NCBI RefSeq assembly: GCF_002355275.1
Contig: NZ_CP023451.1
Coordinates: 124,001-188,000, forward strand
DNA from: Rhizorhabdus dicambivorans
Lineage (GTDB): Bacteria > Pseudomonadota > Alphaproteobacteria > Sphingomonadales > Sphingomonadaceae
Reading direction: 5' to 3'
DNA length: 64,000 nt
In this document: one piece after another, positions 1 through 64,000 of the stretch
Numbering within the stretch: the first letter of the stretch is position 1
Layout: every line of letters starts with the position of its first letter
Made by a program: the position numbers and the translations under genes
Notes under the pieces: model-generated
Told to the model about the DNA's origin: nothing
Database searches by the model: none
What the model saw: only the letters and a program-made list of their open reading frames with translations

Positions 1-1326
1 GGCGCCCATCGCGCCGTGGTCCATGCCGGCCATCGATCCATGATCCATCCCCGAATGATCCATGCCTGCCATGGCGCTATTGTCCATGGTCGCCATCGCT
101 GCCGCCGCGCCGGTCGCGAGGCGCGCGGACGCGTTCTTCTCGGCCGTCGGATCGACGCCCCGCATAGCGCCGCCCGACATGTCCATGCCTTCCATGCCCG
201 GCATCGAGGACATGTCCATGCCCATGTCCTTCATGTCGGCGAGCGGCCGTTTGCGTAAGGGGGGAACCTCGCCGGCCATGCCGGCCCTCGGCGCGAGCGT
301 GGCACGCGCCATGCCCGAGCGGTCGATCGCCTCGCCGACAAGGGTGTAGGCCTTGTCATCGCCTGGGCTGACAACGACGTCGTAGGTCTCGGCAACACCA
401 ATCTGGAACTCGTCGACGGTGACCGGCACCACATTCTGCCCGTCGGCCTGGACGATGGTCAGCGGCAGGCCGGGGATGCGGACGTTGAAGGTGGTCATCG
501 CCGACGCATTGATGACCCGCAGCCGCACCCGTTCGCCCGGGGTGAAGAGCGCGGTCCAGTTGTCCATCGGACCATGGCCATTGACGAGATAGGTGTAGGT
601 GGATCCGGTCACATCGGAGATGTCGGCCGGGTCCATCCGCATCTGGCCCCAGTCGAGCCGGTCTTTGAGCGGCTGATCCTTGCCCGACAGGAGCCCGGCC
701 AGGGTCTGGCGCTGGAAATTGAAATGGCCGGGGTTGGCCTTGAGGCGCCGGAAGATCGCCTGCGGCGAGAGCGCGCTGTGATCGGCGAGCACGATGACAT
801 GCTCGCGGTCATAGGCGACCGGATCGGCACCGGCGGGATCGATGATGATCGGGCCGTAATGGCCTTCCTGTTCCTGCAGGCCTGAATGGCTGTGGTACCA
901 GTAGGTGCCGCTTTGCACGACGGAGAACTGGTAGAGGTAGTTCGAGCCCGGCTTGATGCCCGGAAAAGACACGCCCGGCACACCGTCCATATTGGCCGGC
1001 AGGATCAGCCCGTGCCAGTGGATCGAGCTGTCCTCCTCCAGCTGATTGATGACGTTGAGCCGCACGCGCTGGCCCTCGCGCAGCCGGATCAGCGGGGCGG
1101 GGACCGTGCCGTTGAGGCCGATTGCCCGGAACTTGCGCCCGTCGATGGTCATCGACTGCCGGGCGATGGTGAGCGTGATGTCTTCGCCCGACACGGTCGG
1201 CAGCGTCGGTCGCATCCCCGGCGAGATCGTCTGCGCCCAGGCCGGCAGCCAGGCTGACAAGGCGGCGCCGCCGCCGGCGAGGGCCGCGCCGCGGAGGAAC
1301 TGGCGGCGGTCGAGAGCAGAAATCAT
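1..1326 (-). CDS. copA: Multicopper oxidase CopA, copper-resistance type (3' end outside window)
   Basis: Periplasmic multicopper oxidase of the PcoA/CopA type, expected to oxidise or sequester copper. The ATG complement is at 1326 and the frame is open to base 1 (442 codons, C-terminus missing). The N-terminus is a twin-arginine signal (LDRRQFLRG, then an Ala/Gly-rich segment ending AWAQT). Cupredoxin copper motifs IHWHG and YWYHSHSG are visible about 95-140 residues in. Towards the window start the frame becomes Met/His-rich with repeated MDHS, MDHG and GMDM blocks, the spacer typical of CopA. It lies 66 bp downstream of the ECF sigma gene on the same strand and has its own copy of the shared promoter motif at 1368-1393. 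Confidence 0.93.
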   Translation of the reverse strand, partial: MISALDRRQFLRGAALAGGGAALSAWLPAWAQTISPGMRPTLPTVSGEDITLTIARQSMTIDGRKFRAIGLNGTVPAPLIRLREGQRVRLNVINQLEEDSSIHWHGLILPANMDGVPGVSFPGIKPGSNYLYQFSVVQSGTYWYHSHSGLQEQEGHYGPIIIDPAGADPVAYDREHVIVLADHSALSPQAIFRRLKANPGHFNFQRQTLAGLLSGKDQPLKDRLDWGQMRMDPADISDVTGSTYTYLVNGHGPMDNWTALFTPGERVRLRVINASAMTTFNVRIPGLPLTIVQADGQNVVPVTVDEFQIGVAETYDVVVSPGDDKAYTLVGEAIDRSGMARATLAPRAGMAGEVPPLRKRPLADMKDMGMDMSSMPGMEGMDMSGGAMRGVDPTAEKNASARLATGAAAAMATMDNSAMAGMDHSGMDHGSMAGMDHGAMGA

Positions 1327-1367
1327 TCGGTTGTCTCAGCTTTAAGAAAGAGGGCGGACCTATTGGA

Positions 1368-1393
1368 AATACGCAGCGTGGCCTCATCCCCCT
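1368..1393 (-). promoter_or_regulatory. ECF-type promoter of copA (AGGG-N13-CTGCGTATT)
   Basis: Read on the minus strand, AGGG (1393-1390) is followed by exactly 13 bases and CTGCGTATT (1376-1368), about 40 bp before the copA start. The same pattern with the same spacing occurs before cnrY and copC. It overlaps the stop codon of the sigma gene, so copA can be transcribed independently of the upstream trio. Assignment to the adjacent sigma factor is inference from the repeated pattern. Confidence 0.7.
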
Positions 1394-1959
1394 CAAACTT
1401 TCTTCAACATTTCCGCGAGGCGTGCGCGGGCGCGGTAGAGGCGGGTCTCGACTGCCTTCTGGCTGATGCCGAGAATCTCGGCGGTTTCGGCTTCCGATTT
1501 CTCATCGATCGTCCGCAAGACGAGCGTGTCCTTGAGCGATGCGGGCAGGGCGGCGATCGCTTTCATGGCCTCTGCCAGCTGCTGCTCGGCGCCGATCGCC
1601 TGGTCGGGTAGTGGCGCCTCGTCGACGACATGTTCGGCTTCCCCCAGCGCCAGCGCGTGGGAGAAGAAGTTGCGGACCGCGCGGCGGCGGCGCCAGTCAT
1701 GGCATTTGTTGATGACGATCCGCGACATCCAGACCGGAAAAGGTCGCGCAGCGTCATAGCGGTTGAGTGCGGCGAAGGCGGCGACGAAGCTCGCCTGGGT
1801 CACGTCGAGCGCTTCGTCGCGGTTCCCGACATGGCTGCGCACGAGGCGGTGCACCCAGCCCTGATGCCGGCGGACCAGCTCGCCATAGGCCGCTTGCCGG
1901 CCTCCAAGCGCCAGAGCCGCGAGCTCCCCGTCCGAGCAGTCGGGGAGGCACGCGGTCAT
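1393..1959 (-). CDS. ECF RNA polymerase sigma factor, CnrH-like
   Basis: Extracytoplasmic-function sigma factor of 188 residues. Region 2 is visible around residues 25-95 (GELVRRHQGWVHRLVRSHV, then DVTQASFVAAFAAL and PFPVWMSRIVIN), and region 4 around 125-185, with an HTH (ETAEILGISQKAVETRLYRARARLAE). It overlaps the sensor gene upstream by 4 bp, and the order anti-sigma, sensor, sigma matches cnrYXH/nccYXH of Cupriavidus. It is therefore expected to be held by the membrane anti-sigma at 2393-2665 and released when the periplasmic sensor binds metal. Its likely targets are the three AGGG-N13-CTGCGTATT promoters here. The family is clear; the exact inducing metal is not. Confidence 0.9.
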   Translation of the reverse strand: MTACLPDCSDGELAALALGGRQAAYGELVRRHQGWVHRLVRSHVGNRDEALDVTQASFVAAFAALNRYDAARPFPVWMSRIVINKCHDWRRRRAVRNFFSHALALGEAEHVVDEAPLPDQAIGAEQQLAEAMKAIAALPASLKDTLVLRTIDEKSEAETAEILGISQKAVETRLYRARARLAEMLKKV

Positions 1960-2396
1960 TTGGACTTGGCCGTCAGCGCTTTCACCACGGCGTCGTCGAA
2001 CTTGTCCGTCTGATCCGGGCGCAGCACGGCCCGCATCGCGAAGATATGCTCGAGTGTTTCCTTCTGCAGCGCGCCCATCGCCTGGTGCGAGCGATCCACC
2101 GCCCCTGCAACCCGAGGACCATAGCCATGCTCCGCCTCGATCGCCTCGGCGAGCCGCGCGTTATCGGCGCGCAGTTCGGCCTCCAGTGCCTGTCGCCGGA
2201 TCGCATAGTTCTTCTCGATCGTCTCGAGACGGCTATGTTGCGCGGTGTCCAGCTTCAGATCGCGATGGAGCAGGTCGTGCAACTCATTTTCGACCGGGCG
2301 CACCGGAACCACATAGACGCGGCCGATGACCACACCGGCGATCGCCGCGGCAAAGGTCAGCAGGACGAGGAGCAGGAGCCGGCGGTCGCGCATCAT
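1956..2396 (-). CDS. Membrane-anchored periplasmic metal sensor, CnrX-like
   Basis: A 146-residue protein with an N-terminal membrane anchor (about residues 6-30) and a helical periplasmic domain of the CnrX/heavy-metal-resistance family. His40, His44, Glu61, His117 and Met121 are present. Their spacing equals that of the published CnrX metal ligands (His42, His46, Glu63, His119, Met123) with a constant offset of two, so the whole Ni/Co coordination set appears kept. It overlaps the anti-sigma gene upstream and the sigma gene downstream by 4 bp each, consistent with a translationally coupled signalling unit. Its placement beside copper genes suggests copper as the physiological signal, but the site itself is that of a Ni/Co sensor. 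Confidence 0.85.
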   Translation of the reverse strand: MMRDRRLLLLVLLTFAAAIAGVVIGRVYVVPVRPVENELHDLLHRDLKLDTAQHSRLETIEKNYAIRRQALEAELRADNARLAEAIEAEHGYGPRVAGAVDRSHQAMGALQKETLEHIFAMRAVLRPDQTDKFDDAVVKALTAKSK

Positions 2397-2665
2397 TGTG
2401 AACTCAGCAGCGTCGAAGGAGCGAGCGCGAGCCGCGCGTCAAAGGGCGATATCGGCCCGGCTTCGGTCGACCGCACAGGCACGGCCGAGCCGGCAATTCC
2501 CAGGAACAAGGCTGCTGCCGCGGCGATACCGAATGTCGTGGCGCTCAGGCGGGGCATGGCCTGGAGCCGGGCGATCTCGGCCATGACGCGGCTGTCCAGC
2601 CCGGCAAGCCGGGGATCGAGCGGCGCTTCCCGCAACCGGCTGAGCATGTCGTCGAGGTGGTCCAT
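2393..2665 (-). CDS. Membrane anti-sigma factor, CnrY-like
   Basis: A 90-residue protein with a short cytoplasmic N-terminus (MDHLDDMLSRLREAPLD), one membrane segment (about residues 44-62) and a periplasmic tail. This topology and its position as first gene before a CnrX-like sensor and an ECF sigma factor fit the CnrY/NccY anti-sigma family, which binds sigma through a short hydrophobic N-terminal helix. Sequence conservation in this family is low, so the call rests mainly on topology and gene order. The start at 2665 lies 25 bp downstream of the promoter motif at 2690-2715. Confidence 0.75.
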   Translation of the reverse strand: MDHLDDMLSRLREAPLDPRLAGLDSRVMAEIARLQAMPRLSATTFGIAAAAALFLGIAGSAVPVRSTEAGPISPFDARLALAPSTLLSSQ

Positions 2666-2689
2666 GATGTTTCTCCGTCTTCACTTCTC

Positions 2690-2715
2690 AATACGCAGGA
2701 TGGTCCGGCAACCCT
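2690..2715 (-). promoter_or_regulatory. ECF-type promoter of the cnrYXH-like operon (AGGG-N13-CTGCGTATT)
   Basis: On the minus strand AGGG (2715-2712), 13 bases, then CTGCGTATT (2698-2690), about 25 bp before the anti-sigma start. It matches the motif before copC and copA base for base in both boxes, and would make the sigma factor autoregulatory. Confidence 0.7.
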
Positions 2716-2741
2716 TGTCCGGGAACAAAAAGAAAATTGCG

Positions 2742-2767
2742 AGGGGTGCAGGTCGCGGCTGCGTATT
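2742..2767 (+). promoter_or_regulatory. ECF-type promoter of copC (AGGG-N13-CTGCGTATT)
   Basis: AGGG at 2742-2745, 13 bases, CTGCGTATT at 2759-2767, 30 bp before the copC start. It is the divergent partner of the motif at 2690-2715, so one sigma factor would drive both directions from this intergenic region. Confidence 0.7.
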
Positions 2768-2797
2768 CTCTCATGTCACTGACAGGAGAATGTCCAA

Positions 2798-3175
2798 ATG
2801 CGCTTCTTTTCGCCGCTCGCAGCCATCGCCGCCGTCGGCCTGAGTGTTTCGGCTCCGGCCTACGCCCATCCCAAGCTCGTGTCCTCGACGCCCGCCGCCA
2901 ACGCCAGCGTCCCGGCGCCGTCGCGTATAACGCTCACCTTCAGTGAAGGTCTGATGCCGAAGCTGTCGGGCGCCGAGATCGTGATGACCGGCATGCCCGG
3001 CATGCCCAACCACCGCATGGCGGTAACCGGCTTCAAGACGTCCGTCGAAGGCGACAAGACGCTCGTGCTGACGCTCGCCAAGCCGCTCATGGCGGGCAGC
3101 TATCAGGTCGCCTGGCACGTCGTCTCGACCGACACGCACCGCATCCAGGGCAATCTCGCCTTTACCGTCAAGTGA
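2798..3175 (+). CDS. copC: Periplasmic copper-binding protein CopC
   Basis: A 125-residue CopC-domain protein that carries copper in the periplasm and is thought to work with CopD. A signal peptide ends AYA and leaves a mature N-terminal His (HPKLVSSTPA), the first ligand of the CopC Cu(II) site. The DTH of STDTHRIQG near the C-terminus supplies the Asp/His pair. A Met-rich loop (MTGMPGMPNHRM) resembles the Cu(I) site of some CopC proteins. A Shine-Dalgarno AGGAG lies just before the ATG. copD follows after 4 bp and is probably co-transcribed from the ECF-type promoter at 2742-2767. Confidence 0.95.
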   Translation: MRFFSPLAAIAAVGLSVSAPAYAHPKLVSSTPAANASVPAPSRITLTFSEGLMPKLSGAEIVMTGMPGMPNHRMAVTGFKTSVEGDKTLVLTLAKPLMAGSYQVAWHVVSTDTHRIQGNLAFTVK

Positions 3176-3179
3176 CGCC

Positions 3180-4124
3180 ATGAACGACGTGGCACTCGTC
3201 GCCGTCCGCTGGGCGCTCTACGTCGATCTCGGCCTGTTGTTCGGCCTGCCGCTGTTCGCGCTCTATGCGCCCGGCGGCGGCCGGATGGTACAGCGGCATC
3301 TGCCGATGGTAGCAATGGTGGCCGGTCTCGCCTGTCTCGCCCTCCTGCTGTCGGCGCTGGGGTTCGCGTTGCAGGCAGCGGCCATGACCGGGCTGCCGCT
3401 CACCCAGCCTGATCTTTCCATGGTCGCAGAGCTGTTCAACGGCACGTCCATGGGAACGGCGCTGAAGGCGCGCCTCGTCGCGCTCCTCGTTCTTCTGCTC
3501 TCCATCCCCTTCTATCGCCGGCAATCCCGTCCTGCCTTCATCGCCTCCACTCTGGCAGGCGCGGTCGCACTCGCGACCCTCGCCTGGAGTGGGCATGGCG
3601 CGGCTGGCGAAGGCGAGGCGGGCTGGCTGCAACTGGGGGCCGATCTCATCCATCTGCTCGCCGCCGGCGCCTGGGTCGGCGCGCTTGCCGCATTCCTCGC
3701 GCTGGTACTTCCCAGGCTCGCAACCGACGATCTCGCCGCTCAAGACATGGACCGGGTCACGCTCGCCGAGGAAGCGTTGCGGGGCTTCTCCCTCGTCGGC
3801 ACGATCATCGTCGCCCTGCTGATCCTGACCGGGACGGTGAACGGCTGGTTCCTCGTCGGTCCGGGCAACATCGCCTCGCTCGGGCAGTCGACCTACGGCC
3901 TGCTGCTCATCGCCAAGCTGCTGCTGTTCGCCGGCATGCTGGGCCTGGCCGCGCTCAACCGTTATCGCCTGACCCCGGCACTTGCGCAGGCGATCGAGGA
4001 AGAGGACGCGCCACGGGCGCAGGCGCTGCTGCGCGCGAGCCTCGTCGTCGAAGGCGGTCTTGCGATCGTCATTCTCGGGCTCGTCGCCTGGCTGGGGACA
4101 CTATCGCCGCCCATGTCGATGTAG
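3180..4124 (+). CDS. copD: Copper-resistance inner-membrane protein CopD
   Basis: A 314-residue polytopic membrane protein with about eight hydrophobic segments, matching the CopD/PcoD family that pairs with CopC for copper transfer across the inner membrane. Conserved-looking stretches include the N-terminal VRWALYVDLGLLFGLPLF and a C-terminal segment LLLIAKLLLFAGMLGLAALNRYRLTP, typical of the CopD domain. It starts 4 bp after copC. The ATG at 3180 gives full family length. Confidence 0.93.
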   Translation: MNDVALVAVRWALYVDLGLLFGLPLFALYAPGGGRMVQRHLPMVAMVAGLACLALLLSALGFALQAAAMTGLPLTQPDLSMVAELFNGTSMGTALKARLVALLVLLLSIPFYRRQSRPAFIASTLAGAVALATLAWSGHGAAGEGEAGWLQLGADLIHLLAAGAWVGALAAFLALVLPRLATDDLAAQDMDRVTLAEEALRGFSLVGTIIVALLILTGTVNGWFLVGPGNIASLGQSTYGLLLIAKLLLFAGMLGLAALNRYRLTPALAQAIEEEDAPRAQALLRASLVVEGGLAIVILGLVAWLGTLSPPMSM

Positions 4125-4160
4125 CTTATCGTTTCGGACGCCTCGCGTTGGGAGAAGCCA

Positions 4161-4835
4161 ATGCAATCCTACACCCCGCCGCTCGGGACCGGATCGACGA
4201 AAGACTATGATCGCGCGATCCGCCTGTGGACGCGGGAGAAGCGGTGGCGTGCCGCCATGCTCGCCGCCCTGGCGCCCAAAGCCGGTGAGACGGTCGTCGA
4301 CGTCGGCTGTGGCACCGGCAGCTTCGCGCTGATGCTCAAGCAAGCCGAGCCCAGGACGCAGGTGATCGGTCTCGATCCCGATGCCGAGGCGCTCGACATC
4401 GCGCGGCACAAGGCCGCTGTGCGGCGGGCCGATATCGACTGGCGTCAGGGATTTGCCAGGGACGTGGCCCCGGGTACCGCCGACGCTGTCGTGTCGAGTC
4501 TCGTGCTGCATCAGATGCCGGTCAGGGAGAAGGCGGCAACCCTGCGCGCCATGTTCGCCATGCTGCGCCCGGGTGGGCGCCTGGTGATCGCCGATTATGG
4601 CCGCCAGCAGGGTTTCATGCGGCTTGCCTTCCGCCTGACCGTGCAGCGGCTCGATGGCATCGATGATACCCGGCCCAATGCCGACGGCGTGCTCCCCGGC
4701 CTGATCGCGGCGGCCGGCTTCAGGCATGTGGCCGAGACGTTTCGGCTTTTGACCATCACCGGCGCGATCGACTTGTTTACGGCGCATCGACCGGCGCAGG
4801 ACCACGGCCTTACGGTTGCCAATGACCTTGGCTGA
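4161..4835 (+). CDS. Class I SAM-dependent methyltransferase
   Basis: A 224-residue Rossmann methyltransferase. The SAM-binding motif I is [13 protein letters not shown] (about residues 45-57), followed by an acidic motif ([11 protein letters not shown]) and a post-motif SSLVLHQMP and [13 protein letters not shown], as in the UbiE/methyltransferase-11 group. The substrate cannot be told from sequence. Similar methyltransferases are often seen inside metal-resistance clusters, and here it lies between copD and the copper ATPase. It ends just before the MerR-type promoter of the next gene, so it probably belongs to the copC-copD transcription unit. Confidence 0.85.
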
Positions 4836-4886
4836 TGGCGGCCAGGCGAACGGGCCCGCCGATTTGTCCGCTTAGGCGATTACGTA

Positions 4887-4917
4887 TTGACCCTGACACG
4901 GTGTCAGACCCTAGATC
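4887..4917 (+). promoter_or_regulatory. MerR/CueR-type promoter-operator of the copper ATPase
   Basis: A -35 box TTGACC (4887-4892) and a -10 box TAGATC (4912-4917) are separated by 19 bp, the over-long spacer characteristic of MerR-family promoters. The spacer holds a perfect inverted repeat CTGACAC-G-GTGTCAG (4893-4907), the expected dimer site. The likely regulator is the CueR-type protein encoded directly after the ATPase. Confidence 0.8.
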
Positions 4918-4942
4918 GTCAGGCGTCGAAAGGAGCAAGGCG

Positions 4943-7300
4943 ATGAACGAGACACATGGAGCGGCGCATGGCGGCGGTTGCTGCGGCAGCCACGGCGCTG
5001 CGAAACCAGCGGCTGGCGTCAAGGACCCGGTCTGCGGCATGACCGTCGATCCTGCGATCACTGCGCACCATGCCGAGCATGGCGGTGAAAGCTATCATTT
5101 CTGCAGCGCGGGCTGCCGGGCAAAATTCATCGCCGATCCCGAGCGCTATCTCGGCCCGCCGGCACCGCCAGTCGCGGTGCCAGAAGGCACGATCTGGACC
5201 TGCCCTATGCATCCCGAGATTCGGCAGGACCATCCCGGGTCCTGTCCGATCTGCGGCATGGCGCTCGAGCCCGCGACCGTGACTGCCGACAGCGGCCCCA
5301 GCCATGAGCTGGTCGATTTCACACGGCGCTTCCGGGTCGGCCTGATGCTGGCCCTCCCGGTGCTGATCCTCGAGATGGGCGCGCATCTCTTTCCCGCGAT
5401 CCATCGCCTCGTGCCGATGTCGATCTCGGTATGGATCCAGTTCGTGCTGGCGACACCCGTCGTGCTCTGGGCGGGCTGGCCCTTCTTCGAGCGTGGCTGG
5501 GCCTCGCTCAAGACCCGCAACCTCAACATGTTCACCCTGATCGCGATGGGGACCGGGGTCGCCTGGATCTACAGCGTCGTCGCGACGCTCGCGCCCCAGC
5601 TGTTCCCGCCCGCCTTCCGCGGAGAGGACGGCATGGTTGCCGTCTATTTCGAGGCGGCCGCGGTGATCACTGTCCTCGTGCTGCTCGGCCAGATGCTCGA
5701 ACTGCGCGCGCGCGAGCGGACCTCGGGCGCGATCAAGGCGCTGCTTAACCTTGCGCCAAAGACCGCGCGCCGGATCGGTTCCGATGGCAGTGAAGAGGAA
5801 ATCAGCCTCGATCTCGTTGCGGTCGGCGACCGCCTGCGTGTGCGTCCCGGCGAGAAGGTGCCGGTCGATGGCGTGGTCGAGGACGGCCGTTCCTCGCTCG
5901 ACGAGTCGATGGTCACCGGTGAGTCCATGCCCGTCACCAAGGCCAAGGCCGACACGGTGATCGGCGGCACGCTCAACCAGACCGGCGCGCTCGTTATCGT
6001 CGCCGACAAGGTTGGCCGGGACACCATGCTGGCGCGCATCGTCCAGATGGTCGCCGAGGCGCAGCGCTCGCGCGCGCCGATCCAGCGCATGGCCGATCAG
6101 GTGTCGGGCTGGTTCGTGCCCGTGGTCATCGCGGTCGCGGTGGTCGCGTTCATCGCCTGGGGCATCTGGGGCCCCGAGCCGCGCTTCGCCTACGGGCTGG
6201 TTGCGGCGGTCGCCGTGCTGATCATCGCCTGTCCCTGCGCACTGGGTCTCGCCACGCCGATGTCGATCATGGTCGGGGTTGGCCGCGGCGCCGGGCTCGG
6301 CGTCCTCATCAAGAATGCCGAAGCGCTCGAGCATATGGAAAAAGTCGACACGCTCGTCGTCGACAAGACCGGCACGCTGACCGAAGGCCGGCCTGCCGTC
6401 ACCCAGATCGTGCCGGCGCCCGGCTTCGACGAAGCCGAACTGCTGCGGCTTGCCGCCTCGGTCGAGCGGGCCTCCGAGCATCCGCTCGCGCTGGCGATCG
6501 TCGAGGCCGCCAAGGATCGCGGCATCCCCACGAGCGACGTCACCGACTTCGATTCCCCCACCGGACGCGGCGCGCTCGGCACCGTCGACGGCCGCCGGAT
6601 CGTGCTCGGTAATGCGCGGTTCCTCTCGGAAGAGGGCATAGCAACCGACGCGCTGGCGGAGCAGGCCGACGCCCTGCGCCGGGATGGCGCCACCGCGATC
6701 TTCATCGGCGTCGACGGCACCGTCGGCGGCGCCTTTGCAATCGCCGATCCCGTGAAGCAGACGACGCCGGAGGCCCTGGCCGCACTCAAGGCCGAAGGCA
6801 TTCGCGTGGTGATGTTGACCGGCGACAACCGCACCACAGCAGAGGCGGTGGCAAGGCGGCTCGGCATTGACGATGTCGAAGCCGAGGTACTGCCCGACCA
6901 GAAGAGTGCCGTCGTCGCGCGGTTGAAAAGCGAGGGGCGCGTGGTGGCGATGGCCGGCGACGGGGTCAACGACGCCCCCGCACTGGCTGCCGCCGATGTC
7001 GGTATTGCCATGGGCTCGGGCACCGACGTCGCGATCGAGAGCGCGGGCGTGACGCTGCTCAAGGGCGATCTCATGGGCATCGTGCGGGCACGGCGGCTGA
7101 GCCAGGCGACCATGTCCAACATCCGCCAGAACCTGGTCTTCGCCTTCATCTACAATGTCGCCGGGGTGCCGGTGGCGGCGGGCGCGCTCTATCCGCTGTT
7201 CGGCATCCTGCTCTCGCCGATCATCGCGGCCGCCGCCATGGCGCTCTCCTCGGTCAGCGTGGTCACCAACGCGCTGCGCCTCAACCGGAAAGCGCTGTGA
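4943..7300 (+). CDS. copA: Copper-translocating P1B-type ATPase
   Basis: Cu(I) (or Ag) export ATPase of 785 residues in the inner membrane. In order: a His/Cys-rich N-terminus (GGGCCGSHG), a YHS metal-binding domain ([10 protein letters not shown]), a [20 protein letters not shown] heavy-metal-binding segment, transmembrane helices, the actuator domain with VTGES, the CPC membrane motif ([13 protein letters not shown]), the phosphorylation site DKTGTLTEG, the SEHPLA nucleotide-domain motif, and the hinge [10 protein letters not shown]. The frame is open from 4835, but the ATG at 4943 is preceded by AGGAG and starts the His/Cys-rich leader, so it is chosen. The promoter at 4887-4917 and the CueR gene that overlaps its stop indicate copper-induced expression. 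Confidence 0.95.
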
Positions 7301-7695
7301 ACATCGGGGAGGCGTCGAAGCAAAGCGGGGTCTCGGAGCGGATGATCCGCCATTATGAGAAGATCGGCCTCATCCCGGCGCCGCCGCGCCGGGGAGCGGG
7401 TTATCGCGACTATGGCGAGAGTGACCTCCATCGCCTGCGGTTCATCGCCAATGCCCGCGATCTCGGTTTTCCGATCGAGGAGATCCGGACCCTGCTCGGC
7501 CTGTGGGCCGACACGGGCCGCAGCAGCGCCGATGTAAAGCGGGTCGCGTTGGCGCGGGCGGAGGAATTGCAGCGCAAGGCCGAAGCGCTGACGACCCTGC
7601 GCGAGACCCTCGTCGATCTCGCCGAGCGCTGTCATGGCGACGAGCGGCCAGATTGTCCCATCATCGCCGAACTGAGTCTCGACAGAAAATGTTAG
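7297..7695 (+). CDS. cueR: CueR-type MerR-family copper-responsive regulator
   Basis: A 132-residue MerR-family activator. The winged HTH is at the N-terminus ([21 protein letters not shown]), followed by a dimerisation helix and a C-terminal metal loop with Cys112 and Cys120 ([10 protein letters not shown]). Ser77 precedes the long helix. Cys112, Cys120 and Ser77 have exactly the numbering of E. coli CueR, which marks sensors of monovalent Cu, Ag and Au. The GTG start at 7297 overlaps the ATPase stop by 4 bp. It most likely controls the promoter at 4887-4917 and therefore its own operon. Confidence 0.93.
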
Positions 7696-7910
7696 CGCCG
7701 GCCGCCTCTCGGACCAGACCCGCTCTGGCGGCCGGGGTGCTGATCGCACTTGGCATTCTCACGACGGGCCTCGCGATATATTTCCTCGCAGTCCGCCCGC
7801 CACTGCTGGCGGAGGATCTTCGCCATATCGGCGGCAACCCGCAGACCCTTTCGCCGGTATTGCGGGACTGGTTCGGCGGGATAGCTGGCTCGCCCGTGCG
7901 ACCGCACTGA
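7689..7910 (+). CDS. Short single-span membrane protein, possibly truncated
   Basis: A 73-residue frame that overlaps the end of cueR by 7 bp. It has one clear membrane segment (about residues 14-36) followed by RPPLLAEDLRHIGGNPQTL. This segment recalls small bacterial membrane proteins that continue with further helices, whereas here the frame stops soon after in a polar tail (SPVRPH). I see no continuing homology in the other two frames, so it may be a truncated remnant at the junction between the copper module and the storage island. The function is unknown. Confidence 0.4.
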   Translation: MLAPAASRTRPALAAGVLIALGILTTGLAIYFLAVRPPLLAEDLRHIGGNPQTLSPVLRDWFGGIAGSPVRPH

Positions 7911-7995
7911 GCCTCCTGATCGTATTTGGCCGCTTTTCATACAGCAATGTCGTGCTGAGCTCTGACTTCTGGGGCTGGCATATGCGAGGCAATCC

Positions 7996-8013
7996 CTCCG
8001 TAGGACTACGGAG
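7996..8013. promoter_or_regulatory. Perfect inverted repeat upstream of phaC
   Basis: CTCCGTAG-GA-CTACGGAG, an 8-bp perfect inverted repeat with a 2-bp centre, lies 55 bp before the chosen phaC start. The spacing suits an operator for a dimeric regulator such as the FixJ-type protein encoded at 22308-22928. The regulator assignment is speculative. Confidence 0.4.
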
Positions 8014-8068
8014 TGCGCAGAGGCTTCCTGCGCTTCAGGGCTTGTTGCACCGCAGCAGGAGCGAAAAT

Positions 8069-9820
8069 GTGCAGAGTCGAAGCAATATCCCTGACCCGTT
8101 GGACGGTCTGGCCACGACGCTGGATCGGTCGAGCTTCGCCGCCATCGCGCAGCTGACTTCAGGCCAGTCGCCCGCCACTTTGGCGCAGTCTTTTTCCGAC
8201 TGGTGGACGCACATTCTCTGCTCGCCAGGCAGGCAGCTGCAGCTCGCCGCCAAGGGCGGGCGCAAGCTGATGCGGCTCGCCGACTATGCCATGCGCAGCG
8301 CATCCGGCAGCGATCCCGAGCCGGCGATCGATCCGCTGCCCCAGGATCGGCGCTTCGCCGACGCAGCCTGGAAGCGCCATCCGTTCGACCTGATCGAGCA
8401 GGCCTTCCTGCTCCAGCAGCAATGGTGGCATGCCGCGACGACCGGCGTGAGCGGCGTCACCGGGCACCACGAAGCGATCGTCGAGTTCGCGACCCGCCAG
8501 ATGCTCGACATGGTGTCCCCGACCAATTTCATCCCGACCAACCCCGTGCTCCAGCAGCGCATCCTCGAAACCGGAGGACAATGCCTTGTCGAGGGTGCGC
8601 GATTTTTTTGCGACGACCTGGAACGCCTGGTACGCGGGGAGCCCGCAGCGGGCACGGAGGCCTATCGGGTCGGCGAGAAGGTCGCAGCCACGGCTGGCAA
8701 GGTCGTGTTTCGCAACAGGGTCATGGAACTGATCCAATATGCGCCCGCAACCGAGACGGTGCGTCCGGAGCCGATATTGATCGTGCCGGCATGGATCATG
8801 AAATATTACATCCTCGACCTGTCGCCGGAAAATTCGCTCATCCGCTGGCTGGTAGGGCAGGGCTACACCGTGTTCTGCATCTCCTGGCACAATCCCGACA
8901 GCGCCGACCGCGATCTCGACATGGAGGATTATCGCCTGCTTGGGCCGATGGCCGCCGTTGATGTCATCCAGGCGATTACCGGCACCGAGAAGATCCACGC
9001 GGCCGGCTATTGTATCGGCGGCACGCTGCTCGCCATCACCGCGGCCGCGATGGCGCGCGATGAAGATGAGCGTCTGGCGAGCGTCACGCTGTTCGCCGCC
9101 CAGACCGAGTTCAGCGAGCCGGGCGAACTTGGTCTGTTCATCGACGAGGCGGAGATCAACCTGATCGATGCGATGATGTGGGCGCGCGGCTTTCTCGACA
9201 GCAGCCATATGGGCGGCGCCTTCCAGATGCTGCGGTCCAACGATCTGCTCTGGTCGCGCATCCTCTCGACCTATCTCATGGGCGAGCGCGAGCCGATGAC
9301 CGACCTCATGGCATGGAACGCCGACGGCACCCGCATGCCCTATGCCATGCACGCGCAATATCTTCGGCGCCTGTTCCTCGACAATGACCTGTCCGAAGGG
9401 CGCTACGAGGCCGGCGGCCACCCGGTCTCGCTCTCGGGGCTGCGCATGCCGATCTTCATGGTGGGCACGGAAACCGACCATGTCGCGCCGTGGCGCTCGA
9501 CCCACAAGCTCCACATGCTGACGGGCGCGGAGATCCGCTTCGTGCTGACGAGCGGTGGCCACAATGCCGGGATCGTCTCCGAGCCCGGGCATCCTCATCG
9601 CCATTATCGCATCGCGACACGGATGCAGGATGGCCCGGCGCCAGGTCCCGATGCCTGGCTGGAGCGGGCCGAGGTGCGCGAAGGGTCGTGGTGGCCGGAA
9701 TGGAGTTCATGGCTTGGATCGCACTCGGGCGAGGCGGCGGCCCCACCGGCGATGGGCGCGCCCGAACGGAACTATCCGCCGCTCGGTGATGCCCCCGGGC
9801 GCTACGTGCTGGAGCGCTGA
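8069..9820 (+). CDS. phaC: Class I polyhydroxyalkanoate synthase PhaC
   Basis: Polymerises (R)-3-hydroxyacyl-CoA into polyester granules. The chosen GTG start gives 583 residues, the usual class I length. AGGAG sits 7 bp upstream of that GTG, whereas earlier in-frame starts lack a ribosome site. The lipase-like box is GYCIGG with the nucleophile Cys315. The catalytic Asp (GTETDHVAPW) and His (SGGHNAGIVS) are in the expected order, and the N-terminal domain has the usual PTNFIPTNPVLQQ motif. It is the first gene of a tight operon with maoC-pta, ackA and fabI, 3 bp from the next gene. Confidence 0.93.
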   Translation: MQSRSNIPDPLDGLATTLDRSSFAAIAQLTSGQSPATLAQSFSDWWTHILCSPGRQLQLAAKGGRKLMRLADYAMRSASGSDPEPAIDPLPQDRRFADAAWKRHPFDLIEQAFLLQQQWWHAATTGVSGVTGHHEAIVEFATRQMLDMVSPTNFIPTNPVLQQRILETGGQCLVEGARFFCDDLERLVRGEPAAGTEAYRVGEKVAATAGKVVFRNRVMELIQYAPATETVRPEPILIVPAWIMKYYILDLSPENSLIRWLVGQGYTVFCISWHNPDSADRDLDMEDYRLLGPMAAVDVIQAITGTEKIHAAGYCIGGTLLAITAAAMARDEDERLASVTLFAAQTEFSEPGELGLFIDEAEINLIDAMMWARGFLDSSHMGGAFQMLRSNDLLWSRILSTYLMGEREPMTDLMAWNADGTRMPYAMHAQYLRRLFLDNDLSEGRYEAGGHPVSLSGLRMPIFMVGTETDHVAPWRSTHKLHMLTGAEIRFVLTSGGHNAGIVSEPGHPHRHYRIATRMQDGPAPGPDAWLERAEVREGSWWPEWSSWLGSHSGEAAAPPAMGAPERNYPPLGDAPGRYVLER

Positions 9821-9823
9821 GCC

Positions 9824-11251
9824 ATGGCCGCCGCCAACCTCATCGAGAACCGCACGTTCGACGAGATCGCCGTCGGCGATACGGCCAGCCTCACCCGCAC
9901 GCTGTCCGCCGACGACATCCAGCTCTTCGCGGCGGTGTCAGGCGACGTGAATCCGGCGCATCTCGACCCTGTCTATGCCGAAACGGACATGTTCCACAGG
10001 GTCATCGCTCATGGCATGTGGGGCGCGGGGCTCATCTCGGCGATCCTGGGAACCGAGCTGCCAGGGCCCGGTGCGATCTATCTCGGCCAATCGCTTCGCT
10101 TCACCCGCCCGGTGGGCGTCGGCGACACCATCACGGCCTGCGTCACCGTCGCGCAGAAGCGCGCCGAGCATCATGTCATCGTTCTCGACTGCACCTGTGT
10201 GAACCAGAAGGGCGAGACCGTCATCAGCGGCCAGGCCGAGGTCAAGGCGCCCACCGAGAAAGTCAGCCGGCCCCGCATGCCGCTTCCCGACGTGCGGATC
10301 GCCAGCCACGACCGCTTCCGCCAGTTGATGGCGCGCGCCAAGGACGGATCTGCGTGCGTCACGGCCGTGGTCCATCCGTGCAGCGCCGACGCCATGCGCG
10401 CAGTGGCTGAGGCCGCCGACGCCGGCATCGTCGTTCCGATTCTCATCGGCCCTGCGGCGCGTATGACGAATGCGGCGAAGGACGCCGGTGTCGATATTGC
10501 GGCCTTCCGGGTGATCGACGTCCCGCACAGCCACGCCGCCGCCGCCGAAGCCGTCGCGCGCGTGCGGGCCGGCGAAGCCGCGCTGCTGATGAAGGGCTCG
10601 CTTCATACTGACGAGCTCATGGGCGCGGTCGTATCGTCCGACACGGGCCTTCGGACCGAACGCAGGATCAGCCACGCCTATGTGATGGACGTGCCCGGCT
10701 ATCCGCGCCCGCTCATCATCACCGACGCCGCGATCAACATCGAGCCGACGCTTGAGGACAAGGCCGACATCGCGCGCAACGCGATCGACCTTGCCCATGT
10801 GATCGGGATCGAACAGCCCAGGGTCGCGATCCTCGCCGCCGTCGAAACGGTCAATCCGAAAATGCGCACCACATTGGATGCCGCGGCGCTCTGCAAGATG
10901 GCGGACCGGGGCCAGATCGAAGGCGCGCTGCTCGATGGCCCGCTCGCCCTCGATAATGCGATCAGCGAGGCGGCCGTGCGCGAGAAAAGTATCGTCTCGC
11001 CGGTCGCCGGCCAGGCGGACATCCTGCTGGTGCCCGATCTGGAGGCCGGCAACATGCTCGCAAAGCAGCTGACCTTCCTGGGCGGCGCCGATGCCGCAGG
11101 CGTGGTGCTCGGCGCGCGCGCTCCGATCATCCTCACCAGCCGGGCAGACAGCGTGCGCACGCGCCTCGCCTCCTGCGCGCTCGCGGTGCTGCTGGCGCGG
11201 GCTGCGACCAAGGCGGCTCCCGGCGTTGCGGGACAGCGCCGCGATGGCTGA
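9824..11251 (+). CDS. Bifunctional MaoC-type enoyl-CoA hydratase / phosphate acyltransferase
   Basis: A 475-residue fusion. The N-terminal part (about 1-145) is a MaoC hot-dog hydratase (FAAVSGDVNPAHLDPVYA with the catalytic Asp/His, then HGMWGAGLISAILG). The C-terminal part (about 155-475) is a phosphate acetyl/butyryltransferase (MRAVAEAADAGIVVPILIGP, LLMKGSLHTDELM, SPVAGQADILLVPDLEAGNML). Known members are annotated as bifunctional enoyl-CoA hydratase/phosphate acetyltransferase. The hydratase could supply (R)-3-hydroxyacyl-CoA to PhaC. The transferase would convert acyl-CoA to acyl phosphate for the acetate kinase that overlaps its 3' end by 8 bp. Confidence 0.9.
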   Translation: MAAANLIENRTFDEIAVGDTASLTRTLSADDIQLFAAVSGDVNPAHLDPVYAETDMFHRVIAHGMWGAGLISAILGTELPGPGAIYLGQSLRFTRPVGVGDTITACVTVAQKRAEHHVIVLDCTCVNQKGETVISGQAEVKAPTEKVSRPRMPLPDVRIASHDRFRQLMARAKDGSACVTAVVHPCSADAMRAVAEAADAGIVVPILIGPAARMTNAAKDAGVDIAAFRVIDVPHSHAAAAEAVARVRAGEAALLMKGSLHTDELMGAVVSSDTGLRTERRISHAYVMDVPGYPRPLIITDAAINIEPTLEDKADIARNAIDLAHVIGIEQPRVAILAAVETVNPKMRTTLDAAALCKMADRGQIEGALLDGPLALDNAISEAAVREKSIVSPVAGQADILLVPDLEAGNMLAKQLTFLGGADAAGVVLGARAPIILTSRADSVRTRLASCALAVLLARAATKAAPGVAGQRRDG

Positions 11252-12434
11252 AATCCTGTGCCTCAACGCCGGTTCGTCGAGCCTTAAGTTCGCGCTCTAC
11301 GCCGAGCCGGGCACTGATGAGCCCTCTTTGCTGGCGAGCGGCAAGATCGAGAATATCGGCCTTGAGCCGCACCTGATCGCGCGCGATGCGAAGGGGGATG
11401 TCCTTGCCGAGCGGCGCTGGACGAAAGACGGCACGATCACGCACGAGACGCTGCTCGAGGATTTGCTGCGGGAGATCGAAGCCTCGGTCGGCGACGATCT
11501 GATCGCGGTCGGCCATCGGATCGTTCATGGCGGCACCGACTATTCAGCGCCGGCGCGGGTCGACGCGCCACTCCTCGCCGCGCTCGAGGCGCTTTGCCCA
11601 CTGGCGCCATTGCATCAGCCCCATAATCTCGCCGCGGTCCGCGCCGTCTCCAGGCTGCGCCCCGCTGTGCTGCAAGTCGCCTGCTTCGACACCGGCTTCC
11701 ATCATGGCCAGCCCCCGATCGCGACGCGCCTCGCGCTGCCGCGCGCGCTTGGCGAAGAGGGCATGCGGCGCTACGGTTTTCACGGCATCTCCTACGAATA
11801 TATCGCGCGGCAGCTGCGTTCGATCGATCCCGATACAGGCGGTGGCCGCACGATCGCCGCGCATCTCGGCAACGGGGCCAGCCTTTGCGCGATGGCCGGG
11901 GGGCGCAGCATCGACACGACGATGGGGTTCACCGCGCTCGACGGGCTGGTGATGGGTACGCGCTGCGGCGCGCTCGACCCGGGCGCGGTGCTCTATCTTT
12001 TCCAGCAGAGGGGCATGACGGCGCGTGAAGTCGAGCATCTCCTCTACAGTGAGTCCGGCCTTTTGGGCGTGTCCGGCGTCTCCAGCGACATGCGCGCGCT
12101 TCTCGGCAGCGAAACGCCCGCCGCTGGGGAAGCGATCGAGCTCTTCGTCTGGCAGATCGCGCGCCAGGCCGGCGCTCTCGCGTCCTCGCTCGGGGGTCTC
12201 GACACATTCGTGTTCACTGCCGGGATCGGCGAGAATTCGCCTGAAATTCGCGCCCGCGTCGCCGGTCGGCTCGGCTGGCTCGGCGTGGACCTCGACGCGG
12301 ACGCGAACCTCCGAGGAGATGCAGTCATCAGCGCGCCGTCCAGCCGTGTCGCCGTCCGCGTCATCCCGACCGATGAGGAAAGGATGATCGCTATCCACGC
12401 CGCCGATCTGCTGCGTGAGGAGCCGAAAGCATGA
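11244..12434 (+). CDS. ackA: Acetate kinase AckA
   Basis: Makes ATP and acetate from acetyl phosphate, or the reverse. It has 396 residues, normal for the family. Signature stretches include ILCLNAGSSSLKFALY at the N-terminus, VGHRIVHGG, CFDTGFH, YGFHGISYEYI, HLGNGASL and the C-terminal FTAGIGENSPEIR. The ATG at 11244 lies inside the end of the maoC-pta frame, and the 3' end overlaps fabI by 4 bp, so the four genes should be co-translated. With the upstream transferase it forms a Pta-Ack route for substrate-level phosphorylation. Confidence 0.94.
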   Translation: MAEILCLNAGSSSLKFALYAEPGTDEPSLLASGKIENIGLEPHLIARDAKGDVLAERRWTKDGTITHETLLEDLLREIEASVGDDLIAVGHRIVHGGTDYSAPARVDAPLLAALEALCPLAPLHQPHNLAAVRAVSRLRPAVLQVACFDTGFHHGQPPIATRLALPRALGEEGMRRYGFHGISYEYIARQLRSIDPDTGGGRTIAAHLGNGASLCAMAGGRSIDTTMGFTALDGLVMGTRCGALDPGAVLYLFQQRGMTAREVEHLLYSESGLLGVSGVSSDMRALLGSETPAAGEAIELFVWQIARQAGALASSLGGLDTFVFTAGIGENSPEIRARVAGRLGWLGVDLDADANLRGDAVISAPSSRVAVRVIPTDEERMIAIHAADLLREEPKA

Positions 12435-13204
12435 AACCTCTCGTCGATCTTACTGGCAAGCGCGGCCTGGTGATCGGTATCGCCAACGCGCATAGCATCG
12501 CGGCGGGTTGCGCCCAGGCCTTTCACGACTGTGGGGCGAGACTGGCGGCGACCTATCTCAACGGAAAGGCCGAGCCGTTCGTGGCGCCCGTCGCGGAGAC
12601 CCTGGGAGTCGAATGGCTCGCCGCGTGCGATGTCCGGGTGCCGGGCGAAGTGGAGGCCCTGTTCGAGCGGGTGAAGTCCGAATGGGGCGGCCTCGATTTC
12701 CTGCTTCACTCGATCGCTTTCGCGCCGAAGGAGGATTTGCACGGCCGCGTCGTCGACAGCTCGGCCGAAGGCTTCGCGCTGGCGATGGACGTCTCGTGCC
12801 ACAGCTTCCTGCGCATGGCGCGTCTCGCCGAGCCGCTGATGTCGGATGGCGGCCGCCTGCTGTGCGTCACCTTCTACGGGTCGGAGCGGGTGGTCGAGCA
12901 CTACAACCTGATGGGGCCGGTCAAAGCGGCCCTCGAAAGCGCGACCCGCTATGTCGCGGCTGAGCTTGGCCCCAAGGGCATTCGCGCCCATGCGATCTCG
13001 CCAGGCCCGATCGCGACCCGCGCTGCCAGCGGCATCGACCGCTTCGACGAGCTGCTCGAACGGGCCGCGGCGACGGTCCCGCAGCACCAGCTCGTGACCA
13101 TCGAGGATGTCGGAGGGCTCGCCGCCTTTCTGGTGAGCGATGCCGGCCGCCATATCACCGGCACGATCATTCCGGTCGATGGCGGTCAGCACCTGCTCGG
13201 CTAG
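12431..13204 (+). CDS. FabI-type enoyl-ACP reductase (SDR family)
   Basis: A 257-residue short-chain dehydrogenase of the FabI subgroup. It begins DLTGKRGLVIGIANAHSIA, the FabI variant of the nucleotide loop, carries LLHSIAFAP, and has a Tyr-x6-Lys active site (YNLMGPVK) instead of the Tyr-x3-Lys of PhaB-like reductases. The C-terminus DGGQHLLG is typical of SDRs. It would reduce enoyl thioesters with NAD(P)H. In this operon it may adjust acyl-CoA/ACP pools for polyester synthesis or act as a redox sink; the real substrate is not visible from sequence. It is convergent with the phasin gene 27 bp away. Confidence 0.88.
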   Translation: MKPLVDLTGKRGLVIGIANAHSIAAGCAQAFHDCGARLAATYLNGKAEPFVAPVAETLGVEWLAACDVRVPGEVEALFERVKSEWGGLDFLLHSIAFAPKEDLHGRVVDSSAEGFALAMDVSCHSFLRMARLAEPLMSDGGRLLCVTFYGSERVVEHYNLMGPVKAALESATRYVAAELGPKGIRAHAISPGPIATRAASGIDRFDELLERAAATVPQHQLVTIEDVGGLAAFLVSDAGRHITGTIIPVDGGQHLLG

Positions 13205-13231
13205 GGCGGCTCGCCGCGATCGGGGGCTATC

Positions 13232-13651
13232 CTATTTGTCGCTGGTGGCCTGCTTCTCGCCGTCGCCCGGGCTTTTCTGCCCGAACCATGGTCCGACAAT
13301 GGCAGCAAAGGCATCCAGCGCCCCGGGAGCCGTCGGAGCGCTCGCGACGGCCTGCCAGGCCTGCTGCCATTCCTCGAACGCCGATCTTGTGCCGGCAATC
13401 ATATGCTCGCGGACCGTGGCCATGTCCTCGAACAGTGCCCGCGGTCCGGCCGGGCTGACCGCGCCGGCGTCCGACGTCTTGTCCGTCGCGCCCGCAATCG
13501 AGGCACGCGCCTCTTCGGCGAAGCGGCCGGCGGCGCGGTTGCCGACCTCGAGCGACTCTTCGCCACCTTTCCGGGCGACTTCGGCGAGCTTCAGCATCAG
13601 GCCGACATTCGCTTTGGCGAGCGCGGCGAGTTGATCAACGGGATAGGGCAT
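13232..13651 (-). CDS. Phasin-family granule-associated protein
   Basis: A 139-residue amphipathic helical protein with the pattern of phasins: an N-terminal block (PVDQLAALAKANVGLMLKLAEVARKGGEESLEVGNRAAGRFAEEARA) rich in Ala, Leu and Glu without signal or membrane segments, and no catalytic motif. Phasins coat polyhydroxyalkanoate granules, and the position directly next to the phaC operon supports this role. It is transcribed towards fabI. The 275-bp gap to atpD (13652-13926) must hold divergent promoters for this gene and the ATPase operon. Confidence 0.8.
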   Translation of the reverse strand: MPYPVDQLAALAKANVGLMLKLAEVARKGGEESLEVGNRAAGRFAEEARASIAGATDKTSDAGAVSPAGPRALFEDMATVREHMIAGTRSAFEEWQQAWQAVASAPTAPGALDAFAAIVGPWFGQKSPGDGEKQATSDK

Positions 13652-13902
13652 GAAACGGTGAACCTTTCTCTTCGCGTTTGAGCTCTGGCATATCGGGCAT
13701 AGCGCCCTGGCCTGAGGCCCATCGCGTCGCGCCGCCGTTATTCGGCGAGGCTGAATCAGAGAGAATCGGTAACTCTACGTATGCCGAATCTGCGGCTTGC
13801 CTGCGACGCTCAGCCAATGCACTTTTGGCTTGTCGTCCATGTCGTGCCCGCGGGCAGCGACTTCTACCCGTCCCGTCATGATCGCGGCACGGTCGGGCAT
13901 GA

Positions 13903-15742
<1,840 letters not shown>

Positions 15743-15746
<4 letters not shown>

Positions 15747-16018
15747 CCGCGGACAAGCCCGAGCAGCCGATCGTCGAAGCCATCCGGACCCGCGCGGAAC
15801 GGCGGCGGCTTGCGCAGCGGCTTCCTTCCGTCGCCCGCAATCTCGGCCAGATCGGCGTGCTCGGCTGGCAGATCGTCCTGCCCGCGCTGGTCGGTCTCGC
15901 GATCGGCCGCTGGCTCGACCACCGGCTGGATAGCGGCATCTTCTGGACCGCGCCGCTCCTGCTCGTCGGGCTCGCCCTCGGCTGCTGGTCGGGCTGGCGC
16001 TGGATGCACCGGCAATGA
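15743..16018 (+). CDS. atpQ: N-ATPase accessory membrane protein AtpQ
   Basis: A 91-residue protein with a basic amphipathic N-terminus and two membrane helices (WQIVLPALVGLAIGRWLD, then FWTAPLLLVGLALGCWSGW), resembling the ATPase_gene1/AtpI-like family. It starts with GTG overlapping atpC. In N-type operons this position is always held by atpQ, proposed to help with assembly of the c-ring or ion handling. The function itself is not demonstrated by the sequence. Confidence 0.85.
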
Positions 16019-16281
16019 GCCAGCTCTCCCCCATCCTGTTCCTGGCCCTCGGATTTGCGGTCGGCCTCGCCCATTTCGCGGCCATCGCCAGAGAAGCCGA
16101 CCTCGTCACCCATGGCGGCCCGGCATCGCGCGCGATCCTGCTCAGGCTCGGGCGTCTCGCCGTCACTATTCTGGTTCTCGTCATCGCCAGCCGGCAAGGG
16201 TGGCCGGCGCTTCTTGCCGCAACAACCGGCTTCATGGGCGGGCGCCAGATCATGCTCCACCGGCTCGGAGGCGCCCGATGA
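16015..16281 (+). CDS. atpR: N-ATPase membrane subunit AtpR
   Basis: An 88-residue protein with three hydrophobic segments and charged residues between them (HFAAIAREADL; RAILLRLGRLAVTILVLVIA; MGGRQIMLHR). Size, topology and position between atpQ and atpB match AtpR, a subunit found only in N-type operons. The conserved Arg residues in the second helix region have been suggested to interact with the acidic c-subunit site. It overlaps both neighbours by 4 bp. Confidence 0.85.
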   Translation: MSQLSPILFLALGFAVGLAHFAAIAREADLVTHGGPASRAILLRLGRLAVTILVLVIASRQGWPALLAATTGFMGGRQIMLHRLGGAR

Positions 16282-16979
16282 AATTCGCGTCACCACTTGA
16301 AAGCCATGTGCTGTTCGCGATCGGTCCGGTGCCGATCAGCCAGCCGGTCGCCACGACCTGGGGCATCATGGCCTTCCTTACAATCGGAAGCTGGCTGCTG
16401 ACCCGCCGCCTTGCGTTACGCCCAACCCGAGCCCAAGCGGCGCTCGAGCTGGTCGTCGAGACCGTCGCCGGCCAGATCCGCGAGACGATGGAGGCGGAAC
16501 CGCAGCGTTATCTGCCGCTGATCGGCACGCTGTTCCTGTTCCTGCTGGTCGCCAACTGGTCGTCGCTGATCCCCGGCGTCGAGCCGCCGACCGCGACCCT
16601 CGAAACCGACGCGGCGCTGGCGCTGATCGTCTTCGGCGCGACGCTCTGGTTCGGCGTCCGCGCGCTCGGGCCCAGGGCCTATCTCGCGACCTTCGCGCGC
16701 CCCTCGATCCTGCTCGCCCCGCTCAATATCGTCGAGCTCTTCACCCGCAGCTTCTCGCTGATGGTGCGCCTGTTCGGCAACGTCATGAGCGGCGTCTTCA
16801 TGATCGGCGTCGTGCTGAGCCTCGCCGGGCTGCTCGTCCCGATCCCGCTCATGGCGCTCGAAATGCTGACCGGCGCGGTCCAGGCCTACATTTTCGGCGC
16901 GCTCGCCATGGTCTTTATCGGGAGCGCTATCAGCGAGAACGGCGCCCGCCCGCCATCCAAACAGGAGTCCCCCGCATGA
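16278..16979 (+). CDS. atpB: N-type Fo ATPase subunit a
   Basis: Ion-channel subunit a, 233 residues from the ATG at 16278 (the open frame extends further upstream, but this start overlaps atpR by the usual 4 bp). The essential stator Arg is in SLMVRLFGNVMSG, and the C-terminal helix AYIFGALAMVFIGSAIS is typical. About five or six membrane segments are visible. Confidence 0.92.
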   Translation: MKFASPLESHVLFAIGPVPISQPVATTWGIMAFLTIGSWLLTRRLALRPTRAQAALELVVETVAGQIRETMEAEPQRYLPLIGTLFLFLLVANWSSLIPGVEPPTATLETDAALALIVFGATLWFGVRALGPRAYLATFARPSILLAPLNIVELFTRSFSLMVRLFGNVMSGVFMIGVVLSLAGLLVPIPLMALEMLTGAVQAYIFGALAMVFIGSAISENGARPPSKQESPA

Positions 16980-17218
16980 ACTGGATCCATCTCGCCAGCA
17001 TCCTCGGAGCCGCTTTCGCGATCTCGATCGGCGCAATCGCCCCGGCGCTCGGGCAGGGCAGGGCCGTCGCCGCCGCGATGGACGCGATCGCGCGCCAGCC
17101 CGAAGCCGCCAACACCGTCTCGCGCACGCTGTTCGTGGGCCTCGCGATGATCGAGACGATGGCGATCTACTGCCTCGTGATCGCGCTGCTGCTGCTCTTC
17201 GCCAACCCGTTCGCCTGA
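16976..17218 (+). CDS. atpE: N-type Fo ATPase subunit c
   Basis: An 80-residue double-hairpin c subunit. The polar loop is ARQPEA, and helix 2 carries the ion-binding carboxylate Glu60. Compared with the Na+-binding c subunit of Ilyobacter/Propionigenium, Gln27, Glu60, Thr61 and Tyr65 correspond to Gln32, Glu65, Ser66 and Tyr70, while positions equal to Val63 and Thr67 are Met58 and Met62. Most side-chain ligands of a Na+ site are therefore present, but not all, so Na+ or H+ coupling cannot be settled here. The start overlaps atpB by 4 bp. Confidence 0.94.
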   Translation: MNWIHLASILGAAFAISIGAIAPALGQGRAVAAAMDAIARQPEAANTVSRTLFVGLAMIETMAIYCLVIALLLLFANPFA

Positions 17219-17219
17219 C

Positions 17220-17969
17220 ATGCGGATCGACTGGTGGACGCTCGCGCTGCAGGCGGTCAATGTCCTCATCCTCGTGTGGCTGCTCGGACGCTTCCTGTTC
17301 CGTCCGGTGATGGATGCCATCGCTGCCCGCCAGGCATCGGCCCAGGCGCTGCTCGACGAAGCGCGGGAGGCAAAGGACCGGGCACAGGCCGAAGCGCAGG
17401 CGCTCAAAACGCAGAATGACGGCTTCGTCGCGGATGCGGCGGCTCGCCGCGCCGAGATCCGGACCGAGGCCGAAGCGGAGCGCCAGCGCCTCCTCGCGCA
17501 GGCCAGGCTCGAGGCGGACGCCGTCGTCGAGCAAGGCCATGCGGCGATCGATGCCGAACGCGGGCGGGTGGCGGCGCAGTGGCGGGAAAAGGCAGCGAAC
17601 CTCGCCGCCTCGATGGCAGGCACGTTGCTCGCTCGTCTCCCGCCCGAGCAGACGGTGCAGGCCATGGTCGACGCGCTCAAGGCGCGGCTCGGAGACCTTT
17701 CCGAGGCGGATCGCCGCAGCCTGGCGGCCGCCGGGCCCGTCACCGTCGCGACGCCCGCGCCGCTGACGGCCGATCTGCAGACGCAGGTAGCGCGCGCGCT
17801 TGGCGAAATCCTGCCGGATACCGCGACCCCGATCTTCGCAGTCGATCCAGATCTCATCGCCGGCGCGGAGCTTCGCACGCCCCACGCCGTCGTGCGCAAC
17901 AGCTGGCGCGCCGATCTCGACGCCATGGTTGAGAGCCTCAATGAAGACGATCATGCCCGGATCGCCTGA
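17220..17969 (+). CDS. atpF: N-type Fo ATPase subunit b with delta-like C-terminus
   Basis: A 249-residue peripheral stalk protein: one N-terminal membrane helix ([19 protein letters not shown]), a long Ala/Glu/Arg coiled coil (about 35-135), and a C-terminal region that resembles the end of the delta subunit ([27 protein letters not shown]). It is about 90 residues longer than a usual b subunit, and the operon has no separate atpH, which fits a b-delta fusion as known in N-ATPases. Its 3' end overlaps the start of atpA. Confidence 0.88.
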
Positions 17970-19473
17970 AGACTGGCTGACGCAGGCCCAGAGCTGCATC
18001 ACGCGCGCCAATCTCGGGCCGCGTGTCGATGCAATTGGCCGGGTGGAATCGATCGGCGACGGCGTTGCCATGGTCTCGGGCCTTCCGGACGCGCGCCTCG
18101 ACGAATTGCTCTATTTCGCCCGGGGCCAGACCGGATTCGTCCACACGCTCGACCGGGACCGGATCGGCTGCGTGCTGCTCGACGATGCCGCCCAGGTGGA
18201 GGCAGGAGACACCGTAACCGGCTCGGGCGAGGTGGTGCGCGTGCCGGTTGGCGAGGCATTGCTTGGCCGAGTCGTCGATCCGCTCGGCCGTCCGCTCGAT
18301 GGGGGCGCGCCGATCCGGGCCAGGCGCTTCGATCCTGTCGAACGGCCGGCGCCGGCGATCATCGAACGCGACCTCGTCGTCCAGCCGGTGCAGACCGGCA
18401 CGCTCGCAATCGATGCGATGTTCGCCATCGGCCGGGGGCAGCGCGAACTCATTCTCGGCGACCGCGCCACAGGCAAGACGGCGCTCGCGGTCGACACGAT
18501 CATCAACCAGCGCACCAGCGACATGATCTGCGTCTATGTCGCGATCGGCCAGAAAAGCTCGGCGGTCGCGCGCGTGGTCGACCAGGTGCGGCGGCATGGC
18601 GCGCCGGACCGCACCATCTTCGTCGTGGCGAGCCCCGCCGCGGCGCCGGGGCTGCAATGGATCGCGCCGTTCGCGGGCTTCACGATGGCCGAGTATTTTC
18701 GGGATGGTGGCGGCCATGCGGTGGTGGTGCTCGACGATCTCACCAAGCATGCCGCGACCCATCGCGAGATCGCCCTGCTGACCGGACAGCCGCCCGGGCG
18801 CGAGGCCTATCCCGGCGACGTCTTTTTCCTCCATTCCCGCCTGCTCGAACGTGCGGCGCGTCTCTCGACGGAGAAGGGGGGCGGTTCGCTCACGGCTCTG
18901 CCGATCGCGGAGACCGATGCCGGCAACGTCAGCGCCTATATCCCGACCAATCTGATCTCGATCACCGACGGTCAGATTATTCTCGACGCGAAGCTGTTCG
19001 CGCAGGGGCACAAGCCCGCCATCGATGTGGGCACGAGCGTGAGCCGGGTCGGCGGCAAGACGCAGCTTCGCGTCCTGCGCGACGCGAGCGGGACCATGCG
19101 CCTCGACTATGCGCAGTTCCTCGAGCTCGAGATGTTCACCCGCTTCGGCGAGCAGCCCGAGCCGCGTGTCCGCGCCCAGATCGAACGCGGCAAGCGCTTG
19201 CGCGCCTTGCTCGTGCAACCGCTGTCGAGTCCACTACGGGTCGTCGACCAGGTGGCGCTGGTCGTGGCGCTCGGCGAAGGGTTGCTCGATGGCATGGCGG
19301 TCTCGGAGATATCGTCGCTCCGCACGCGGCTGCCCGCCTGGATCGACGATCACGTCCCCGATCTATGCGCGCAGATCGAGCGGACTGGACAGATCGACAC
19401 CGCGCAGCGGTCCGCTCTGATGACGACGGTGAAAGCGCTGATCGAAAGCCAGCCGGCCGGTTCTGCATCATGA
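17941..19473 (+). CDS. atpA: N-type F1 ATPase alpha subunit
   Basis: Nucleotide-binding alpha subunit of 510 residues. Walker A is GDRATGKT (GDRQTGKT in most alpha subunits), followed by [25 protein letters not shown] and the arginine-finger region ISVSRVGG-like [14 protein letters not shown] codons at 17941 and 17953 both lie inside atpF; 17941 is used, and either is possible. The frame is open further upstream without family similarity. It overlaps atpG by 4 bp. Confidence 0.94.
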
Positions 19474-20318
19474 GCGATCGCCTCGCCGAGATCGGCCAGC
19501 GGATCGAGACCGTCCGCCAGCTCGGTGCGGTGGTCAACGCCATGCAGGGCATCGCCGCGCAGCGGGCGCATCAGGCGCGCGCGCTGCTGCCTGCGGTGCG
19601 ACGCTATGCGGAGACCGCCCGCACCGCCATTGGCCAGGCGCGCCGCCTTGACGAGCCACTGGCGCGTTTTCCGGCGCGGACGGTCGGTGGTGCGAGAGGC
19701 GGCCTTATCCTGTTCGGTGCGGAGCAAGGCTTTGCCGGGGCCTTTCCGGAGCAGCTGCTCGACGGCGCCGCGGCCGACATGCAGGACAGGCATATTCTTC
19801 TGATTGGCGCGCGCACGGCCACGCTTGCGGCCGAGCGCGGTCTGCGCATCGCATGGAGCGCGAGCATGCCGAGCAAGGCCGATGCGCTGCCCGCACTCGC
19901 GACAAGCATCATCGACGCGCTGTACGACTATCTGGACGAGGTCGGCGCGGTGCCCATCACCATGGCTTATCCGGTCTGGAGCAGCGGCAAGGGCGTCTCG
20001 ATCGTGCGCGCGAGCCTCCTGCCGCTCGACCTCGACACTTTCCCCGCGTCCACGGCGGATTTGCCGCCGCTCGTCAATATCAACGCGGCGGACCTTATCG
20101 GCGACCTGACCGCGGAATATGTCTTCGCCCACATCTGCGCGGCTGCGGTCGAGACGTTCGTCGCCGAGAATGAGGCACGGCTGCGCACCATGGCGACCGC
20201 CCGCAGCCACATCGATCGCAAGGGCGAGGCCCTGCGCCTCGAGGAGCGCCTCACGCGTCAGGATCAGATCACCAGTGAAGTCGTCGAACTGAGCGGCGGG
20301 CGACATCGGCGAGAATGA
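19470..20318 (+). CDS. atpG: N-type F1 ATPase gamma subunit
   Basis: A 282-residue central-shaft subunit. The N-terminal helix ([34 protein letters not shown]) and C-terminal helix ([40 protein letters not shown]) correspond to the two long helices of gamma, though sequence identity to housekeeping gamma looks low, as is usual for N-type operons. It is the last gene of the atpDCQRBEFAG operon. Confidence 0.88.
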
Positions 20319-20397
20319 ATGCAGGGCAGGCATTTCTGCTGTTCAGCAAGAAACCGCAGAACCGCCATTGTCGTCGGGATCAAGGATGGAGTTGAGC

Positions 20398-22164
20398 ATG
20401 CACTATAGTAGCGGGAACTACGAAGCTTTCGTGCGGCCCCGCAAACCTGAGGGCGCTGACAGGAAGACGGCCTGGTTCGTCGGCTCGGGTCTTGCGGGAC
20501 TGGCAGGCGCGGCGTTCCTGATCCGCGACGGCGGCGTCGCCGGCGAGCATATTACCATCCTTGAGGAGCTGCATGTTCCCGGCGGCGCGCTCGACGGCCT
20601 CGACGTCCCCGAAAAGGGGTTCGTCATCCGCGGAGGGCGCGAGATGGAGGAGCATTTCGAATGCCTCTGGGATCTCTATCGCTCGATCCCTTCGCTGGAG
20701 ATCGAGGATGCGAGTGTGCTCGACGAATTCTACCGGCTCAACAAGGACGATCCCAATTTTTCGCTTCAACGCGTGACGCAGAACCAGGGCCAGGATGTGC
20801 CCGACAAGGCTTTGCTGACACTCGGCGGTCGCGCGCAAAAAGATCTGATCTCCGTCTTCCTCGCGACGCGGGAGGAGATGGAGAACAAGCGGATCAACGA
20901 AGTCTTCGGCGATGATTTCCTCAGGAGCAATTTCTGGCTCTACTGGCGCACCATGTTCGCCTTCGAGGAATGGCATTCCGCGCTCGAGATGAAGCTCTAT
21001 CTGCATCGCTTCATCCACCATATCGGCAGTCTGGCGGATTTTTCCTCGCTCAAGTTCAACCGCTACAACCAATATGAATCGATGGTCCTGCCGTTGGTCA
21101 AATGGTTGCAGGATCGCGGTGTCAGATTTCGCTACGGCGTCGAGGTCACCGACGTCGATTTCGACATCCAGCCCGGCCGCAAGCAGGCGACCCGGATTGC
21201 CTGGATCGAAAACGGCGTCGAAGGCGGCGTCGATCTCGGCGCCGATGATCTCGTCTTCATCACCATCGGATCGCTGACCGAAAATTCCGACAATGGCGAT
21301 CATCATACACCGGCCAGGCTGAATGAGGGGCCGGCGCCGGCCTGGGACCTGTGGCGCCGGATCGCGGCCAAGGACCCGGCCTTTGGTCGTCCCGACGTGT
21401 TCGGATCGCACATCCCGGAAACCAAATGGGCGTCGGCGACCATCACCACGCTCGACGCGCGCATTCCGGCGTACATTCGCAAGATCGCCAGGCGCGATCC
21501 GTTCAGCGGCACGGTGGTGACTGGCGGCATCGTCACGGTCAAGGACTCGAGCTGGCTGCTGAGCTGGACGGTCAGCCGGCAACCCCACTTCAGGAAACAG
21601 CCGAAGGACCAGATCGTCGCCTGGTTCTATGCCTTGTTCGTCGACCGGCCGGGCGACTATGTGAAGAAGCCGATGCAGGACTGCACGGGCGAGGAGATCA
21701 CGCAGGAATGGCTTTATCATCTCGGCGTGCCGGTCGAGGACATCCCCGGCCTCGCCGCGACGGGGGCGAAGACCGTGCCGGTGATGATGCCCTACATCAC
21801 CGCCTTCTTCATGCCGCGCCAGGCCGGCGACCGGCCGGACGTGGTGCCCGAGGGCGCGGTCAACTTCGCCTTTGTCGGCCAGTTTGCCGAGTCGAAGCAG
21901 CGTGATTGTATCTTCACGACGGAATATTCGGTGCGCACGCCGATGGAGGCCGTCTACACCCTGATGAAGGTCGAACGCGGCGTGCCGGAAGTGTTCAACT
22001 CAACCTATGATATCCGCACGCTTCTGGCCACAATCGGGCCGCTCAGGGATGGCAAAGGGATCGACATTCCCGGCCCGTCCTTCCTGCGCAAGCTGTTGAT
22101 GAAGAAGCTTGAAGGCACAGAGATCGCCCAGCTGTTGGAAGAGTTTCATCTCCTTTCGCGATAG
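20398..22164 (+). CDS. ohyA: Oleate hydratase (MCRA family)
   Basis: FAD-dependent fatty-acid double-bond hydratase, 588 residues from the ATG at 20398, which has GGAG 6 bp upstream (an ATG at 20386 has no room for a ribosome site). The FAD-binding loop is GSGLAGLAGAAFL, followed by EELHVPGGALDG, and a family-typical RGGREMEEHFECLWDLYRSIPS block and YNQYESMVLPLVKWLQ. Such enzymes turn oleate into 10-hydroxystearate and are linked to membrane or fatty-acid stress tolerance. It stands alone 79 bp after atpG, convergent with the FixJ-type regulator. Confidence 0.93.
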   Translation: MHYSSGNYEAFVRPRKPEGADRKTAWFVGSGLAGLAGAAFLIRDGGVAGEHITILEELHVPGGALDGLDVPEKGFVIRGGREMEEHFECLWDLYRSIPSLEIEDASVLDEFYRLNKDDPNFSLQRVTQNQGQDVPDKALLTLGGRAQKDLISVFLATREEMENKRINEVFGDDFLRSNFWLYWRTMFAFEEWHSALEMKLYLHRFIHHIGSLADFSSLKFNRYNQYESMVLPLVKWLQDRGVRFRYGVEVTDVDFDIQPGRKQATRIAWIENGVEGGVDLGADDLVFITIGSLTENSDNGDHHTPARLNEGPAPAWDLWRRIAAKDPAFGRPDVFGSHIPETKWASATITTLDARIPAYIRKIARRDPFSGTVVTGGIVTVKDSSWLLSWTVSRQPHFRKQPKDQIVAWFYALFVDRPGDYVKKPMQDCTGEEITQEWLYHLGVPVEDIPGLAATGAKTVPVMMPYITAFFMPRQAGDRPDVVPEGAVNFAFVGQFAESKQRDCIFTTEYSVRTPMEAVYTLMKVERGVPEVFNSTYDIRTLLATIGPLRDGKGIDIPGPSFLRKLLMKKLEGTEIAQLLEEFHLLSR

Positions 22165-22307
22165 CAATCAAGCGCGACCCTTCGCCTGGGCTCACGAAAA
22201 TTCCGCCAAAAGCTGATGAACAACGTCGATGCATCCCGGCAGGCACTATGTCCGCGCCATCAGGTGACACGCAGAGATTCAACCGCAGCAGCCCTGGCCG
22301 CCTTTAC

Positions 22308-22928
22308 CTACAGCGGCCTTCCCATTCCAGCCGCAAAGGCGATCCGCAAGGTTTCGGCAAGGGTACGGACTCCAAGCTTGGACATGATGCTCGCGCGATG
22401 GACTTCGACCGTCCGTGAAGAAATGCCCAGATCATAGGCGATGGTCTTGTTCGGAAGGCCTTGCGCAAGGCCTTCGAGAACATCCCGTTCGCGCGGTGTC
22501 AGTAGATCGACCTGTCGGCATGCCTCGGCTTCTTCGAGAGCGCGCCCCTCGGCCGTGTCGATGCGCGCGAACGCTCGGTCTATCGCATCGAGCAGCAGCG
22601 CCCGTTCGATAGGTTTGGCCAGGAAATCGACAGCACCCGCCTTCATCGCTTGGACAGCAAGCGCAATGTCTCCGTTGCCGGTCAGCATCACGACTGGCAT
22701 GCTTATATCCATCTGCGTCAGCGCTGCCTGAACCTGTAGACCGTTCATGTCCGGCATGTGCATGTCGAGAACGATGCTACCTCTTTCAGCTTCATCTGCA
22801 ATTTTCAGAAAGTCGACTCCCGAGCCATAGGTCTCGACGGCAAATCCCGCTGTCCTTAATGTGAATCCTACAGCTTTCCTGATTGTTTCTTCGTCATCAA
22901 TGACATGAACGACGCGCTTGCTCTCCAT
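22308..22928 (-). CDS. FixJ-family response regulator (orphan)
   Basis: A 206-residue two-component regulator. The receiver domain (about 1-120) has the acidic pocket IDDEE, the phospho-acceptor Asp55 (IVLDMHMPDMNG), the Thr switch (VMLTGNG) and the conserved Lys (FLAKPIE). The C-terminal LuxR-type HTH is LTPRERDVLEGLAQGLPNKT followed by SSRTVEVHRASIMSKLGV. Overall architecture equals FixJ/StyR/TodT. No histidine kinase is present in the window. A palindrome GGACCATGGTCC lies 74 bp before its start. It may control the surrounding storage/energy genes; that is inference from position. Confidence 0.92.
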   Translation of the reverse strand: MESKRVVHVIDDEETIRKAVGFTLRTAGFAVETYGSGVDFLKIADEAERGSIVLDMHMPDMNGLQVQAALTQMDISMPVVMLTGNGDIALAVQAMKAGAVDFLAKPIERALLLDAIDRAFARIDTAEGRALEEAEACRQVDLLTPRERDVLEGLAQGLPNKTIAYDLGISSRTVEVHRASIMSKLGVRTLAETLRIAFAAGMGRPL

Positions 22929-23001
22929 GGCCCCCCGGACGTGTTGGCATTGCTGCGCACCCCAGCGGGCACAGCTTCAAAGGGGAGACCTTCTACGGGT
23001 A

Positions 23002-23013
23002 GGACCATGGTCC
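23002..23013. promoter_or_regulatory. Palindrome upstream of the FixJ-type regulator
   Basis: GGACCATGGTCC, a perfect 12-bp palindrome 74 bp before the regulator start, within CTACGGGTAGGACC. Its core ACCATGGT is also the core of the StyR site known from styrene degradation, a related regulator, so autoregulation is conceivable. A 12-bp palindrome can occur by chance. Confidence 0.35.
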
Positions 23014-23149
23014 AAGGTCAAGGCCGAAATACCGCCGCATCACAACAGGCAAGGCAGGTGCTCGGCGAGAGGGGGGTAAGCGACCCGGCATCATGTGCCG
23101 AACTTTGCGAGATGACCGCTCTTGCGAACGGGGCGGCGCTCCCTCTGGT

Positions 23150-23189
23150 CTCCCGGCGGCAAGGCGCCGCAAGACGCTGCCGCCGGGAG
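23150..23189. repeat. 12-bp perfect inverted repeat (stem-loop)
   Basis: CTCCCGGCGGCA (23150-23161) and its exact complement (23178-23189) enclose a 16-base loop. There is no T-run on either side, so it is not a classical terminator, but it lies 84 bp beyond the 3' end of the frameshifted minus-strand gene and could stabilise that transcript. The rest of the gap 22929-23272 holds no convincing gene. Confidence 0.5.
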
Positions 23190-23272
23190 TGGGCACGCCT
23201 CTTGGGGGATGAGCGCGCTGGTTGCTCCTAAGCTCGACGCGTCATGTTGTCATGGCAAGAAGCTGATAATCG

Positions 23273-23718
23273 CTATTCTGTGTCAGCAGCGCGCCGTAAC
23301 GCCGATGTCCGGGGCGGATCGCAGCTCCGCTCGCGCGCCGCTACGGCACGGCGAATCCGATTCAGCACGAACCGGTGATCATAGGGTTTTGAGATCGAAG
23401 GCTGATCATCGCAGAGATCGCCCGCCTTCCGTGTCGCAGTTTCGATATTCCCGGCGAGGATGGCACCGATACCGGGTTGTTCCTGACGAACCAAGGATGC
23501 CAGGCCCGCGCCGCGCTCAGCGCGATCGAGCCAGCGCAGCGCTGCCATCACATCGTCGACCGGCACCGGGATGCTGGCGGGCGACGGAGGGCCGGTTGGC
23601 CCTCGACGGCGGAGCGATCGGACGCCCAGGATGCAAGGATGGCGGGCTTCACTTCGGGCTCAAGCTGCGGGTGCCGAGCAACGATGAAGGGATCAAGGAA
23701 CGAGCGTGTGTGCGACAT
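23273..23718 (-). pseudogene. Frameshifted small cytoplasmic protein gene
   Basis: A strong ribosome site (AAAGGAGG, 7 bases before the ATG at 23718) starts a frame reading MSHTRSFLDPFIV, then KPAILASWASDRSAVEGQPALRRPPA, but it stops after a further few residues. A second frame, shifted by one base, continues from about 23575 with PVPVDDVMAALRWLDRAERG to 23273. The segment ASWASDxxAVExxPxLRRxP followed by VxVDDxxxALxxLD is one I recognise from small proteins common in alphaproteobacteria, which supports a single ancestral gene with a one-base deletion (or a sequencing error) in the C-rich stretch near 23580. The function is unknown. Confidence 0.65.
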
Positions 23719-23809
23719 GACATATCCTCCTTTCCTGCCGCGACTTTCTCCGAAAGCGGAGTTCCCGGAAGATTGGTTCGGACTCGCTTAGGTTCAATGA
23801 ATGGGAATG

Positions 23810-23837
23810 CGCCCGGCGTTTGCCGGGCGTTCGTTTT
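23810..23837 (+). terminator. Stem-loop followed by T-rich tract
   Basis: CGCCCGGC (23810-23817), a GTTT loop, GCCGGGCG (23822-23829), then TTCGTTTTC. It reads as a rho-independent terminator on the plus strand. The nearest gene end is prs at 23888 on the other strand, where the stem is preceded rather than followed by a poor T-run, so it may also end that transcript. Confidence 0.5.
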
Positions 23838-23887
23838 CATCGTGCATTGAGCATTGAGTACTGAAGAACTGACGCGCAGCGCACCGT

Positions 23888-24772
23888 TCAGATCCCGCGG
23901 CGAACGGACTCCGCAATCGCCGGCATCACGTCGATATCATTCGAAGTATGTGCAACAGCGTTCGTGCTGACGATCCTCTCGACGAGCCCACCCAGGACTT
24001 GCGCTGCATCGCCGGCGAAAAGCGGATGCACGACCACGCAATCCGGTCGCGTGAACCCCATGTCGACCAGCTGGCGCGCCGCCTCGGCGAGGGTTCGGCC
24101 GGATGAGGCGATATCGTCGACCAGCACCGGCTGGCGATCGAGAAACGCTGGGGCATTCGGAATCGAGATGGTGACGTCACGGTCGCCGGACCGGATTTTC
24201 TCGCACACGAGAAACGGAGCATCGGCATCGGCCGCCACCTGCGAGACCCACTGTTCGCTTTCCAGGTCCGGACCGATGATCAGCGGACGAGCGACATTGC
24301 GCTTGATCCACGAGGCCAGAAGCGGCGCGGCATGAACGACCTGGGTCGGGATGCGGTAGATTTCCGACAACGCATGATAGCGATGGAGATGCGGATCAAC
24401 CGTCACCAGCCAGTCGAGATGGCGAGACAGGATCGCGGCAAAGGTTCGCGACGTCACCGCCTCGCCGGGATGGAAGCGAATGTCCTGGCGCATGTAAGCG
24501 AGGTAGGGGGCGACGAGCCCGATCCTGCGAGCGCCCAGATCGCGCGCGGTGTCGGCTGCGAACAGCAGCGGCAACAGCTTGGCGTCCGGATGATCGAGAC
24601 TGCACAGCAGGATGACCTCGCGGTCGCTGATGTCGCTTACGACCCTGAGATAGGTTTCCCCGTCAGGAAACTGACGATGCTCGATCGTGCCGACCTCTGC
24701 ATCGAGCGCGGCGGATAGCGGCTGTGCCAGGGCCTCGCTGCCAGACAGCGCGAACAGCACGGGACGGTTCAT
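23888..24772 (-). CDS. prs: Ribose-phosphate pyrophosphokinase (PRPP synthetase), short form
   Basis: A 294-residue PRPP synthetase homologue. Recognisable are the N-terminal FALSGSEALAQPLS, EHRQFPDGETYLRV, the PYLAYMRQDIRFHPGEAVTSR flexible/active-site region, TVDPHLHRYHALSEIYRIP (equivalent to the HAxQIQGFF region) and the PRPP-binding loop VLVDDIASSGRTL. It is shorter and more divergent than housekeeping Prs (about 315 residues). The ATG overlaps the end of the phosphorylase gene by 4 bp, so it is the third gene of a coupled trio. It either makes PRPP from ribose 5-phosphate or processes a ribose bisphosphate delivered by the phosphorylase; the second idea is inference. Confidence 0.9.
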   Translation of the reverse strand: MNRPVLFALSGSEALAQPLSAALDAEVGTIEHRQFPDGETYLRVVSDISDREVILLCSLDHPDAKLLPLLFAADTARDLGARRIGLVAPYLAYMRQDIRFHPGEAVTSRTFAAILSRHLDWLVTVDPHLHRYHALSEIYRIPTQVVHAAPLLASWIKRNVARPLIIGPDLESEQWVSQVAADADAPFLVCEKIRSGDRDVTISIPNAPAFLDRQPVLVDDIASSGRTLAEAARQLVDMGFTRPDCVVVHPLFAGDAAQVLGGLVERIVSTNAVAHTSNDIDVMPAIAESVRRGI

Positions 24773-26307
24773 AGCGCTTCAATCCCGAAGATCGGCCCGT
24801 CGCTCACCGCATAGGCCGCCGCATAGTCGAGCTCGCCCGGGCTCTCGGCATGAATGGTGCACAAGGGAGCCCCGGCATCCACCATCTGGTTCAGCCGACA
24901 CTGCAGCGCGACGCCGGCGGCCTTGGCCATCGGCGCGCCGGCAAGCTTCGCGACCGTCGCGAGCTTGCGATTGTCGATACTCACCAGGCGGCCGCTATAG
25001 GGAGCGATCATATCCTGTTGGAACCGGGCGACCGGTGGAGCCCGCATGCCGCCCTGCGCTTCGCAGATACGTTGGAACTTGGCCCAGGCCCGGCCGCTTT
25101 CGAGGCACGCCCGCGCACGCGCATAACCTTCGCGGGCCGGGGCTGCGTCCGCGAGCTCAAGCAGTCCTCCCGCCAGCTCGCAGGCCCGGTGGGCGAGATC
25201 CTCGGCGCCCGGCTGCCCCTGGAGCACGGCAAGGATATCCTGCGCCTCGAGCGCCGGACCGATGCCCCGTCCGATCGGCTCGGCGCCGGGGCCGCGCATC
25301 ACGCGCGTGCGAAGCCCGAAGGCTTGGGCGACCGAGCTCAGCGCGCGCTCGAGCGTGTCGGCGGCATCGGCGCCGCGTACCTTCGCCGTCGGCCCAACCG
25401 GGATGTCGATGACCAGATGGGTCGCACCGGCCGCGATTTTCTTGGACAGCACCGAGGCGACCATCTGCCCGACGGCATCGATATCGAGCACCCGTTCCAC
25501 GCCGATGATCACATCGTCGGCCGGACTGAGATTAACGGCGCCGCCCCAGGCGATGCAGCCGCCTTCGCGCTCGACCACTTTGCGGATTGCGGAAACGTCG
25601 AGGTCGACAGGGGCCAGCACCTCCATCGTGTCCGCCGTGCCGGCCGGCGAGGTGATCGCCCGCGACGATGTCTTCGGCATGATGAGGCCCTCGGCGGCCA
25701 TGATCGAGACGATGATCGGCGTGGTGCGATTGCCCGGCAATCCACCGACGCTATGCTTGTCGACGATGACCTCTTCGGGCCACTGCAATCGCTCGCCGAC
25801 ATCGACCATCGCCCTGGTCAGGCTGATCGTTTCGTCCGTATCGAGCGGGACCGCTGAGCAGGCCGTGACGAACGCCGAGAGATGGACATCGCTATAGCGT
25901 CGCTCGGCGATGTCGGTGATGATCGCTGAAAAAGCCCCATCGGAAAGCCGATTGCCATAGACGCGCCGACGCACGTCGCTGAGCGAGGCGAGAGGCTGGG
26001 CGTGCGCGATCTCGACCGGATCGCCGTCACTGACGCCGAGCCGCTGCCAAGCGGATTCGGACAGGCCGATCTCGCCTGGCGCTGGAGCCTCCGCGGAACT
26101 ATGCAGCAGCGAGACGACGATTTCCCGCCCGCCGGCGCGCAGCGCAACTTGCGCGCGCGACGCGAGACCTTCCGAGCGGCAGACCGGACAGTCGTGGCGC
26201 ATGACCGCGATCTGATCGCTTCCGGCAGCCGACAGGCCGATGCGGTGTGCCCGCAGCGTCGTCGCGACAGGCTCTGCTTCGGCGTCCTCGATAATCCCGG
26301 GCTTCAT
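24769..26307 (-). CDS. Thymidine/NMP phosphorylase, archaeal AMP-phosphorylase type
   Basis: A 512-residue member of the long thymidine-phosphorylase family that includes archaeal AMP phosphorylase. An N-terminal domain of about 100 residues absent from E. coli DeoA precedes the phosphorylase core. Core signatures: KHSVGGLPGNRTTPIIVSIM, KTSSRAITSPAGTADTMEVL, GGCIAWGGAVNLSPADD and SVLSKKIAAGATHLVIDIP. Archaeal AMP phosphorylase splits NMPs with phosphate into base and ribose 1,5-bisphosphate. Whether the bacterial homologue uses NMPs or nucleosides is open. It overlaps the nuclease gene upstream and prs downstream by 4 bp each. Confidence 0.9.
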   Translation of the reverse strand: MKPGIIEDAEAEPVATTLRAHRIGLSAAGSDQIAVMRHDCPVCRSEGLASRAQVALRAGGREIVVSLLHSSAEAPAPGEIGLSESAWQRLGVSDGDPVEIAHAQPLASLSDVRRRVYGNRLSDGAFSAIITDIAERRYSDVHLSAFVTACSAVPLDTDETISLTRAMVDVGERLQWPEEVIVDKHSVGGLPGNRTTPIIVSIMAAEGLIMPKTSSRAITSPAGTADTMEVLAPVDLDVSAIRKVVEREGGCIAWGGAVNLSPADDVIIGVERVLDIDAVGQMVASVLSKKIAAGATHLVIDIPVGPTAKVRGADAADTLERALSSVAQAFGLRTRVMRGPGAEPIGRGIGPALEAQDILAVLQGQPGAEDLAHRACELAGGLLELADAAPAREGYARARACLESGRAWAKFQRICEAQGGMRAPPVARFQQDMIAPYSGRLVSIDNRKLATVAKLAGAPMAKAAGVALQCRLNQMVDAGAPLCTIHAESPGELDYAAAYAVSDGPIFGIEAL

Positions 26308-27764
26308 GCGAGCATGCCCCAGCTACCCAGCGCCGGTACGCTGCATGCCCAGCCCAGCTCCTCCGAGACGCGCTTTGCCAGAACCTGGGCGCCGGTCGGC
26401 TCGCCATGGGTGACATAGACATGGCGTGGGGCCTCGTGCAGAGACCCGAGCCAGCGCATCAGCTCGTCACTGTCGGCATGGGCCGAGAGCATCGTCAGGT
26501 TGGCGACCTCGGCTTCGACCGGGATATACTCACCGTGGATCTTGATCGTCCGGGCGCCTCCGATCATGGCGGCGCCGCGGGTGCCCGCCGCCTGGAAGCC
26601 CGAGAAGAGGATGAGGTTCTTCCCATCCGGCGCGAAGCGCTTGAGATGGTGGAGCACGCGGCCGCCCGTCGCCATTCCACTGGCCGAGATGATGACCTTA
26701 GGGGCGGGGTTGGCGGTGAGTTCTTTGGATTCTTCCACTTCGCGCACATAGTGCGCGACCCCGCACGCCGCTTCACACTCGGCGCGTGTCAGGCGATGCT
26801 CGTCCATGAAATCGCACATCAGCCCGCTCGCGTTGATCGCCAGCGGGCTGTCGAGGAAGATCGGGATGTCGCGCAGACGGCCTTCGGCGCGCAGCCGGGA
26901 AAAATGGTAGAGCAGGGACTGGACGCGGCCCACGGCGAAGGCGGGGATCACCACGGTCCCGCCACGCTTGACGCACCGTTCGACATGGTCCCCCAGGGTC
27001 TTGGTCGGATCGACCTGTTCGTGGCGGCGATCGCCATAGGTGGATTCCACGAGGACATAATCGGCACGGGCAGGTGGCTCGGGATCCTTCATGACTGCGT
27101 CGCCATAGCGCCCGACATCACCTGAGAAGAGGATCGTGCGGCCCTTCCAATCGATCTCGATCGAGGCGGCGCCGAGGATGTGGCCGGCGCGATGATAGCG
27201 CGCCCTGATGCCGTCCGCGATCGGGTGCCACGCCCCGAACTCGACCGTGCGGAACAGCTGCAGCGCAAGGCGGGCGTCAGCCTGCGTGTAGAGCGGCAGC
27301 GCGGGCTGGTGCCTGGAAAAGCCGTGGCGATTGGCGAACTCCGCATCCTTTTCCTGGAGGTGCCCGCTGTCGGGGAGCAGAAGCTCGCACAAAGCTTCGG
27401 TCGCCCGGGTGCTGAGGACGGTCCCGTCCCAGTCAAGGCGCGCCATGCGTGGCAGCGCGCCGGAATGATCAAGATGCGCGTGCGTCAGCAGCAACAGGCC
27501 GACATCGGCAACCTCGGGCGCGATCGGCGCCCAATTGAGGCGGCGCAAATCCCTCGGACCCTGGAACAGGCCTGAATCGACCACGACCTGCGTATCGCCG
27601 TCGTCCACCAGATAGCGCGACCCTGTCACCGTTTCCGATGCGCCGAGGAACGCGACGCCAAGGCCGTCGGCAGGTCGCGTGGCGAGGTCGATCCTTGCTT
27701 CCCGTTCGAGCAGGTTCACCCCGACATGGCCGCGGGAATGATGCTTTTTCCTTTTCTTGTGCAT
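26304..27764 (-). CDS. Beta-CASP metallo-beta-lactamase-fold RNase
   Basis: A 486-residue CPSF/RNase J-like nuclease. Metal motifs appear in order: LTHAHLDHSG (HxHxDH), RAGHILGAASIE, ILFSGDVG, then beta-CASP motifs LVESTYGDR, VIPAFAVGRVQ, SASGMATGGRVLHHLK, and the terminal SAHADSDEL and VYVTHGEP. The ATG at 27764 is chosen because the following MHKKRKKHHSRGH basic leader joins the domain directly; the frame is open to 27917 without family similarity. It would cleave RNA and could release nucleoside monophosphates for the phosphorylase whose start overlaps its stop. Confidence 0.9.
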   Translation of the reverse strand: MHKKRKKHHSRGHVGVNLLEREARIDLATRPADGLGVAFLGASETVTGSRYLVDDGDTQVVVDSGLFQGPRDLRRLNWAPIAPEVADVGLLLLTHAHLDHSGALPRMARLDWDGTVLSTRATEALCELLLPDSGHLQEKDAEFANRHGFSRHQPALPLYTQADARLALQLFRTVEFGAWHPIADGIRARYHRAGHILGAASIEIDWKGRTILFSGDVGRYGDAVMKDPEPPARADYVLVESTYGDRRHEQVDPTKTLGDHVERCVKRGGTVVIPAFAVGRVQSLLYHFSRLRAEGRLRDIPIFLDSPLAINASGLMCDFMDEHRLTRAECEAACGVAHYVREVEESKELTANPAPKVIISASGMATGGRVLHHLKRFAPDGKNLILFSGFQAAGTRGAAMIGGARTIKIHGEYIPVEAEVANLTMLSAHADSDELMRWLGSLHEAPRHVYVTHGEPTGAQVLAKRVSEELGWACSVPALGSWGMLA

Positions 27765-28016
27765 GAACTCTGGCCTGCCTCTCACGCTTATTGTCCTTAG
27801 CGCAGCATTGGTGGACGACCAGCGCACGCCTATACGCAAAAGCCGCAGAATGACGGCCGCGTCATGACCACTGCGTAACGCCGATAGGGATGGTGAGGTT
27901 TGTGAACCAGCCGGCATCGCCTTCTTGGGCGAATGACGGACTTCGGTCTCTACTTATACCTTGCTCCCGGGACTCGGATCTATGCTCGCAAGACATTGGC
28001 GAGAGAAGAGCGGCAT

Positions 28017-28286
28017 ATGGACGGGCATGACCATCGCATGCGCAAGCGTGGAAAGATCGTTTTGATCGGCTTCCTGCTAGTCGCGGGCTTTTTCCTCATC
28101 ACCGAGCACACCGCACATTTCCTGGGTGTGTTGCCCTATCTGATCCTGCTCGCCTGTCCGCTCATGCACCTGTTCATGCATCACGGTCATGGCGGCCATC
28201 AGCATGGCCATGACCAGATGCCGGGTGCTGTCCCGACCGGACTGCCTGCGAATTCGAACGAGCGCGTGGAAGGGGGGCCGCGATGA
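28017..28286 (+). CDS. DUF2933-type small His-rich membrane protein
   Basis: An 89-residue protein with a basic His-containing N-terminus (MDGHDHRMRKRGK), two adjoining hydrophobic segments (IVLIGFLLVAGFFLITEH and LGVLPYLILLACPLMHLFMH) and a His-rich stretch (HHGHGGHQHGHD). This is the pattern of DUF2933 proteins, which are common in copper and other metal-resistance islands, but no activity is known. The ATG at 28017 is used instead of an upstream in-frame ATG because it starts the conserved leader. It overlaps the next gene by 4 bp. Confidence 0.75.
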   Translation: MDGHDHRMRKRGKIVLIGFLLVAGFFLITEHTAHFLGVLPYLILLACPLMHLFMHHGHGGHQHGHDQMPGAVPTGLPANSNERVEGGPR

Positions 28287-29011
28287 CGCATACCGATTAT
28301 GGCTATGGTCTTTGGGGGCTGGCGCTGGTCAACGCCTCCGTGTTCATCCTATTCGCGTACAGCTTCTTCAAACCCGCCACCGGGCGCGACTGGCGCAGCT
28401 TCGGCGCATTCAGCGCATTCATCGTTGCACTCTTCGCCGAAATGTATGGCTTCCCGCTCACCATCTTCTTGCTCTCGGGTTGGCTCCAGTCGCATTTCCC
28501 CGGCCTCGACTGGTGGAGCCACGATGCCGGCCATCTGCTCGAGATGATGTTCGGCTGGAGGGTCAACCCACATTTTGGCCCGTTCCATCTTGCCAGCTTC
28601 GTGCTGATCGGCGCGGGCTTCTGGCTGATCTCGGCCGGATGGGCGCCGCTTCACGCAGCCCAGCGCGTTCACAAGCCCGCAACGACGGGAATCTATGCCA
28701 AGGTTCGCCATCCGCAATATATCGGGTTCATCCTCGTGATGCTCGGATTTCTGCTGCAATGGCCGACGTTACTGACGCTCGCCATGTTTCCGGTGTTGGT
28801 GGTGATGTATATTCGCCTTGCCCGGCATGAGGAGAAGGCGGCGCTCGCGGAATTTGGCCAGGCATATCGTGCGTATATGGACCGCGTACCCGCCTTTGTT
28901 CCGCGGCTACGTGGTCGGTCGGCTCGTTTCTCCGACTCCAACCCCGCTCGGGGGGAGGCGGCAGGTAAGGCGATGAGGCCCGAAGAGCAAGCTCCGCCGC
29001 GCCGAGGCTGA
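28283..29011 (+). CDS. Isoprenylcysteine methyltransferase-like membrane protein
   Basis: A 242-residue polytopic membrane protein of the ICMT/PEMT-like family. Near residues 130-170 is the family signature GIYAKVRHPQYIGFILVMLGF, followed by a loop RLARHEEKAALAEFGQAYRAYMDRVPAFVP typical of the SAM-binding C-terminus. These proteins are frequent next to DUF2933 genes and metal transporters; the methyl acceptor in bacteria is mostly unknown. The last about 30 residues are low-complexity and may be a poorly conserved extension. Confidence 0.85.
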   Translation: MTHTDYGYGLWGLALVNASVFILFAYSFFKPATGRDWRSFGAFSAFIVALFAEMYGFPLTIFLLSGWLQSHFPGLDWWSHDAGHLLEMMFGWRVNPHFGPFHLASFVLIGAGFWLISAGWAPLHAAQRVHKPATTGIYAKVRHPQYIGFILVMLGFLLQWPTLLTLAMFPVLVVMYIRLARHEEKAALAEFGQAYRAYMDRVPAFVPRLRGRSARFSDSNPARGEAAGKAMRPEEQAPPRRG

Positions 29012-29423
29012 GGGGTTGGACGCTTCGCCGCGTATTATATTCGAACGGTGACGCACGCATCAGGCGCGTTGCACTGCGGTACTTTGATTTGTCGGGAGTA
29101 GCTTCACTTGATTTGGCGGATCGCGTGACATGAAATCCGTCGTGGTGCCCCAGAGTCGTCCCTCATCGGACCTTCGCGCATCGGCAAATCGTGATGTCAA
29201 AAAGCGCCTTCCCTCATCTGCTCTTCACTGGGACGAAGACGTACCAAGGCAGTGGTGGTCACAAGTTCGGCCGCTCGCCGCCGCCGTTCGCGCACGCCCT
29301 CCGCAATTGTCCATGAGCGGGTCGGCGACCCTCCAAGCACCGCCAAGCCGGGCCCGACGGAACCGCGAACGGCGTAGCTGACTCAGTCCGGCCGTGCGCC
29401 TTTTAGGGTGAGAAAGTAACTGG
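29012..29423. other. Intergenic stretch without supported gene
   Basis: About 410 bases between the ICMT-like gene and the HxlR regulator. A plus-strand frame at 29130-29381 (83 codons) has Arg/Ser/Pro-rich composition and no ribosome site, so I do not call it. Two TTGATTTG-type direct matches (near 29083 and 29108) are visible but do not form an FNR palindrome. Confidence 0.6.
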
Positions 29424-29765
29424 ATGTGCATCGAGTCAGAAAGACAGCTTTTTCAAGCGATAGACCCTGCGGCGGCCGACGCGATATTCCATACATTGAG
29501 TGCCCGATGGGTGTTGCACATCCTGGTAGCCCTGAGCAAAGACGAGCTGCGATTTACATCCATTCGTCGAGCCATACCGAAAATCAGCGCTAATGTGCTC
29601 ACGGTCCGCCTACGGGAATTGGAAGGCGTATCTCTGGTCTCGCGAATGATGTCGCCACCGCCTGAATCCTATCAACTCTATGGCTTGGGGCCATTGGCGC
29701 ATGGTTTGAGACCTGCGCTCCAACATCTGGAGCAATGGAGGACTAAGCTCAGCTTACTCGAATGA
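29424..29765 (+). CDS. HxlR-family transcriptional regulator
   Basis: A 113-residue winged-helix regulator. The HxlR pattern is clear: DAIFHTLSARWVLHILVALSKDELRFTSIRRAIPKISANVLTVRLRELE followed by the wing SLVSRMMSPPPESYQLYGLGPLAHGLRPALQHLEQW. These dimeric regulators respond to redox state, aldehydes or unknown ligands. There is no conserved HxlR N-terminal Cys-Pro motif; a single Cys is at position 2. No adjacent divergent target gene is evident. Confidence 0.85.
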   Translation: MCIESERQLFQAIDPAAADAIFHTLSARWVLHILVALSKDELRFTSIRRAIPKISANVLTVRLRELEGVSLVSRMMSPPPESYQLYGLGPLAHGLRPALQHLEQWRTKLSLLE

Positions 29766-29789
29766 AATGCAGCGTTTTAGGTCGATGCT

Positions 29790-30260
29790 TTATCGTCGAC
29801 TGCGTTGAGACCACTCAACAGTGGATTTCCTGCTCCCCCGTGGTTGGCCCCTCGGCAGGAGAACAGCCGCGATCTCATCGTAGCTGATCGGGTGGACACG
29901 GTCGCTCGTGCGGAAACGCGCGATGTCCAACGTGTCGTCGCCGAACGTCACAGCAATCGAGTTTATGAGATAGGCTCGCTCCCGGGAGTAGGGCAGCATC
30001 CAGATCACTCGTTTTGTCGCGATATTTTGGCGTAGTCTGGTCAGTTTGAGCGTTAGCTGTCGGCTCGGCTGATCGTTGGATCCGACGGCGAGGACGGTGG
30101 TGCCATATAGCCTGGCGGGTTTACGCCACGCCAGTATCTGGTCGATGGTAGCGCCTGCCTCGACCACCGAATCGCACCCACTGGCGTATCGGTTATTGAT
30201 CGCTCCCGACAGTCCGACGCCAATGCTGTCACCGATAACAAGGCACGCGAACATGCACAT
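29790..30260 (-). CDS. SGNH/GDSL hydrolase-like small protein
   Basis: A 156-residue protein with the Ser-nucleophile block LVIGDSIGVGL near the N-terminus, a VLAVGSNDQP block (SGNH block III-like, with Gly and Asn) and a C-terminal Asp-x-x-His (SDRVHPISYDEIA). The frame is open to 30386, but the ATG at 30260 or 30254 is the natural start, leaving a short hydrophobic leader before the GDS motif. Such small GDSL proteins are frequent in plasmids and islands of sphingomonads and rhizobia; the substrate is unknown. Before the IS66 insertion it lay directly downstream of the interrupted gene. Confidence 0.65.
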   Translation of the reverse strand: MCMFACLVIGDSIGVGLSGAINNRYASGCDSVVEAGATIDQILAWRKPARLYGTTVLAVGSNDQPSRQLTLKLTRLRQNIATKRVIWMLPYSRERAYLINSIAVTFGDDTLDIARFRTSDRVHPISYDEIAAVLLPRGQPRGSRKSTVEWSQRSRR

Positions 30261-30324
30261 CCTCGTGTAGAGAGGCGACTGAGATTGCCGGACGGTACAG
30301 AACTTGGAACCAACTCGGCCTTGC

Positions 30325-30378
30325 TTAGTCTTCCATTGCCATAACGTGTGCAGCAAGCGCCGACACGTCGGCATGGCC
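30325..30378 (-). pseudogene. 3' remnant of the gene split by IS66
   Basis: On the minus strand these bases read HADVSALAAHVMAMED and stop (TAA at 30325-30327). Joined across the target duplication to the frame at 33203-33480, they restore an uninterrupted 107-residue protein. It has no start of its own and is a separated tail. Confidence 0.8.
30371..30378. repeat. IS66 target-site duplication, left copy
   Basis: GCATGGCC directly abuts the left end of the element and recurs directly after its right end (33203-33210). Eight bases is the IS66 family standard. Confidence 0.9.
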
Positions 30379-30394
30379 GTATGCATCCGGCGAG
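30379..30394. repeat. IS66 left terminal inverted repeat
   Basis: GTATGCATCCGGCGAG, matching the complement of the right end at 14 of 16 positions. Confidence 0.9.
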
Positions 30395-30462
30395 ACGCGC
30401 CTTGTCGTGAGGTAGGGGCCTGCTCTTAAGAACGCTCTCGAGAGCACGCTTAGGAGCAGTGG

Positions 30463-30810
30463 ATGCGGCAGATCACGGTGATGACTGGGCCGGAACGGCG
30501 GCGGCGCTGGAGCGACGAGGAACGGCTCCAGATTTTGGCAGAAGCCTTTGCGCCTGGGGCCAGCGTTTTGGCTGTGGCGCGTCGGCACGATATTTCCACG
30601 GCGCGCATTTACACGTGGCGCAACAAGCTGCGGCAGCCGCCCGCCCTGACGGAGTTCGCCCAGGCGGTGGTTGACGATGGCGAACAGCAGAATGCGCACC
30701 AGGCCGCAATGCCGGTAATCATCGTGGATCTGGGTGGCAAAGGGCGCGTGAGCATATCTGCGTCGGCACCAGCTGCCTTGGTGTCGGCAGCGCTCAAGGC
30801 CCTGCGATGA
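30463..30810 (+). CDS. tnpA: IS66 TnpA accessory protein
   Basis: A 115-residue IS66 OrfA protein. The HTH is RRRRWSDEERLQILAEAFAPGASVLAVARRHDISTARIYTWRNKLR, shared with the IS3/IS66 OrfA class. The C-terminal half (PVIIVDLGGKGRVSISASAPAALVSAALKAL) is also characteristic. It is needed with TnpB and TnpC for transposition. The stop overlaps tnpB by 4 bp. Confidence 0.93.
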   Translation: MRQITVMTGPERRRRWSDEERLQILAEAFAPGASVLAVARRHDISTARIYTWRNKLRQPPALTEFAQAVVDDGEQQNAHQAAMPVIIVDLGGKGRVSISASAPAALVSAALKALR

Positions 30811-31148
30811 TCCCAGCTGGCGCGCGGGTGTGGATTGCGATGGGCCACACAGATATGCGGCGCGGCATGCAGAGCTTGGCAGCAATGGTGCAGCAGAGCT
30901 TCTCGCGAGACCCATTTGCCGGCGATCTTTGGGTCTTTCGCGGGCGCAGCGGGGCGCTTGTGAAGATAATCTGGCACGACGGCCTGGGGATGTCGTTATA
31001 TTCGAAGCGATTGGAACGAGGGAAGTTCATTTGGCCCGCCGCGAAGGACGGCGTGGTGTCGCTGACGAGCTCACAGCTGGCCTGTCTGCTCGACGGAGTG
31101 GACTGGCGGAACCCGCAATATAGCTGGCGCCCACAGAGCGCAGGATAG
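30807..31148 (+). CDS. tnpB: IS66 TnpB accessory protein
   Basis: A 113-residue IS66 OrfB (IS66 Orf2) protein. Recognisable family stretches: VWIAMGHTDMRRGMQSLAAMVQQSF, FAGDLWVFRGRSGALVKIIWHDGLGMSLYSKRLERGKFIWP. It is translationally coupled to tnpA through an ATGA overlap. The molecular role is undefined, but it is required for transposition in tested members. Confidence 0.95.
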   Translation: MIPAGARVWIAMGHTDMRRGMQSLAAMVQQSFSRDPFAGDLWVFRGRSGALVKIIWHDGLGMSLYSKRLERGKFIWPAAKDGVVSLTSSQLACLLDGVDWRNPQYSWRPQSAG

Positions 31149-31219
31149 GCGCAGATTTTCTCGGCGGAGGCTGCATTTTCCGCTTCATCCGGGAGGTTTT
31201 CTATGATTCCATCCAAGTT

Positions 31220-32884
31220 GTGGACGCCGCCGTTTCGCCCCTGCCTGACGATATCGAAGCGCTCAAGGCGTTGGTACGGCTCAGTGCGCAGCGCGCCGAT
31301 GAAGCCGAACAGCGGGCCACGAGCGCTGAAGCAGAACTGGCCAATGCCCGTGCCCGGGAGAGCGCCACCGAGGCGTTGATCTCGCACTACAAGTTGCAGA
31401 TCGCCAAGCTCAGGCGCGAGCAGTACGGCCCCAGCGCCGAACGCACCCGCCGGCTTCTTGCGCAGATGGAGTTTGAGCTCGAAGATTTGGAGGCCGACGC
31501 CGCCGAAGATAATCTGGCCGCCGAGACCGCCGCGACAAAGGCGACGAACGTCACCGCCTTTGAGCGCAAGAGGCCAGTTAAAAAACCGTTCCCCGACCAT
31601 TTGCCCCGCGACCGCGTCGTCGTTCCGGCGCCCTGTTCCTGTCCGGCCTGTGGCGGCATGCGCCTGTCGAAGCTGGGCGAGGATGTAACCGAGACGCTGG
31701 AGGTAATCCCGCGTGCCTGGAAGGTCATCCAGACCGTACGCGAGAAGTTCTCCTGCCGTGACTGCGAGAAGATCACGCAGCCGCCCGCGCCATTCCATGT
31801 CGTGCCGCGTGGCTGGGCAGGGCCAAGCTTCCTCGCCATGCTGCTGTTCGAGAAGTATGGGCAGCACCAGCCGCTCAACCGCCAGGCGGAGCGCTTCGCT
31901 CGCGAAGGCGTGCCGCTGAGCGTCTCCACGCTTGCCGATCAGGTTGGTGCGGCGTCCTTCGCCTTGATGCCCATCTTTCGGCTGATCGAGGCCCATGTCT
32001 TTGCCGCCGAGCGCGTGCATGGCGACGATACCACCGTGCCGGTCATGGCCAAGGGCAAGACCGATACCGGTAGATTATGGGATTATGTCCGGGATGACCG
32101 CCCGTTCGGCGGCGCCGATCCGCCGGCGGTGGTTTTCTATTATTCGCGCGACCGGCGCGGGGAACATCCCCAGGCGCACCTCGCGTCCTGGTCCGGGATT
32201 CTGCAGGCTGATGCCTATGCGGGCTATTTTGAGCTGTACGCTCCCAACCGCCAGCCTGGTCTCATCCTGGAGGCAGGATGCTTTGCTCACGCGCGCAGGA
32301 AGTTCTTCGAACTTGCTGACGTCGAGGGCGCTGCGCGCAAGAAGAGCCGCGGCGAGCGGACTGGCCCGATCTATCCGATTGCGCTGAAGGCGGTGCAGAA
32401 GCTGGACGCCCTGTTCGACGTTGAGCGCGGTATCAACGGCAAGACACCAGCGGAGCGGCTTGCCGCCCGTCAGGAGTTGAGCGCGCCACTGATCGCCGAA
32501 CTGCACGACTGGTTGAACGCCCAACTCGCCAAGCTGTCGCGTAACCATGATCTCGCCAAGGCTATCAACTATATGCTCCGGCGCTGGGACTCCTTCACCC
32601 GCTTCCTCGTCGATGGCAGGGTATGCCTCACGAACAACGCAGCGGAACGGGCGCTACGCTGTGTGCCACTCGGGCGGAAAGCATGGCTATTTTGCGGCTC
32701 CGATCGCGGCGGTCAGCGCGCCGCCATCATGTTTTCACTCATTCAAAGCTGTCGCCTCAACGACCTCGATCCCCAGGCTTGGCTCGCCGACGTCCTTGCC
32801 CGCATCGCCGGTCATCCGGCTAATCGGCTTGGCGATCTGCTCCCATGGAATTGGAAACCAACAGCGTTGAAGCTGGAGCCGTGA
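31220..32884 (+). CDS. tnpC: IS66 transposase TnpC
   Basis: A 554-residue DDE transposase from a GTG start. An N-terminal coiled coil (ALVRLSAQRADEAEQRATSAEAELA) is followed by a zinc-binding segment (PAPCSCPACGG with a second Cys pair FSCRDCEK), then the catalytic core with HGDDTTVPVM, LQADAYAGYFELY and the C-terminal LTNNAAERALRCVPLGRKAWLF. Full family length and no internal stop, so probably active. Confidence 0.95.
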   Translation: MDAAVSPLPDDIEALKALVRLSAQRADEAEQRATSAEAELANARARESATEALISHYKLQIAKLRREQYGPSAERTRRLLAQMEFELEDLEADAAEDNLAAETAATKATNVTAFERKRPVKKPFPDHLPRDRVVVPAPCSCPACGGMRLSKLGEDVTETLEVIPRAWKVIQTVREKFSCRDCEKITQPPAPFHVVPRGWAGPSFLAMLLFEKYGQHQPLNRQAERFAREGVPLSVSTLADQVGAASFALMPIFRLIEAHVFAAERVHGDDTTVPVMAKGKTDTGRLWDYVRDDRPFGGADPPAVVFYYSRDRRGEHPQAHLASWSGILQADAYAGYFELYAPNRQPGLILEAGCFAHARRKFFELADVEGAARKKSRGERTGPIYPIALKAVQKLDALFDVERGINGKTPAERLAARQELSAPLIAELHDWLNAQLAKLSRNHDLAKAINYMLRRWDSFTRFLVDGRVCLTNNAAERALRCVPLGRKAWLFCGSDRGGQRAAIMFSLIQSCRLNDLDPQAWLADVLARIAGHPANRLGDLLPWNWKPTALKLEP

Positions 32885-32901
32885 CCTCATAGCATCACGG
32901 C

Positions 32902-33147
32902 ATGGAATTTGACCCGCAACCCGAACTGATTGAATCCTCTCTCTGCCGGTCCATCGAACAGGCGGGCGTACGGCTGACCATCAACATCGTGCGGCTCGCC
33001 ACCGAACGTGGTTGGTCCCTCGAGGTCGTCAACGAGCACGGCACCTCGACGGTCTGGGACAATCTATTCCCCACCGACCGCGATGCCGATGCTGCATTCC
33101 GCGATGTGCTCGCTCAAGAAGGCGTCGAGGCCTTCCTCGGCAAGTAA
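32902..33147 (+). CDS. Small IS66 passenger protein
   Basis: An 81-residue frame inside the IS, 17 bp after tnpC (MEFDPQPELIESSLCRSIEQAGVRL..., ending EGVEAFLGK). It is compact, acidic and has neither membrane segment nor known catalytic motif. Its place between tnpC and the right terminal repeat makes it part of the mobile unit. I have the impression that similar short proteins accompany IS66 copies in alphaproteobacteria; the function is unknown. Confidence 0.7.
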   Translation: MEFDPQPELIESSLCRSIEQAGVRLTINIVRLATERGWSLEVVNEHGTSTVWDNLFPTDRDADAAFRDVLAQEGVEAFLGK

Positions 33148-33186
33148 GATGCCAAAACCCCCAGCAAACCGTCAGTAGCCGCGGTC

Positions 33187-33202
33187 CTCACCGGATGCGT
33201 AC
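33187..33202. repeat. IS66 right terminal inverted repeat
   Basis: The complement reads GTACGCATCCGGTGAG, pairing with the left end. Confidence 0.9.
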
Positions 33203-33210
33203 GCATGGCC
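33203..33210. repeat. IS66 target-site duplication, right copy
   Basis: GCATGGCC, identical to 30371-30378. Confidence 0.9.
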
Positions 33211-33634
33211 TAGGATATAGGATGCACCCGTCTCGGAAAAGAATAGTTTGACGCGCTGCTCTTCTGAGGCGGGGGTAGAGGTCAGCACCGCCACGTCAGA
33301 ATTCTTCCAGAAGGCGTCGACAAAATTTACAAGTTCAGACCAGGCCTTATCACTGTCGTCGTGAACCGTGATGCGCTCTCGCCCACGATAGAGTATCACA
33401 AGAACCGATACCTGCATGACACCTTGAAGCTCGCCCTGTGTACCTACCAATTTATGAACTGTCTCCAGGCTGCTGACCATGCTAAGCCCGACGCCGTTCG
33501 AGATCGCTGAAAATCGTCTCCAAATTGGAGCAACTTTGCGTGTGTAGTCGATTGATTGCGACTGGTGTAAGTCTCATGGAAACGACGGCCGTGGTCGACT
33601 GATACGACCAGAGCGGATGGAAGGGTTGTGAACC

Positions 33635-33904
33635 GTGGAACATCTTTCGGCCGCGGAGCTTCAGAATTGGATCGCGCTCTATGCCGCTGCGGGGCTTTGC
33701 TGCGCCCTTGCTCTTATCATGTCCTTGGGTTTCATCACCGTCGAGCTGTGCCGCGAACGGACATGGGAAACGGTCACCACGCCGAGGAACCTGCTCCGGC
33801 TCATCCCTAAAACCTGGTGGAGATGGCAGAAGCTGTACCTGCTTTCGACCCCTGTTACGCTTGCCATCGTGAGTGCATTCGCCATGACATTGTCTTGGCC
33901 TTAG
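33635..33904 (+). CDS. Small two-span membrane protein, unknown
   Basis: An 89-residue protein from a GTG start (an earlier-register ATG exists in another frame only). Two membrane helices (YAAAGLCCALALIMSLGFITVEL and LYLLSTPVTLAIVSAFAMTL) are separated by a basic, Trp-rich loop (RNLLRLIPKTWWRWQK). No family is recognised. It lies at the edge of the conjugation region, so it may be an accessory envelope protein. Confidence 0.5.
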   Translation: MEHLSAAELQNWIALYAAAGLCCALALIMSLGFITVELCRERTWETVTTPRNLLRLIPKTWWRWQKLYLLSTPVTLAIVSAFAMTLSWP

Positions 33905-33919
33905 GGCTACGCCCTTCCA

Positions 33920-35218
33920 TCAGGATCGGTAGAACGCTTCGACGATCAGGCGCCAGATTTGTTCATCCTCAACGTCCTTCGGCGTGATTGAAAGAACGGG
34001 AGCGATCTGTTCAAGGCTCCGGCGAGCAGCCAGCTTCGGGATACGTAGCTCGACGCTCGTCTCCTCTAGAGCTTGCACTATGAATCGTCGAATCTCACCA
34101 GTAAGACGCGAGCGCGCTTCGAGGAGGAATTCCGGTCGACAGCTTCCAAGCGGGGTCAGCCGGTCAAAAACTGGCTTCTCAATTGCTAGTTCGATGCCAT
34201 CTTGCATGAGGCGGTGCCTCGATCGGAGGAGGGCTCTCAACAAGGTCCTATGGAAATTGCTATCGACCGGTATGAACCTCAGACCCGAATAAATCGGTTG
34301 GGCGTAGGCTCGCAGTGGCGCATAGCCTTGCGCTTCGGGATATTGGCCGATAACGACAATCACCAGATACGGCCCTGTGATCGAGTTATCCCGCACCGAT
34401 GGCGACTGGACGCGATTGGCGACTGCGATCGGCTCGGATCCTGCCGGAAAGATCGTCGAGCCTTTGAACGACTTGGCAAAGATCGTGAGAAAGCCTTGGG
34501 GTGCATGGCCGCGCGGCCATCGGCGAGATAGCGCTCGGATGCCTGCGAAGGCCCGCCTGCTGTGAAGCGCGTCGCCGTGAGTCCAGAGAACACGATCGAG
34601 TTCGATTCCAGGGGCAACTTCGATCCTCGCGGCGGCCGCTGCGAGCAGCTTGAACTCCGCGCCGATGGCACGCTCTGACGGCTCCTGATCGCTGGGGACG
34701 GCAATGTTGAGACCGGCATTGGCGATCAGCCTCCAGAGCAGGCGGGCGAGGCGCGGAACGGAAGCACTTCGCGTGCGGTCGTCGCTGGCGTCGTCATCTG
34801 GTCGTTGAGCGAGCTTTTCCGGCGCCGGGCGCAGAACCTCGAAATAGCCGACGGGGGGGTCTGCCGGCGTCTGGGCTCTCCGCGTTTCCGTGATGCGGTT
34901 CGTGGCTTGGTCCCGAAAGAAGGGACAGGACGAAACGTGTTCGGGCCGGTTTGTGCTTGTGAGCCGCCGCAGGTAATAGGTCTCCGCTTCCGACAGGAAC
35001 GCGGGTGTCAAAATGGGTGGTGCCTGTTTGGTGCCACGGCAGTTGCAGGCAATCCACTTCGAGCCGATACGCGCCTGCTGCACCAACGTGATGCCGGCCT
35101 CTTCGTCATGTCGGGATCCTTCACCGATGTACCAGCGCACGAGAGCCGCCCGAAGGGGGAGCGGAAGGGGGATGCGAGCGGCGTCAAGTCCGTCGCTATG
35201 GCGATCAATCAACCACAT
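33920..35218 (-). CDS. Hypothetical protein with N-terminal Cys cluster, conjugation-region associated
   Basis: A 432-residue soluble protein. Near residues 58-105 it has Cys-x-Cys (IACNCRGTKQAPPILTP) and a later EHVSSCPFFRD, a spacing that could bind zinc or resemble the small Cys/His fingers of some mobile-element proteins. The rest is Arg/Ala-rich with mixed helix and strand, without membrane segments (ITGPYLVIVVIGQYPEAQGY is the most hydrophobic piece). I do not recognise the family. It is the only large unknown gene in the transfer region, transcribed away from the T4SS operon. Confidence 0.7.
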   Translation of the reverse strand: MWLIDRHSDGLDAARIPLPLPLRAALVRWYIGEGSRHDEEAGITLVQQARIGSKWIACNCRGTKQAPPILTPAFLSEAETYYLRRLTSTNRPEHVSSCPFFRDQATNRITETRRAQTPADPPVGYFEVLRPAPEKLAQRPDDDASDDRTRSASVPRLARLLWRLIANAGLNIAVPSDQEPSERAIGAEFKLLAAAAARIEVAPGIELDRVLWTHGDALHSRRAFAGIRALSRRWPRGHAPQGFLTIFAKSFKGSTIFPAGSEPIAVANRVQSPSVRDNSITGPYLVIVVIGQYPEAQGYAPLRAYAQPIYSGLRFIPVDSNFHRTLLRALLRSRHRLMQDGIELAIEKPVFDRLTPLGSCRPEFLLEARSRLTGEIRRFIVQALEETSVELRIPKLAARRSLEQIAPVLSITPKDVEDEQIWRLIVEAFYRS

Positions 35219-35255
35219 GGACTAACCTGTCGAAGCGGGTTTCGATCCGATCGTC

Positions 35256-35277
35256 CCTGAAGCGTTCAGGATTGACA
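35256..35277 (+). promoter_or_regulatory. Inverted repeat next to a -35-like TTGACA
   Basis: CCTGAA-GCG-TTCAGG (35256-35270) is followed one base later by TTGACA (35272-35277), 53 bp before the lytic transglycosylase start. No convincing -10 box is visible at 16-18 bp, so this is a tentative operator/promoter. Confidence 0.35.
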
Positions 35278-35329
35278 ACAATATTCGCCCTGACCTCCAC
35301 TCCCCATGAGCACGGCTAGGAGGTGCGAA

Positions 35330-36310
35330 ATGAGATCAATCTTGCTCGTGGCGGTCGCCCTATCCGTTGCCTTTCATGGCTCGGAAGCCGGTGCCAGCCA
35401 AAAAGGCAGGGAGCGCAGGTCGGTGGAGGTGATCGTGATGGGGACGGAGCCAGCGCCGAGGGGATCTGCTGTCGATGCCACAGCTCCGCGCGCAGAGGAT
35501 AACGGAGGCAATCGTCAAGTGACGGCTTCCAATTCGCTTCCTACGGCATTTCGGACCCATGACCTGAGCAGGCGTTGGGTCGCCTTTGAGATGGCGAACA
35601 GCTTCGCTGCGGCGACAGCGCAAACCGATCCCAATGACCAGGATCCCTTTGCGCATGTAGGAGTCGCGTCAACTGCGCCTCTTCAGTCGCAGGACGCCGT
35701 GTCATTCACTTCCCCAATAGCAATCCCAGGTTGGATGCGCGAGGGTGTGGTCTTCTCGAGTGTTCCAACGAGTAGTGCGCCGGGCTGCGCCCCAAGCGGC
35801 TATCGACCGGCGAGTTTCCTTGATTCCCGCACCGAATATAGACGATCCGGATACTATGAGATGATGAGCAGCATCGCTTGTGAGTACGGCATTCCGGTCG
35901 GCCTCTTCGATGCGATGATCATCCGGGAGAGCGGTTACAAGGCAGGGATCTATTCGCCAAAGAACGCTTTCGGATTGACGCAGCTCATGCCCGGCACGGC
36001 CGCCGACCTTGGAGTCAATCGCTACGACGTCGAGCAGAATCTGCGAGGCGGGGCGCGATACCTCCGGCAGCAGCTCGATCGCTTCGGACAGGTCCACCTG
36101 GCTCTTGCAGCCTATAATGCCGGACCGAGCCGCGTGAGGGACGGGATGCTGCCGCGGATCGCCGAGACCCAGGCCTATGTCGATAACGTGCTTCTAAATT
36201 GGCGACGTTTGGCGGCGCTGCCGCCGCGGGCGACGGTCCAGGTCATGTCGGAGCTCGCTGCCGTGCGGCAGCAGCACAGAGCCCGAAGGGTAACAGTTTT
36301 TTCGTACTAG
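35330..36310 (+). CDS. Periplasmic lytic transglycosylase, VirB1-like
   Basis: A 326-residue SLT-family enzyme that opens peptidoglycan for the conjugation machine. A signal peptide is at the N-terminus (RSILLVAVALSVAFHGSEAGAS). The catalytic domain is in the C-terminal half: Glu200 in IIRESGYKAG, then FGLTQLMPGTAADLGV, NLRGGARYLRQQLDRF and LALAAYNAGPSRV. AGGAGG precedes the ATG at 35330, which is preferred to an in-frame ATG at 35306. The long Ser/Pro-poor linker (about 25-185) is not recognisable. Confidence 0.9.
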   Translation: MRSILLVAVALSVAFHGSEAGASQKGRERRSVEVIVMGTEPAPRGSAVDATAPRAEDNGGNRQVTASNSLPTAFRTHDLSRRWVAFEMANSFAAATAQTDPNDQDPFAHVGVASTAPLQSQDAVSFTSPIAIPGWMREGVVFSSVPTSSAPGCAPSGYRPASFLDSRTEYRRSGYYEMMSSIACEYGIPVGLFDAMIIRESGYKAGIYSPKNAFGLTQLMPGTAADLGVNRYDVEQNLRGGARYLRQQLDRFGQVHLALAAYNAGPSRVRDGMLPRIAETQAYVDNVLLNWRRLAALPPRATVQVMSELAAVRQQHRARRVTVFSY

Positions 36311-36945
36311 GCGAGAAGCGGATCGAGCAAGTCCGTGGCCATCGTCGACATCCACAAGAGCAGGCTGAGGGTGGAAATCTGAGCGAGTTGTACCCGCCGA
36401 GCCATCACGGCACTGACCTCCTTGACTAGCTTCTCAACTACCGCTTGTCGTAGCGGCCCGGCCCACTCCTTGCGTACCTCTGTGCCATCCATCCCTTCGA
36501 TTTCGTCGAGCGCCGCCACGAGCATCGCCGGGAGGCCTTTGAATAACTCGGCGAGCATCACAAGCGAGGTTTGGAAGCGCTCGTCGAGGAAGAGGGCTGG
36601 ATCACTGTAGGTCTCGATCGCGATCATGGCTTGCACGATGTTGATGTCCAGGGCGGCCAAAACCTGCTGGAGTTCATACACGAACATCGGCGCGCGCTTA
36701 GCGGGATCACTGTGAAGTAGGAGACCGAGACGCGTTTTGCTGATGCCGGTCTTCAGCGCCAGCTTGCGTTGGCCTACATTCTGTTCAGACATTGCTTCGA
36801 GGATCAGCGGGATGAAGTCCCACTGCTCGACCCTGGCCGGAACGCAGCCATCGTCGGAAGCTTCGATATGGGCAAGCGATGACAAGTCATGGCCCCCTTT
36901 TGCACGCAAGGCCTGAAACGAAACACACAGGCAGTGACTTAGCAA
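36307..36945 (-). CDS. Helix-turn-helix regulator, XRE-like
   Basis: A 212-residue protein with an HTH of the Cro/CI type near residues 45-100 (DFIPLILEAMSEQNVGQRKLALKTGISKTRLGLLLHSDPAKR, then MFVYELQQVLAALDINIVQA). The C-terminal half is helical with a hydrophobic end (TLSLLLWMSTMATDLLDPLL). The first about 30 residues look poorly conserved and a later start is possible. Being convergent with the transglycosylase and close to the T4SS promoter region, it is a candidate regulator of transfer. Confidence 0.7.
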   Translation of the reverse strand: MLSHCLCVSFQALRAKGGHDLSSLAHIEASDDGCVPARVEQWDFIPLILEAMSEQNVGQRKLALKTGISKTRLGLLLHSDPAKRAPMFVYELQQVLAALDINIVQAMIAIETYSDPALFLDERFQTSLVMLAELFKGLPAMLVAALDEIEGMDGTEVRKEWAGPLRQAVVEKLVKEVSAVMARRVQLAQISTLSLLLWMSTMATDLLDPLLA

Positions 36946-36986
36946 GCCTCTGCATTTTGTGCGCCTGCAGCAAAAGCCAGCAGCAA

Positions 36987-37451
36987 CTATCTTAGCGGGA
37001 CTATCTTCTCGTTACCCAGTTCTTCGCTGATCGCAGATTTTCGTGGCGGATTATCTGTGCCCTCCAATCCCAGTCGCTCAAGAACGCGCGCAGCTTTCTG
37101 GCCGACCACGTAGTGGAAGAGCATGATCGAAAGTGTGTCCCCCAAGCTTATTTCGGACCCAAGCCCCTCAGAGATGAGCTTCTTTACTGCATCCAGGCTG
37201 TCGGCACTTGATCTGGTGATGGTCAGATCGATTCGAATGTCGCCTGTTGTAGGGATCGCCGACAGATGCTCCCGGATTGTTTCAGGTGCATGGTCCTCCA
37301 GCGCACACGGCAACCCGATCCGATCGGAAACCAGATTTCCGAGGGTCTGATAGCACCTGGTTTCGTTCGAACGCAGGCGCAGGCTCTCCGTCGTCAAATT
37401 GAAGAAATGCTCCGATATGTCGAGCGCGAGGGTGCACTGATCTCCTGTCAT
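36987..37451 (-). CDS. Hypothetical protein, possible regulator partner
   Basis: A 154-residue soluble protein with no signal or membrane segment (DQCTLALDISEHFFNLTTESLRL..., ISLGDTLSIMLFHYVVGQKAARVLERL). It is 41 bp upstream of the XRE-like gene on the same strand, so both are probably co-transcribed. No family is recognised. Confidence 0.6.
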   Translation of the reverse strand: MTGDQCTLALDISEHFFNLTTESLRLRSNETRCYQTLGNLVSDRIGLPCALEDHAPETIREHLSAIPTTGDIRIDLTITRSSADSLDAVKKLISEGLGSEISLGDTLSIMLFHYVVGQKAARVLERLGLEGTDNPPRKSAISEELGNEKIVPLR

Positions 37452-37611
37452 GGCACCTGCACCTGGCTATCCTCCATCCTTAGCTGTGGTTCGATAACGT
37501 AGACACGATTAAGCCGGGCTGACGGGATCCCCCCGAATCCGGTTAGCGATTCTAACTTCGCCCGTCATTGATCGCAATTAGAGGCGCGGACGCCGAATCA
37601 AAAATTCGTCT

Positions 37612-37694
37612 GCCCCGAGAAATGGGGCGGCGTGCCCCAGATAGTGGGGCGAGCTGCCCCGCATGCCGGGGCGCGCCGCCCCGGCCATCGGGGC
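37612..37694. repeat. Four tandem 22-bp units with GCCCC-N7-GGGGC palindromes
   Basis: Four copies of GCCCC-N7-GGGGC start at 37612, 37634, 37656 and 37678, an exact 22-bp period. Only the G/C arms are conserved; the seven centre bases (GAGAAAT, AGATAGT, GCATGCC, GGCCATC) and the five-base spacers differ. Two helical turns per unit place all arms on one face of the DNA. It lies 135 bp before the pilin gene, in a 377-bp gap (37452-37828) without genes, and looks like an operator or iteron array for a dimeric protein. Confidence 0.85.
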
Positions 37695-37778
37695 AGGGTC
37701 CGATCAGACTCACATAAAATTCGTTTGCGAGACCGTGCCGTCGGGAACTGCGTTGCCGCCGATCGCTCGCCGGGACCA

Positions 37779-37820
37779 CCCTTCAATTGGGCGCGGGTCA
37801 GTCGCGTTCCGTTTGAAGGG
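37779..37820 (+). promoter_or_regulatory. Stem that could mask the ribosome site of the pilin gene
   Basis: CCCTTCAA (37779-37786) and TTGAAGGG (37813-37820) form an 8-bp perfect inverted repeat around 26 bases. The right arm contains the GAAGGG ribosome site, 8 bases before the ATG at 37829. In the mRNA the stem would hide that site, suggesting translational control of the first T4SS gene. Confidence 0.45.
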
Positions 37821-37828
37821 AAACTCTC

Positions 37829-38149
37829 ATGCAGTCTGTCATAAAGTACAGCGGTCGTGCGGAGCTGGCGATCTTCGCTTTGGTCGCACTCGCGTTCGCG
37901 CTCCTGCTCTTTGCCGGCCCGGCCCTCGCCGGTGCCGACACGACGTTCGATACGGCGCTCACGAAGTTCACCGACTTCCTCGAAGGGTCGGGCGGCAAGA
38001 TCATCACCGTCCTGTCGCTCGCGGGCGGCATCGTCGCGTTGGCCTCAGGCCGCTTCTCGATGGGCCAGATCGCCATTCCTGTCGGCGTCGGTGTGGGTGC
38101 CGGGACCGGCATTCCGATCGTCACCTCCACCGTCACGGCAACAATCTGA
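37829..38149 (+). CDS. traA: F-type conjugative pilin TraA
   Basis: A 106-residue prepilin with a long basic/hydrophobic leader (ELAIFALVALAFALLLFAGPALAGAD) and a mature part of two hydrophobic helices (KIITVLSLAGGIVALASG and IAIPVGVGVGAGTGIPIVTSTV) separated by a short polar turn, as in TraA pilins of IncA/C and SXT-type systems. It is the first gene of the traLEKB-type operon, as expected. Confidence 0.8.
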   Translation: MQSVIKYSGRAELAIFALVALAFALLLFAGPALAGADTTFDTALTKFTDFLEGSGGKIITVLSLAGGIVALASGRFSMGQIAIPVGVGVGAGTGIPIVTSTVTATI

Positions 38150-38207
38150 ACAGTCCAAGGGTCGGCCGGAATAGCAGATCCGGTCGGCCTGCGGGGAGGG
38201 TGGTGAT

Positions 38208-38498
38208 ATGGCCGCGGACAAGTACGTCGTTCCGTCTCATCTGGATGATCCCGAGCTAATCGGGCTGTGGACGCTGGATGAGTTCCTAGCGATGGTTTTG
38301 CCATTCGTCTGGGGTATCCTGTCTCAGCATATTCTCATTGGCATGTTGCTTGCGGGCGCAGGCTGGTGGGGACTGAAGAAGGCTAAGGCAGGACGGGCGA
38401 TCTCCTGGCTGCTTCACATGGCCTACTGGCATCTTCCGGCCGGCTTCACCGGCATGAAGGCCACACCGCCCTCCTATCTCCGGCTGATGGCGGGCTGA
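38208..38498 (+). CDS. traL: T4SS protein TraL
   Basis: A 96-residue inner-membrane protein of the TraL (VirB3-like) family: YVVPSHLDDPELIGLWTLDEFLAMVLPFVWGI, a second hydrophobic stretch and a short basic tail (WHLPAGFTGMKATPPSYLRLMAG). The order pilin-traL-traE-traK-traB is the hallmark of F-type mating-pair formation. Confidence 0.9.
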   Translation: MAADKYVVPSHLDDPELIGLWTLDEFLAMVLPFVWGILSQHILIGMLLAGAGWWGLKKAKAGRAISWLLHMAYWHLPAGFTGMKATPPSYLRLMAG

Positions 38499-38499
38499 G

Positions 38500-39066
38500 A
38501 TGGAAATCTCCTACACCCACGCTCAAAGCCAGCGGGTCCTGAAGCAGCGCAACCTGCTTGTGATCGTCGCCGGCGTCCTTGGCAGCCTGTGCGCCATCCT
38601 CGGTCTTGTGACAGTCACGCGCGACAGGGAGATTGTCCTTCAACCGATCCTGGCATCGCCGTTGGTCGTGAACTCTTCAGGTGTCTCGCGGCAGTATCTC
38701 GAGCTGGTCACCCGCGACACCGCGGTGCTGACGCTCGATCGCAGCCCGGCGAATCTCGAATACTGGATGAAGTCGGTACTCGATATCACCGCGCCCAGCG
38801 CGCAAGGAAAGATCCGCGCCGACCTGATGAAGATCGTCAACGAGCAGCGCGGCTCGTCGATCGCCCAGTTCTTCACCATCCAGACTATGGAGCTGGATAC
38901 GAAGAATCTGCGGTCGACCGTCACCGGCGACCTGCACACGATCGTCGGCAACAAGGTCGTCTCCAGCGAGCGCCGCTCCTTCCGCTTCGATTGGCAATAT
39001 TCCGGACTGTCCCTGAAGCTCGTGGGCTTCGGAATGGTGACGACCGGCAAGGAAAAGGATCAGTGA
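38500..39066 (+). CDS. traE: T4SS protein TraE
   Basis: A 188-residue VirB5/TraE-type protein with one N-terminal membrane helix (NLLVIVAGVLGSLCAILGLVTV) and a periplasmic domain (YLELVTRDTAVLTLDRSPANLEYWMKSVLD). It follows traL by 1 bp, and its stop overlaps the traK start (TGATG). Confidence 0.9.
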   Translation: MEISYTHAQSQRVLKQRNLLVIVAGVLGSLCAILGLVTVTRDREIVLQPILASPLVVNSSGVSRQYLELVTRDTAVLTLDRSPANLEYWMKSVLDITAPSAQGKIRADLMKIVNEQRGSSIAQFFTIQTMELDTKNLRSTVTGDLHTIVGNKVVSSERRSFRFDWQYSGLSLKLVGFGMVTTGKEKDQ

Positions 39067-39875
39067 TGTCGGTCTACATCATCGGCAGCGCCGCGACCGG
39101 CGCGGTCTTCCTGTCGCGCTATTATTGCATCGTGAGCCGGATGATCGGCGTTGCCCTAGTCGCCGTGAGCTTCTTCCTCATCACCTCCCCGGCTTGGGCG
39201 GACCAGACGGTGATGGCAGCCGACGGCAGCCAGGTTGATTGCGCAGCGTCGGCAAAGGATCTCACCAGGATCAGCTTGGTCGAGGACGAGTTTGCGTCGG
39301 TCTCGAAGATCTCGACCGGCAATCCGCAGGATGACTTTTCCGTCGTCAACGAACCGGTGCGGGGAGACATCTACCTCTCGGTGCCGGAGGGCTTCGCGCG
39401 CCCGGCGCTTTCGTTCTTTGCGACCAGCAAGCGCGGCTACGTCTACAAGATCGTGTGCCGGATCGCCGGCGAGCAGGCCGTGCAGCTCTTCATCTCCAAT
39501 CCGGCGATCGCGAAGGCCAACGTGGAGGAGAATGGGGCGCCCCAGGCGGTGGTTGCAACCAGCCCGCAGGAAGCGGCGGTCGTCCTCATCCAGGCGATGT
39601 ATTCAAACAGCGTCGCCGATGGCTACGAGATGCGCCAGCGCACTCTGCGGCCGGTCTATGTCGGCAATCTCAAGGTCCAGATGATCGCTGAATATCGGGG
39701 GTCGGAACTGACCGGCCGCGTGCTGCGCATAGAGAATCGCGGCGGGGAAGCCGTCACGCTGACGGAGAGCACGGTCGCGCCGAGCAGTGCGCTCGCCGTG
39801 TCGATCGCCGAGCCGAAGCTGGAACCTGGGAAGGTCACCACGGCCTACCTCGTCTCACAAACCGGGAGGCAGTGA
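39066..39875 (+). CDS. traK: T4SS outer-membrane-complex protein TraK
   Basis: A 269-residue secreted TraK (VirB9-like) protein. The ATG at 39066 overlaps the traE stop; the signal peptide proper is MIGVALVAVSFFLITSPAWA, so an internal ATG at 39141 is an alternative start. The C-terminal beta domain (YVGNLKVQMIAEYRGSELTGRVLRIENRGGEAVTL) is typical. With TraV and TraB it forms the core complex. Confidence 0.9.
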   Translation: MSVYIIGSAATGAVFLSRYYCIVSRMIGVALVAVSFFLITSPAWADQTVMAADGSQVDCAASAKDLTRISLVEDEFASVSKISTGNPQDDFSVVNEPVRGDIYLSVPEGFARPALSFFATSKRGYVYKIVCRIAGEQAVQLFISNPAIAKANVEENGAPQAVVATSPQEAAVVLIQAMYSNSVADGYEMRQRTLRPVYVGNLKVQMIAEYRGSELTGRVLRIENRGGEAVTLTESTVAPSSALAVSIAEPKLEPGKVTTAYLVSQTGRQ

Positions 39876-39876
39876 C

Positions 39877-41217
39877 ATGGCCTGGAATGACTTCCTAAAA
39901 CGCAATCGTGAGCCGTTGGATGGCAGCGATACTGAGGGCGTCTCGCCCATCTCGGCCGACCTGTCCGCGAACGAAAGCATCCGAAAAAAGCAGCGCATGC
40001 TGCTCGCCGGGGTCGCCGGCGTCGGCCTGGTGGCATCGTCCTTCTGGATCTTCGGCGGCGACGAGAAGGCGACCGGTACGAACGACGACGGGACCGCGAA
40101 GGTCGAGGTGTCGACCAAGGACATGGTCAACAAGAATCTCAACCAGCAGGAGTGGATGGCGCTCTCCGAAAACCAGATGCAATCGGTCGAGAATCAACTG
40201 AAATCGGTCAACGGCCAGCAGCAACGCCTGGACCAGCTTTCGCAGCAGGTCGAACTGCTCAAGGGGGAAAATCAGGCGATGCGGGCGGACGGCTCGCGCG
40301 TCCTCTCGGCTTATCAGCAAGAGAATGAGGCGCTGCGCCGACAGGTGGCTTCCGCCCGAACTACGCCGGCGCCAGCGCCCGCGACCGGGCCGGGCGCGAT
40401 GTACGGGCCCAACGGGACCCAGGCCTATCAGCGTCCGGATGGGCCGAACGCGTCTGCCAATGGTCGCCCGATGCCGATGGGAGGCGCCGCCGAGGTCAAG
40501 CTGGTCAGTTTCCAGACCGCAGATGCCGGCAATGCCACGCGCGTCGCTAAGGGAACGACCACCTTCAGCGACAGCATCAACTATCTGCCGCCCAACAGCT
40601 TCGCCAGTGCCAAGGTCATAGTCGGCGTTGACGCGAGCGCCGGCGTCAACAGCCAGACCGACCCCTTGCCGGTCGTGCTTCGCGTCACTGGCCCGGCCCG
40701 TTCCGTCTATCAGAACGGGCGCCTCCTAACGACCAAGATCGAAGGCTGCCTCGTGAACGGTGCCGCCCGCGGCGAGCTCTCGAGCGAGAAGGTCTACGTC
40801 AAACTGCAAAAGATGACGTGCCCGCAGCCTGGCGGGCGCTACGCCGTCTCCGAGGTCAAGGGGTTCATCGCCTTTGGCGGCAAGACAGGGGTGCGCGGCC
40901 GAGTGGTCAGCCGGGAAGGCTCGCTTGCCATGCAGGCGTTTCTGGCCGGTCTGGTCAGTGGTGGCGGCAACGCTCTCAACACCGCTTTCAATCAGCCGCT
41001 CGCCAGCATCAGCACCGACGGGGAGGGGGGCGTCAACCGCACGCCCAACTTCGGCAGCGTCGGCCTGCGCGCGCTCGGCGGCGGTGCCGCGGAATCGGGC
41101 AAGGACGTCTCGAAATATCTGATCGAGCGGGCCGAGCAATATCAGCCCGTGATCGAGATGCCGACCGGCATCGATGTCGAAATCGTTTTCCTGGAGGGTG
41201 TCTATGTCCGCAATTGA
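39877..41217 (+). CDS. traB: T4SS core protein TraB (VirB10-like)
   Basis: A 446-residue bitopic protein linking inner and outer membranes. N-terminal membrane helix (MLLAGVAGVGLVASSFWIFGG), a coiled coil (NQLKSVNGQQQRLDQLSQQVELL), a Pro-rich segment, and the C-terminal VirB10-like domain (FASAKVIVGVDASAGVNSQTDPLPVVLRVTGP, YRVSE-like AVSEVKGFIAFGGKTGVRGRVVSREG). The ATG at 39877 follows GGGAGG. Confidence 0.93.
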   Translation: MAWNDFLKRNREPLDGSDTEGVSPISADLSANESIRKKQRMLLAGVAGVGLVASSFWIFGGDEKATGTNDDGTAKVEVSTKDMVNKNLNQQEWMALSENQMQSVENQLKSVNGQQQRLDQLSQQVELLKGENQAMRADGSRVLSAYQQENEALRRQVASARTTPAPAPATGPGAMYGPNGTQAYQRPDGPNASANGRPMPMGGAAEVKLVSFQTADAGNATRVAKGTTTFSDSINYLPPNSFASAKVIVGVDASAGVNSQTDPLPVVLRVTGPARSVYQNGRLLTTKIEGCLVNGAARGELSSEKVYVKLQKMTCPQPGGRYAVSEVKGFIAFGGKTGVRGRVVSREGSLAMQAFLAGLVSGGGNALNTAFNQPLASISTDGEGGVNRTPNFGSVGLRALGGGAAESGKDVSKYLIERAEQYQPVIEMPTGIDVEIVFLEGVYVRN

Positions 41218-42082
41218 TCGTCTGCGAAAGCTGCGCGCGTTCGCTCGCCCGGCGCCGATTGTAGCGGCCGCTGCCGCGCTCGGCGTTGCCGGAATCGCTC
41301 TTGCAGCCGATGTCGCCGGCAAGGATGACGCCAAGGTCAGCCTGCTCCTGAAGACCAGGCTTCCGAAGACGCCGATCAACAAGCTCGATTGCGATAAGAT
41401 CGACGGGCTGTGCGAAGTCACCTCGGGCGCGAACCTCTTCTACGTCAATCATGGCGCGCGCTATCTGATCATCGGTCGTGTCTACGATATGGAGACGCGC
41501 CAAGACCTGACCGCGGCGCGGCTGCTCGAGATCAATCCGGACATGCTGGTGGGCGGGGCCGCCAAGGCGAACGCCGCGGTATCCGATGACGGCGAGGCTG
41601 GCGAAATCGCAGCGACGGCGCGCGGTGTCGGCAAGACATCCGCGCCGGTCCGCCCCGTCTCGCTCAACCTGTCTGGGCTTCCGGCCGACGGGGCCATTGT
41701 CTGGGGCAACCGGTCGGCCAAACAGAGCATCACCATCTTCACGGACTTCCGTTGCGGTTATTGCAGGGCGCTCGCCAGCGTCTTGCGCGGCATGGATGTG
41801 AAGGTGGTCGAGCGTCCGATCTCGGTCCTCGGTAGCCGCGACATCGCCGACCGCGTCTATTGCTCCAAAAACCAGGAACAGGCGCTGCATGCCGCCTATG
41901 CCGGTGAGCCATTCAAAGCGCCGGCGAGCTGCGACACCAAGGGGCTCGATGCAAACGAGCGCTTCGCGCGCGAGCATGGGCTTAATGCGACGCCAATCAT
42001 CGTTCGGGGTGATGGCGCCGTCCTGGAAGGATATCGGCCCAAGGAGTTTCTCGAGGCCTGGCTGCAGGGGACGCGGTCGTGA
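41204..42082 (+). CDS. dsbC: DsbC-like periplasmic disulfide isomerase
   Basis: A 292-residue thioredoxin-fold protein with an N-terminal signal or anchor, an N-terminal dimerisation domain typical of DsbC/DsbG (TPINKLDCDKIDGLCEVTSGANLFYVNHGARYLIIGRVYDM) and the active site FRCGYCRAL (CGYC). Found in many F-type T4SS operons, where it folds Cys-rich proteins such as TraN, TraU and TraH. The ATG at 41204 has GGAGGG upstream and lies in the traB end. Confidence 0.9.
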   Translation: MSAIDRLRKLRAFARPAPIVAAAAALGVAGIALAADVAGKDDAKVSLLLKTRLPKTPINKLDCDKIDGLCEVTSGANLFYVNHGARYLIIGRVYDMETRQDLTAARLLEINPDMLVGGAAKANAAVSDDGEAGEIAATARGVGKTSAPVRPVSLNLSGLPADGAIVWGNRSAKQSITIFTDFRCGYCRALASVLRGMDVKVVERPISVLGSRDIADRVYCSKNQEQALHAAYAGEPFKAPASCDTKGLDANERFAREHGLNATPIIVRGDGAVLEGYRPKEFLEAWLQGTRS

Positions 42083-43074
42083 CGGCGCGGCACGCCCTGT
42101 CGCTGCGCGGCTGCGCGATCGCCGCTCTGTCCCTGCTTGGCGGGTGCGCCACGTTCGGCAGCAATGTGAAGGGAAGTTTTTCCTGTAAAGCGCCCGATGG
42201 CATCTGCGCGCCATCGTCCTCGATCGACGATCGAGCACTCGCGATGATCACCGGAGAGGGCACTGTCGAGCGTTCATCGCCGGCCAGCAGCGGGCCGGCC
42301 AGGCAGTCTGCACCCAGATCCTCGCACATCGCCTTTTTAGGACAAGCGCCGGCACCTCAGATCGATGCGCGCCGTACCCAGGAGCGCGTGCTGCGCATTG
42401 TCTTTCAGCCATATATCGATGAGCGTGGCCGCCTTCATGAGGTGACGGCAGTCCATGCCGTGGTGCAAAGCGGGGAATGGCAACAACAATTCCTCGTCAA
42501 TGCAACAGCGATACCGGACCGAGATGCGATTGTCGCTGCTGAGCAGCCGGAATCGCTCGCCGAAGCGGTCGATCGAGCGGAACTGGCAAGCCGAGCGACG
42601 GGCGGCGTCGACCCCAATCTACCCGATCCTGCGGCCGTCGCGGCAGCCCGCGCCCGTGCAGCCGACCCGGTCAAAGCGATCAAGGACGATGTTGCGACCC
42701 GTCTAGCCCCCAAGGCGGGCCGCACACCGACGCCCCCGGCCACTAACGTCTCCTCCAGGCGCGCGGAATCGCGCAGCGTCGAGGGAGCAGTGCCGGGGGC
42801 GCCGACTATCGAAGCGAAGGTGCCGCCGCTCGCAACGGCAGACAAAGCCTCGGCCGGGACCGCCCCGGCGCCGGAGGGCGCAGACAGTGCGACCGCGATC
42901 GGCGAAGCAATCACGCGGGTGAGAGGCTCTACCGAATACCAGGCGCGCTCGGCTCAGGCAGCGAGCGACGCGAAGGCAGCAGCTCTGACCGGATCGACGC
43001 CGACACCCGAGCCCAAGACGAAGCCCACCGTGCGCGCGGCGAACTTCCCGGCCGCTGCTCCAGAGGAAAATTGA
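42079..43074 (+). CDS. traV: T4SS outer-membrane lipoprotein TraV
   Basis: A 331-residue lipoprotein with lipobox LLGGC (Cys23), followed by the TraV signature FGSNVKGSFSCKAPDGICAPSSS with two Cys residues. It begins with GTG overlapping the dsbC stop. The C-terminal half is Ala/Pro/Thr-rich and much longer than in F TraV (about 170 residues), a feature also of SXT-type TraV. Confidence 0.88.
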   Translation: MTARHALSLRGCAIAALSLLGGCATFGSNVKGSFSCKAPDGICAPSSSIDDRALAMITGEGTVERSSPASSGPARQSAPRSSHIAFLGQAPAPQIDARRTQERVLRIVFQPYIDERGRLHEVTAVHAVVQSGEWQQQFLVNATAIPDRDAIVAAEQPESLAEAVDRAELASRATGGVDPNLPDPAAVAAARARAADPVKAIKDDVATRLAPKAGRTPTPPATNVSSRRAESRSVEGAVPGAPTIEAKVPPLATADKASAGTAPAPEGADSATAIGEAITRVRGSTEYQARSAQAASDAKAAALTGSTPTPEPKTKPTVRAANFPAAAPEEN

Positions 43075-43075
43075 G

Positions 43076-45667
43076 ATGGCGAGCGGCTTCCTCGATGAGT
43101 TGCTGTCCGGTATCTTCGGCGACAGCAAGCGACCGGACACCCAGCGGCCGGACCTGGTGGTCCCGATGCTTGCGCATTGGCTCCCTTATCGAAGCTTCGA
43201 CCCGAAGACCGGTATCTTCTACAATAGCGCCTCGCGCGGCTTCGTGATCGAGGCCGCGCCGCTGGTCGGCGCGGACGAGCGGACGGGTGAGATCCTGGCG
43301 CAGTTCCTGTCCGAAGGCATTCCCGCGCCCGGCTGCCTTCAGATTCACCAATGGATGTCGCCGCGCATCGGCGAGCAGCTCTCGAAATGGTATCTGCCCC
43401 GCTACTCGGCGCGCGGCGTTTACGAACGGATGGCCAAGCACCGGGTCGACTTCCTGACGGACGGCGTCTGGAATTCGCTTTCAGCCGACGCGCCGTTTTG
43501 CCTTCGCCATCATCGGGTCGCGATATCCTACTCGACGCCGGAGTCCTCAAACATCACGATCGAGCAGATCGTATCGCTCATGGACGGGCTGATCTCGGCT
43601 CTTCAATCGGTGAACGTATCCGCCCGCAAGATGGACCCGGTCGCGCTCATCGGCTGGATCGACGATATCACGTCGCCGACCACCGCCGCTGGCGACGATG
43701 CGGTGAGCTACAACCCTCTCGACCCGATCGCCGATCAGGCGATCCGAAGGGATATCGAGCTGCATATCGAGCCGGACCGCATGTTGCTGCGGACCGAGCG
43801 CTTCCGGCCGACCGGAAAAACGCTGAAGGGCGCGCCGGAGATCGGGGAGATCTACCCCGACGTGTTCGATGTGCGCTCCTTCTCGGTGCGCAACCTGCCC
43901 ACGCGCTGGGCGCCATGGGACGTAACCCGGCTGATCGGCGACATCTTTACCGACAAGCTGCGCATGCCATGCCCCGTATCGACCAACCTGTGCATCGAGT
44001 TCCCGGACCCGCAGGCGTCGACCAACAAGGCCAGCTACAAGTTCATGCGAACGACCAGCCTGGCCGATTCCAAATCGTCCCGCTTCCTGCCGCAGCTCCG
44101 CGAGCAGTCGCAGGAGTGGCGACACGTCAATGAAGAGATCCGGCAGGGCAGGAAGCTCGTGCGCGTGTTCTTCAGCGTCACGTCGTTCTCGCCGAAAGGG
44201 CAGGGCGACAGCAACGAGCGAGTGCTGAAGTCGGTCTACCGTGCGGCGGGCTGGGATCTTCTCGATGACCGCTACCTGCAGGTGATGGGTCTGTTGTGCG
44301 CGATGCCCATGACGATGGCCAATGGCCTGTCAAAGGATCTCGAGCGCATGAAGCGGATGCGCACTCTGCTCACGACGACGGCCGCAAATCTCGCGCCGCT
44401 GCAGGGGGAATATCTCGGCGGAAGCATTCCCCACCTGCTGCTGATCGGCCGGCGCGGACAGCCCTTCTTCTGGAGCCCCTTCGAGAATGCCGCCGGCAAT
44501 CACAACGTCGCCGTGTTCGGCAAATCGGGCTCCGGCAAGTCGGTCGCGCTGCAGGAATTATGCGGCTCGCTCTGCGGTGCCGGCGCGCGAGTGGTCGTGA
44601 TCGACGACGGGCGTTCGTTCGAGCATTCGGCCAAACTTCAGGGCGGCGCCTTTGTCGAGTTCACCATGAGCTCGGGCTTCTGTCTCAATCCCTTCTCGAT
44701 GATCGACGAGGCCCAGGCCGCCGAAGACGAGGACTATCTCCTCGACTGCATGGCAATGCTGAAGGCCATCATCAATCAGATGTCCCGGCATATCAACCTG
44801 CTCGACGACACCGAGCGCGGGCTGATCGACGGTGCCGTGAACCAGGTCTGGGAGGCGCACGGCAGCCGCGGCTCGATCGATCTTGTCATCGAGGCGCTCG
44901 AGGCAACCGGAAACGGGCTGGCCGCGAACCTTGCGATCGCGATGCGGCCCTTCTCGTCGGGCGGCACCTACGGCCGCTTCTTTCAGGGCGAGGTCTCGTT
45001 CGAACTTTCGGCCCAGCTCACGGTCTTCGAGCTCTCCGATCTGTCTGCCCGTGAGGAGCTGCGCAGCGTCGTCCTGACGGCGATCATGTTCATGTCGCAG
45101 CAGATGATGCGCAAGCTGGATCGTTCGATCCCGAAAGCGCTACTCCTCGACGAAGCATGGCAGATGCTCCGCGGCGGGGCGATGGCCGATTTCATCGAGA
45201 CCTACGCGCGTACCTGCCGGAAATATGGCGCATCGCTGGTCACGGCGACGCAATCGCTGAACGACTATTACAAATCGGCCGGATCGGTCGCGGCGCTCGA
45301 AAATTCCGACTGGTTCGTGATCCTCCAGCAAAAGCCGGAGACGATCGCAGACTTCAAGAAGCATGACCGCTTCGAGATGGACGATCACACCGATGCGCTG
45401 TTGCGATCCTTGAAGCGCAACGGCTTCGAATATTCGGACATCATGATCAAAGGGCCCGACACCCTCGCTGTCGGCCGCCTGGTCCTCGACCCCTATTCCG
45501 CAGCGCTGTTCTCCTCGAGTCCGAAGACTTTTGCGGCGATCGACGCTCTGATCGCCGAGGGCCTCAGCATGGACGAGGCGATCGAGCGGATCGCGTTTCC
45601 GAACAATCCCGAAAAGTGGGTCAGCAATCTCGTCCCGGAGGACGAGATCGCGATCGCGGCGGAGTAG
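43076..45667 (+). CDS. traC: T4SS ATPase TraC (VirB4-like)
   Basis: An 863-residue cytoplasmic ATPase that drives pilus assembly. Walker A is FGKSGSGKS (about residues 481-489), Walker B ALLLDEAWQML (about 688-698), followed by the ATQSLNDYY motif of TraC/VirB4. The N-terminal half carries the usual TraC domain (GFVIEAAPLVGADERTGEILAQFLSEGIP). Confidence 0.96.
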   Translation: MASGFLDELLSGIFGDSKRPDTQRPDLVVPMLAHWLPYRSFDPKTGIFYNSASRGFVIEAAPLVGADERTGEILAQFLSEGIPAPGCLQIHQWMSPRIGEQLSKWYLPRYSARGVYERMAKHRVDFLTDGVWNSLSADAPFCLRHHRVAISYSTPESSNITIEQIVSLMDGLISALQSVNVSARKMDPVALIGWIDDITSPTTAAGDDAVSYNPLDPIADQAIRRDIELHIEPDRMLLRTERFRPTGKTLKGAPEIGEIYPDVFDVRSFSVRNLPTRWAPWDVTRLIGDIFTDKLRMPCPVSTNLCIEFPDPQASTNKASYKFMRTTSLADSKSSRFLPQLREQSQEWRHVNEEIRQGRKLVRVFFSVTSFSPKGQGDSNERVLKSVYRAAGWDLLDDRYLQVMGLLCAMPMTMANGLSKDLERMKRMRTLLTTTAANLAPLQGEYLGGSIPHLLLIGRRGQPFFWSPFENAAGNHNVAVFGKSGSGKSVALQELCGSLCGAGARVVVIDDGRSFEHSAKLQGGAFVEFTMSSGFCLNPFSMIDEAQAAEDEDYLLDCMAMLKAIINQMSRHINLLDDTERGLIDGAVNQVWEAHGSRGSIDLVIEALEATGNGLAANLAIAMRPFSSGGTYGRFFQGEVSFELSAQLTVFELSDLSAREELRSVVLTAIMFMSQQMMRKLDRSIPKALLLDEAWQMLRGGAMADFIETYARTCRKYGASLVTATQSLNDYYKSAGSVAALENSDWFVILQQKPETIADFKKHDRFEMDDHTDALLRSLKRNGFEYSDIMIKGPDTLAVGRLVLDPYSAALFSSSPKTFAAIDALIAEGLSMDEAIERIAFPNNPEKWVSNLVPEDEIAIAAE

Positions 45668-45672
45668 CAGGG

Positions 45673-46032
45673 ATGGCGACGCATCCGGTCCCGACCACCG
45701 CCCGGCGATACATCGGGTTCACGCGCCATGAATGGCAGACCATGCTTCATTTCCTGCTGCATGGGCTCGGCTTTGTCGCGTCGACGATGCTCATCACCTG
45801 GGGCCTCTTCTGCCTCTTCTTCCTCGCGATCGGCGGCTTCTCGTTCGATGGTTTCGTCCATCAGCTCAATAATTTCACGACGCGCTACGTTGCCGCGGAC
45901 CCGGCGCGCACCGCCGCCTTCCTCAACATGTTCGCGATCGCGCACATGATCCTTTCCACCGCCGTCGTCGCTCTTCGCGCCAATCGCATCCTTCCGCAGC
46001 GTGCGGATGAGGGAGTTCCGCCTCATGGCTGA
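45673..46032 (+). CDS. Small membrane protein within the T4SS operon
   Basis: A 119-residue protein between traC and trbI with two membrane segments (LHFLLHGLGFVASTMLITWGLFCLFFLAIGGF and FLNMFAIAHMILSTAVVAL). The ATG at 45673 follows the traC stop by 5 bp, and the end overlaps trbI. F has traR-like or unrelated small genes here; I do not recognise a family. Co-translation suggests a structural or accessory role in the apparatus. Confidence 0.65.
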   Translation: MATHPVPTTARRYIGFTRHEWQTMLHFLLHGLGFVASTMLITWGLFCLFFLAIGGFSFDGFVHQLNNFTTRYVAADPARTAAFLNMFAIAHMILSTAVVALRANRILPQRADEGVPPHG

Positions 46033-46699
46033 CCAACCCCAACTCGACCTTCCTCCCCCTTCCGCGCCTGAGACCCGAGCAGCGAAGCGCAGGGTCGGTT
46101 TTGGCGGCTTCACGCGCGTCCAGATGCTGATCCTGTTGCTGCTCGTCGCTGCGATCATCTGGGGAATGTGGGTGACGCGGGCACTGACCCAGTCGAAACA
46201 AGACCATATCGTTTCGGCACGGTTGTCGGCGCTGGTCGGCGACTATGTCGAGGCACAGCGCTTCTCAGGCTCGCCGCCCGACCGCGTGCGCGCCGAGATG
46301 CAGGCGTTCATGTCCTCGCTCGACAAGGAACTGCAGCGCAGGAGCCAAGACGGCCAGATCGTGCTTGTCGGTGAAGCCGTGCTCACCAAGAACGTGCCGG
46401 ACATCACCGACAGCCTGAAAATGGCGGTCTTTGCCTCGGGCGTTCCCGAACCCAAGCGTATGTCCGTCGAGGAATTGCAGCGGATGCAGGAGCTCTCGGC
46501 TGCCCAATCGGCGCTGGCCGCCTCGCGTGCAGCACCGCTGGCGGCGCCGGGGGCAACCATCGATCCGATGGCTGGCGTCCCCGGCGCCAGCCCTCAGGTG
46601 CCCGCGGGCCAGGCTTTTCCGGCCCAGCCAATCCCGCCGCAGATTCCCGGTGCGTCCGTCTCGACGTTCGGAGGACCTGATGGCAACGGCGGCCAATAG
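46025..46699 (+). CDS. trbI: T4SS protein TrbI (F-type)
   Basis: A 224-residue protein with a single N-terminal membrane helix (MLILLLLVAAIIWGMWVTRAL) and a periplasmic domain. The stretch LVGEAVLTKNVPDITDSLKMAVF matches F-type TrbI, involved in pilus retraction/length control. The Pro/Ala-rich C-terminus is variable. ATG at 46025 with GGGAG upstream; 8 bp overlap with the preceding gene. Confidence 0.85.
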   Translation: MADQPQLDLPPPSAPETRAAKRRVGFGGFTRVQMLILLLLVAAIIWGMWVTRALTQSKQDHIVSARLSALVGDYVEAQRFSGSPPDRVRAEMQAFMSSLDKELQRRSQDGQIVLVGEAVLTKNVPDITDSLKMAVFASGVPEPKRMSVEELQRMQELSAAQSALAASRAAPLAAPGATIDPMAGVPGASPQVPAGQAFPAQPIPPQIPGASVSTFGGPDGNGGQ

Positions 46700-47216
46700 G
46701 GTGGAAGCCCTGCGTTGGCGTCCCCGCACGCGCATGTGGGGGATGCTGGCGGTGGCCGTCGCCGGGACGCTTGGCTTCGGCGCGATCGGCGAATGGCGTG
46801 ATGGCCACGCCCTTTTGATCAACACGACGGACTCGCTCCCGAATTGGGCGTTTCTCATCCAGCGCCACAAGCTGCCGGCACGCGGCGACTATGTGTTCTT
46901 CGATCCGCCGCCCGGCGAGCTCCTCCGCCGCCATTTCGGCGCGAAGCCACAGATGTTCGGGAAGATCGCCTACGGCGTGCCCGGCGACATCATCAGCCAT
47001 ATCGGCCGGACGGTCGCCGTGAATGGTCACCCGGTCGCGCAGATGAAGCCCTTCACACGCTTCGGCGAGCCGCTGACTCCTGGCGCCACCGGACGGGTGC
47101 CGGCCGGATGCTATTTCGCGGCGACGCCTCACAAGGACGGCTTCGACAGCCGTTACGGCGAAATTGGCTTCGTCTGCGGGCGCCAGATCATTGGGACAGG
47201 GGAGCCAATCCTATGA
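46680..47216 (+). CDS. trhF: Conjugal pilin signal peptidase, TrhF/TraF S26 type
   Basis: A 178-residue membrane-anchored serine peptidase of family S26. The nucleophile Ser is in DSLPNWAFLIQ (TNSLPxG-like), the catalytic Lys in GKIAYGVPGDII, and SRYGEIGFV is the terminal box. In SXT/IncA-C systems the equivalent TrhF processes the pilin or other exported parts. It lies between trbI and traW, as in those systems. Confidence 0.85.
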   Translation: MATAANRVEALRWRPRTRMWGMLAVAVAGTLGFGAIGEWRDGHALLINTTDSLPNWAFLIQRHKLPARGDYVFFDPPPGELLRRHFGAKPQMFGKIAYGVPGDIISHIGRTVAVNGHPVAQMKPFTRFGEPLTPGATGRVPAGCYFAATPHKDGFDSRYGEIGFVCGRQIIGTGEPIL

Positions 47217-47869
47217 GGATGCTTGTCACGAGCTGCGTGTGCGCGGTTGCGGCGCTAGGCGCGGCGCTCGTCTTTCCCCCGATGCGGTCGGAAGCGAAGG
47301 ATTATGGCCAGGCGGCACAGGCATTTCCGGTGATCGAGCCGGATCTGCTTTCGACGATCGAAGCCCGACTGCGCAGGGCCGAGGCGAGTGGCGAACTCGC
47401 GCGCACCAATGAGATGTTTGCCAAGCGCGTCGAGGCGAAGGTTCGGCGTCCTGATCCCGTGGCGGGGATAACCGCGGCGCGAGCGGCCCGAAGCTGGGAC
47501 TTCGATCCTTCGGTCATGATGGAGCGCGACATTCGCGATCAGAAAGGAAACCTGATCGCCGCGGCCGGCCAGCGTATCAATCCGCTCGACTTCGTCTCGG
47601 TCCGACAGGACCTCGTCTTCATCGATGGTGACGACCCCGCGCAGACGGCGTGGGCCATCGAGCATTACTCCGACATCAAGGCCAAGATCATCCTGGTCAA
47701 TGGCTCGCCGGTCGAGCTGATGACCGCGAAAAAGCGGCGTTTCTATTTCGACCAGGCAGGCAAGCTCACGACCCGGTTCGGCATCGAGCACACACCGGCA
47801 ATCGTCACCCAGGCCGGCAGGGTGATGCGCGTGTCCGAAGTCGCGCTCAAGCCCGGAAAAACAGGCTGA
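47213..47869 (+). CDS. traW: T4SS protein TraW
   Basis: A 218-residue periplasmic protein with signal peptide and TraW signatures (RRPDPVAGITAARAARSWDFDPSVMMERDIRD, GQRINPLDFVSVRQDLVFIDGDDPAQ, FGIEHTPAIVTQAG). It is coupled to trhF by a 4-bp overlap and to the next gene by 1 bp. TraW, TraU and TrbC together complete pilus assembly. Confidence 0.93.
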   Translation: MRMLVTSCVCAVAALGAALVFPPMRSEAKDYGQAAQAFPVIEPDLLSTIEARLRRAEASGELARTNEMFAKRVEAKVRRPDPVAGITAARAARSWDFDPSVMMERDIRDQKGNLIAAAGQRINPLDFVSVRQDLVFIDGDDPAQTAWAIEHYSDIKAKIILVNGSPVELMTAKKRRFYFDQAGKLTTRFGIEHTPAIVTQAGRVMRVSEVALKPGKTG

Positions 47870-48138
47870 TGCCACCTTGGCTAGACATGCTTCGCACGCC
47901 GATGGCGGCCCCCGAGACCGGCGCGCTGCGACGTCTGCGCCTGATTTGGCAGATGCTTTGTCTGATGCTCGGCGCCGCGATTATTGGCCTGCAGCCGCTA
48001 TCGCTCGCCTTCGGGCGGGCGGCGCCATGCGCGATCGCAGTACTTCTGCTTGCCAATATCTGCACGACCGCCGTCTACCTCGCGCGGAAGCATCGCGCCG
48101 ACACCTCATTTCTGGAAGCAAGCGGGGAGGAGCAATGA
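47869..48138 (+). CDS. Small two-span membrane protein between traW and traU
   Basis: An 89-residue protein with two membrane helices (LRLIWQMLCLMLGAAIIGLQPL and AAPCAIAVLLLANICTTAVYL), overlapping traW (TGATG) and traU (ATGATGA). The location inside the essential W-U pair argues for a real gene, but I recognise no family. Confidence 0.6.
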   Translation: MPPWLDMLRTPMAAPETGALRRLRLIWQMLCLMLGAAIIGLQPLSLAFGRAAPCAIAVLLLANICTTAVYLARKHRADTSFLEASGEEQ

Positions 48139-49157
48139 TGCATAGCGCGCGATGGGCTCTGCGGCTCCTCCTGACGATGATCGCCGCCTTCATTCTCGCG
48201 CCGAGCGCTCAGGCCGCGGGACCGACCTGTCACGGGAAGTTCGTCAACCCGATCACCGATGTCTGTTGGTCGTGCCTCTTCCCGCTGTCGGTGGGCGGCC
48301 TCAAGATCTGGCCGAGCGGCCGGCCGGATACAGCCAATCCGGCTTCGCCTATTTGCGCCTGCGGCAGCCCCATTCCTCGGATCGGTATCTCCGTCGGTTT
48401 CTGGGAACCAGCGCGCCTCGCGGACGTGACCATGAAGCCTTGGTGCTTTCCGAACCTTGGTGGTATCCGCATCGCACCCGGCTTCGACATCGGACAGGGC
48501 TATTTGGCCGGCCCGTCGATGGTGGGCGGCCGCTCCCAGAGCACGGCCAAATGGCACGTCCATTGGTATGTGTACCCGCTCCTCTACTGGATGGAAATCC
48601 TGACCGACTTCGTCTGCTTCGAGCAGGCAAGTTTCGATATCGCGTACATGACCGAGATCGACCCGCTCTGGCAGGACGACTCGCTGACAGCACTTATCAA
48701 CCCGGAAGCCATCGTTTTTGCCAATCCGATCGCCCAGGTTGCCTGCGCCGGAGACTGCATCGCCGGCACCGCCCATTTGCCGCTCGATCCGCTATTCTGG
48801 TGCGCTGGCTGCCAGGGCAGCATGTATCCGCTCAATGGAAACGTGCCGTCGTCGATCGGCCACGTTCAGTCCTCGCGGCTCGCGCTGTCGCGCTTTGCGT
48901 ACAAGATGCACCGCGAGGCGCTGGCGTGGGGAACGATGGGGTCGGCGGGCCTCTGCAAGAAGTACCTCATGCCGATCATGCGGAAGCAGCAATACCGCTT
49001 TCAGATGGTCAATCCGATCCCGACCGTGAGCGGTCGCTTCGCTTGCTCCGCGATCGGGGCATCCACCATGCCGCCCGACGCAGGCCGCGCCTATCCCGCC
49101 GGTGGCGAGGACATGGGCTACCTGGTCTGGCGCAAACGCAACTGCTGCGTTCTCTAG
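48135..49157 (+). CDS. traU: T4SS protein TraU
   Basis: A 340-residue periplasmic Cys-rich protein with signal peptide and the TraU signature CHGKFVNPITDVCWSCLFPLSVGG, IPRIGISVGFWEPARLADVT and C-terminal YLVWRKRNCCVL. More than fifteen Cys residues imply many disulfides, consistent with the DsbC gene in the operon. ATG codons at 48135 and 48138 are both possible. Confidence 0.95.
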   Translation: MMHSARWALRLLLTMIAAFILAPSAQAAGPTCHGKFVNPITDVCWSCLFPLSVGGLKIWPSGRPDTANPASPICACGSPIPRIGISVGFWEPARLADVTMKPWCFPNLGGIRIAPGFDIGQGYLAGPSMVGGRSQSTAKWHVHWYVYPLLYWMEILTDFVCFEQASFDIAYMTEIDPLWQDDSLTALINPEAIVFANPIAQVACAGDCIAGTAHLPLDPLFWCAGCQGSMYPLNGNVPSSIGHVQSSRLALSRFAYKMHREALAWGTMGSAGLCKKYLMPIMRKQQYRFQMVNPIPTVSGRFACSAIGASTMPPDAGRAYPAGGEDMGYLVWRKRNCCVL

Positions 49158-49169
49158 GGGGGCCTTTCG

Positions 49170-49916
49170 ATGCGCGGATATCTTTGGGCTTCTACTGCTG
49201 TTCTCGGCATCGCCAGCATATCGGCGGTGCTTGCGCAGAGCGTCGATGGGATCGACGTTCAGGCGATCAAGAAGCGCTCAGCCGAGCTTCAGGCTGATGC
49301 CGAGGCGTTCGTCAATCAGGTGAAGGACAGGGGTGATGCGTTCCGCGAGGAGGCGGCCAATGTGAATGACGGTGGCATGGCCAACATGCAGCGCGTTGCG
49401 AAGACCGATCTGCCCAAGGGGCCCGCTGGTCCGGTCGACTTCGACGAAATCGTAGCGGGCGCCGCGTCGAACGCGACGGTGGGGAAGGGCGAAGCACCCC
49501 AGTTCATAGTGTTTGCCAGCCTGTCGATGCCGCCACAGGCGCTCAAGCAATTGATCGGCGATACCGCGCGCGCGGGCGGTGTGGTCGTCTTCCGGGGCTT
49601 TCCGAACAATTCGATGAAGGAGTTTTCGTCCGCCCTCGGGAAGATCGTGACCCGGCAGGACGATTTCGCCAATGTCGGTATTGATCCGCGCCTCTTCCGC
49701 GCTTTCGACGTCCAAGCTGTTCCGACCTATATCGCCGTCTCGTCCGATTTCGACCTTTGCGCCGGTTTCTCGTGCCAGACCAAGGTTCCGCCCCACGACC
49801 GTCTCATTGGCAACGTCTCGGTTGAATATGCGCTCGAGCAGTTTGCCGAGGGGAATGGCCCGGGTGCCCGCGTCGCCGCCGTTGGGCTCTCCAACATGCG
49901 CAAGGTCAATCGGTGA
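49170..49916 (+). CDS. trbC: T4SS protein TrbC (F-type)
   Basis: A 248-residue secreted protein. The TrbC_Ftype thioredoxin-like domain appears as FIVFASLSMPPQALKQLIGDTARAGGVVVFRGFPNNS, then FDVQAVPTYIAVS and ALEQFAEGN. It lacks a CxxC site, as usual for TrbC. A strong AGGGGGG ribosome site precedes the ATG. The end overlaps traN by 4 bp. Confidence 0.92.
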   Translation: MRGYLWASTAVLGIASISAVLAQSVDGIDVQAIKKRSAELQADAEAFVNQVKDRGDAFREEAANVNDGGMANMQRVAKTDLPKGPAGPVDFDEIVAGAASNATVGKGEAPQFIVFASLSMPPQALKQLIGDTARAGGVVVFRGFPNNSMKEFSSALGKIVTRQDDFANVGIDPRLFRAFDVQAVPTYIAVSSDFDLCAGFSCQTKVPPHDRLIGNVSVEYALEQFAEGNGPGARVAAVGLSNMRKVNR

Positions 49917-51748
49917 GGTCGATCCCCGCCTCGGCTGCGCTCGTTGTCGCGCTGATGGTCGTAACGCCGGCGCTGGCGCAAACGACCGTCGAGGAGGCGC
50001 GGGAGCAGGGCAAGGAGCTCGGCACCCAGAAGCGCAACGATCCGACGCTCGTACCGTCGAGTGACGCCCCGGCGGCAGCGGTCCCCGGCTATTCCGGCCC
50101 GAGCCTGCCCGAAGGTTCCTATTTCGACGATCCCGAGCGACTTGAGGCGGCCGGTCAATCGGCGAAGTCCTCGAACGAGCAATATCGCATCACGACGGAC
50201 GCCGATCGGACGCGCGCGACGTTCAGCAATTCGGAGATCTTGGCGGCCACGCAGAGGGCGACGTCGGTTGAGAACGATCCATCCACCTATCTGGCCGGTG
50301 AAGATTATAGCGGCGGTGGCGGGTCTTGTGTGCCGTTGCCACCGGCGGTTGGGAACGCAGGCTACTACGAAGCGACCTGCAATCAGGGCACGAAGATCGA
50401 GGACCAGCCGCGCTCCTGCTCGATCACGATGGTGCCGGAGACGACGACGGTCGACGCCTTCAAATTCTTTGTGGTTCCCAACAGCGCCTACGGCACCCCG
50501 TTCGCACGGTACGATTCGATGGCGCCGCATATAACGGCCGGGACATGCCGTCCGACTGGCGTGGTGATGCAGGCGTGCGCCGCCCATCGCATCTACGGCG
50601 TTTCGACGAACAAATTTTGCGACGATTACAACGCCACCGAATATGTTTGCTCCCAGGACCTGACGGGAATTGCCTTCCTCCCTAGCCCGATTACCGGACG
50701 GGATTGGCATGCCAAAACGACCGACACGCAGGTCACCGTCAAGAGGGCCGACGGCTGTGGACCTCTTACAGCGGATGCCATGTGCATGGCCGATCCTGCG
50801 GGGGAGATTTGCACCGAGGGCCCGGAGACCCGCGTCATCAATGGGGTGCCGATAACCCAGGCATGCTGGGCGTGGAAAAGAGACTTCACCTGCCACACGC
50901 TGACTCCCGCCAGCGACTGCGGCGACCTCGAGAGCAATCGGGCCTGCACCTATTTGCGGACCGAATGCCTTGATGACGAACCGAACGGCGGCGCATGTCA
51001 GGTCGAAAACCGGGTTTATAAATGCCCGACGCCCTTGAGTGGGACCAGCGACGCACCGCAATATATTTGCGGCGACGATGTCTACTGCATCAACGGTGAT
51101 TGCGAGCCGATCGTTCGCGAGGCGTCGACCGAATTCAAGGATGCGCTCGTCGCCTTGCATTCGATCGACCAGGCCGGTGAGGAGTTCGACGAGACCAATT
51201 TCACGGTCTTCAAGGGCAATCGCGAGACCTGTCACAAGCCGGTGTTCGGGCTCATCAACTGCTGCGCCGGCAAAACGTCAGGCCTGCTGACGGTCGGTGC
51301 AGGCGCAGCCGCACTGGCCGGCGGGCCTGCGGCGATCGCCGCGTTGGCGACGCCCTTCCTGACCCTGTTCGCTTGTTCGCAGGACGAGATGAAGCTCGAC
51401 ATCAAGGATCGGATGGGTCTGTGCCACAATCTCGGAACCTATTGCTCATCGAAGATCCTCGGCATCTGCACAACGAAGCGGACCGCCTATTGCTGCTTTG
51501 AAAGCAAGCTCAGCCGCGTGCTTCAGGAACAGGGCCGGCCACAGCTCGGCAAGCCTTGGGGGAGCGCCAAAAAGGAAACGTGTCAGGGCTTCACCGTCGA
51601 CGAATTTGCCCGCCTCGACCTCTCCGTCATGAATTTCACCGAGGTGTATGCGGACTTCATGGATGCGGCGAAGCTGCCTGACGAAGTCCAGACGATGACG
51701 GACATCCAGGCGAAAATTCAGTCCTACTACGACCTCCACGGAAAATGA
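49913..51748 (+). CDS. traN: T4SS mating-pair stabilisation protein TraN
   Basis: A 611-residue exported, Cys-rich outer-membrane adhesin from a GTG start overlapping trbC. Signal peptide ends TPALAQ. TraN signatures include CHTLTPASDCGDLESNRACTYL in the middle, DVYCINGDC, and a C-terminal Cys cluster (MGLCHNLGTYCSSKILGICTTKRTAYCCFESKLSRVLQEQGR). It stabilises donor-recipient contact. Confidence 0.93.
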   Translation: MRSIPASAALVVALMVVTPALAQTTVEEAREQGKELGTQKRNDPTLVPSSDAPAAAVPGYSGPSLPEGSYFDDPERLEAAGQSAKSSNEQYRITTDADRTRATFSNSEILAATQRATSVENDPSTYLAGEDYSGGGGSCVPLPPAVGNAGYYEATCNQGTKIEDQPRSCSITMVPETTTVDAFKFFVVPNSAYGTPFARYDSMAPHITAGTCRPTGVVMQACAAHRIYGVSTNKFCDDYNATEYVCSQDLTGIAFLPSPITGRDWHAKTTDTQVTVKRADGCGPLTADAMCMADPAGEICTEGPETRVINGVPITQACWAWKRDFTCHTLTPASDCGDLESNRACTYLRTECLDDEPNGGACQVENRVYKCPTPLSGTSDAPQYICGDDVYCINGDCEPIVREASTEFKDALVALHSIDQAGEEFDETNFTVFKGNRETCHKPVFGLINCCAGKTSGLLTVGAGAAALAGGPAAIAALATPFLTLFACSQDEMKLDIKDRMGLCHNLGTYCSSKILGICTTKRTAYCCFESKLSRVLQEQGRPQLGKPWGSAKKETCQGFTVDEFARLDLSVMNFTEVYADFMDAAKLPDEVQTMTDIQAKIQSYYDLHGK

Positions 51749-51814
51749 GGCGGGTCAGATGTGCACCACGCCGGGGGGAGGCCGTCCGAAGCCAGAAAGT
51801 CAGGGAGAATGATC

Positions 51815-52045
51815 ATGTCGATGCCGCTTCTTGAGCTGCCCGTCATCGCGGCAGCGCTGCTGCTTCAGCCAGCGCACGAGAGCCCGTCGCCGCGCCCGCC
51901 GTGCGCCTCCCGGCACGCCGCAACGGTGGCCGATTGCTGTGTTCATTTACCGGATTGGGAAGCGCGCAAAGAAAGCCCGCCCCGCGAACGCCCTGCACAG
52001 TCGCCCGGTAAGGCCGAGGGAGGGACGGAACATGGCAATTCTTGA
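51815..52045 (+). CDS. Possible small exported protein between traN and traF
   Basis: A 76-residue frame beginning MSMPLLELPVIAAALLLQPA, i.e. a leader-like hydrophobic start, with GGGAG 7 bases before the ATG at 51815. The remainder is polar and Pro-rich with three Cys residues. In F, trbE lies at this position, but I see no sequence resemblance. It could also be an untranslated gap of about 280 bp. Confidence 0.35.
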   Translation: MSMPLLELPVIAAALLLQPAHESPSPRPPCASRHAATVADCCVHLPDWEARKESPPRERPAQSPGKAEGGTEHGNS

Positions 52046-52859
52046 CCGGACGGTGATCCTTGCGGCAGCTCTCTCGGCGGCGATTTGGGCGCCCGCGCTT
52101 GCCCAGGACGCGCCCGCGGCCCGAAATGATACCATCGAGCAGGATCGGCCGGACGAATTCTACTGCGGCGAGCGCAGGCTGGGGCAGTGGTTCTATTGCG
52201 CGAAGCCAAAGCCGATGGACAACGCCAAGCCGGCGACGCCTGTCGAAGCGGATCGCGCCACGGATCGGATCGCCGCGATCGCCAAGCAACTCGACGAGCT
52301 GAAGGCCAAGGCCATCCTCGAGCCGACGGAAGCGAACGTCATCAACTATATCCGCTTCCAGCGCGAACAGCTCGATCGCGCGTCGACATTCTCGGACACC
52401 TGGCAACGCGCGCTCTGGCAGAACCCGGACCTCGACTATACGCTGCAACGCCCGGTTTCGACGGTCGGCAAGCGTCTGTGGCTCGATAATCGGAAGGCCG
52501 ACCGCGATGCTGTCCTCACCAGCCTCGGCCAGCGCTACGGGCTGTTCTATTTCTATGCCCAAAGTTGCGGCGCGTGCGAGGTGTTCGCGCCGATCCTGCG
52601 ATCGGTCACCGATAGTCATCGGATGACGGTGATGGCCGTATCCATGGACGGCGGGCCGAGCAGGGATTTTCCGAATTACGTCGTCGATTCCGGGCAGCGG
52701 GCACGAATGGGTGTGCCGGGCAATGAAACGCCTGCGCTGGTCCTGTTCGATACCCAGACCAAGCGGACGATTCCGGTCGGCTACGGCGTGCTCAGCGCCG
52801 ACGAAATCATGGACCGCATCTTCATGCTGACCAACACCAAGGTCGGGAGCGACTATTGA
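52032..52859 (+). CDS. traF: T4SS protein TraF (thioredoxin-like)
   Basis: A 275-residue periplasmic protein with signal peptide (VILAAALSAAIWAPALAQD), the TraF start motif FYCGERRLGQWFYC, a long helical linker and a thioredoxin-like domain with an intact CxxC (YFYAQSCGACEVFAPIL). Plasmid F TraF has lost this CxxC, so this one may be redox active. GAGGGAGGG precedes the ATG; the stop overlaps traH (TGATG). Confidence 0.93.
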   Translation: MAILDRTVILAAALSAAIWAPALAQDAPAARNDTIEQDRPDEFYCGERRLGQWFYCAKPKPMDNAKPATPVEADRATDRIAAIAKQLDELKAKAILEPTEANVINYIRFQREQLDRASTFSDTWQRALWQNPDLDYTLQRPVSTVGKRLWLDNRKADRDAVLTSLGQRYGLFYFYAQSCGACEVFAPILRSVTDSHRMTVMAVSMDGGPSRDFPNYVVDSGQRARMGVPGNETPALVLFDTQTKRTIPVGYGVLSADEIMDRIFMLTNTKVGSDY

Positions 52860-54313
52860 TGACACAGGCAAAAAAGGGCGTCCTGCGCCGGAAGTTCGGC
52901 TCTGGTCTGGCGTTAATCGCAGCTTCCCATTTCGCGATCGTCGGCGTCGCGCACGCTGATGTCGCGTCTGAGATGAACGGCTTCTTCAACGATGCCGGTG
53001 GCGCCGCAAATGTCACCGGGCCGACGGCATTCCAGGGTCAGTCCGCGGGCTATTACTCGCTTGGCAACGTGTGGACCCGCTTTCCGCAGAAGAGCGTCTC
53101 GCCGTTCAATCTGCAGCTTCCGAGCGCGCGGGCGGGCTGCGGCGGCATCGACCTGTTCGCAGGCAGCTTCTCCTTCATCAACGCCTCGGAAATCGTGGCG
53201 ATGTTGAAGGCGACCGCCAACAATGCCCTTGGTTTCGCCTTCAAGCTCGCGATCGATTCCGTTTCGCCAGAGATCGGGAAGGTAATGGATGAGTTCAGCC
53301 AGAAGGCGCAGCTTCTCAACCAGATGAATATATCGAGCTGCGAGACGGCGCAGGCGCTGGTCGGTGGAATCTGGCCGCAGATGGAAACCACCCGCTCGAC
53401 GATCTGCGAGGCGGTCGGCAACAGCCAGGGCATATTCTCCGATTGGGCCGCTTCACGGCAAGGCTGCAACAACGGCAACCGCCGGGACAGCACAATCGCT
53501 GGCAATACCGATGCGAGCATGAAGGACCAGCTCGTCGGCGAGCCACACAACTACACTTGGGAGGCGCTGAAGAAGTCCGCCAAATTCGGGGCGTTCGACC
53601 AGTCATTCTCCGAATATATCATGACGCTCGTCGGCACGGTGATCACCACGCCATCAACCGATCCGAGCGTAGGCGGGAAGGTCATCATGTTCGGGCCCGC
53701 CGAGGAGGCGGTGGTTACGGCGCTGCTCGACGGCACGGCGAACGCACCGGCGGTGAAGATGCTCAAGTGCAACGACACGGATTGCTACGATGTCGGTGAG
53801 CAGACCCTGACGGTGCCGGCCTCGTCGGCGTTGCGGCCGCGGATCGCAGGGATGATCCGCTCGATGAGCAGCAAGATCAGGACGGACACCGCGCTCGACG
53901 GTTCGGAGAAGCAGCTCCTCAACCTCGCGACCGTACCGCTCTACAAGATCCTGTCAGTCCAGGCCTATGCGCATTACGCGCTGACCGACGGCGAAATCGA
54001 AACGCTCTCAGAGATCGTCGCAGTCGATCTGCTGGCCGCGATGCTCGATAACATGCTCGATCGCGTCGAGCAGGCGCAGACTCACTATCAGACGTTCGAC
54101 CAGGCCACCGCGACGCAGTGGAAACAGCAAATCGCTGCGACGCGGCAGAAATTCGCGCAGCGTGACGTGAAGCTCTCCAACAAGCTGCAGGTGACGATGC
54201 AGATCATCGATCGCAGCATCATGCTCGAATCCACGCTCCAGAATTCGATGACGCCGGGCATGGCGTCCGCGCTCAATTTCTCGCGCGGGTTGAACGCACA
54301 AGGGCTGAATTAG
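52859..54313 (+). CDS. traH: T4SS protein TraH
   Basis: A 484-residue exported protein with the TraH signatures: MNGFFNDAGGAANVTGPTAFQGQSAGYYSLGNVWTRFPQKSV, GCGGIDLFAGSFSFINASEIVAMLKATANNALGFAFKLAID, and a C-terminal coiled coil. The frame is open one codon earlier at a TTG, but the ATG at 52859 makes the usual TGATG coupling with traF. Confidence 0.95.
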   Translation: MTQAKKGVLRRKFGSGLALIAASHFAIVGVAHADVASEMNGFFNDAGGAANVTGPTAFQGQSAGYYSLGNVWTRFPQKSVSPFNLQLPSARAGCGGIDLFAGSFSFINASEIVAMLKATANNALGFAFKLAIDSVSPEIGKVMDEFSQKAQLLNQMNISSCETAQALVGGIWPQMETTRSTICEAVGNSQGIFSDWAASRQGCNNGNRRDSTIAGNTDASMKDQLVGEPHNYTWEALKKSAKFGAFDQSFSEYIMTLVGTVITTPSTDPSVGGKVIMFGPAEEAVVTALLDGTANAPAVKMLKCNDTDCYDVGEQTLTVPASSALRPRIAGMIRSMSSKIRTDTALDGSEKQLLNLATVPLYKILSVQAYAHYALTDGEIETLSEIVAVDLLAAMLDNMLDRVEQAQTHYQTFDQATATQWKQQIAATRQKFAQRDVKLSNKLQVTMQIIDRSIMLESTLQNSMTPGMASALNFSRGLNAQGLN

Positions 54314-54331
54314 GGCAGGGGAGCCGGCGCG

Positions 54332-57145
54332 ATGCTCGAGGTCTTTACGGTCGGGGGCGGGGAATATCTCGTCAACACCTTCAACGCCGTCGCTGCCTGG
54401 TCCGGGGGAGGTGGATACCGCTCGCTCCTCCGCGTCGTGATGGTGATGGGGCTCATCTACTCTCTGCTCGTCGTCGCCTTCACGATGAACTTTCGCGTGT
54501 GGATGAACTGGTTTCTGCAATCGACGGCGATCTATCTCTGCCTCATGGTGCCGACCATCGACGTGAAGGTCACCGACCGGATCAATCCGTCACTGGCACC
54601 GGCAACGGTCGCGAACGTGCCGCTCGGGCTTGGTGTTCTGGCAAGTTTCACCACGCAGATTGGCGACTGGCTGACGCGGACGGCCGAGACCGTTTTCGTG
54701 ATGCCGAGCGAGCTCAACTATTCGACCAACGGCATGGTCTATGGCGCGCGCCTGTTCGACGCCACTCGCAACTTCGTGATCCGCGATGCCGAGTTCTCGA
54801 CCAATCTTGAGGAGCATTTCAAGAAATGCGTCTTCGGGGACGTGATGCTCTACCGGAAGTCGCTGACCGTCCTGGCGCAATCGAAGGATCTCTGGGCGGA
54901 AATCGGTCCCGGCTCGGAAGCCCGATCGCAGGAATGGCTCGAACGGCAGGGCGATGGGACCGTCACCAGCGCGATCGTCACCTGCCGGCAGGCTTACGAC
55001 ATGCTAAATGCGCGGTGGGCGCCGATGATCGAGGCGAACACGCCGTTCTGGGGGAAGGAGCTTTACCCGAAGCTGAGCAACGCGCTGGCGGCCGACAAGC
55101 TGAGGCACGATCTGCCGATCGCCAATGCCGCGTTCACCGGCTCGGGCAGCAACTACAGCGATTCCATGCGGCAGAACACGGCGATCAACGCCTTCATGCA
55201 AGCCCGCAACAGCATGGCGGGCGGATCGGGCGCGGCGACGATCGACACCTTCGCGCAGACCCGCGCCGACATTCAGGCACGCAACACTTATAATTCGATC
55301 GCACAGCAGGCGATGGCCTGGGTGCCCATCCTCAACATCGTGCTGACCGTGGTCTTCTTCGCGATGTTCCCGGTGATATTCCCATTGTTCCTGATGCCGC
55401 AAACGGGTCTCGCGACCCTGAAGGGCTATGCGATGGGCTTCTTCTATCTCGCAGCCTGGGGGCCTCTCTATGTCATCCTGCACATGATCTGCATGACAAG
55501 AGCCGAGGCCGCCGCCGCGGGGGTCGCGCCCGGCGGCGTCACGCTGGGCACCTATGCCGGCATCGGCGCCGTGAATGGAGAGACTGCGACGATCGCCGGC
55601 TTCATGCTGATGAGCATCCCATTTCTCGCCGCGGGTCTTGCACGGGGCGCGATGTCGATCGCGGGCCAGGCGACCTCGATGCTTGCGCCGGCACAGAACG
55701 CCGCCGAGGCTGCCGCGCTGGAACAGACCACGGGAAACTATTCTTACGGCAATGTGAGCTGGGCGAATGCGACGTCGAACATGCGCCAGAGCGACCAATG
55801 GTCGATTGCGCCGAGTTTCACGGGCGGTGCGACCAGCGTGGGTTGGCGCCAGGACAACGGCGCCGTGGTGTCGGGCTTCGGCAATGGACAAGATGTCATC
55901 GACATGTCGGGCGCGATCTCGCGGCTGGGGTTCACGCCAACCATGAACAGCGGCACCGTCGCGGAATGGCGGGAAATGTCGAGCGCGGCGCATCGCCAAG
56001 CGCAAGCGTGGGAGAATGCCGCGCAGGATATTCTGACCAGCACACACACGAACCGAAGTGCGTTTGGGGTCTCGTCCGAGCGATCCAGAGGCTTTGAATC
56101 TGGAAGCGGGTCCACCGCAAATACAAATGTCGAGAAGTTCGATCGTGTTACCGGGTCGAGCTCGCAGGGCCTAGAGGAGCGCTCCTCGACCGGGTTGACC
56201 GATCGGATCTCGATGGGCCGTGATCGGTCAGCCGGCACGCTCGATCAGGTGACCGGCGGGATCAATGGCGGCATCGGCGGCGGCGGAGGTCGTAAGGGTG
56301 GCGGTGGGCGGGCAGGCGGCGGGGGACTTCTTCCCAATGTCGGCGGTTCCCTTGGGGTCAGCAAGACCGGGCAACAGGTCGACAATCTTCGCTATGGCAC
56401 GGATCAAACGCGTTCCTCCGACAGCTCCAGCTCGTCTTCAAGCGGTGTGCGCGACGAGCACTCCAACGGCAGCGGAGCTAGCACATCCGACGGCACTTAT
56501 GTTCGTTCAGGCTCGTTCAGCCGGTCATCGGTGACGTCATCGTCCTCGGTGAGCACCGAGGACGCCCTTTCGCGGGCACGATCCTATTCCGAGGCCGCGC
56601 GGCGTATGGAAGAGCTATCGCAATCCCTCGCGCGCGATGCGAGCTTCGCCGAATCGCACGGGATGCAGCTCAGCGAGAATATGAGCCAGGATCTTGCGCA
56701 ATGGTACAGGCTGCAACAGGCCCTTCATCCCAACCTTGATGCGCCCGAGCTTTGGGCGACCGACTTAACGCCGCAGAAGCGCGCGGTCCGTGACCAATTG
56801 ATTCAACAGTGGGCACAGGAAAAACGAGACGCGCTTTGGTCCGAGATCAGCGGCGATATCAAGGACCCGTCGCTGGTCGACGTGTCGCGGATCGATCTCG
56901 ACGCCGGCGATGTGCGCGGCTCCTATAATCCGCGCGGGGTTAGCGGGATCGGTAGCGGTGGGGGAGGCGGCGACCCTGGCGCCGCTGCCCGCATGATCGC
57001 TGATGGACAGGCGAAGCTGGACGGTGATCGGGCGGCAGCGGAAGCCGCCCGTAACAATCGCGGTGGCGCGAATGTTGATCTACAATCCGAGGTCGGCCGC
57101 GAACTCAATCGCGGTTTCTTCACCGATCCGAACTTGCGGAAGTAA
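54332..57145 (+). CDS. traG: T4SS protein TraG (F-type)
   Basis: A 937-residue protein with N-terminal membrane segments (about 1-440: TVGGGEYLVNTFNAVAAWSGGGGYRSLLRVV, VPILNIVLTVVFFAMFPVIFPLFLMP) needed for pilus assembly, and a long hydrophilic C-terminal half, rich in Gly and Ser (about 600-750), which in F acts in mating-pair stabilisation and entry exclusion. Last gene of the T4SS operon. Confidence 0.95.
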   Translation: MLEVFTVGGGEYLVNTFNAVAAWSGGGGYRSLLRVVMVMGLIYSLLVVAFTMNFRVWMNWFLQSTAIYLCLMVPTIDVKVTDRINPSLAPATVANVPLGLGVLASFTTQIGDWLTRTAETVFVMPSELNYSTNGMVYGARLFDATRNFVIRDAEFSTNLEEHFKKCVFGDVMLYRKSLTVLAQSKDLWAEIGPGSEARSQEWLERQGDGTVTSAIVTCRQAYDMLNARWAPMIEANTPFWGKELYPKLSNALAADKLRHDLPIANAAFTGSGSNYSDSMRQNTAINAFMQARNSMAGGSGAATIDTFAQTRADIQARNTYNSIAQQAMAWVPILNIVLTVVFFAMFPVIFPLFLMPQTGLATLKGYAMGFFYLAAWGPLYVILHMICMTRAEAAAAGVAPGGVTLGTYAGIGAVNGETATIAGFMLMSIPFLAAGLARGAMSIAGQATSMLAPAQNAAEAAALEQTTGNYSYGNVSWANATSNMRQSDQWSIAPSFTGGATSVGWRQDNGAVVSGFGNGQDVIDMSGAISRLGFTPTMNSGTVAEWREMSSAAHRQAQAWENAAQDILTSTHTNRSAFGVSSERSRGFESGSGSTANTNVEKFDRVTGSSSQGLEERSSTGLTDRISMGRDRSAGTLDQVTGGINGGIGGGGGRKGGGGRAGGGGLLPNVGGSLGVSKTGQQVDNLRYGTDQTRSSDSSSSSSSGVRDEHSNGSGASTSDGTYVRSGSFSRSSVTSSSSVSTEDALSRARSYSEAARRMEELSQSLARDASFAESHGMQLSENMSQDLAQWYRLQQALHPNLDAPELWATDLTPQKRAVRDQLIQQWAQEKRDALWSEISGDIKDPSLVDVSRIDLDAGDVRGSYNPRGVSGIGSGGGGGDPGAAARMIADGQAKLDGDRAAAEAARNNRGGANVDLQSEVGRELNRGFFTDPNLRK

Positions 57146-57153
57146 AGGACCGG

Positions 57154-57357
57154 TCAGAGCGTCAGGTAAAGATAGGCACCCGTCGCCACGAGCAGGACAA
57201 GCGAAATCACGCCACCGATCAGGCGGCCACGCGAAAGCTCGCTAGTATCGTCATCGCTCTCGTCGGAATTGATCTCATGCGGCATCGGATCGGCCGGCCT
57301 ATAGATTGGGCCGCCGGGTAGATCTTTGGTGAATGCGTATGTGATCGTATCAAACAT
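57154..57357 (-). CDS. Small tail-anchored membrane protein, unknown
   Basis: A 67-residue frame ending in a membrane helix (LIGGVISLVLLVATGAYLYL), with an acidic middle (INSDESDDDTSEL). It lies convergent with traG, 8 bp apart. The composition looks protein-like, but no family is recognised. The gap 57358-57688 beyond it carries only the large inverted repeat. Confidence 0.5.
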   Translation of the reverse strand: MFDTITYAFTKDLPGGPIYRPADPMPHEINSDESDDDTSELSRGRLIGGVISLVLLVATGAYLYLTL

Positions 57358-57527
57358 GGGCGACTTTCTACCGCCGACATCATATCATTGAGTAACTTCG
57401 CATTCAAACCGGAATAGGCCGATGCGGACACGTGCCACAATCGCAAATTCTGTTAAACCAATTTTGAAAAGAGACATTCTCGCGCAAGTTAGAAACGAGA
57501 CTCTCGCTGGCGATAGGGCTGCCCAAC

Positions 57528-57595
57528 CGTCGTTATGAGCCGGGGCAGTGTGGAGCCCTCCACACAGCTCAACGCTGCCCCGGCTCATAACGACG
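57528..57595. repeat. 21-bp perfect inverted repeat with nested hairpin
   Basis: Arms at 57528-57548 and 57575-57595 are exact complements (CGTCGTTATGAGCCGGGGCA plus one base). The 26-base centre holds a second perfect hairpin TGTGGAG-CC-CTCCACA (57549-57564). No T-run follows either arm. It marks the border between the T4SS block and the chromate operon and could be a recombination or replication site, a solo mobile-element structure, or a strong bidirectional transcription barrier. Confidence 0.9.
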
Positions 57596-57688
57596 CTCGC
57601 TGTCGACAAACCAAAGGAACCATCGCTCTGCGATGAGCTCCCTCAATATTGAACAGACAGAGCGAAAGCTTCGTTGGCGGGCGTCTTT

Positions 57689-58414
57689 TTAACCGCCACC
57701 GAAATGGCTGGCCAACGTGTCGGCATGGCTCCACGCGATCGATCGCATGAACGCATCGACGTAGTCTCCTGCCTTGGCGCCGTAATCCATCGCGTAGGCA
57801 TGCTCGTACATGTCGAGCGCGAGGAGCGGCGTGCTCCCGGCGAGGGTCGCGGTGTGGTCGGAGGCCCATTGGTTGGTCAGCCGGTTGTCGCGGTGGCTCC
57901 ACTGGAGCAGCACCCAGCCCGATCCTCCGCCGAGTGCCTTGCCCATCCCGGTGAACTCCGCTGCCCAGCGATCGAAGCTGCCGAAGTCACGCTCGATCAG
58001 CTGGCCAAGCATGCGACCCGGGCGCGACGTTCCGCCAAGGCCAGCGAAGTAGAGCTCGTGCAGAATCATCGAATTCCAGGCGATCAGTTCCTCGCGCTTG
58101 AGGCCGTTGACCGTGAACCCCGGCGCCTTGATCGGATCGATCCCCGCGAACTGCGTGCTGATCGCCCCGAGCCGCTTCACCGCGCCGACGTAGTTGTTGT
58201 CGTGATGACTGACGAGCAGCCGCTCGGACAAGCCGGTGATCGACTTCGGATCGAACGGCAGCGGAACGGGCTGCGGCGCGAACGCTTTGCCGGCGGGACC
58301 GGCCGCGGCCGGAGCCTGTGCCACGGCTTCGGCCGAACCGAGGGCGGCGGCACCAAGAGTCACCATCGCGCCGGCGGCGAGAAGGTTGCGGCGATCAATC
58401 GTGGGGTCAGTCAT
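57689..58414 (-). CDS. Exported Fe/Mn superoxide dismutase (ChrC-like)
   Basis: A 241-residue SOD with a twin-arginine leader (TIDRRNLLAAGAMVTLGAAALGSA). Metal ligands are visible in SHHDNNYVGAVKRL (His), LHELYFAGLGG (His region) and LDMYEHAYAMDYG (Asp and His). It is 31 bp downstream of chrA on the same strand. In the TnOtChr chromate operon chrBACF the third gene, chrC, is also an Fe-SOD, so this one probably removes superoxide formed during chromate reduction, here in the periplasm. Confidence 0.9.
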   Translation of the reverse strand: MTDPTIDRRNLLAAGAMVTLGAAALGSAEAVAQAPAAAGPAGKAFAPQPVPLPFDPKSITGLSERLLVSHHDNNYVGAVKRLGAISTQFAGIDPIKAPGFTVNGLKREELIAWNSMILHELYFAGLGGTSRPGRMLGQLIERDFGSFDRWAAEFTGMGKALGGGSGWVLLQWSHRDNRLTNQWASDHTATLAGSTPLLALDMYEHAYAMDYGAKAGDYVDAFMRSIAWSHADTLASHFGGG

Positions 58415-58445
58415 GGGCGTCTCCTTTGGAAATGGCTGTGGCCGG

Positions 58446-59861
58446 TCATCCGACCAGCCCGGCGAGGTGAAGGGCGACGCCTGCGGCCGAAGCGCCGCCG
58501 AGCGTCAGGCAGATACCGACCTTCAGGCGGAACATGGCGATGATCGCCGCAAGCGAGATGGCGAGCGCCCACGGATCGACGCTGGTCAGCATCGGCATGT
58601 CGAACTCGATCGGGCCGGCCCGCAGCGGCCGCACCTGCCGGAAGATCGTGTGGATCGCGAACCAGACGGCAAGGTTGAGCACTACGCCGACGACAGCCGC
58701 GGTGATCGCCGCGAGCGCGCCGGAGAGCGCCTTGTTGCCGCGCATCCGCTCGATGAACGGCGCGCCGAGGAAGATCCACAGGAAGCAGGGAATGAACGTT
58801 ACCCAGGTTGCGAGCAGTCCGCCGAGCGTCCCCGCGAGCAACGGAGAGAGCATCCCCGGATTGCGATAGGCGCCCATGAACCCGACGAACTGGAGCACCA
58901 TGATCAGTGGTCCGGGCGTCGTCTCGGCCATACCGAGACCGTCGAGCATCTCGGTCGGGCTGAGCCAGTGATAGCCCTCGACCGCCTGCTGCGCGACATA
59001 GGCGAGCACCGCGTAAGCACCACCGAACGTCACCACCGCCATGGTCGAGAAGAAGGTGGCGATCTGGCTGAACACATTGGTCCGCCCGAGGAGCAATAAG
59101 AGCACCGCAACCGGTGCCAGCCACAGCACCATCCAGACGACCGCCTGGCGCAGCGACTGACGAATCGTGGGATTGGCGTGCGCGGGCAGCGCCTCGCCGA
59201 GCAGCGTGTCGGCATCCTCGACGATCTCGCCCTTGGCCGCGCCGTGCCCGCCGCCGACCTGGAACGCGGCGATCCCCGCGCGCCCACCGAAATAGCCGAT
59301 CAGGCCAGCGCCGAGCACGATGACCGGGAACGGCACGCCGAGGAAGAAGATGAGCAGGAATGCCAGCACTGCCAACCCGCGCATGATGGTGTTCTTGAGT
59401 GCGCGGCTGCCGATCCGCACGACCGCCTGCAACACCACCGCGAGCACCGCGCACTTGAGGCCGAAGAACAAGGCAGAGACGATGCCGACCCGGCCGTAGA
59501 GCGCGTAGATCCAGCTCAAGGCCATGATCGAGACCGCGCCGGGCAGCACGAACAGCGCGCCGGCGACAATGCCGCCACGCGTCTTGTGCATCAGCCAGCC
59601 GATATAGGTAGCGAGCTGCTGCGCCTCGGGACCGGGAAGCAGCATGCAATAGTTGAGCGCGTGCAGGAACCGATGCTCGCCGATCCAGCGTTTCTCGTCG
59701 ACGAGGATGCGGTGCATCACCGCGATCTGCCCGGCGGGACCGCCGAACGAGAGCGCGGCGATGCGCAGCCAGACCCAGAAGGCTTCGCCAAGTGTGACCG
59801 GCGCGACCGGTCCCGGCTGCCGCGACGACGCGACGCCCACTTCCACGGATGCGGTGCTCAT
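58446..59861 (-). CDS. chrA: Chromate efflux transporter ChrA
   Basis: A 471-residue CHR-family chromate exporter with two homologous halves of about six membrane helices each. The first half has FWVWLRIAALSFGGPAGQIAVMH and LLPGPEAQQLATYIGWL; the second FFSTMAVVTFGGAYAVLAYVAQ and TPGPLIMVLQFVGFMGAYR, i.e. the FGG and PGP signatures twice. It overlaps chrB by 4 bp. Confidence 0.95.
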   Translation of the reverse strand: MSTASVEVGVASSRQPGPVAPVTLGEAFWVWLRIAALSFGGPAGQIAVMHRILVDEKRWIGEHRFLHALNYCMLLPGPEAQQLATYIGWLMHKTRGGIVAGALFVLPGAVSIMALSWIYALYGRVGIVSALFFGLKCAVLAVVLQAVVRIGSRALKNTIMRGLAVLAFLLIFFLGVPFPVIVLGAGLIGYFGGRAGIAAFQVGGGHGAAKGEIVEDADTLLGEALPAHANPTIRQSLRQAVVWMVLWLAPVAVLLLLLGRTNVFSQIATFFSTMAVVTFGGAYAVLAYVAQQAVEGYHWLSPTEMLDGLGMAETTPGPLIMVLQFVGFMGAYRNPGMLSPLLAGTLGGLLATWVTFIPCFLWIFLGAPFIERMRGNKALSGALAAITAAVVGVVLNLAVWFAIHTIFRQVRPLRAGPIEFDMPMLTSVDPWALAISLAAIIAMFRLKVGICLTLGGASAAGVALHLAGLVG

Positions 59862-60709
59862 GCCGTCACCGGCTTCGCGCGCGCGCCTTTCGGTTGATGC
59901 GAGACCCAGTCATGGGTCTCCCCGGTCGCATCGCGGCACCAGCGATAGAGCGCGTCATAGACGAGCATTCCGGCGTCGAGTTGTTCGAGATCGTCGGCAT
60001 ACATGCGCGACAGACCGAGCGACAGCGCGACCAGCCCCGCTGCCTCGGGAATGATATCGGGACGCCCGGTATCGGCGCCGCGCACGATCATGGCGAGATG
60101 GGCAAGCGGCTTGACCCCGGCCAGGCCGAGCCCGTCGAGCATCACGTCAAAGGTGCAGCGATCGCCGTCGTGGCTCCAGCGGATGCCGTCGCCCTCGATG
60201 TCGAACGGCGCCGCACCGAACCGGTCTGCGACCCCGACCACCTCGCCGGGCGCAACGAACAGGAAGACCGCGTTCGGATCGACGAAGCGGCGGATCAACC
60301 AAGGGCAAGCGATGCGATCGACCTTCGGCCGCGCGCGTGTGACCCACACGGTACGACCCTGCGGATCGCGCGTTGGCAGGATCGCTTCGGGCACCAGCGG
60401 ATAACCGGCATCGACCCACGCCTTGACGCCGCCGTCGAGTGCTTCAGCTTCCGCGCCATCCTGCCGCAACCATGCGGCAGCGCCCTGGCTGAGCTTGTGG
60501 CCTTGCCAGCACGCGACCACGACCGGCCTGCCGCGGAAGCCGCCCGCCCAGTTGGCGACCTCGGCCCAGGGTCGGCGCATCGCACCGGGAATGAGGCGCG
60601 GATCGGCGGCGAAGTCTTCGTCGGTGCGAACATCGATGATGACCGGCGCCTTGGGCGTGCCGATCAGGCGAAATAGTTTGTCGACTTGGATGGAATTGAG
60701 CGCAGGCAT
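59858..60709 (-). CDS. chrB: Chromate resistance protein ChrB with N-terminal rhodanese domain
   Basis: A 283-residue fusion: rhodanese-like domain (about 1-105; VIIDVRTDEDFAADPRLIPGA, active Cys in VVACWQGHKLSQGA) and a C-terminal ChrB domain (TRARPKVDRIACPWLIRRFVDPNAVFLFV). ChrB acts as chromate-responsive regulator or accessory protein. The ATG at 60709 is chosen over 60730 for its position behind AAGGA. Operon chrB-chrA-SOD. Confidence 0.9.
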   Translation of the reverse strand: MPALNSIQVDKLFRLIGTPKAPVIIDVRTDEDFAADPRLIPGAMRRPWAEVANWAGGFRGRPVVVACWQGHKLSQGAAAWLRQDGAEAEALDGGVKAWVDAGYPLVPEAILPTRDPQGRTVWVTRARPKVDRIACPWLIRRFVDPNAVFLFVAPGEVVGVADRFGAAPFDIEGDGIRWSHDGDRCTFDVMLDGLGLAGVKPLAHLAMIVRGADTGRPDIIPEAAGLVALSLGLSRMYADDLEQLDAGMLVYDALYRWCRDATGETHDWVSHQPKGARAKPVTA

Positions 60710-60759
60710 GATGCGTCCTTGAGTTATCAAGAAGGACGCGATGCTTCAGCCTGTCGCCT

Positions 60760-60783
60760 CATGGGGTGATCGCGATCCCCATG
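60760..60783. promoter_or_regulatory. Imperfect inverted repeat upstream of chrB
   Basis: CATGGGG at 60760-60766 and CCCCATG at 60777-60783 flank a GATCGCGATC palindrome (60768-60777, sharing one C), with one extra T in the left half. It lies 51 bp before chrB in the 136-bp gap and may be the operator for the chromate operon. The regulator is not proven. Confidence 0.4.
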
Positions 60784-60845
60784 CCGCGAATAAGCCTCCG
60801 GAGCCCGCGACTGTCAAGAAAGCTCTGCGCAAGAAAGCGCATTGG

Positions 60846-61115
60846 TCAGAGATATTTGGAGATCGCGCGGAACTGCGCGATCGCCTCCGCCGGTCCTTCA
60901 CCCTCCTCGGCATGGACGAGGCAATGGTCGATATGATCGTTGATCAGTGCCTTCTTCGCGCTGGCGATCGCGCTTTCGACCGCCTGGAGCTGCTGCGCGA
61001 TATCGACGCACGGCCGCTCCTCCTCGATCATCCCGACGATGCTTTTCAGGTGACCAGCGGCACGGTTCAGCCGCTTGATGATCGCCGGATGATTGGAGTG
61101 TGCATAGTGGGCCAT
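60846..61115 (-). CDS. CsoR/RcnR-family metal-responsive repressor (DmeR-like)
   Basis: An 89-residue all-helical repressor. The start MAHYAHSNHPAIIKRLNRAAGHLKSI carries N-terminal His residues (His3), the conserved Cys36 is in EERPCVDIAQQLQAVESAI, and His61, His64 and Cys65 in NDHIDHCL. His3/Cys/His is the Ni/Co set of RcnR and DmeR (RcnR His3, Cys35, His60, His64). The frame is open to 61226 only because it runs through the operator. It faces the exporter gene across the large G/C-tract repeat. Confidence 0.9.
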   Translation of the reverse strand: MAHYAHSNHPAIIKRLNRAAGHLKSIVGMIEEERPCVDIAQQLQAVESAIASAKKALINDHIDHCLVHAEEGEGPAEAIAQFRAISKYL

Positions 61116-61153
61116 GAGATAGCATCGCATGCAGGCGACCGACTGTCGAGAAA

Positions 61154-61197
61154 ATATCCCCCTGGGGGGATAGACATGTATCCCCCCAGGGGGATAT
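61154..61197. promoter_or_regulatory. Paired G/C-tract operator between repressor and exporter
   Basis: Two 19-bp arms (61154-61172 and 61179-61197) are exact inverted copies around GACATG. Each arm is itself near-palindromic: TATCCCCC-T-GGGGGGATA on the left and its complement on the right. C/G tracts flanked by AT are the recognition mode of RcnR/DmeR/CsoR-like tetramers. The pair lies 38 bp from the repressor start and 9 bp from the exporter start, so both directions can be controlled. Confidence 0.85.
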
Positions 61198-61206
61198 GGG
61201 GCGGGC

Positions 61207-62544
61207 GTGCTTACCGTGCTCGCCAACCGGACCTATCGTCATCTTTTCCTCGCCCAGCTCATCGCGCTGGTCGGGACCGGCCTGGCGACGGTCGCCCTCG
61301 GCCTGCTCGCTTATGACATCGCCGGTGGTGATGCGGGCGCGGTGCTTGGCACGGCGCTGGCGATCAAGATGGTCGCCTATATCGGCGTTGGTCCGATCGC
61401 CGGCGCGTTCGCCGACCGCGTGCCGCGCAAGGCGCTGCTGGTCGCGCTCGATCTGGTCCGCGCGGCGGTCGCGATCTGCCTGCCGTTCGTCAGCGAGGTC
61501 TGGCAGGTTTATGTCTTGATCTTCGTGCTGCAGGCCGCGTCCGCAGGGTTCACGCCGACGTTCCAGGCAACCATCCCCGACGTGCTCCCCGACGAGGGCG
61601 ACTATACCCGCGCTCTGTCGCTGTCCCGGCTGGCCTATGACATGGAGAGCCTGACCAGCCCGATGCTCGCGGCGGCATTGCTGACGATCATCAATTTCCA
61701 CTGGCTGTTCTCGGGGACCGCGATCGGGTTCCTCGCCTCGGCGGCTTTGGTGGTCTCATCAGGCCTCGCCAGGAGCGCCGCTTCACCGAAGGCCGATACT
61801 GGCATCTACGACAAGACGACCCGCGGAATCCGTATCTATCTCAAGACACCGCGCCTGCGCGGCCTGCTCGCGGTGACGCTTGCTGCGGCCGCGGCGAGCG
61901 CGATGGTCATCGTCAACACCGTCGTCATCGTCCGCGGACTCGGCTTCGGCCAGTCGCAGGTCGCCCTGGCGCTTGCCGCCTATGGCGGCGGCTCGATGCT
62001 CGCGGCGCTGCTGTTGCCGCGCGTTCTCGATCGTATTGCCGATCGCGCGGTGATGGTGAGTGCCGCCGCCTTGCTGACCGTCATGCTCGCCGGCCTCGCC
62101 ACATGGGGCGCGACCGCGGGCGGCGGGCGGATTGGCTGGACGGTGCTGTTGCTCACATGGCCGCTGCTCGGCATCGCCTATTCGATGAGCGTCACGCCAT
62201 CGGGGCGCCTGCTGCGTCGCTCGGCCAGCGCCGGAGACCGGCCCGCGCTGTTCGCCGCCCAGTTCGCGCTCAGCCATGTTTGTTGGCTGATCGCCTATCC
62301 GCTGGTCGGCCAGCTTGGCGCGACGATTGGAATGCCCGCGGCGCTGACCGCGATGGCAGGTCTCTCCGGGATCGGGTTCTTTGCAGCCGTCGCGCTATGG
62401 CCGAAGAGCGATCCGCAAGAGATCGCGCATGATCACGAGACGCTTGGCCCGGACCATCCGCATCTTCGCCAAGATCATAGCGGCGGCAACCAGAGCCATG
62501 TCTTCGTGATCGACGATCTGCACCAGCATTGGCCGCGCCAATGA
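61207..62544 (+). CDS. MFS metal exporter with His-rich tail (NreB-like)
   Basis: A 445-residue major-facilitator protein with about 12 membrane segments (TYRHLFLAQLIALVGTGLATVALGLLAYDIAGGDAGAVLG; GAFADRVPRK as MFS motif). The C-terminus is a His-rich cytoplasmic tail (HDHETLGPDHPHLRQDHSGG, then DDLHQHWPRQ), the hallmark of NreB nickel exporters. GTG at 61207 is the only start that keeps helix 1, and lies only 9 bp after the operator, so the mRNA leader must be very short. Ni or Co export is the likely role. Confidence 0.85.
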   Translation: MLTVLANRTYRHLFLAQLIALVGTGLATVALGLLAYDIAGGDAGAVLGTALAIKMVAYIGVGPIAGAFADRVPRKALLVALDLVRAAVAICLPFVSEVWQVYVLIFVLQAASAGFTPTFQATIPDVLPDEGDYTRALSLSRLAYDMESLTSPMLAAALLTIINFHWLFSGTAIGFLASAALVVSSGLARSAASPKADTGIYDKTTRGIRIYLKTPRLRGLLAVTLAAAAASAMVIVNTVVIVRGLGFGQSQVALALAAYGGGSMLAALLLPRVLDRIADRAVMVSAAALLTVMLAGLATWGATAGGGRIGWTVLLLTWPLLGIAYSMSVTPSGRLLRRSASAGDRPALFAAQFALSHVCWLIAYPLVGQLGATIGMPAALTAMAGLSGIGFFAAVALWPKSDPQEIAHDHETLGPDHPHLRQDHSGGNQSHVFVIDDLHQHWPRQ

Positions 62545-62593
62545 TCGCGCGTTCGTCTTGTGAGTTCACAGCTCTCGCGATAGGTCTTGTCGT

Positions 62594-62971
62594 ATGACAG
62601 CAATGTCGATCTCCACGCGGCGCTTCGGCTCCGGTGGCGCGCTCGGGCGCGTCGCCGCGCTTATGGCGTTGTTCGCAATGATCGGCGTGCTGGCGCTATC
62701 GACGTGGCACGATGGCATGCCGCACAGCCATGCCGCAGTTCATGCAACCAGTGTCGATCGCGATCATCACGAGCATGCGCCAAGCAAGACGCCCGACATG
62801 GCGGATGTCCTGCACATGGCGGCGCACGCCGTGATCCAGACGATCGATGTACCGCGCCAGCCCGTGCTGGCTGCGATGCTCAAGCCGGTGCCGCTCCAGT
62901 GGAGCATTGCCGGCCCGCAGGCGCCCGGCGCGATCCACCCCGACGGACTCCTGAGACCCCCGCGAGGCTGA
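62594..62971 (+). CDS. Periplasmic His-rich protein before czcC
   Basis: A 125-residue protein with an N-terminal membrane anchor or signal (VAALMALFAMIGVLALSTW) and a His-rich region (HDGMPHSHAAVHATSVDRDHHEHAP). The remainder is not recognisable. It is 54 bp upstream of the CzcC-type gene and probably co-transcribed with it. A periplasmic metal-binding accessory role is plausible, not shown. Confidence 0.65.
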   Translation: MTAMSISTRRFGSGGALGRVAALMALFAMIGVLALSTWHDGMPHSHAAVHATSVDRDHHEHAPSKTPDMADVLHMAAHAVIQTIDVPRQPVLAAMLKPVPLQWSIAGPQAPGAIHPDGLLRPPRG

Positions 62972-63025
62972 AGTCGCGCGCCCGTCTGGCGCGCCCGATC
63001 TTCAAGCCTTCAAGGGGAAATACCG

Positions 63026-64000
63026 ATGCAAGCCTTTCGAGGCCGGCTGCCGCGGCGTGCGGTTGCCGGCATGCTGGCCGCGACCTGCCTCATGGCGGTC
63101 GCCCAGAGCGCCTATGCGCAGGTAGCGCCGCCATTCGCCACGCTGCTGCGTGAAAGCGAGGACGCTCCGCGGCTCGCGGTAAGCGAAGCCGGCGTCCGCC
63201 AGGCCGAAGGGCTGCGCGATCAGGCGCGCGCACGGCCCAATCCGAGTATCAATGTGATGACCGAGAATGTGGCGGGATCGTCACCCTATTCCGGGTTCGG
63301 GCGCGCCGAGACGACGCTGCAATATAGCCAGCCGATCGAACTGGGCGGAAAGCGCTCGGCACGGATCGCTGCCGGAGAAGCCGGCGTGGTCGCGTCGCGT
63401 GCTCGCGACCGCGATGCCCGGGTCGTTTTCGCCTATGATCTCGCACGCGCCTACGCCGCCGCCGAAATCGGTGACCGGCGCGTTGGCCTTGCCGAAGACG
63501 AAGTCGAGGAAGCGCAGAGCGACCTGAAGGCAGCCGAAGCGCTGGTCGGTGCGGGCAAGGAAACGCGGCTCCGCGCGCTCCAGGCACGCTCGGCGCTCAA
63601 CGAGGTCAGCGCCCAGCTCGATCTCGCCAAAGCGAACCGCATCTCCGCTTATGTCCGGCTGTCGGCACTGGTCGGAGCGGATGCGCCATTTGCCAGCCTC
63701 GCTGAATCGCTGCTCGATACCGGTCCCAGCCCGGACATGGTTGGCCCAGTCGATCCGACGGCCAGTCCCGCGCTGCTCGTCGCCGAAGCCGAACGCGCGG
63801 CCGCAGCGCGCCGGCTCGATGTCGAAAGCCGCCGTGCGACACCCGACATCACCGCGAGCGTGGGCGTGCGCCGCTTGGAATATGAGGGTGCGACCGCGGT
63901 GCTCGGCGGCGTGACCATTCCGCTTCACCTGTTCGACCGCAACCGCGGCAACATCGCCGCCTCGCGCGCCGAGGTCGATGCCGCCGAAGCCCGGCTTGCG
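63026..64000 (+). CDS. czcC: CzcC-type outer-membrane efflux protein (3' end outside window)
   Basis: A TolC-family outer-membrane channel, partial (325 codons to the window end). Signal peptide ends SAYAQV. TolC-type helices are visible: LAVSEAGVRQAEGLRDQARARPNPSINV, TTLQYSQPIELGGKRSARIAAGEA, VVFAYDLARAYAAAEIGDRRVGLAEDEV, and the repeat half ALLVAEAERAAAARRLDVESRRATPDITASVGVRRLE. The QPIELGGKR stretch is typical of CzcC. It should be followed outside the window by czcB and czcA. AAGGGG precedes the ATG. Confidence 0.92.
   Translation, partial: MQAFRGRLPRRAVAGMLAATCLMAVAQSAYAQVAPPFATLLRESEDAPRLAVSEAGVRQAEGLRDQARARPNPSINVMTENVAGSSPYSGFGRAETTLQYSQPIELGGKRSARIAAGEAGVVASRARDRDARVVFAYDLARAYAAAEIGDRRVGLAEDEVEEAQSDLKAAEALVGAGKETRLRALQARSALNEVSAQLDLAKANRISAYVRLSALVGADAPFASLAESLLDTGPSPDMVGPVDPTASPALLVAEAERAAAARRLDVESRRATPDITASVGVRRLEYEGATAVLGGVTIPLHLFDRNRGNIAASRAEVDAAEARLA

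Follow-up and report, generated by a model that had tools for sequence, protein, structure and literature searches.

Sequence comparison suggests that in Rhizorhabdus dicambivorans copper-protection genes are switched on by a CnrYXH-like system, a type familiar from nickel sensing. Within the 64-kb stretch of DNA that was analysed (the window), the locus is very probably a CnrYXH-type ECF sigma circuit that regulates itself and serves periplasmic copper handling. This reading is based on promoter-like elements, on their spacing, their restriction to operon starts and their tracking of the sigma gene, and on the homology of the sigma factor and of the sensor X; the anti-sigma role of Y, the release by metal and copper as the signal are parts that we infer. 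At low metal, the membrane protein Y would hold the sigma factor; binding of metal, most likely copper, by the periplasmic X would loosen Y and release sigma, which together with RNA polymerase would start transcription ahead of copA(B), copCD and the Y-X-sigma operon, from promoters of the form tGAGGG-N15-GCGTA. Scattered genes may also be started by the same factor, for example that of a DUF411 protein about 36 kb away.

The sigma gene (1393..1959, minus strand) codes for a CnrH-like ECF factor of 188 aa, with the Pfam domains Sigma70_r2 and Sigma70_r4_2, whose closest solved relative is CnrH (PDB 4cxf, E 1.4e-29); the protein ends just past region 4 (Sigma70_r4_2 covers residues 130-181 of 188), and a Cys-rich tail is absent. 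X (1956..2396, minus strand, 146 aa) is a CnrX/NccX-like periplasmic metal sensor, matching Metal_resist at 1.1e-23, and its closest solved relatives are NccX (PDB 4clv, 1.2e-18) and then CnrX (4.1e-18). Y (2393..2665, minus strand, 90 aa) is presumed to be a one-helix membrane anti-sigma factor: its place and size are those of CnrY, its middle is hydrophobic and a C-terminal LAPSTLL motif gives it the same kind of LL end. The name cnrY, used in the initial annotation, is positional only, as profile comparison finds no similarity to CnrY (hhalign against a two-sequence CnrY profile gave a probability of 4.5%, at which similarity is not detectable), and an NCBIfam search of Y returned no match; it is position and size that suggest the anti-sigma role.

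The gene of the periplasmic multicopper oxidase CopA (1..1326, minus strand; TIGR01480, E 1.4e-168) runs out of the window, and in the organism's own genome the order past the window start is the end of copA, copB, DUF305, a PAS-domain protein and two response regulators, the last three genes being found at L143:11957-14591. An additional response regulator-like match lies at 22317-22928 of the window. On the plus strand, copC (2798..3175; NF033814, 9.8e-39) and copD (3180..4124; NF033808, 7.6e-85) are followed by a methyltransferase gene, named from the relative L017, and by a copper P1B-type ATPase with a YHS domain (4943..7300, start set as in an annotated relative) and cueR (7297..7695; TIGR02044, 2.9e-46, above cutoff). 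Before the ATPase lies an element at 4887..4917 (plus strand; TTGACC-N19-TAGATC, the 19-bp spacer containing a dyad), which, from general knowledge of the MerR family, we take to be a MerR/CueR-type promoter element. Because of it the ATPase looks CueR-controlled in the window, where cueR itself begins at 7297, in line with the proposal that CueR acts on this gene in parallel to the sigma factor; in some other lineages the ECF motif precedes the ATPase too, and in some relatives the gene is probably under ECF control. The sigma protein is 100% identical on the Sphingobium amiense plasmid NZ_AP018666.1 and on a Novosphingobium capsulatum plasmid, and positions 27900-30400 of the window are 100% identical to NZ_AP018666.1 over 2501 bases; these identities thus point to shared plasmid DNA.

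The pattern AGGG-N13-CTGCGTATT, which had been placed before copA, Y and copC, is present there with zero mismatches, at 1368-1393 and 2690-2715 on the minus strand and at 2742-2767 on the plus strand. Three predicted ECF-type promoters are delimited by it: that of copA (1368..1395, minus strand; TGAGGG-N15-GCGTATT), defined by the window scan and by the family footprint; that of the Y-X-sigma operon (2690..2717, minus strand; CAAGGG-N15-GCGTATT), which would provide auto-regulation; and, divergent to the latter, that of copC-copD (2740..2767, plus strand; CGAGGG-N15-GCGTATT). From the end of the motif to the start codon there are 41 bp for copA, 24 bp for Y and 30 bp for copC. When up to two mismatches were allowed, a test that does not bear on the exact copies, the window contained 4 matches with 1.06 expected, and 3 of 100 shuffles reached 4. 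The copA promoter shares bases with the sigma gene: the TGA at which that gene stops (1393-1395) also opens the TGAGGG box, an exact overlap found in 32 of 82 family copA promoters (in a set including the best 80 of 507 loci).

The arrangement resembles that of CnrYXH of Cupriavidus metallidurans (cnrYXHCBAT, on pMOL28) in the order Y-X-sigma followed by a target operon, in the conservation of the CnrX ligands and in the AGGG/CGTA elements ahead of both Y and the gene that follows sigma; identity is 39% for the sigma factor and 35% for the sensor. It differs in the targets, which are copA, copB, copC and copD here and an RND Ni/Co pump in cnr, in the divergent third promoter, in the residues H106/M109 of the sensor, in a Y that is not detectably similar, and in the spacing, N16 here and N17 in cnr (where the G run also allows GGGG-N16). 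NccX belongs to NccYXH, a system named for nickel-cobalt-cadmium resistance, which presumably controls a pump as well.

When the phylum was searched with the sensor profile, 17 of 398 genomes gave a match. Ten stretches around hits outside the family were inspected: in nine the sensor and sigma genes lie next to copA and the element is AGGG-N16-CGTA or AGGG-N17-CGTA, and the tenth (L175) is a Cnr-type RND locus with N17; the same wiring occurs in two further families of the class. The sigma tree has two branches, one of the three Cnr-type proteins (92/78) and one of the 39 that are copper-linked (92/83); its root is unsure because the outgroup is a 107-aa fragment on a very long branch. Spacing was considered as a mark of nickel or copper loci and rejected: the three Cnr-type loci have N17, but so have the copper-linked L139 and L170, the Y promoter of L169 and, by eye, the copA promoter of L100.

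Which metal the sensor reads is the point on which the most serious alternative turns. The circuit could be as proposed and the sensor could mainly read nickel or cobalt, or several divalent metals, the cop genes being part of a general periplasmic metal response; this we regard as unlikely, though worth keeping in mind. Residues H42, H46, E63 and H119, which we take to be metal ligands of CnrX, are kept in 85/85 family sensors (a set including the best 80 of 507 loci), and M123 in 84/85, as a nickel/cobalt sensor would have them. A role of Met123 in the metal site of CnrX is described in passages of PMC7689651. Furthermore, nickel raises the expression of copA, copB and copC in Sphingobium sp. 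ba1, according to passages of PMC5557971, so nickel or mixed sensing has to be counted as possible; this induction fits either a broad sensor or another regulator. Against this reading, the targets across lineages are largely copper genes, and no Ni/Co efflux genes were seen directly behind the motif in the copper-linked loci, a few of which (e.g., L138 and L169) have RND pump genes of unassigned substrate nearby. The sensor itself also carries a distinctive pair: H106 and M109 (CnrX numbering; H104 and M107 in the X of the window) are invariant in the same 85 sensors, and in a second, overlapping set they are found in 39/39 copper-linked sensors, while the three nickel/cobalt-linked ones lack them and have Glu and Ala (3/3). 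Departures at the old site also occur among copper-linked sensors, L174 being without H42 and M123 and L077 without M123. This pattern (39/39 vs 0/3) makes H106/M109, a putative metal-binding pair, candidate determinants of copper specificity. Since the targets are copper genes, copper is most likely the inducing metal. We put forward tentatively, as somewhat less than an even bet, the broader view that Alphaproteobacteria contain a large copper-sensing CnrYXH branch, in which a second metal-binding pair, His106-x2-Met109, sets copper specificity, and that the nickel circuit of Cupriavidus is a side branch.

The wiring recurs in many relatives. A scan of genome contigs gave 507 confirmed loci, of which the best 80, nearly all from sphingomonads, were fetched. 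In these best 80 of 507, the sigma gene has copA beside it in 78/80, X in 79/80, copC in 74/80 and all three in 72/80; several of the missing neighbours fall at contig ends, and the divergent layout copDC / Y-X-sigma-copA recurs. One such sphingomonad-type cop cluster (L061) is in a record titled Arthrobacter sp. TPD3018, a title that may be wrong. Together with the window, the second cop cluster of the same genome and four plasmid relatives, the best 80 make up 86 stretches, from which upstream regions were taken for Y (84 of 85, the other being discarded for its incorrect length), copC (80) and copA (84). These contain AGGG-N16-CGTA in 75/84, 79/80 and 82/84 cases, respectively, and after removal of similar regions in 43/47, 43/44 and 46/47; other spacings from 10 to 22 gave 0-2 matches per set each, and shuffled regions 0-0.2 (one mis-cut Y region included). 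Scanned on the reverse strand, the Y regions contain the copC promoter (39/48) and the copC regions the Y promoter (43/44); the copA regions contain no match. From 132 non-redundant sites we derive the consensus tGAGGG(g/a)t-N12-(t/c)GCGTA(t/a), whose spacer is weakly conserved and whose core is tGAGGG-N15-GCGTA. The description of the motif as identical boxes with differing spacers is right for the three sites of the window, but the box had been drawn too tightly: the C of CTGCGTATT is C in 62/132 of these sites, and its last two positions are T in 84/132 and 46/132.

In the same 86 stretches AGGG-N16-CGTA is missing from 9/84 Y, 1/80 copC (L044) and 2/84 copA regions. Two of the Y regions (L023, L034) have CTTA in place of CGTA; in six others (L078, L081, L090, L091, L093, L095) about 1 kb separates copC from Y, and L078, L081 and L090 have a strict site before a gene whose L081 member is cytochrome c-like (identical sites being listed once). 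The remaining Y region is L089, and the two copA regions are L048 and L100, the latter with boxes at N17 by eye. Genes inside the operons are devoid of the element in these stretches, which include the best 80 of 507 loci: sigma 0/85, X 0/84, copD 0/79 and copB 0/81, in total 0/329 genes. With the same cut, the operon heads have it in 82/84 (copA), 79/80 (copC) and 46/55 (the Y genes found by that cut); by these counts the predicted promoter element marks operon starts only.

The abundance of the element follows the sigma gene. Among 149 family genomes, 68 were classed as sigma-bearing, since the sigma profile matched in them with an E-value of at most 1e-25; TGAGGG-N15-GCGTA has 204 matches in these, compared with 45 for the reversed control, and 35 compared with 48 in the 81 sigma-less genomes (Mann-Whitney p ~7e-20 for the abundance in the two groups, kinship ignored). 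Among the 150 matches listed, 29 are in sigma-less and 121 in sigma-bearing genomes; 95 of these 121 are at most 10 kb from a sigma gene, and 26 are not. The exact motif was found over 298 family genomes at 53 places among the matches listed, in 37 genomes, versus 7 for its reverse.

These data also bear on a second alternative, that the element is the operator of another regulator, such as a CopR-type or MerR-type protein or one encoded by the PAS-kinase/response-regulator genes nearby, which we consider very improbable. Conserved blocks ahead of copper genes can be activator sites, and both in the own genome and in L017 the genes after copB and DUF305 code for a PAS-domain protein and two response regulators. 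However, the element is not a dyad, it has a rigid spacing at promoter distance, L018, L019 and L020 carry it with no annotated kinase/regulator pair within 6 kb, and its abundance follows the sigma gene in the 149 genomes. Moreover, nearly the same element is found in pMOL28, where AGGG-N17-CGTATA precedes both cnrY and cnrC: CGTA ends at 53277 and 54651, in each case 9 bp ahead of the transcription starts given in passages of PMC9045368 (53286 and 54660), which tie cnrYp and cnrCp to CnrH and also name an RpoD promoter before cnrY. The footprint, the sigma tracking, the CnrH/CnrX-like pair and the likeness to pMOL28 all favour the initial proposal that copA, copC(D) and Y-X-sigma would be under ECF promoters.

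The genome of R. dicambivorans (5.54 Mb, 5 contigs) contains a second cop cluster on contig C2, besides the one on the contig of the window (C3). AGGG-N13-CTGCGTATT occurs in it in five exact copies, all in the two cop clusters (three in the window and two on C2), a confinement that counts for the CnrYXH-type circuit; with at most one mismatch there are 7 places (5 exact), six of them in the two cop-cluster copies, and 1 for the reversed pattern. The sigma factor of the C2 cluster is 91% identical, and its Y promoter differs at a single position, which is not part of the conserved core; at this identity the two clusters are not independent. That the three copies in the window are a recent duplication or a chance match can be practically dismissed: the 91%-identical C2 cluster, as a dependent relative, would lend it some colour, but the flanks and spacers of the three copies differ, and the family footprint, with its core kept over 132 non-redundant sites having mostly unrelated spacers and 0-0.2 matches per region set in shuffles, refutes it.

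Outside the clusters the circuit may have further targets. The looser GAGGG-N16-CGTAW has 8 matches in the own genome and 11 in the reversed control, so there is no excess by count; the 8 matches are four cop-cluster promoters, one site before a DUF411 gene, position 29009 of the window, L101 and L102. The DUF411 site (C3:89747; L142:9748-9773, plus strand) agrees with the consensus and lies 53 bp before the gene, about 36 kb from the cluster on the same 256-kb contig; the protein is presumably CopG-like. The match at 29009..29034 (plus strand, family consensus; 29011-29036 by the one-mismatch pattern) is an orphan, which overlaps the stop of a methyltransferase-like gene situated behind DUF2933 and has no convincing target, the next clear gene being an HxlR regulator about 390 bp on. 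Among the relatives listed, the DUF2933/methyltransferase DNA upstream of it is common only to about position 28,905, except for Sphingobium amiense, which is identical throughout.

In 1.16 Mb of fetched sequence, the strict pattern gave a further 79 sites (60 distinct, some being contributed more than once by near-identical loci; the copA promoters of L138 and L141 are included), compared with 6 for the reversed control, and many of them precede copper genes. DUF305, DUF411 and P-type ATPase genes also carry the element in some lineages: in the 86 stretches (including the best 80 of 507 loci) it stands before 16/18 DUF305, 14/49 P-ATPase and 5/45 DUF411 genes, the P-type ATPases behind sites being recognised by sequence and tblastn. 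Seventeen proteins were scanned with Pfam, 13 of which lie behind strict sites or, in other genomes, behind the exact motif; these are DUF305 (three), DUF411 (two), a TonB receptor, a cytochrome c, a pyridine-nucleotide oxidoreductase, CusF, DUF2231, an acyltransferase, a SnoaL-like and a sigma-like protein. A fourteenth protein behind a site (L049) had no Pfam match. With such varied families, not every target has a known copper role. Small Cys-rich proteins behind consensus sites (L049:260-595; L061 near 3414) resemble copper storage proteins. In three family genomes (L117, L119 and L121), the exact motif is 35 bp before another sigma-factor-like gene, an arrangement that is a possible sigma cascade.

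The genes copABCD are usually under two-component control, by CopRS, PcoRS or CusRS, whereas here a sigma/sensor operon is placed between copC and copA; the PAS and response-regulator genes beyond copB may act on the cluster too. ECF factors for copper genes have been described in other bacteria. CorE of Myxococcus xanthus, whose target genes include those of a multicopper oxidase and an ATPase, detects copper through a Cys-rich C-terminus of its own and has no anti-sigma factor, according to passages of PMC10141476, whereas the 188-aa factor of the window lacks such a tail and is accompanied by Y and X. SigAb of Acinetobacter baumannii is copper-responsive and has operon-encoded anti-sigma proteins and a direct regulon of sigAb, relA and an sRNA; the passages of PMC12153292 that describe it mention no CnrX-type sensor. 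In titles, opening lines of abstracts and selected passages of openly licensed PMC papers, a scope outside which the main ECF classification and the metal-ECF review fall, no CnrH-like sigma factor running cop genes in sphingomonads was found.

CnrYXH is usually discussed as a nickel/cobalt switch. The promoter is well defined, so that much of the copper regulon of sphingomonads, and of some Caulobacter relatives, would be readable from sequence, and CnrYXH-like control offers one possible explanation of why nickel, puzzlingly, induces cop genes in a Sphingobium. The H106/M109 pair would provide a natural comparison between sensors, of how one fold chooses nickel or copper; the sensor variant makes the metal choice of the circuit testable, and its wiring recurs in many relatives.
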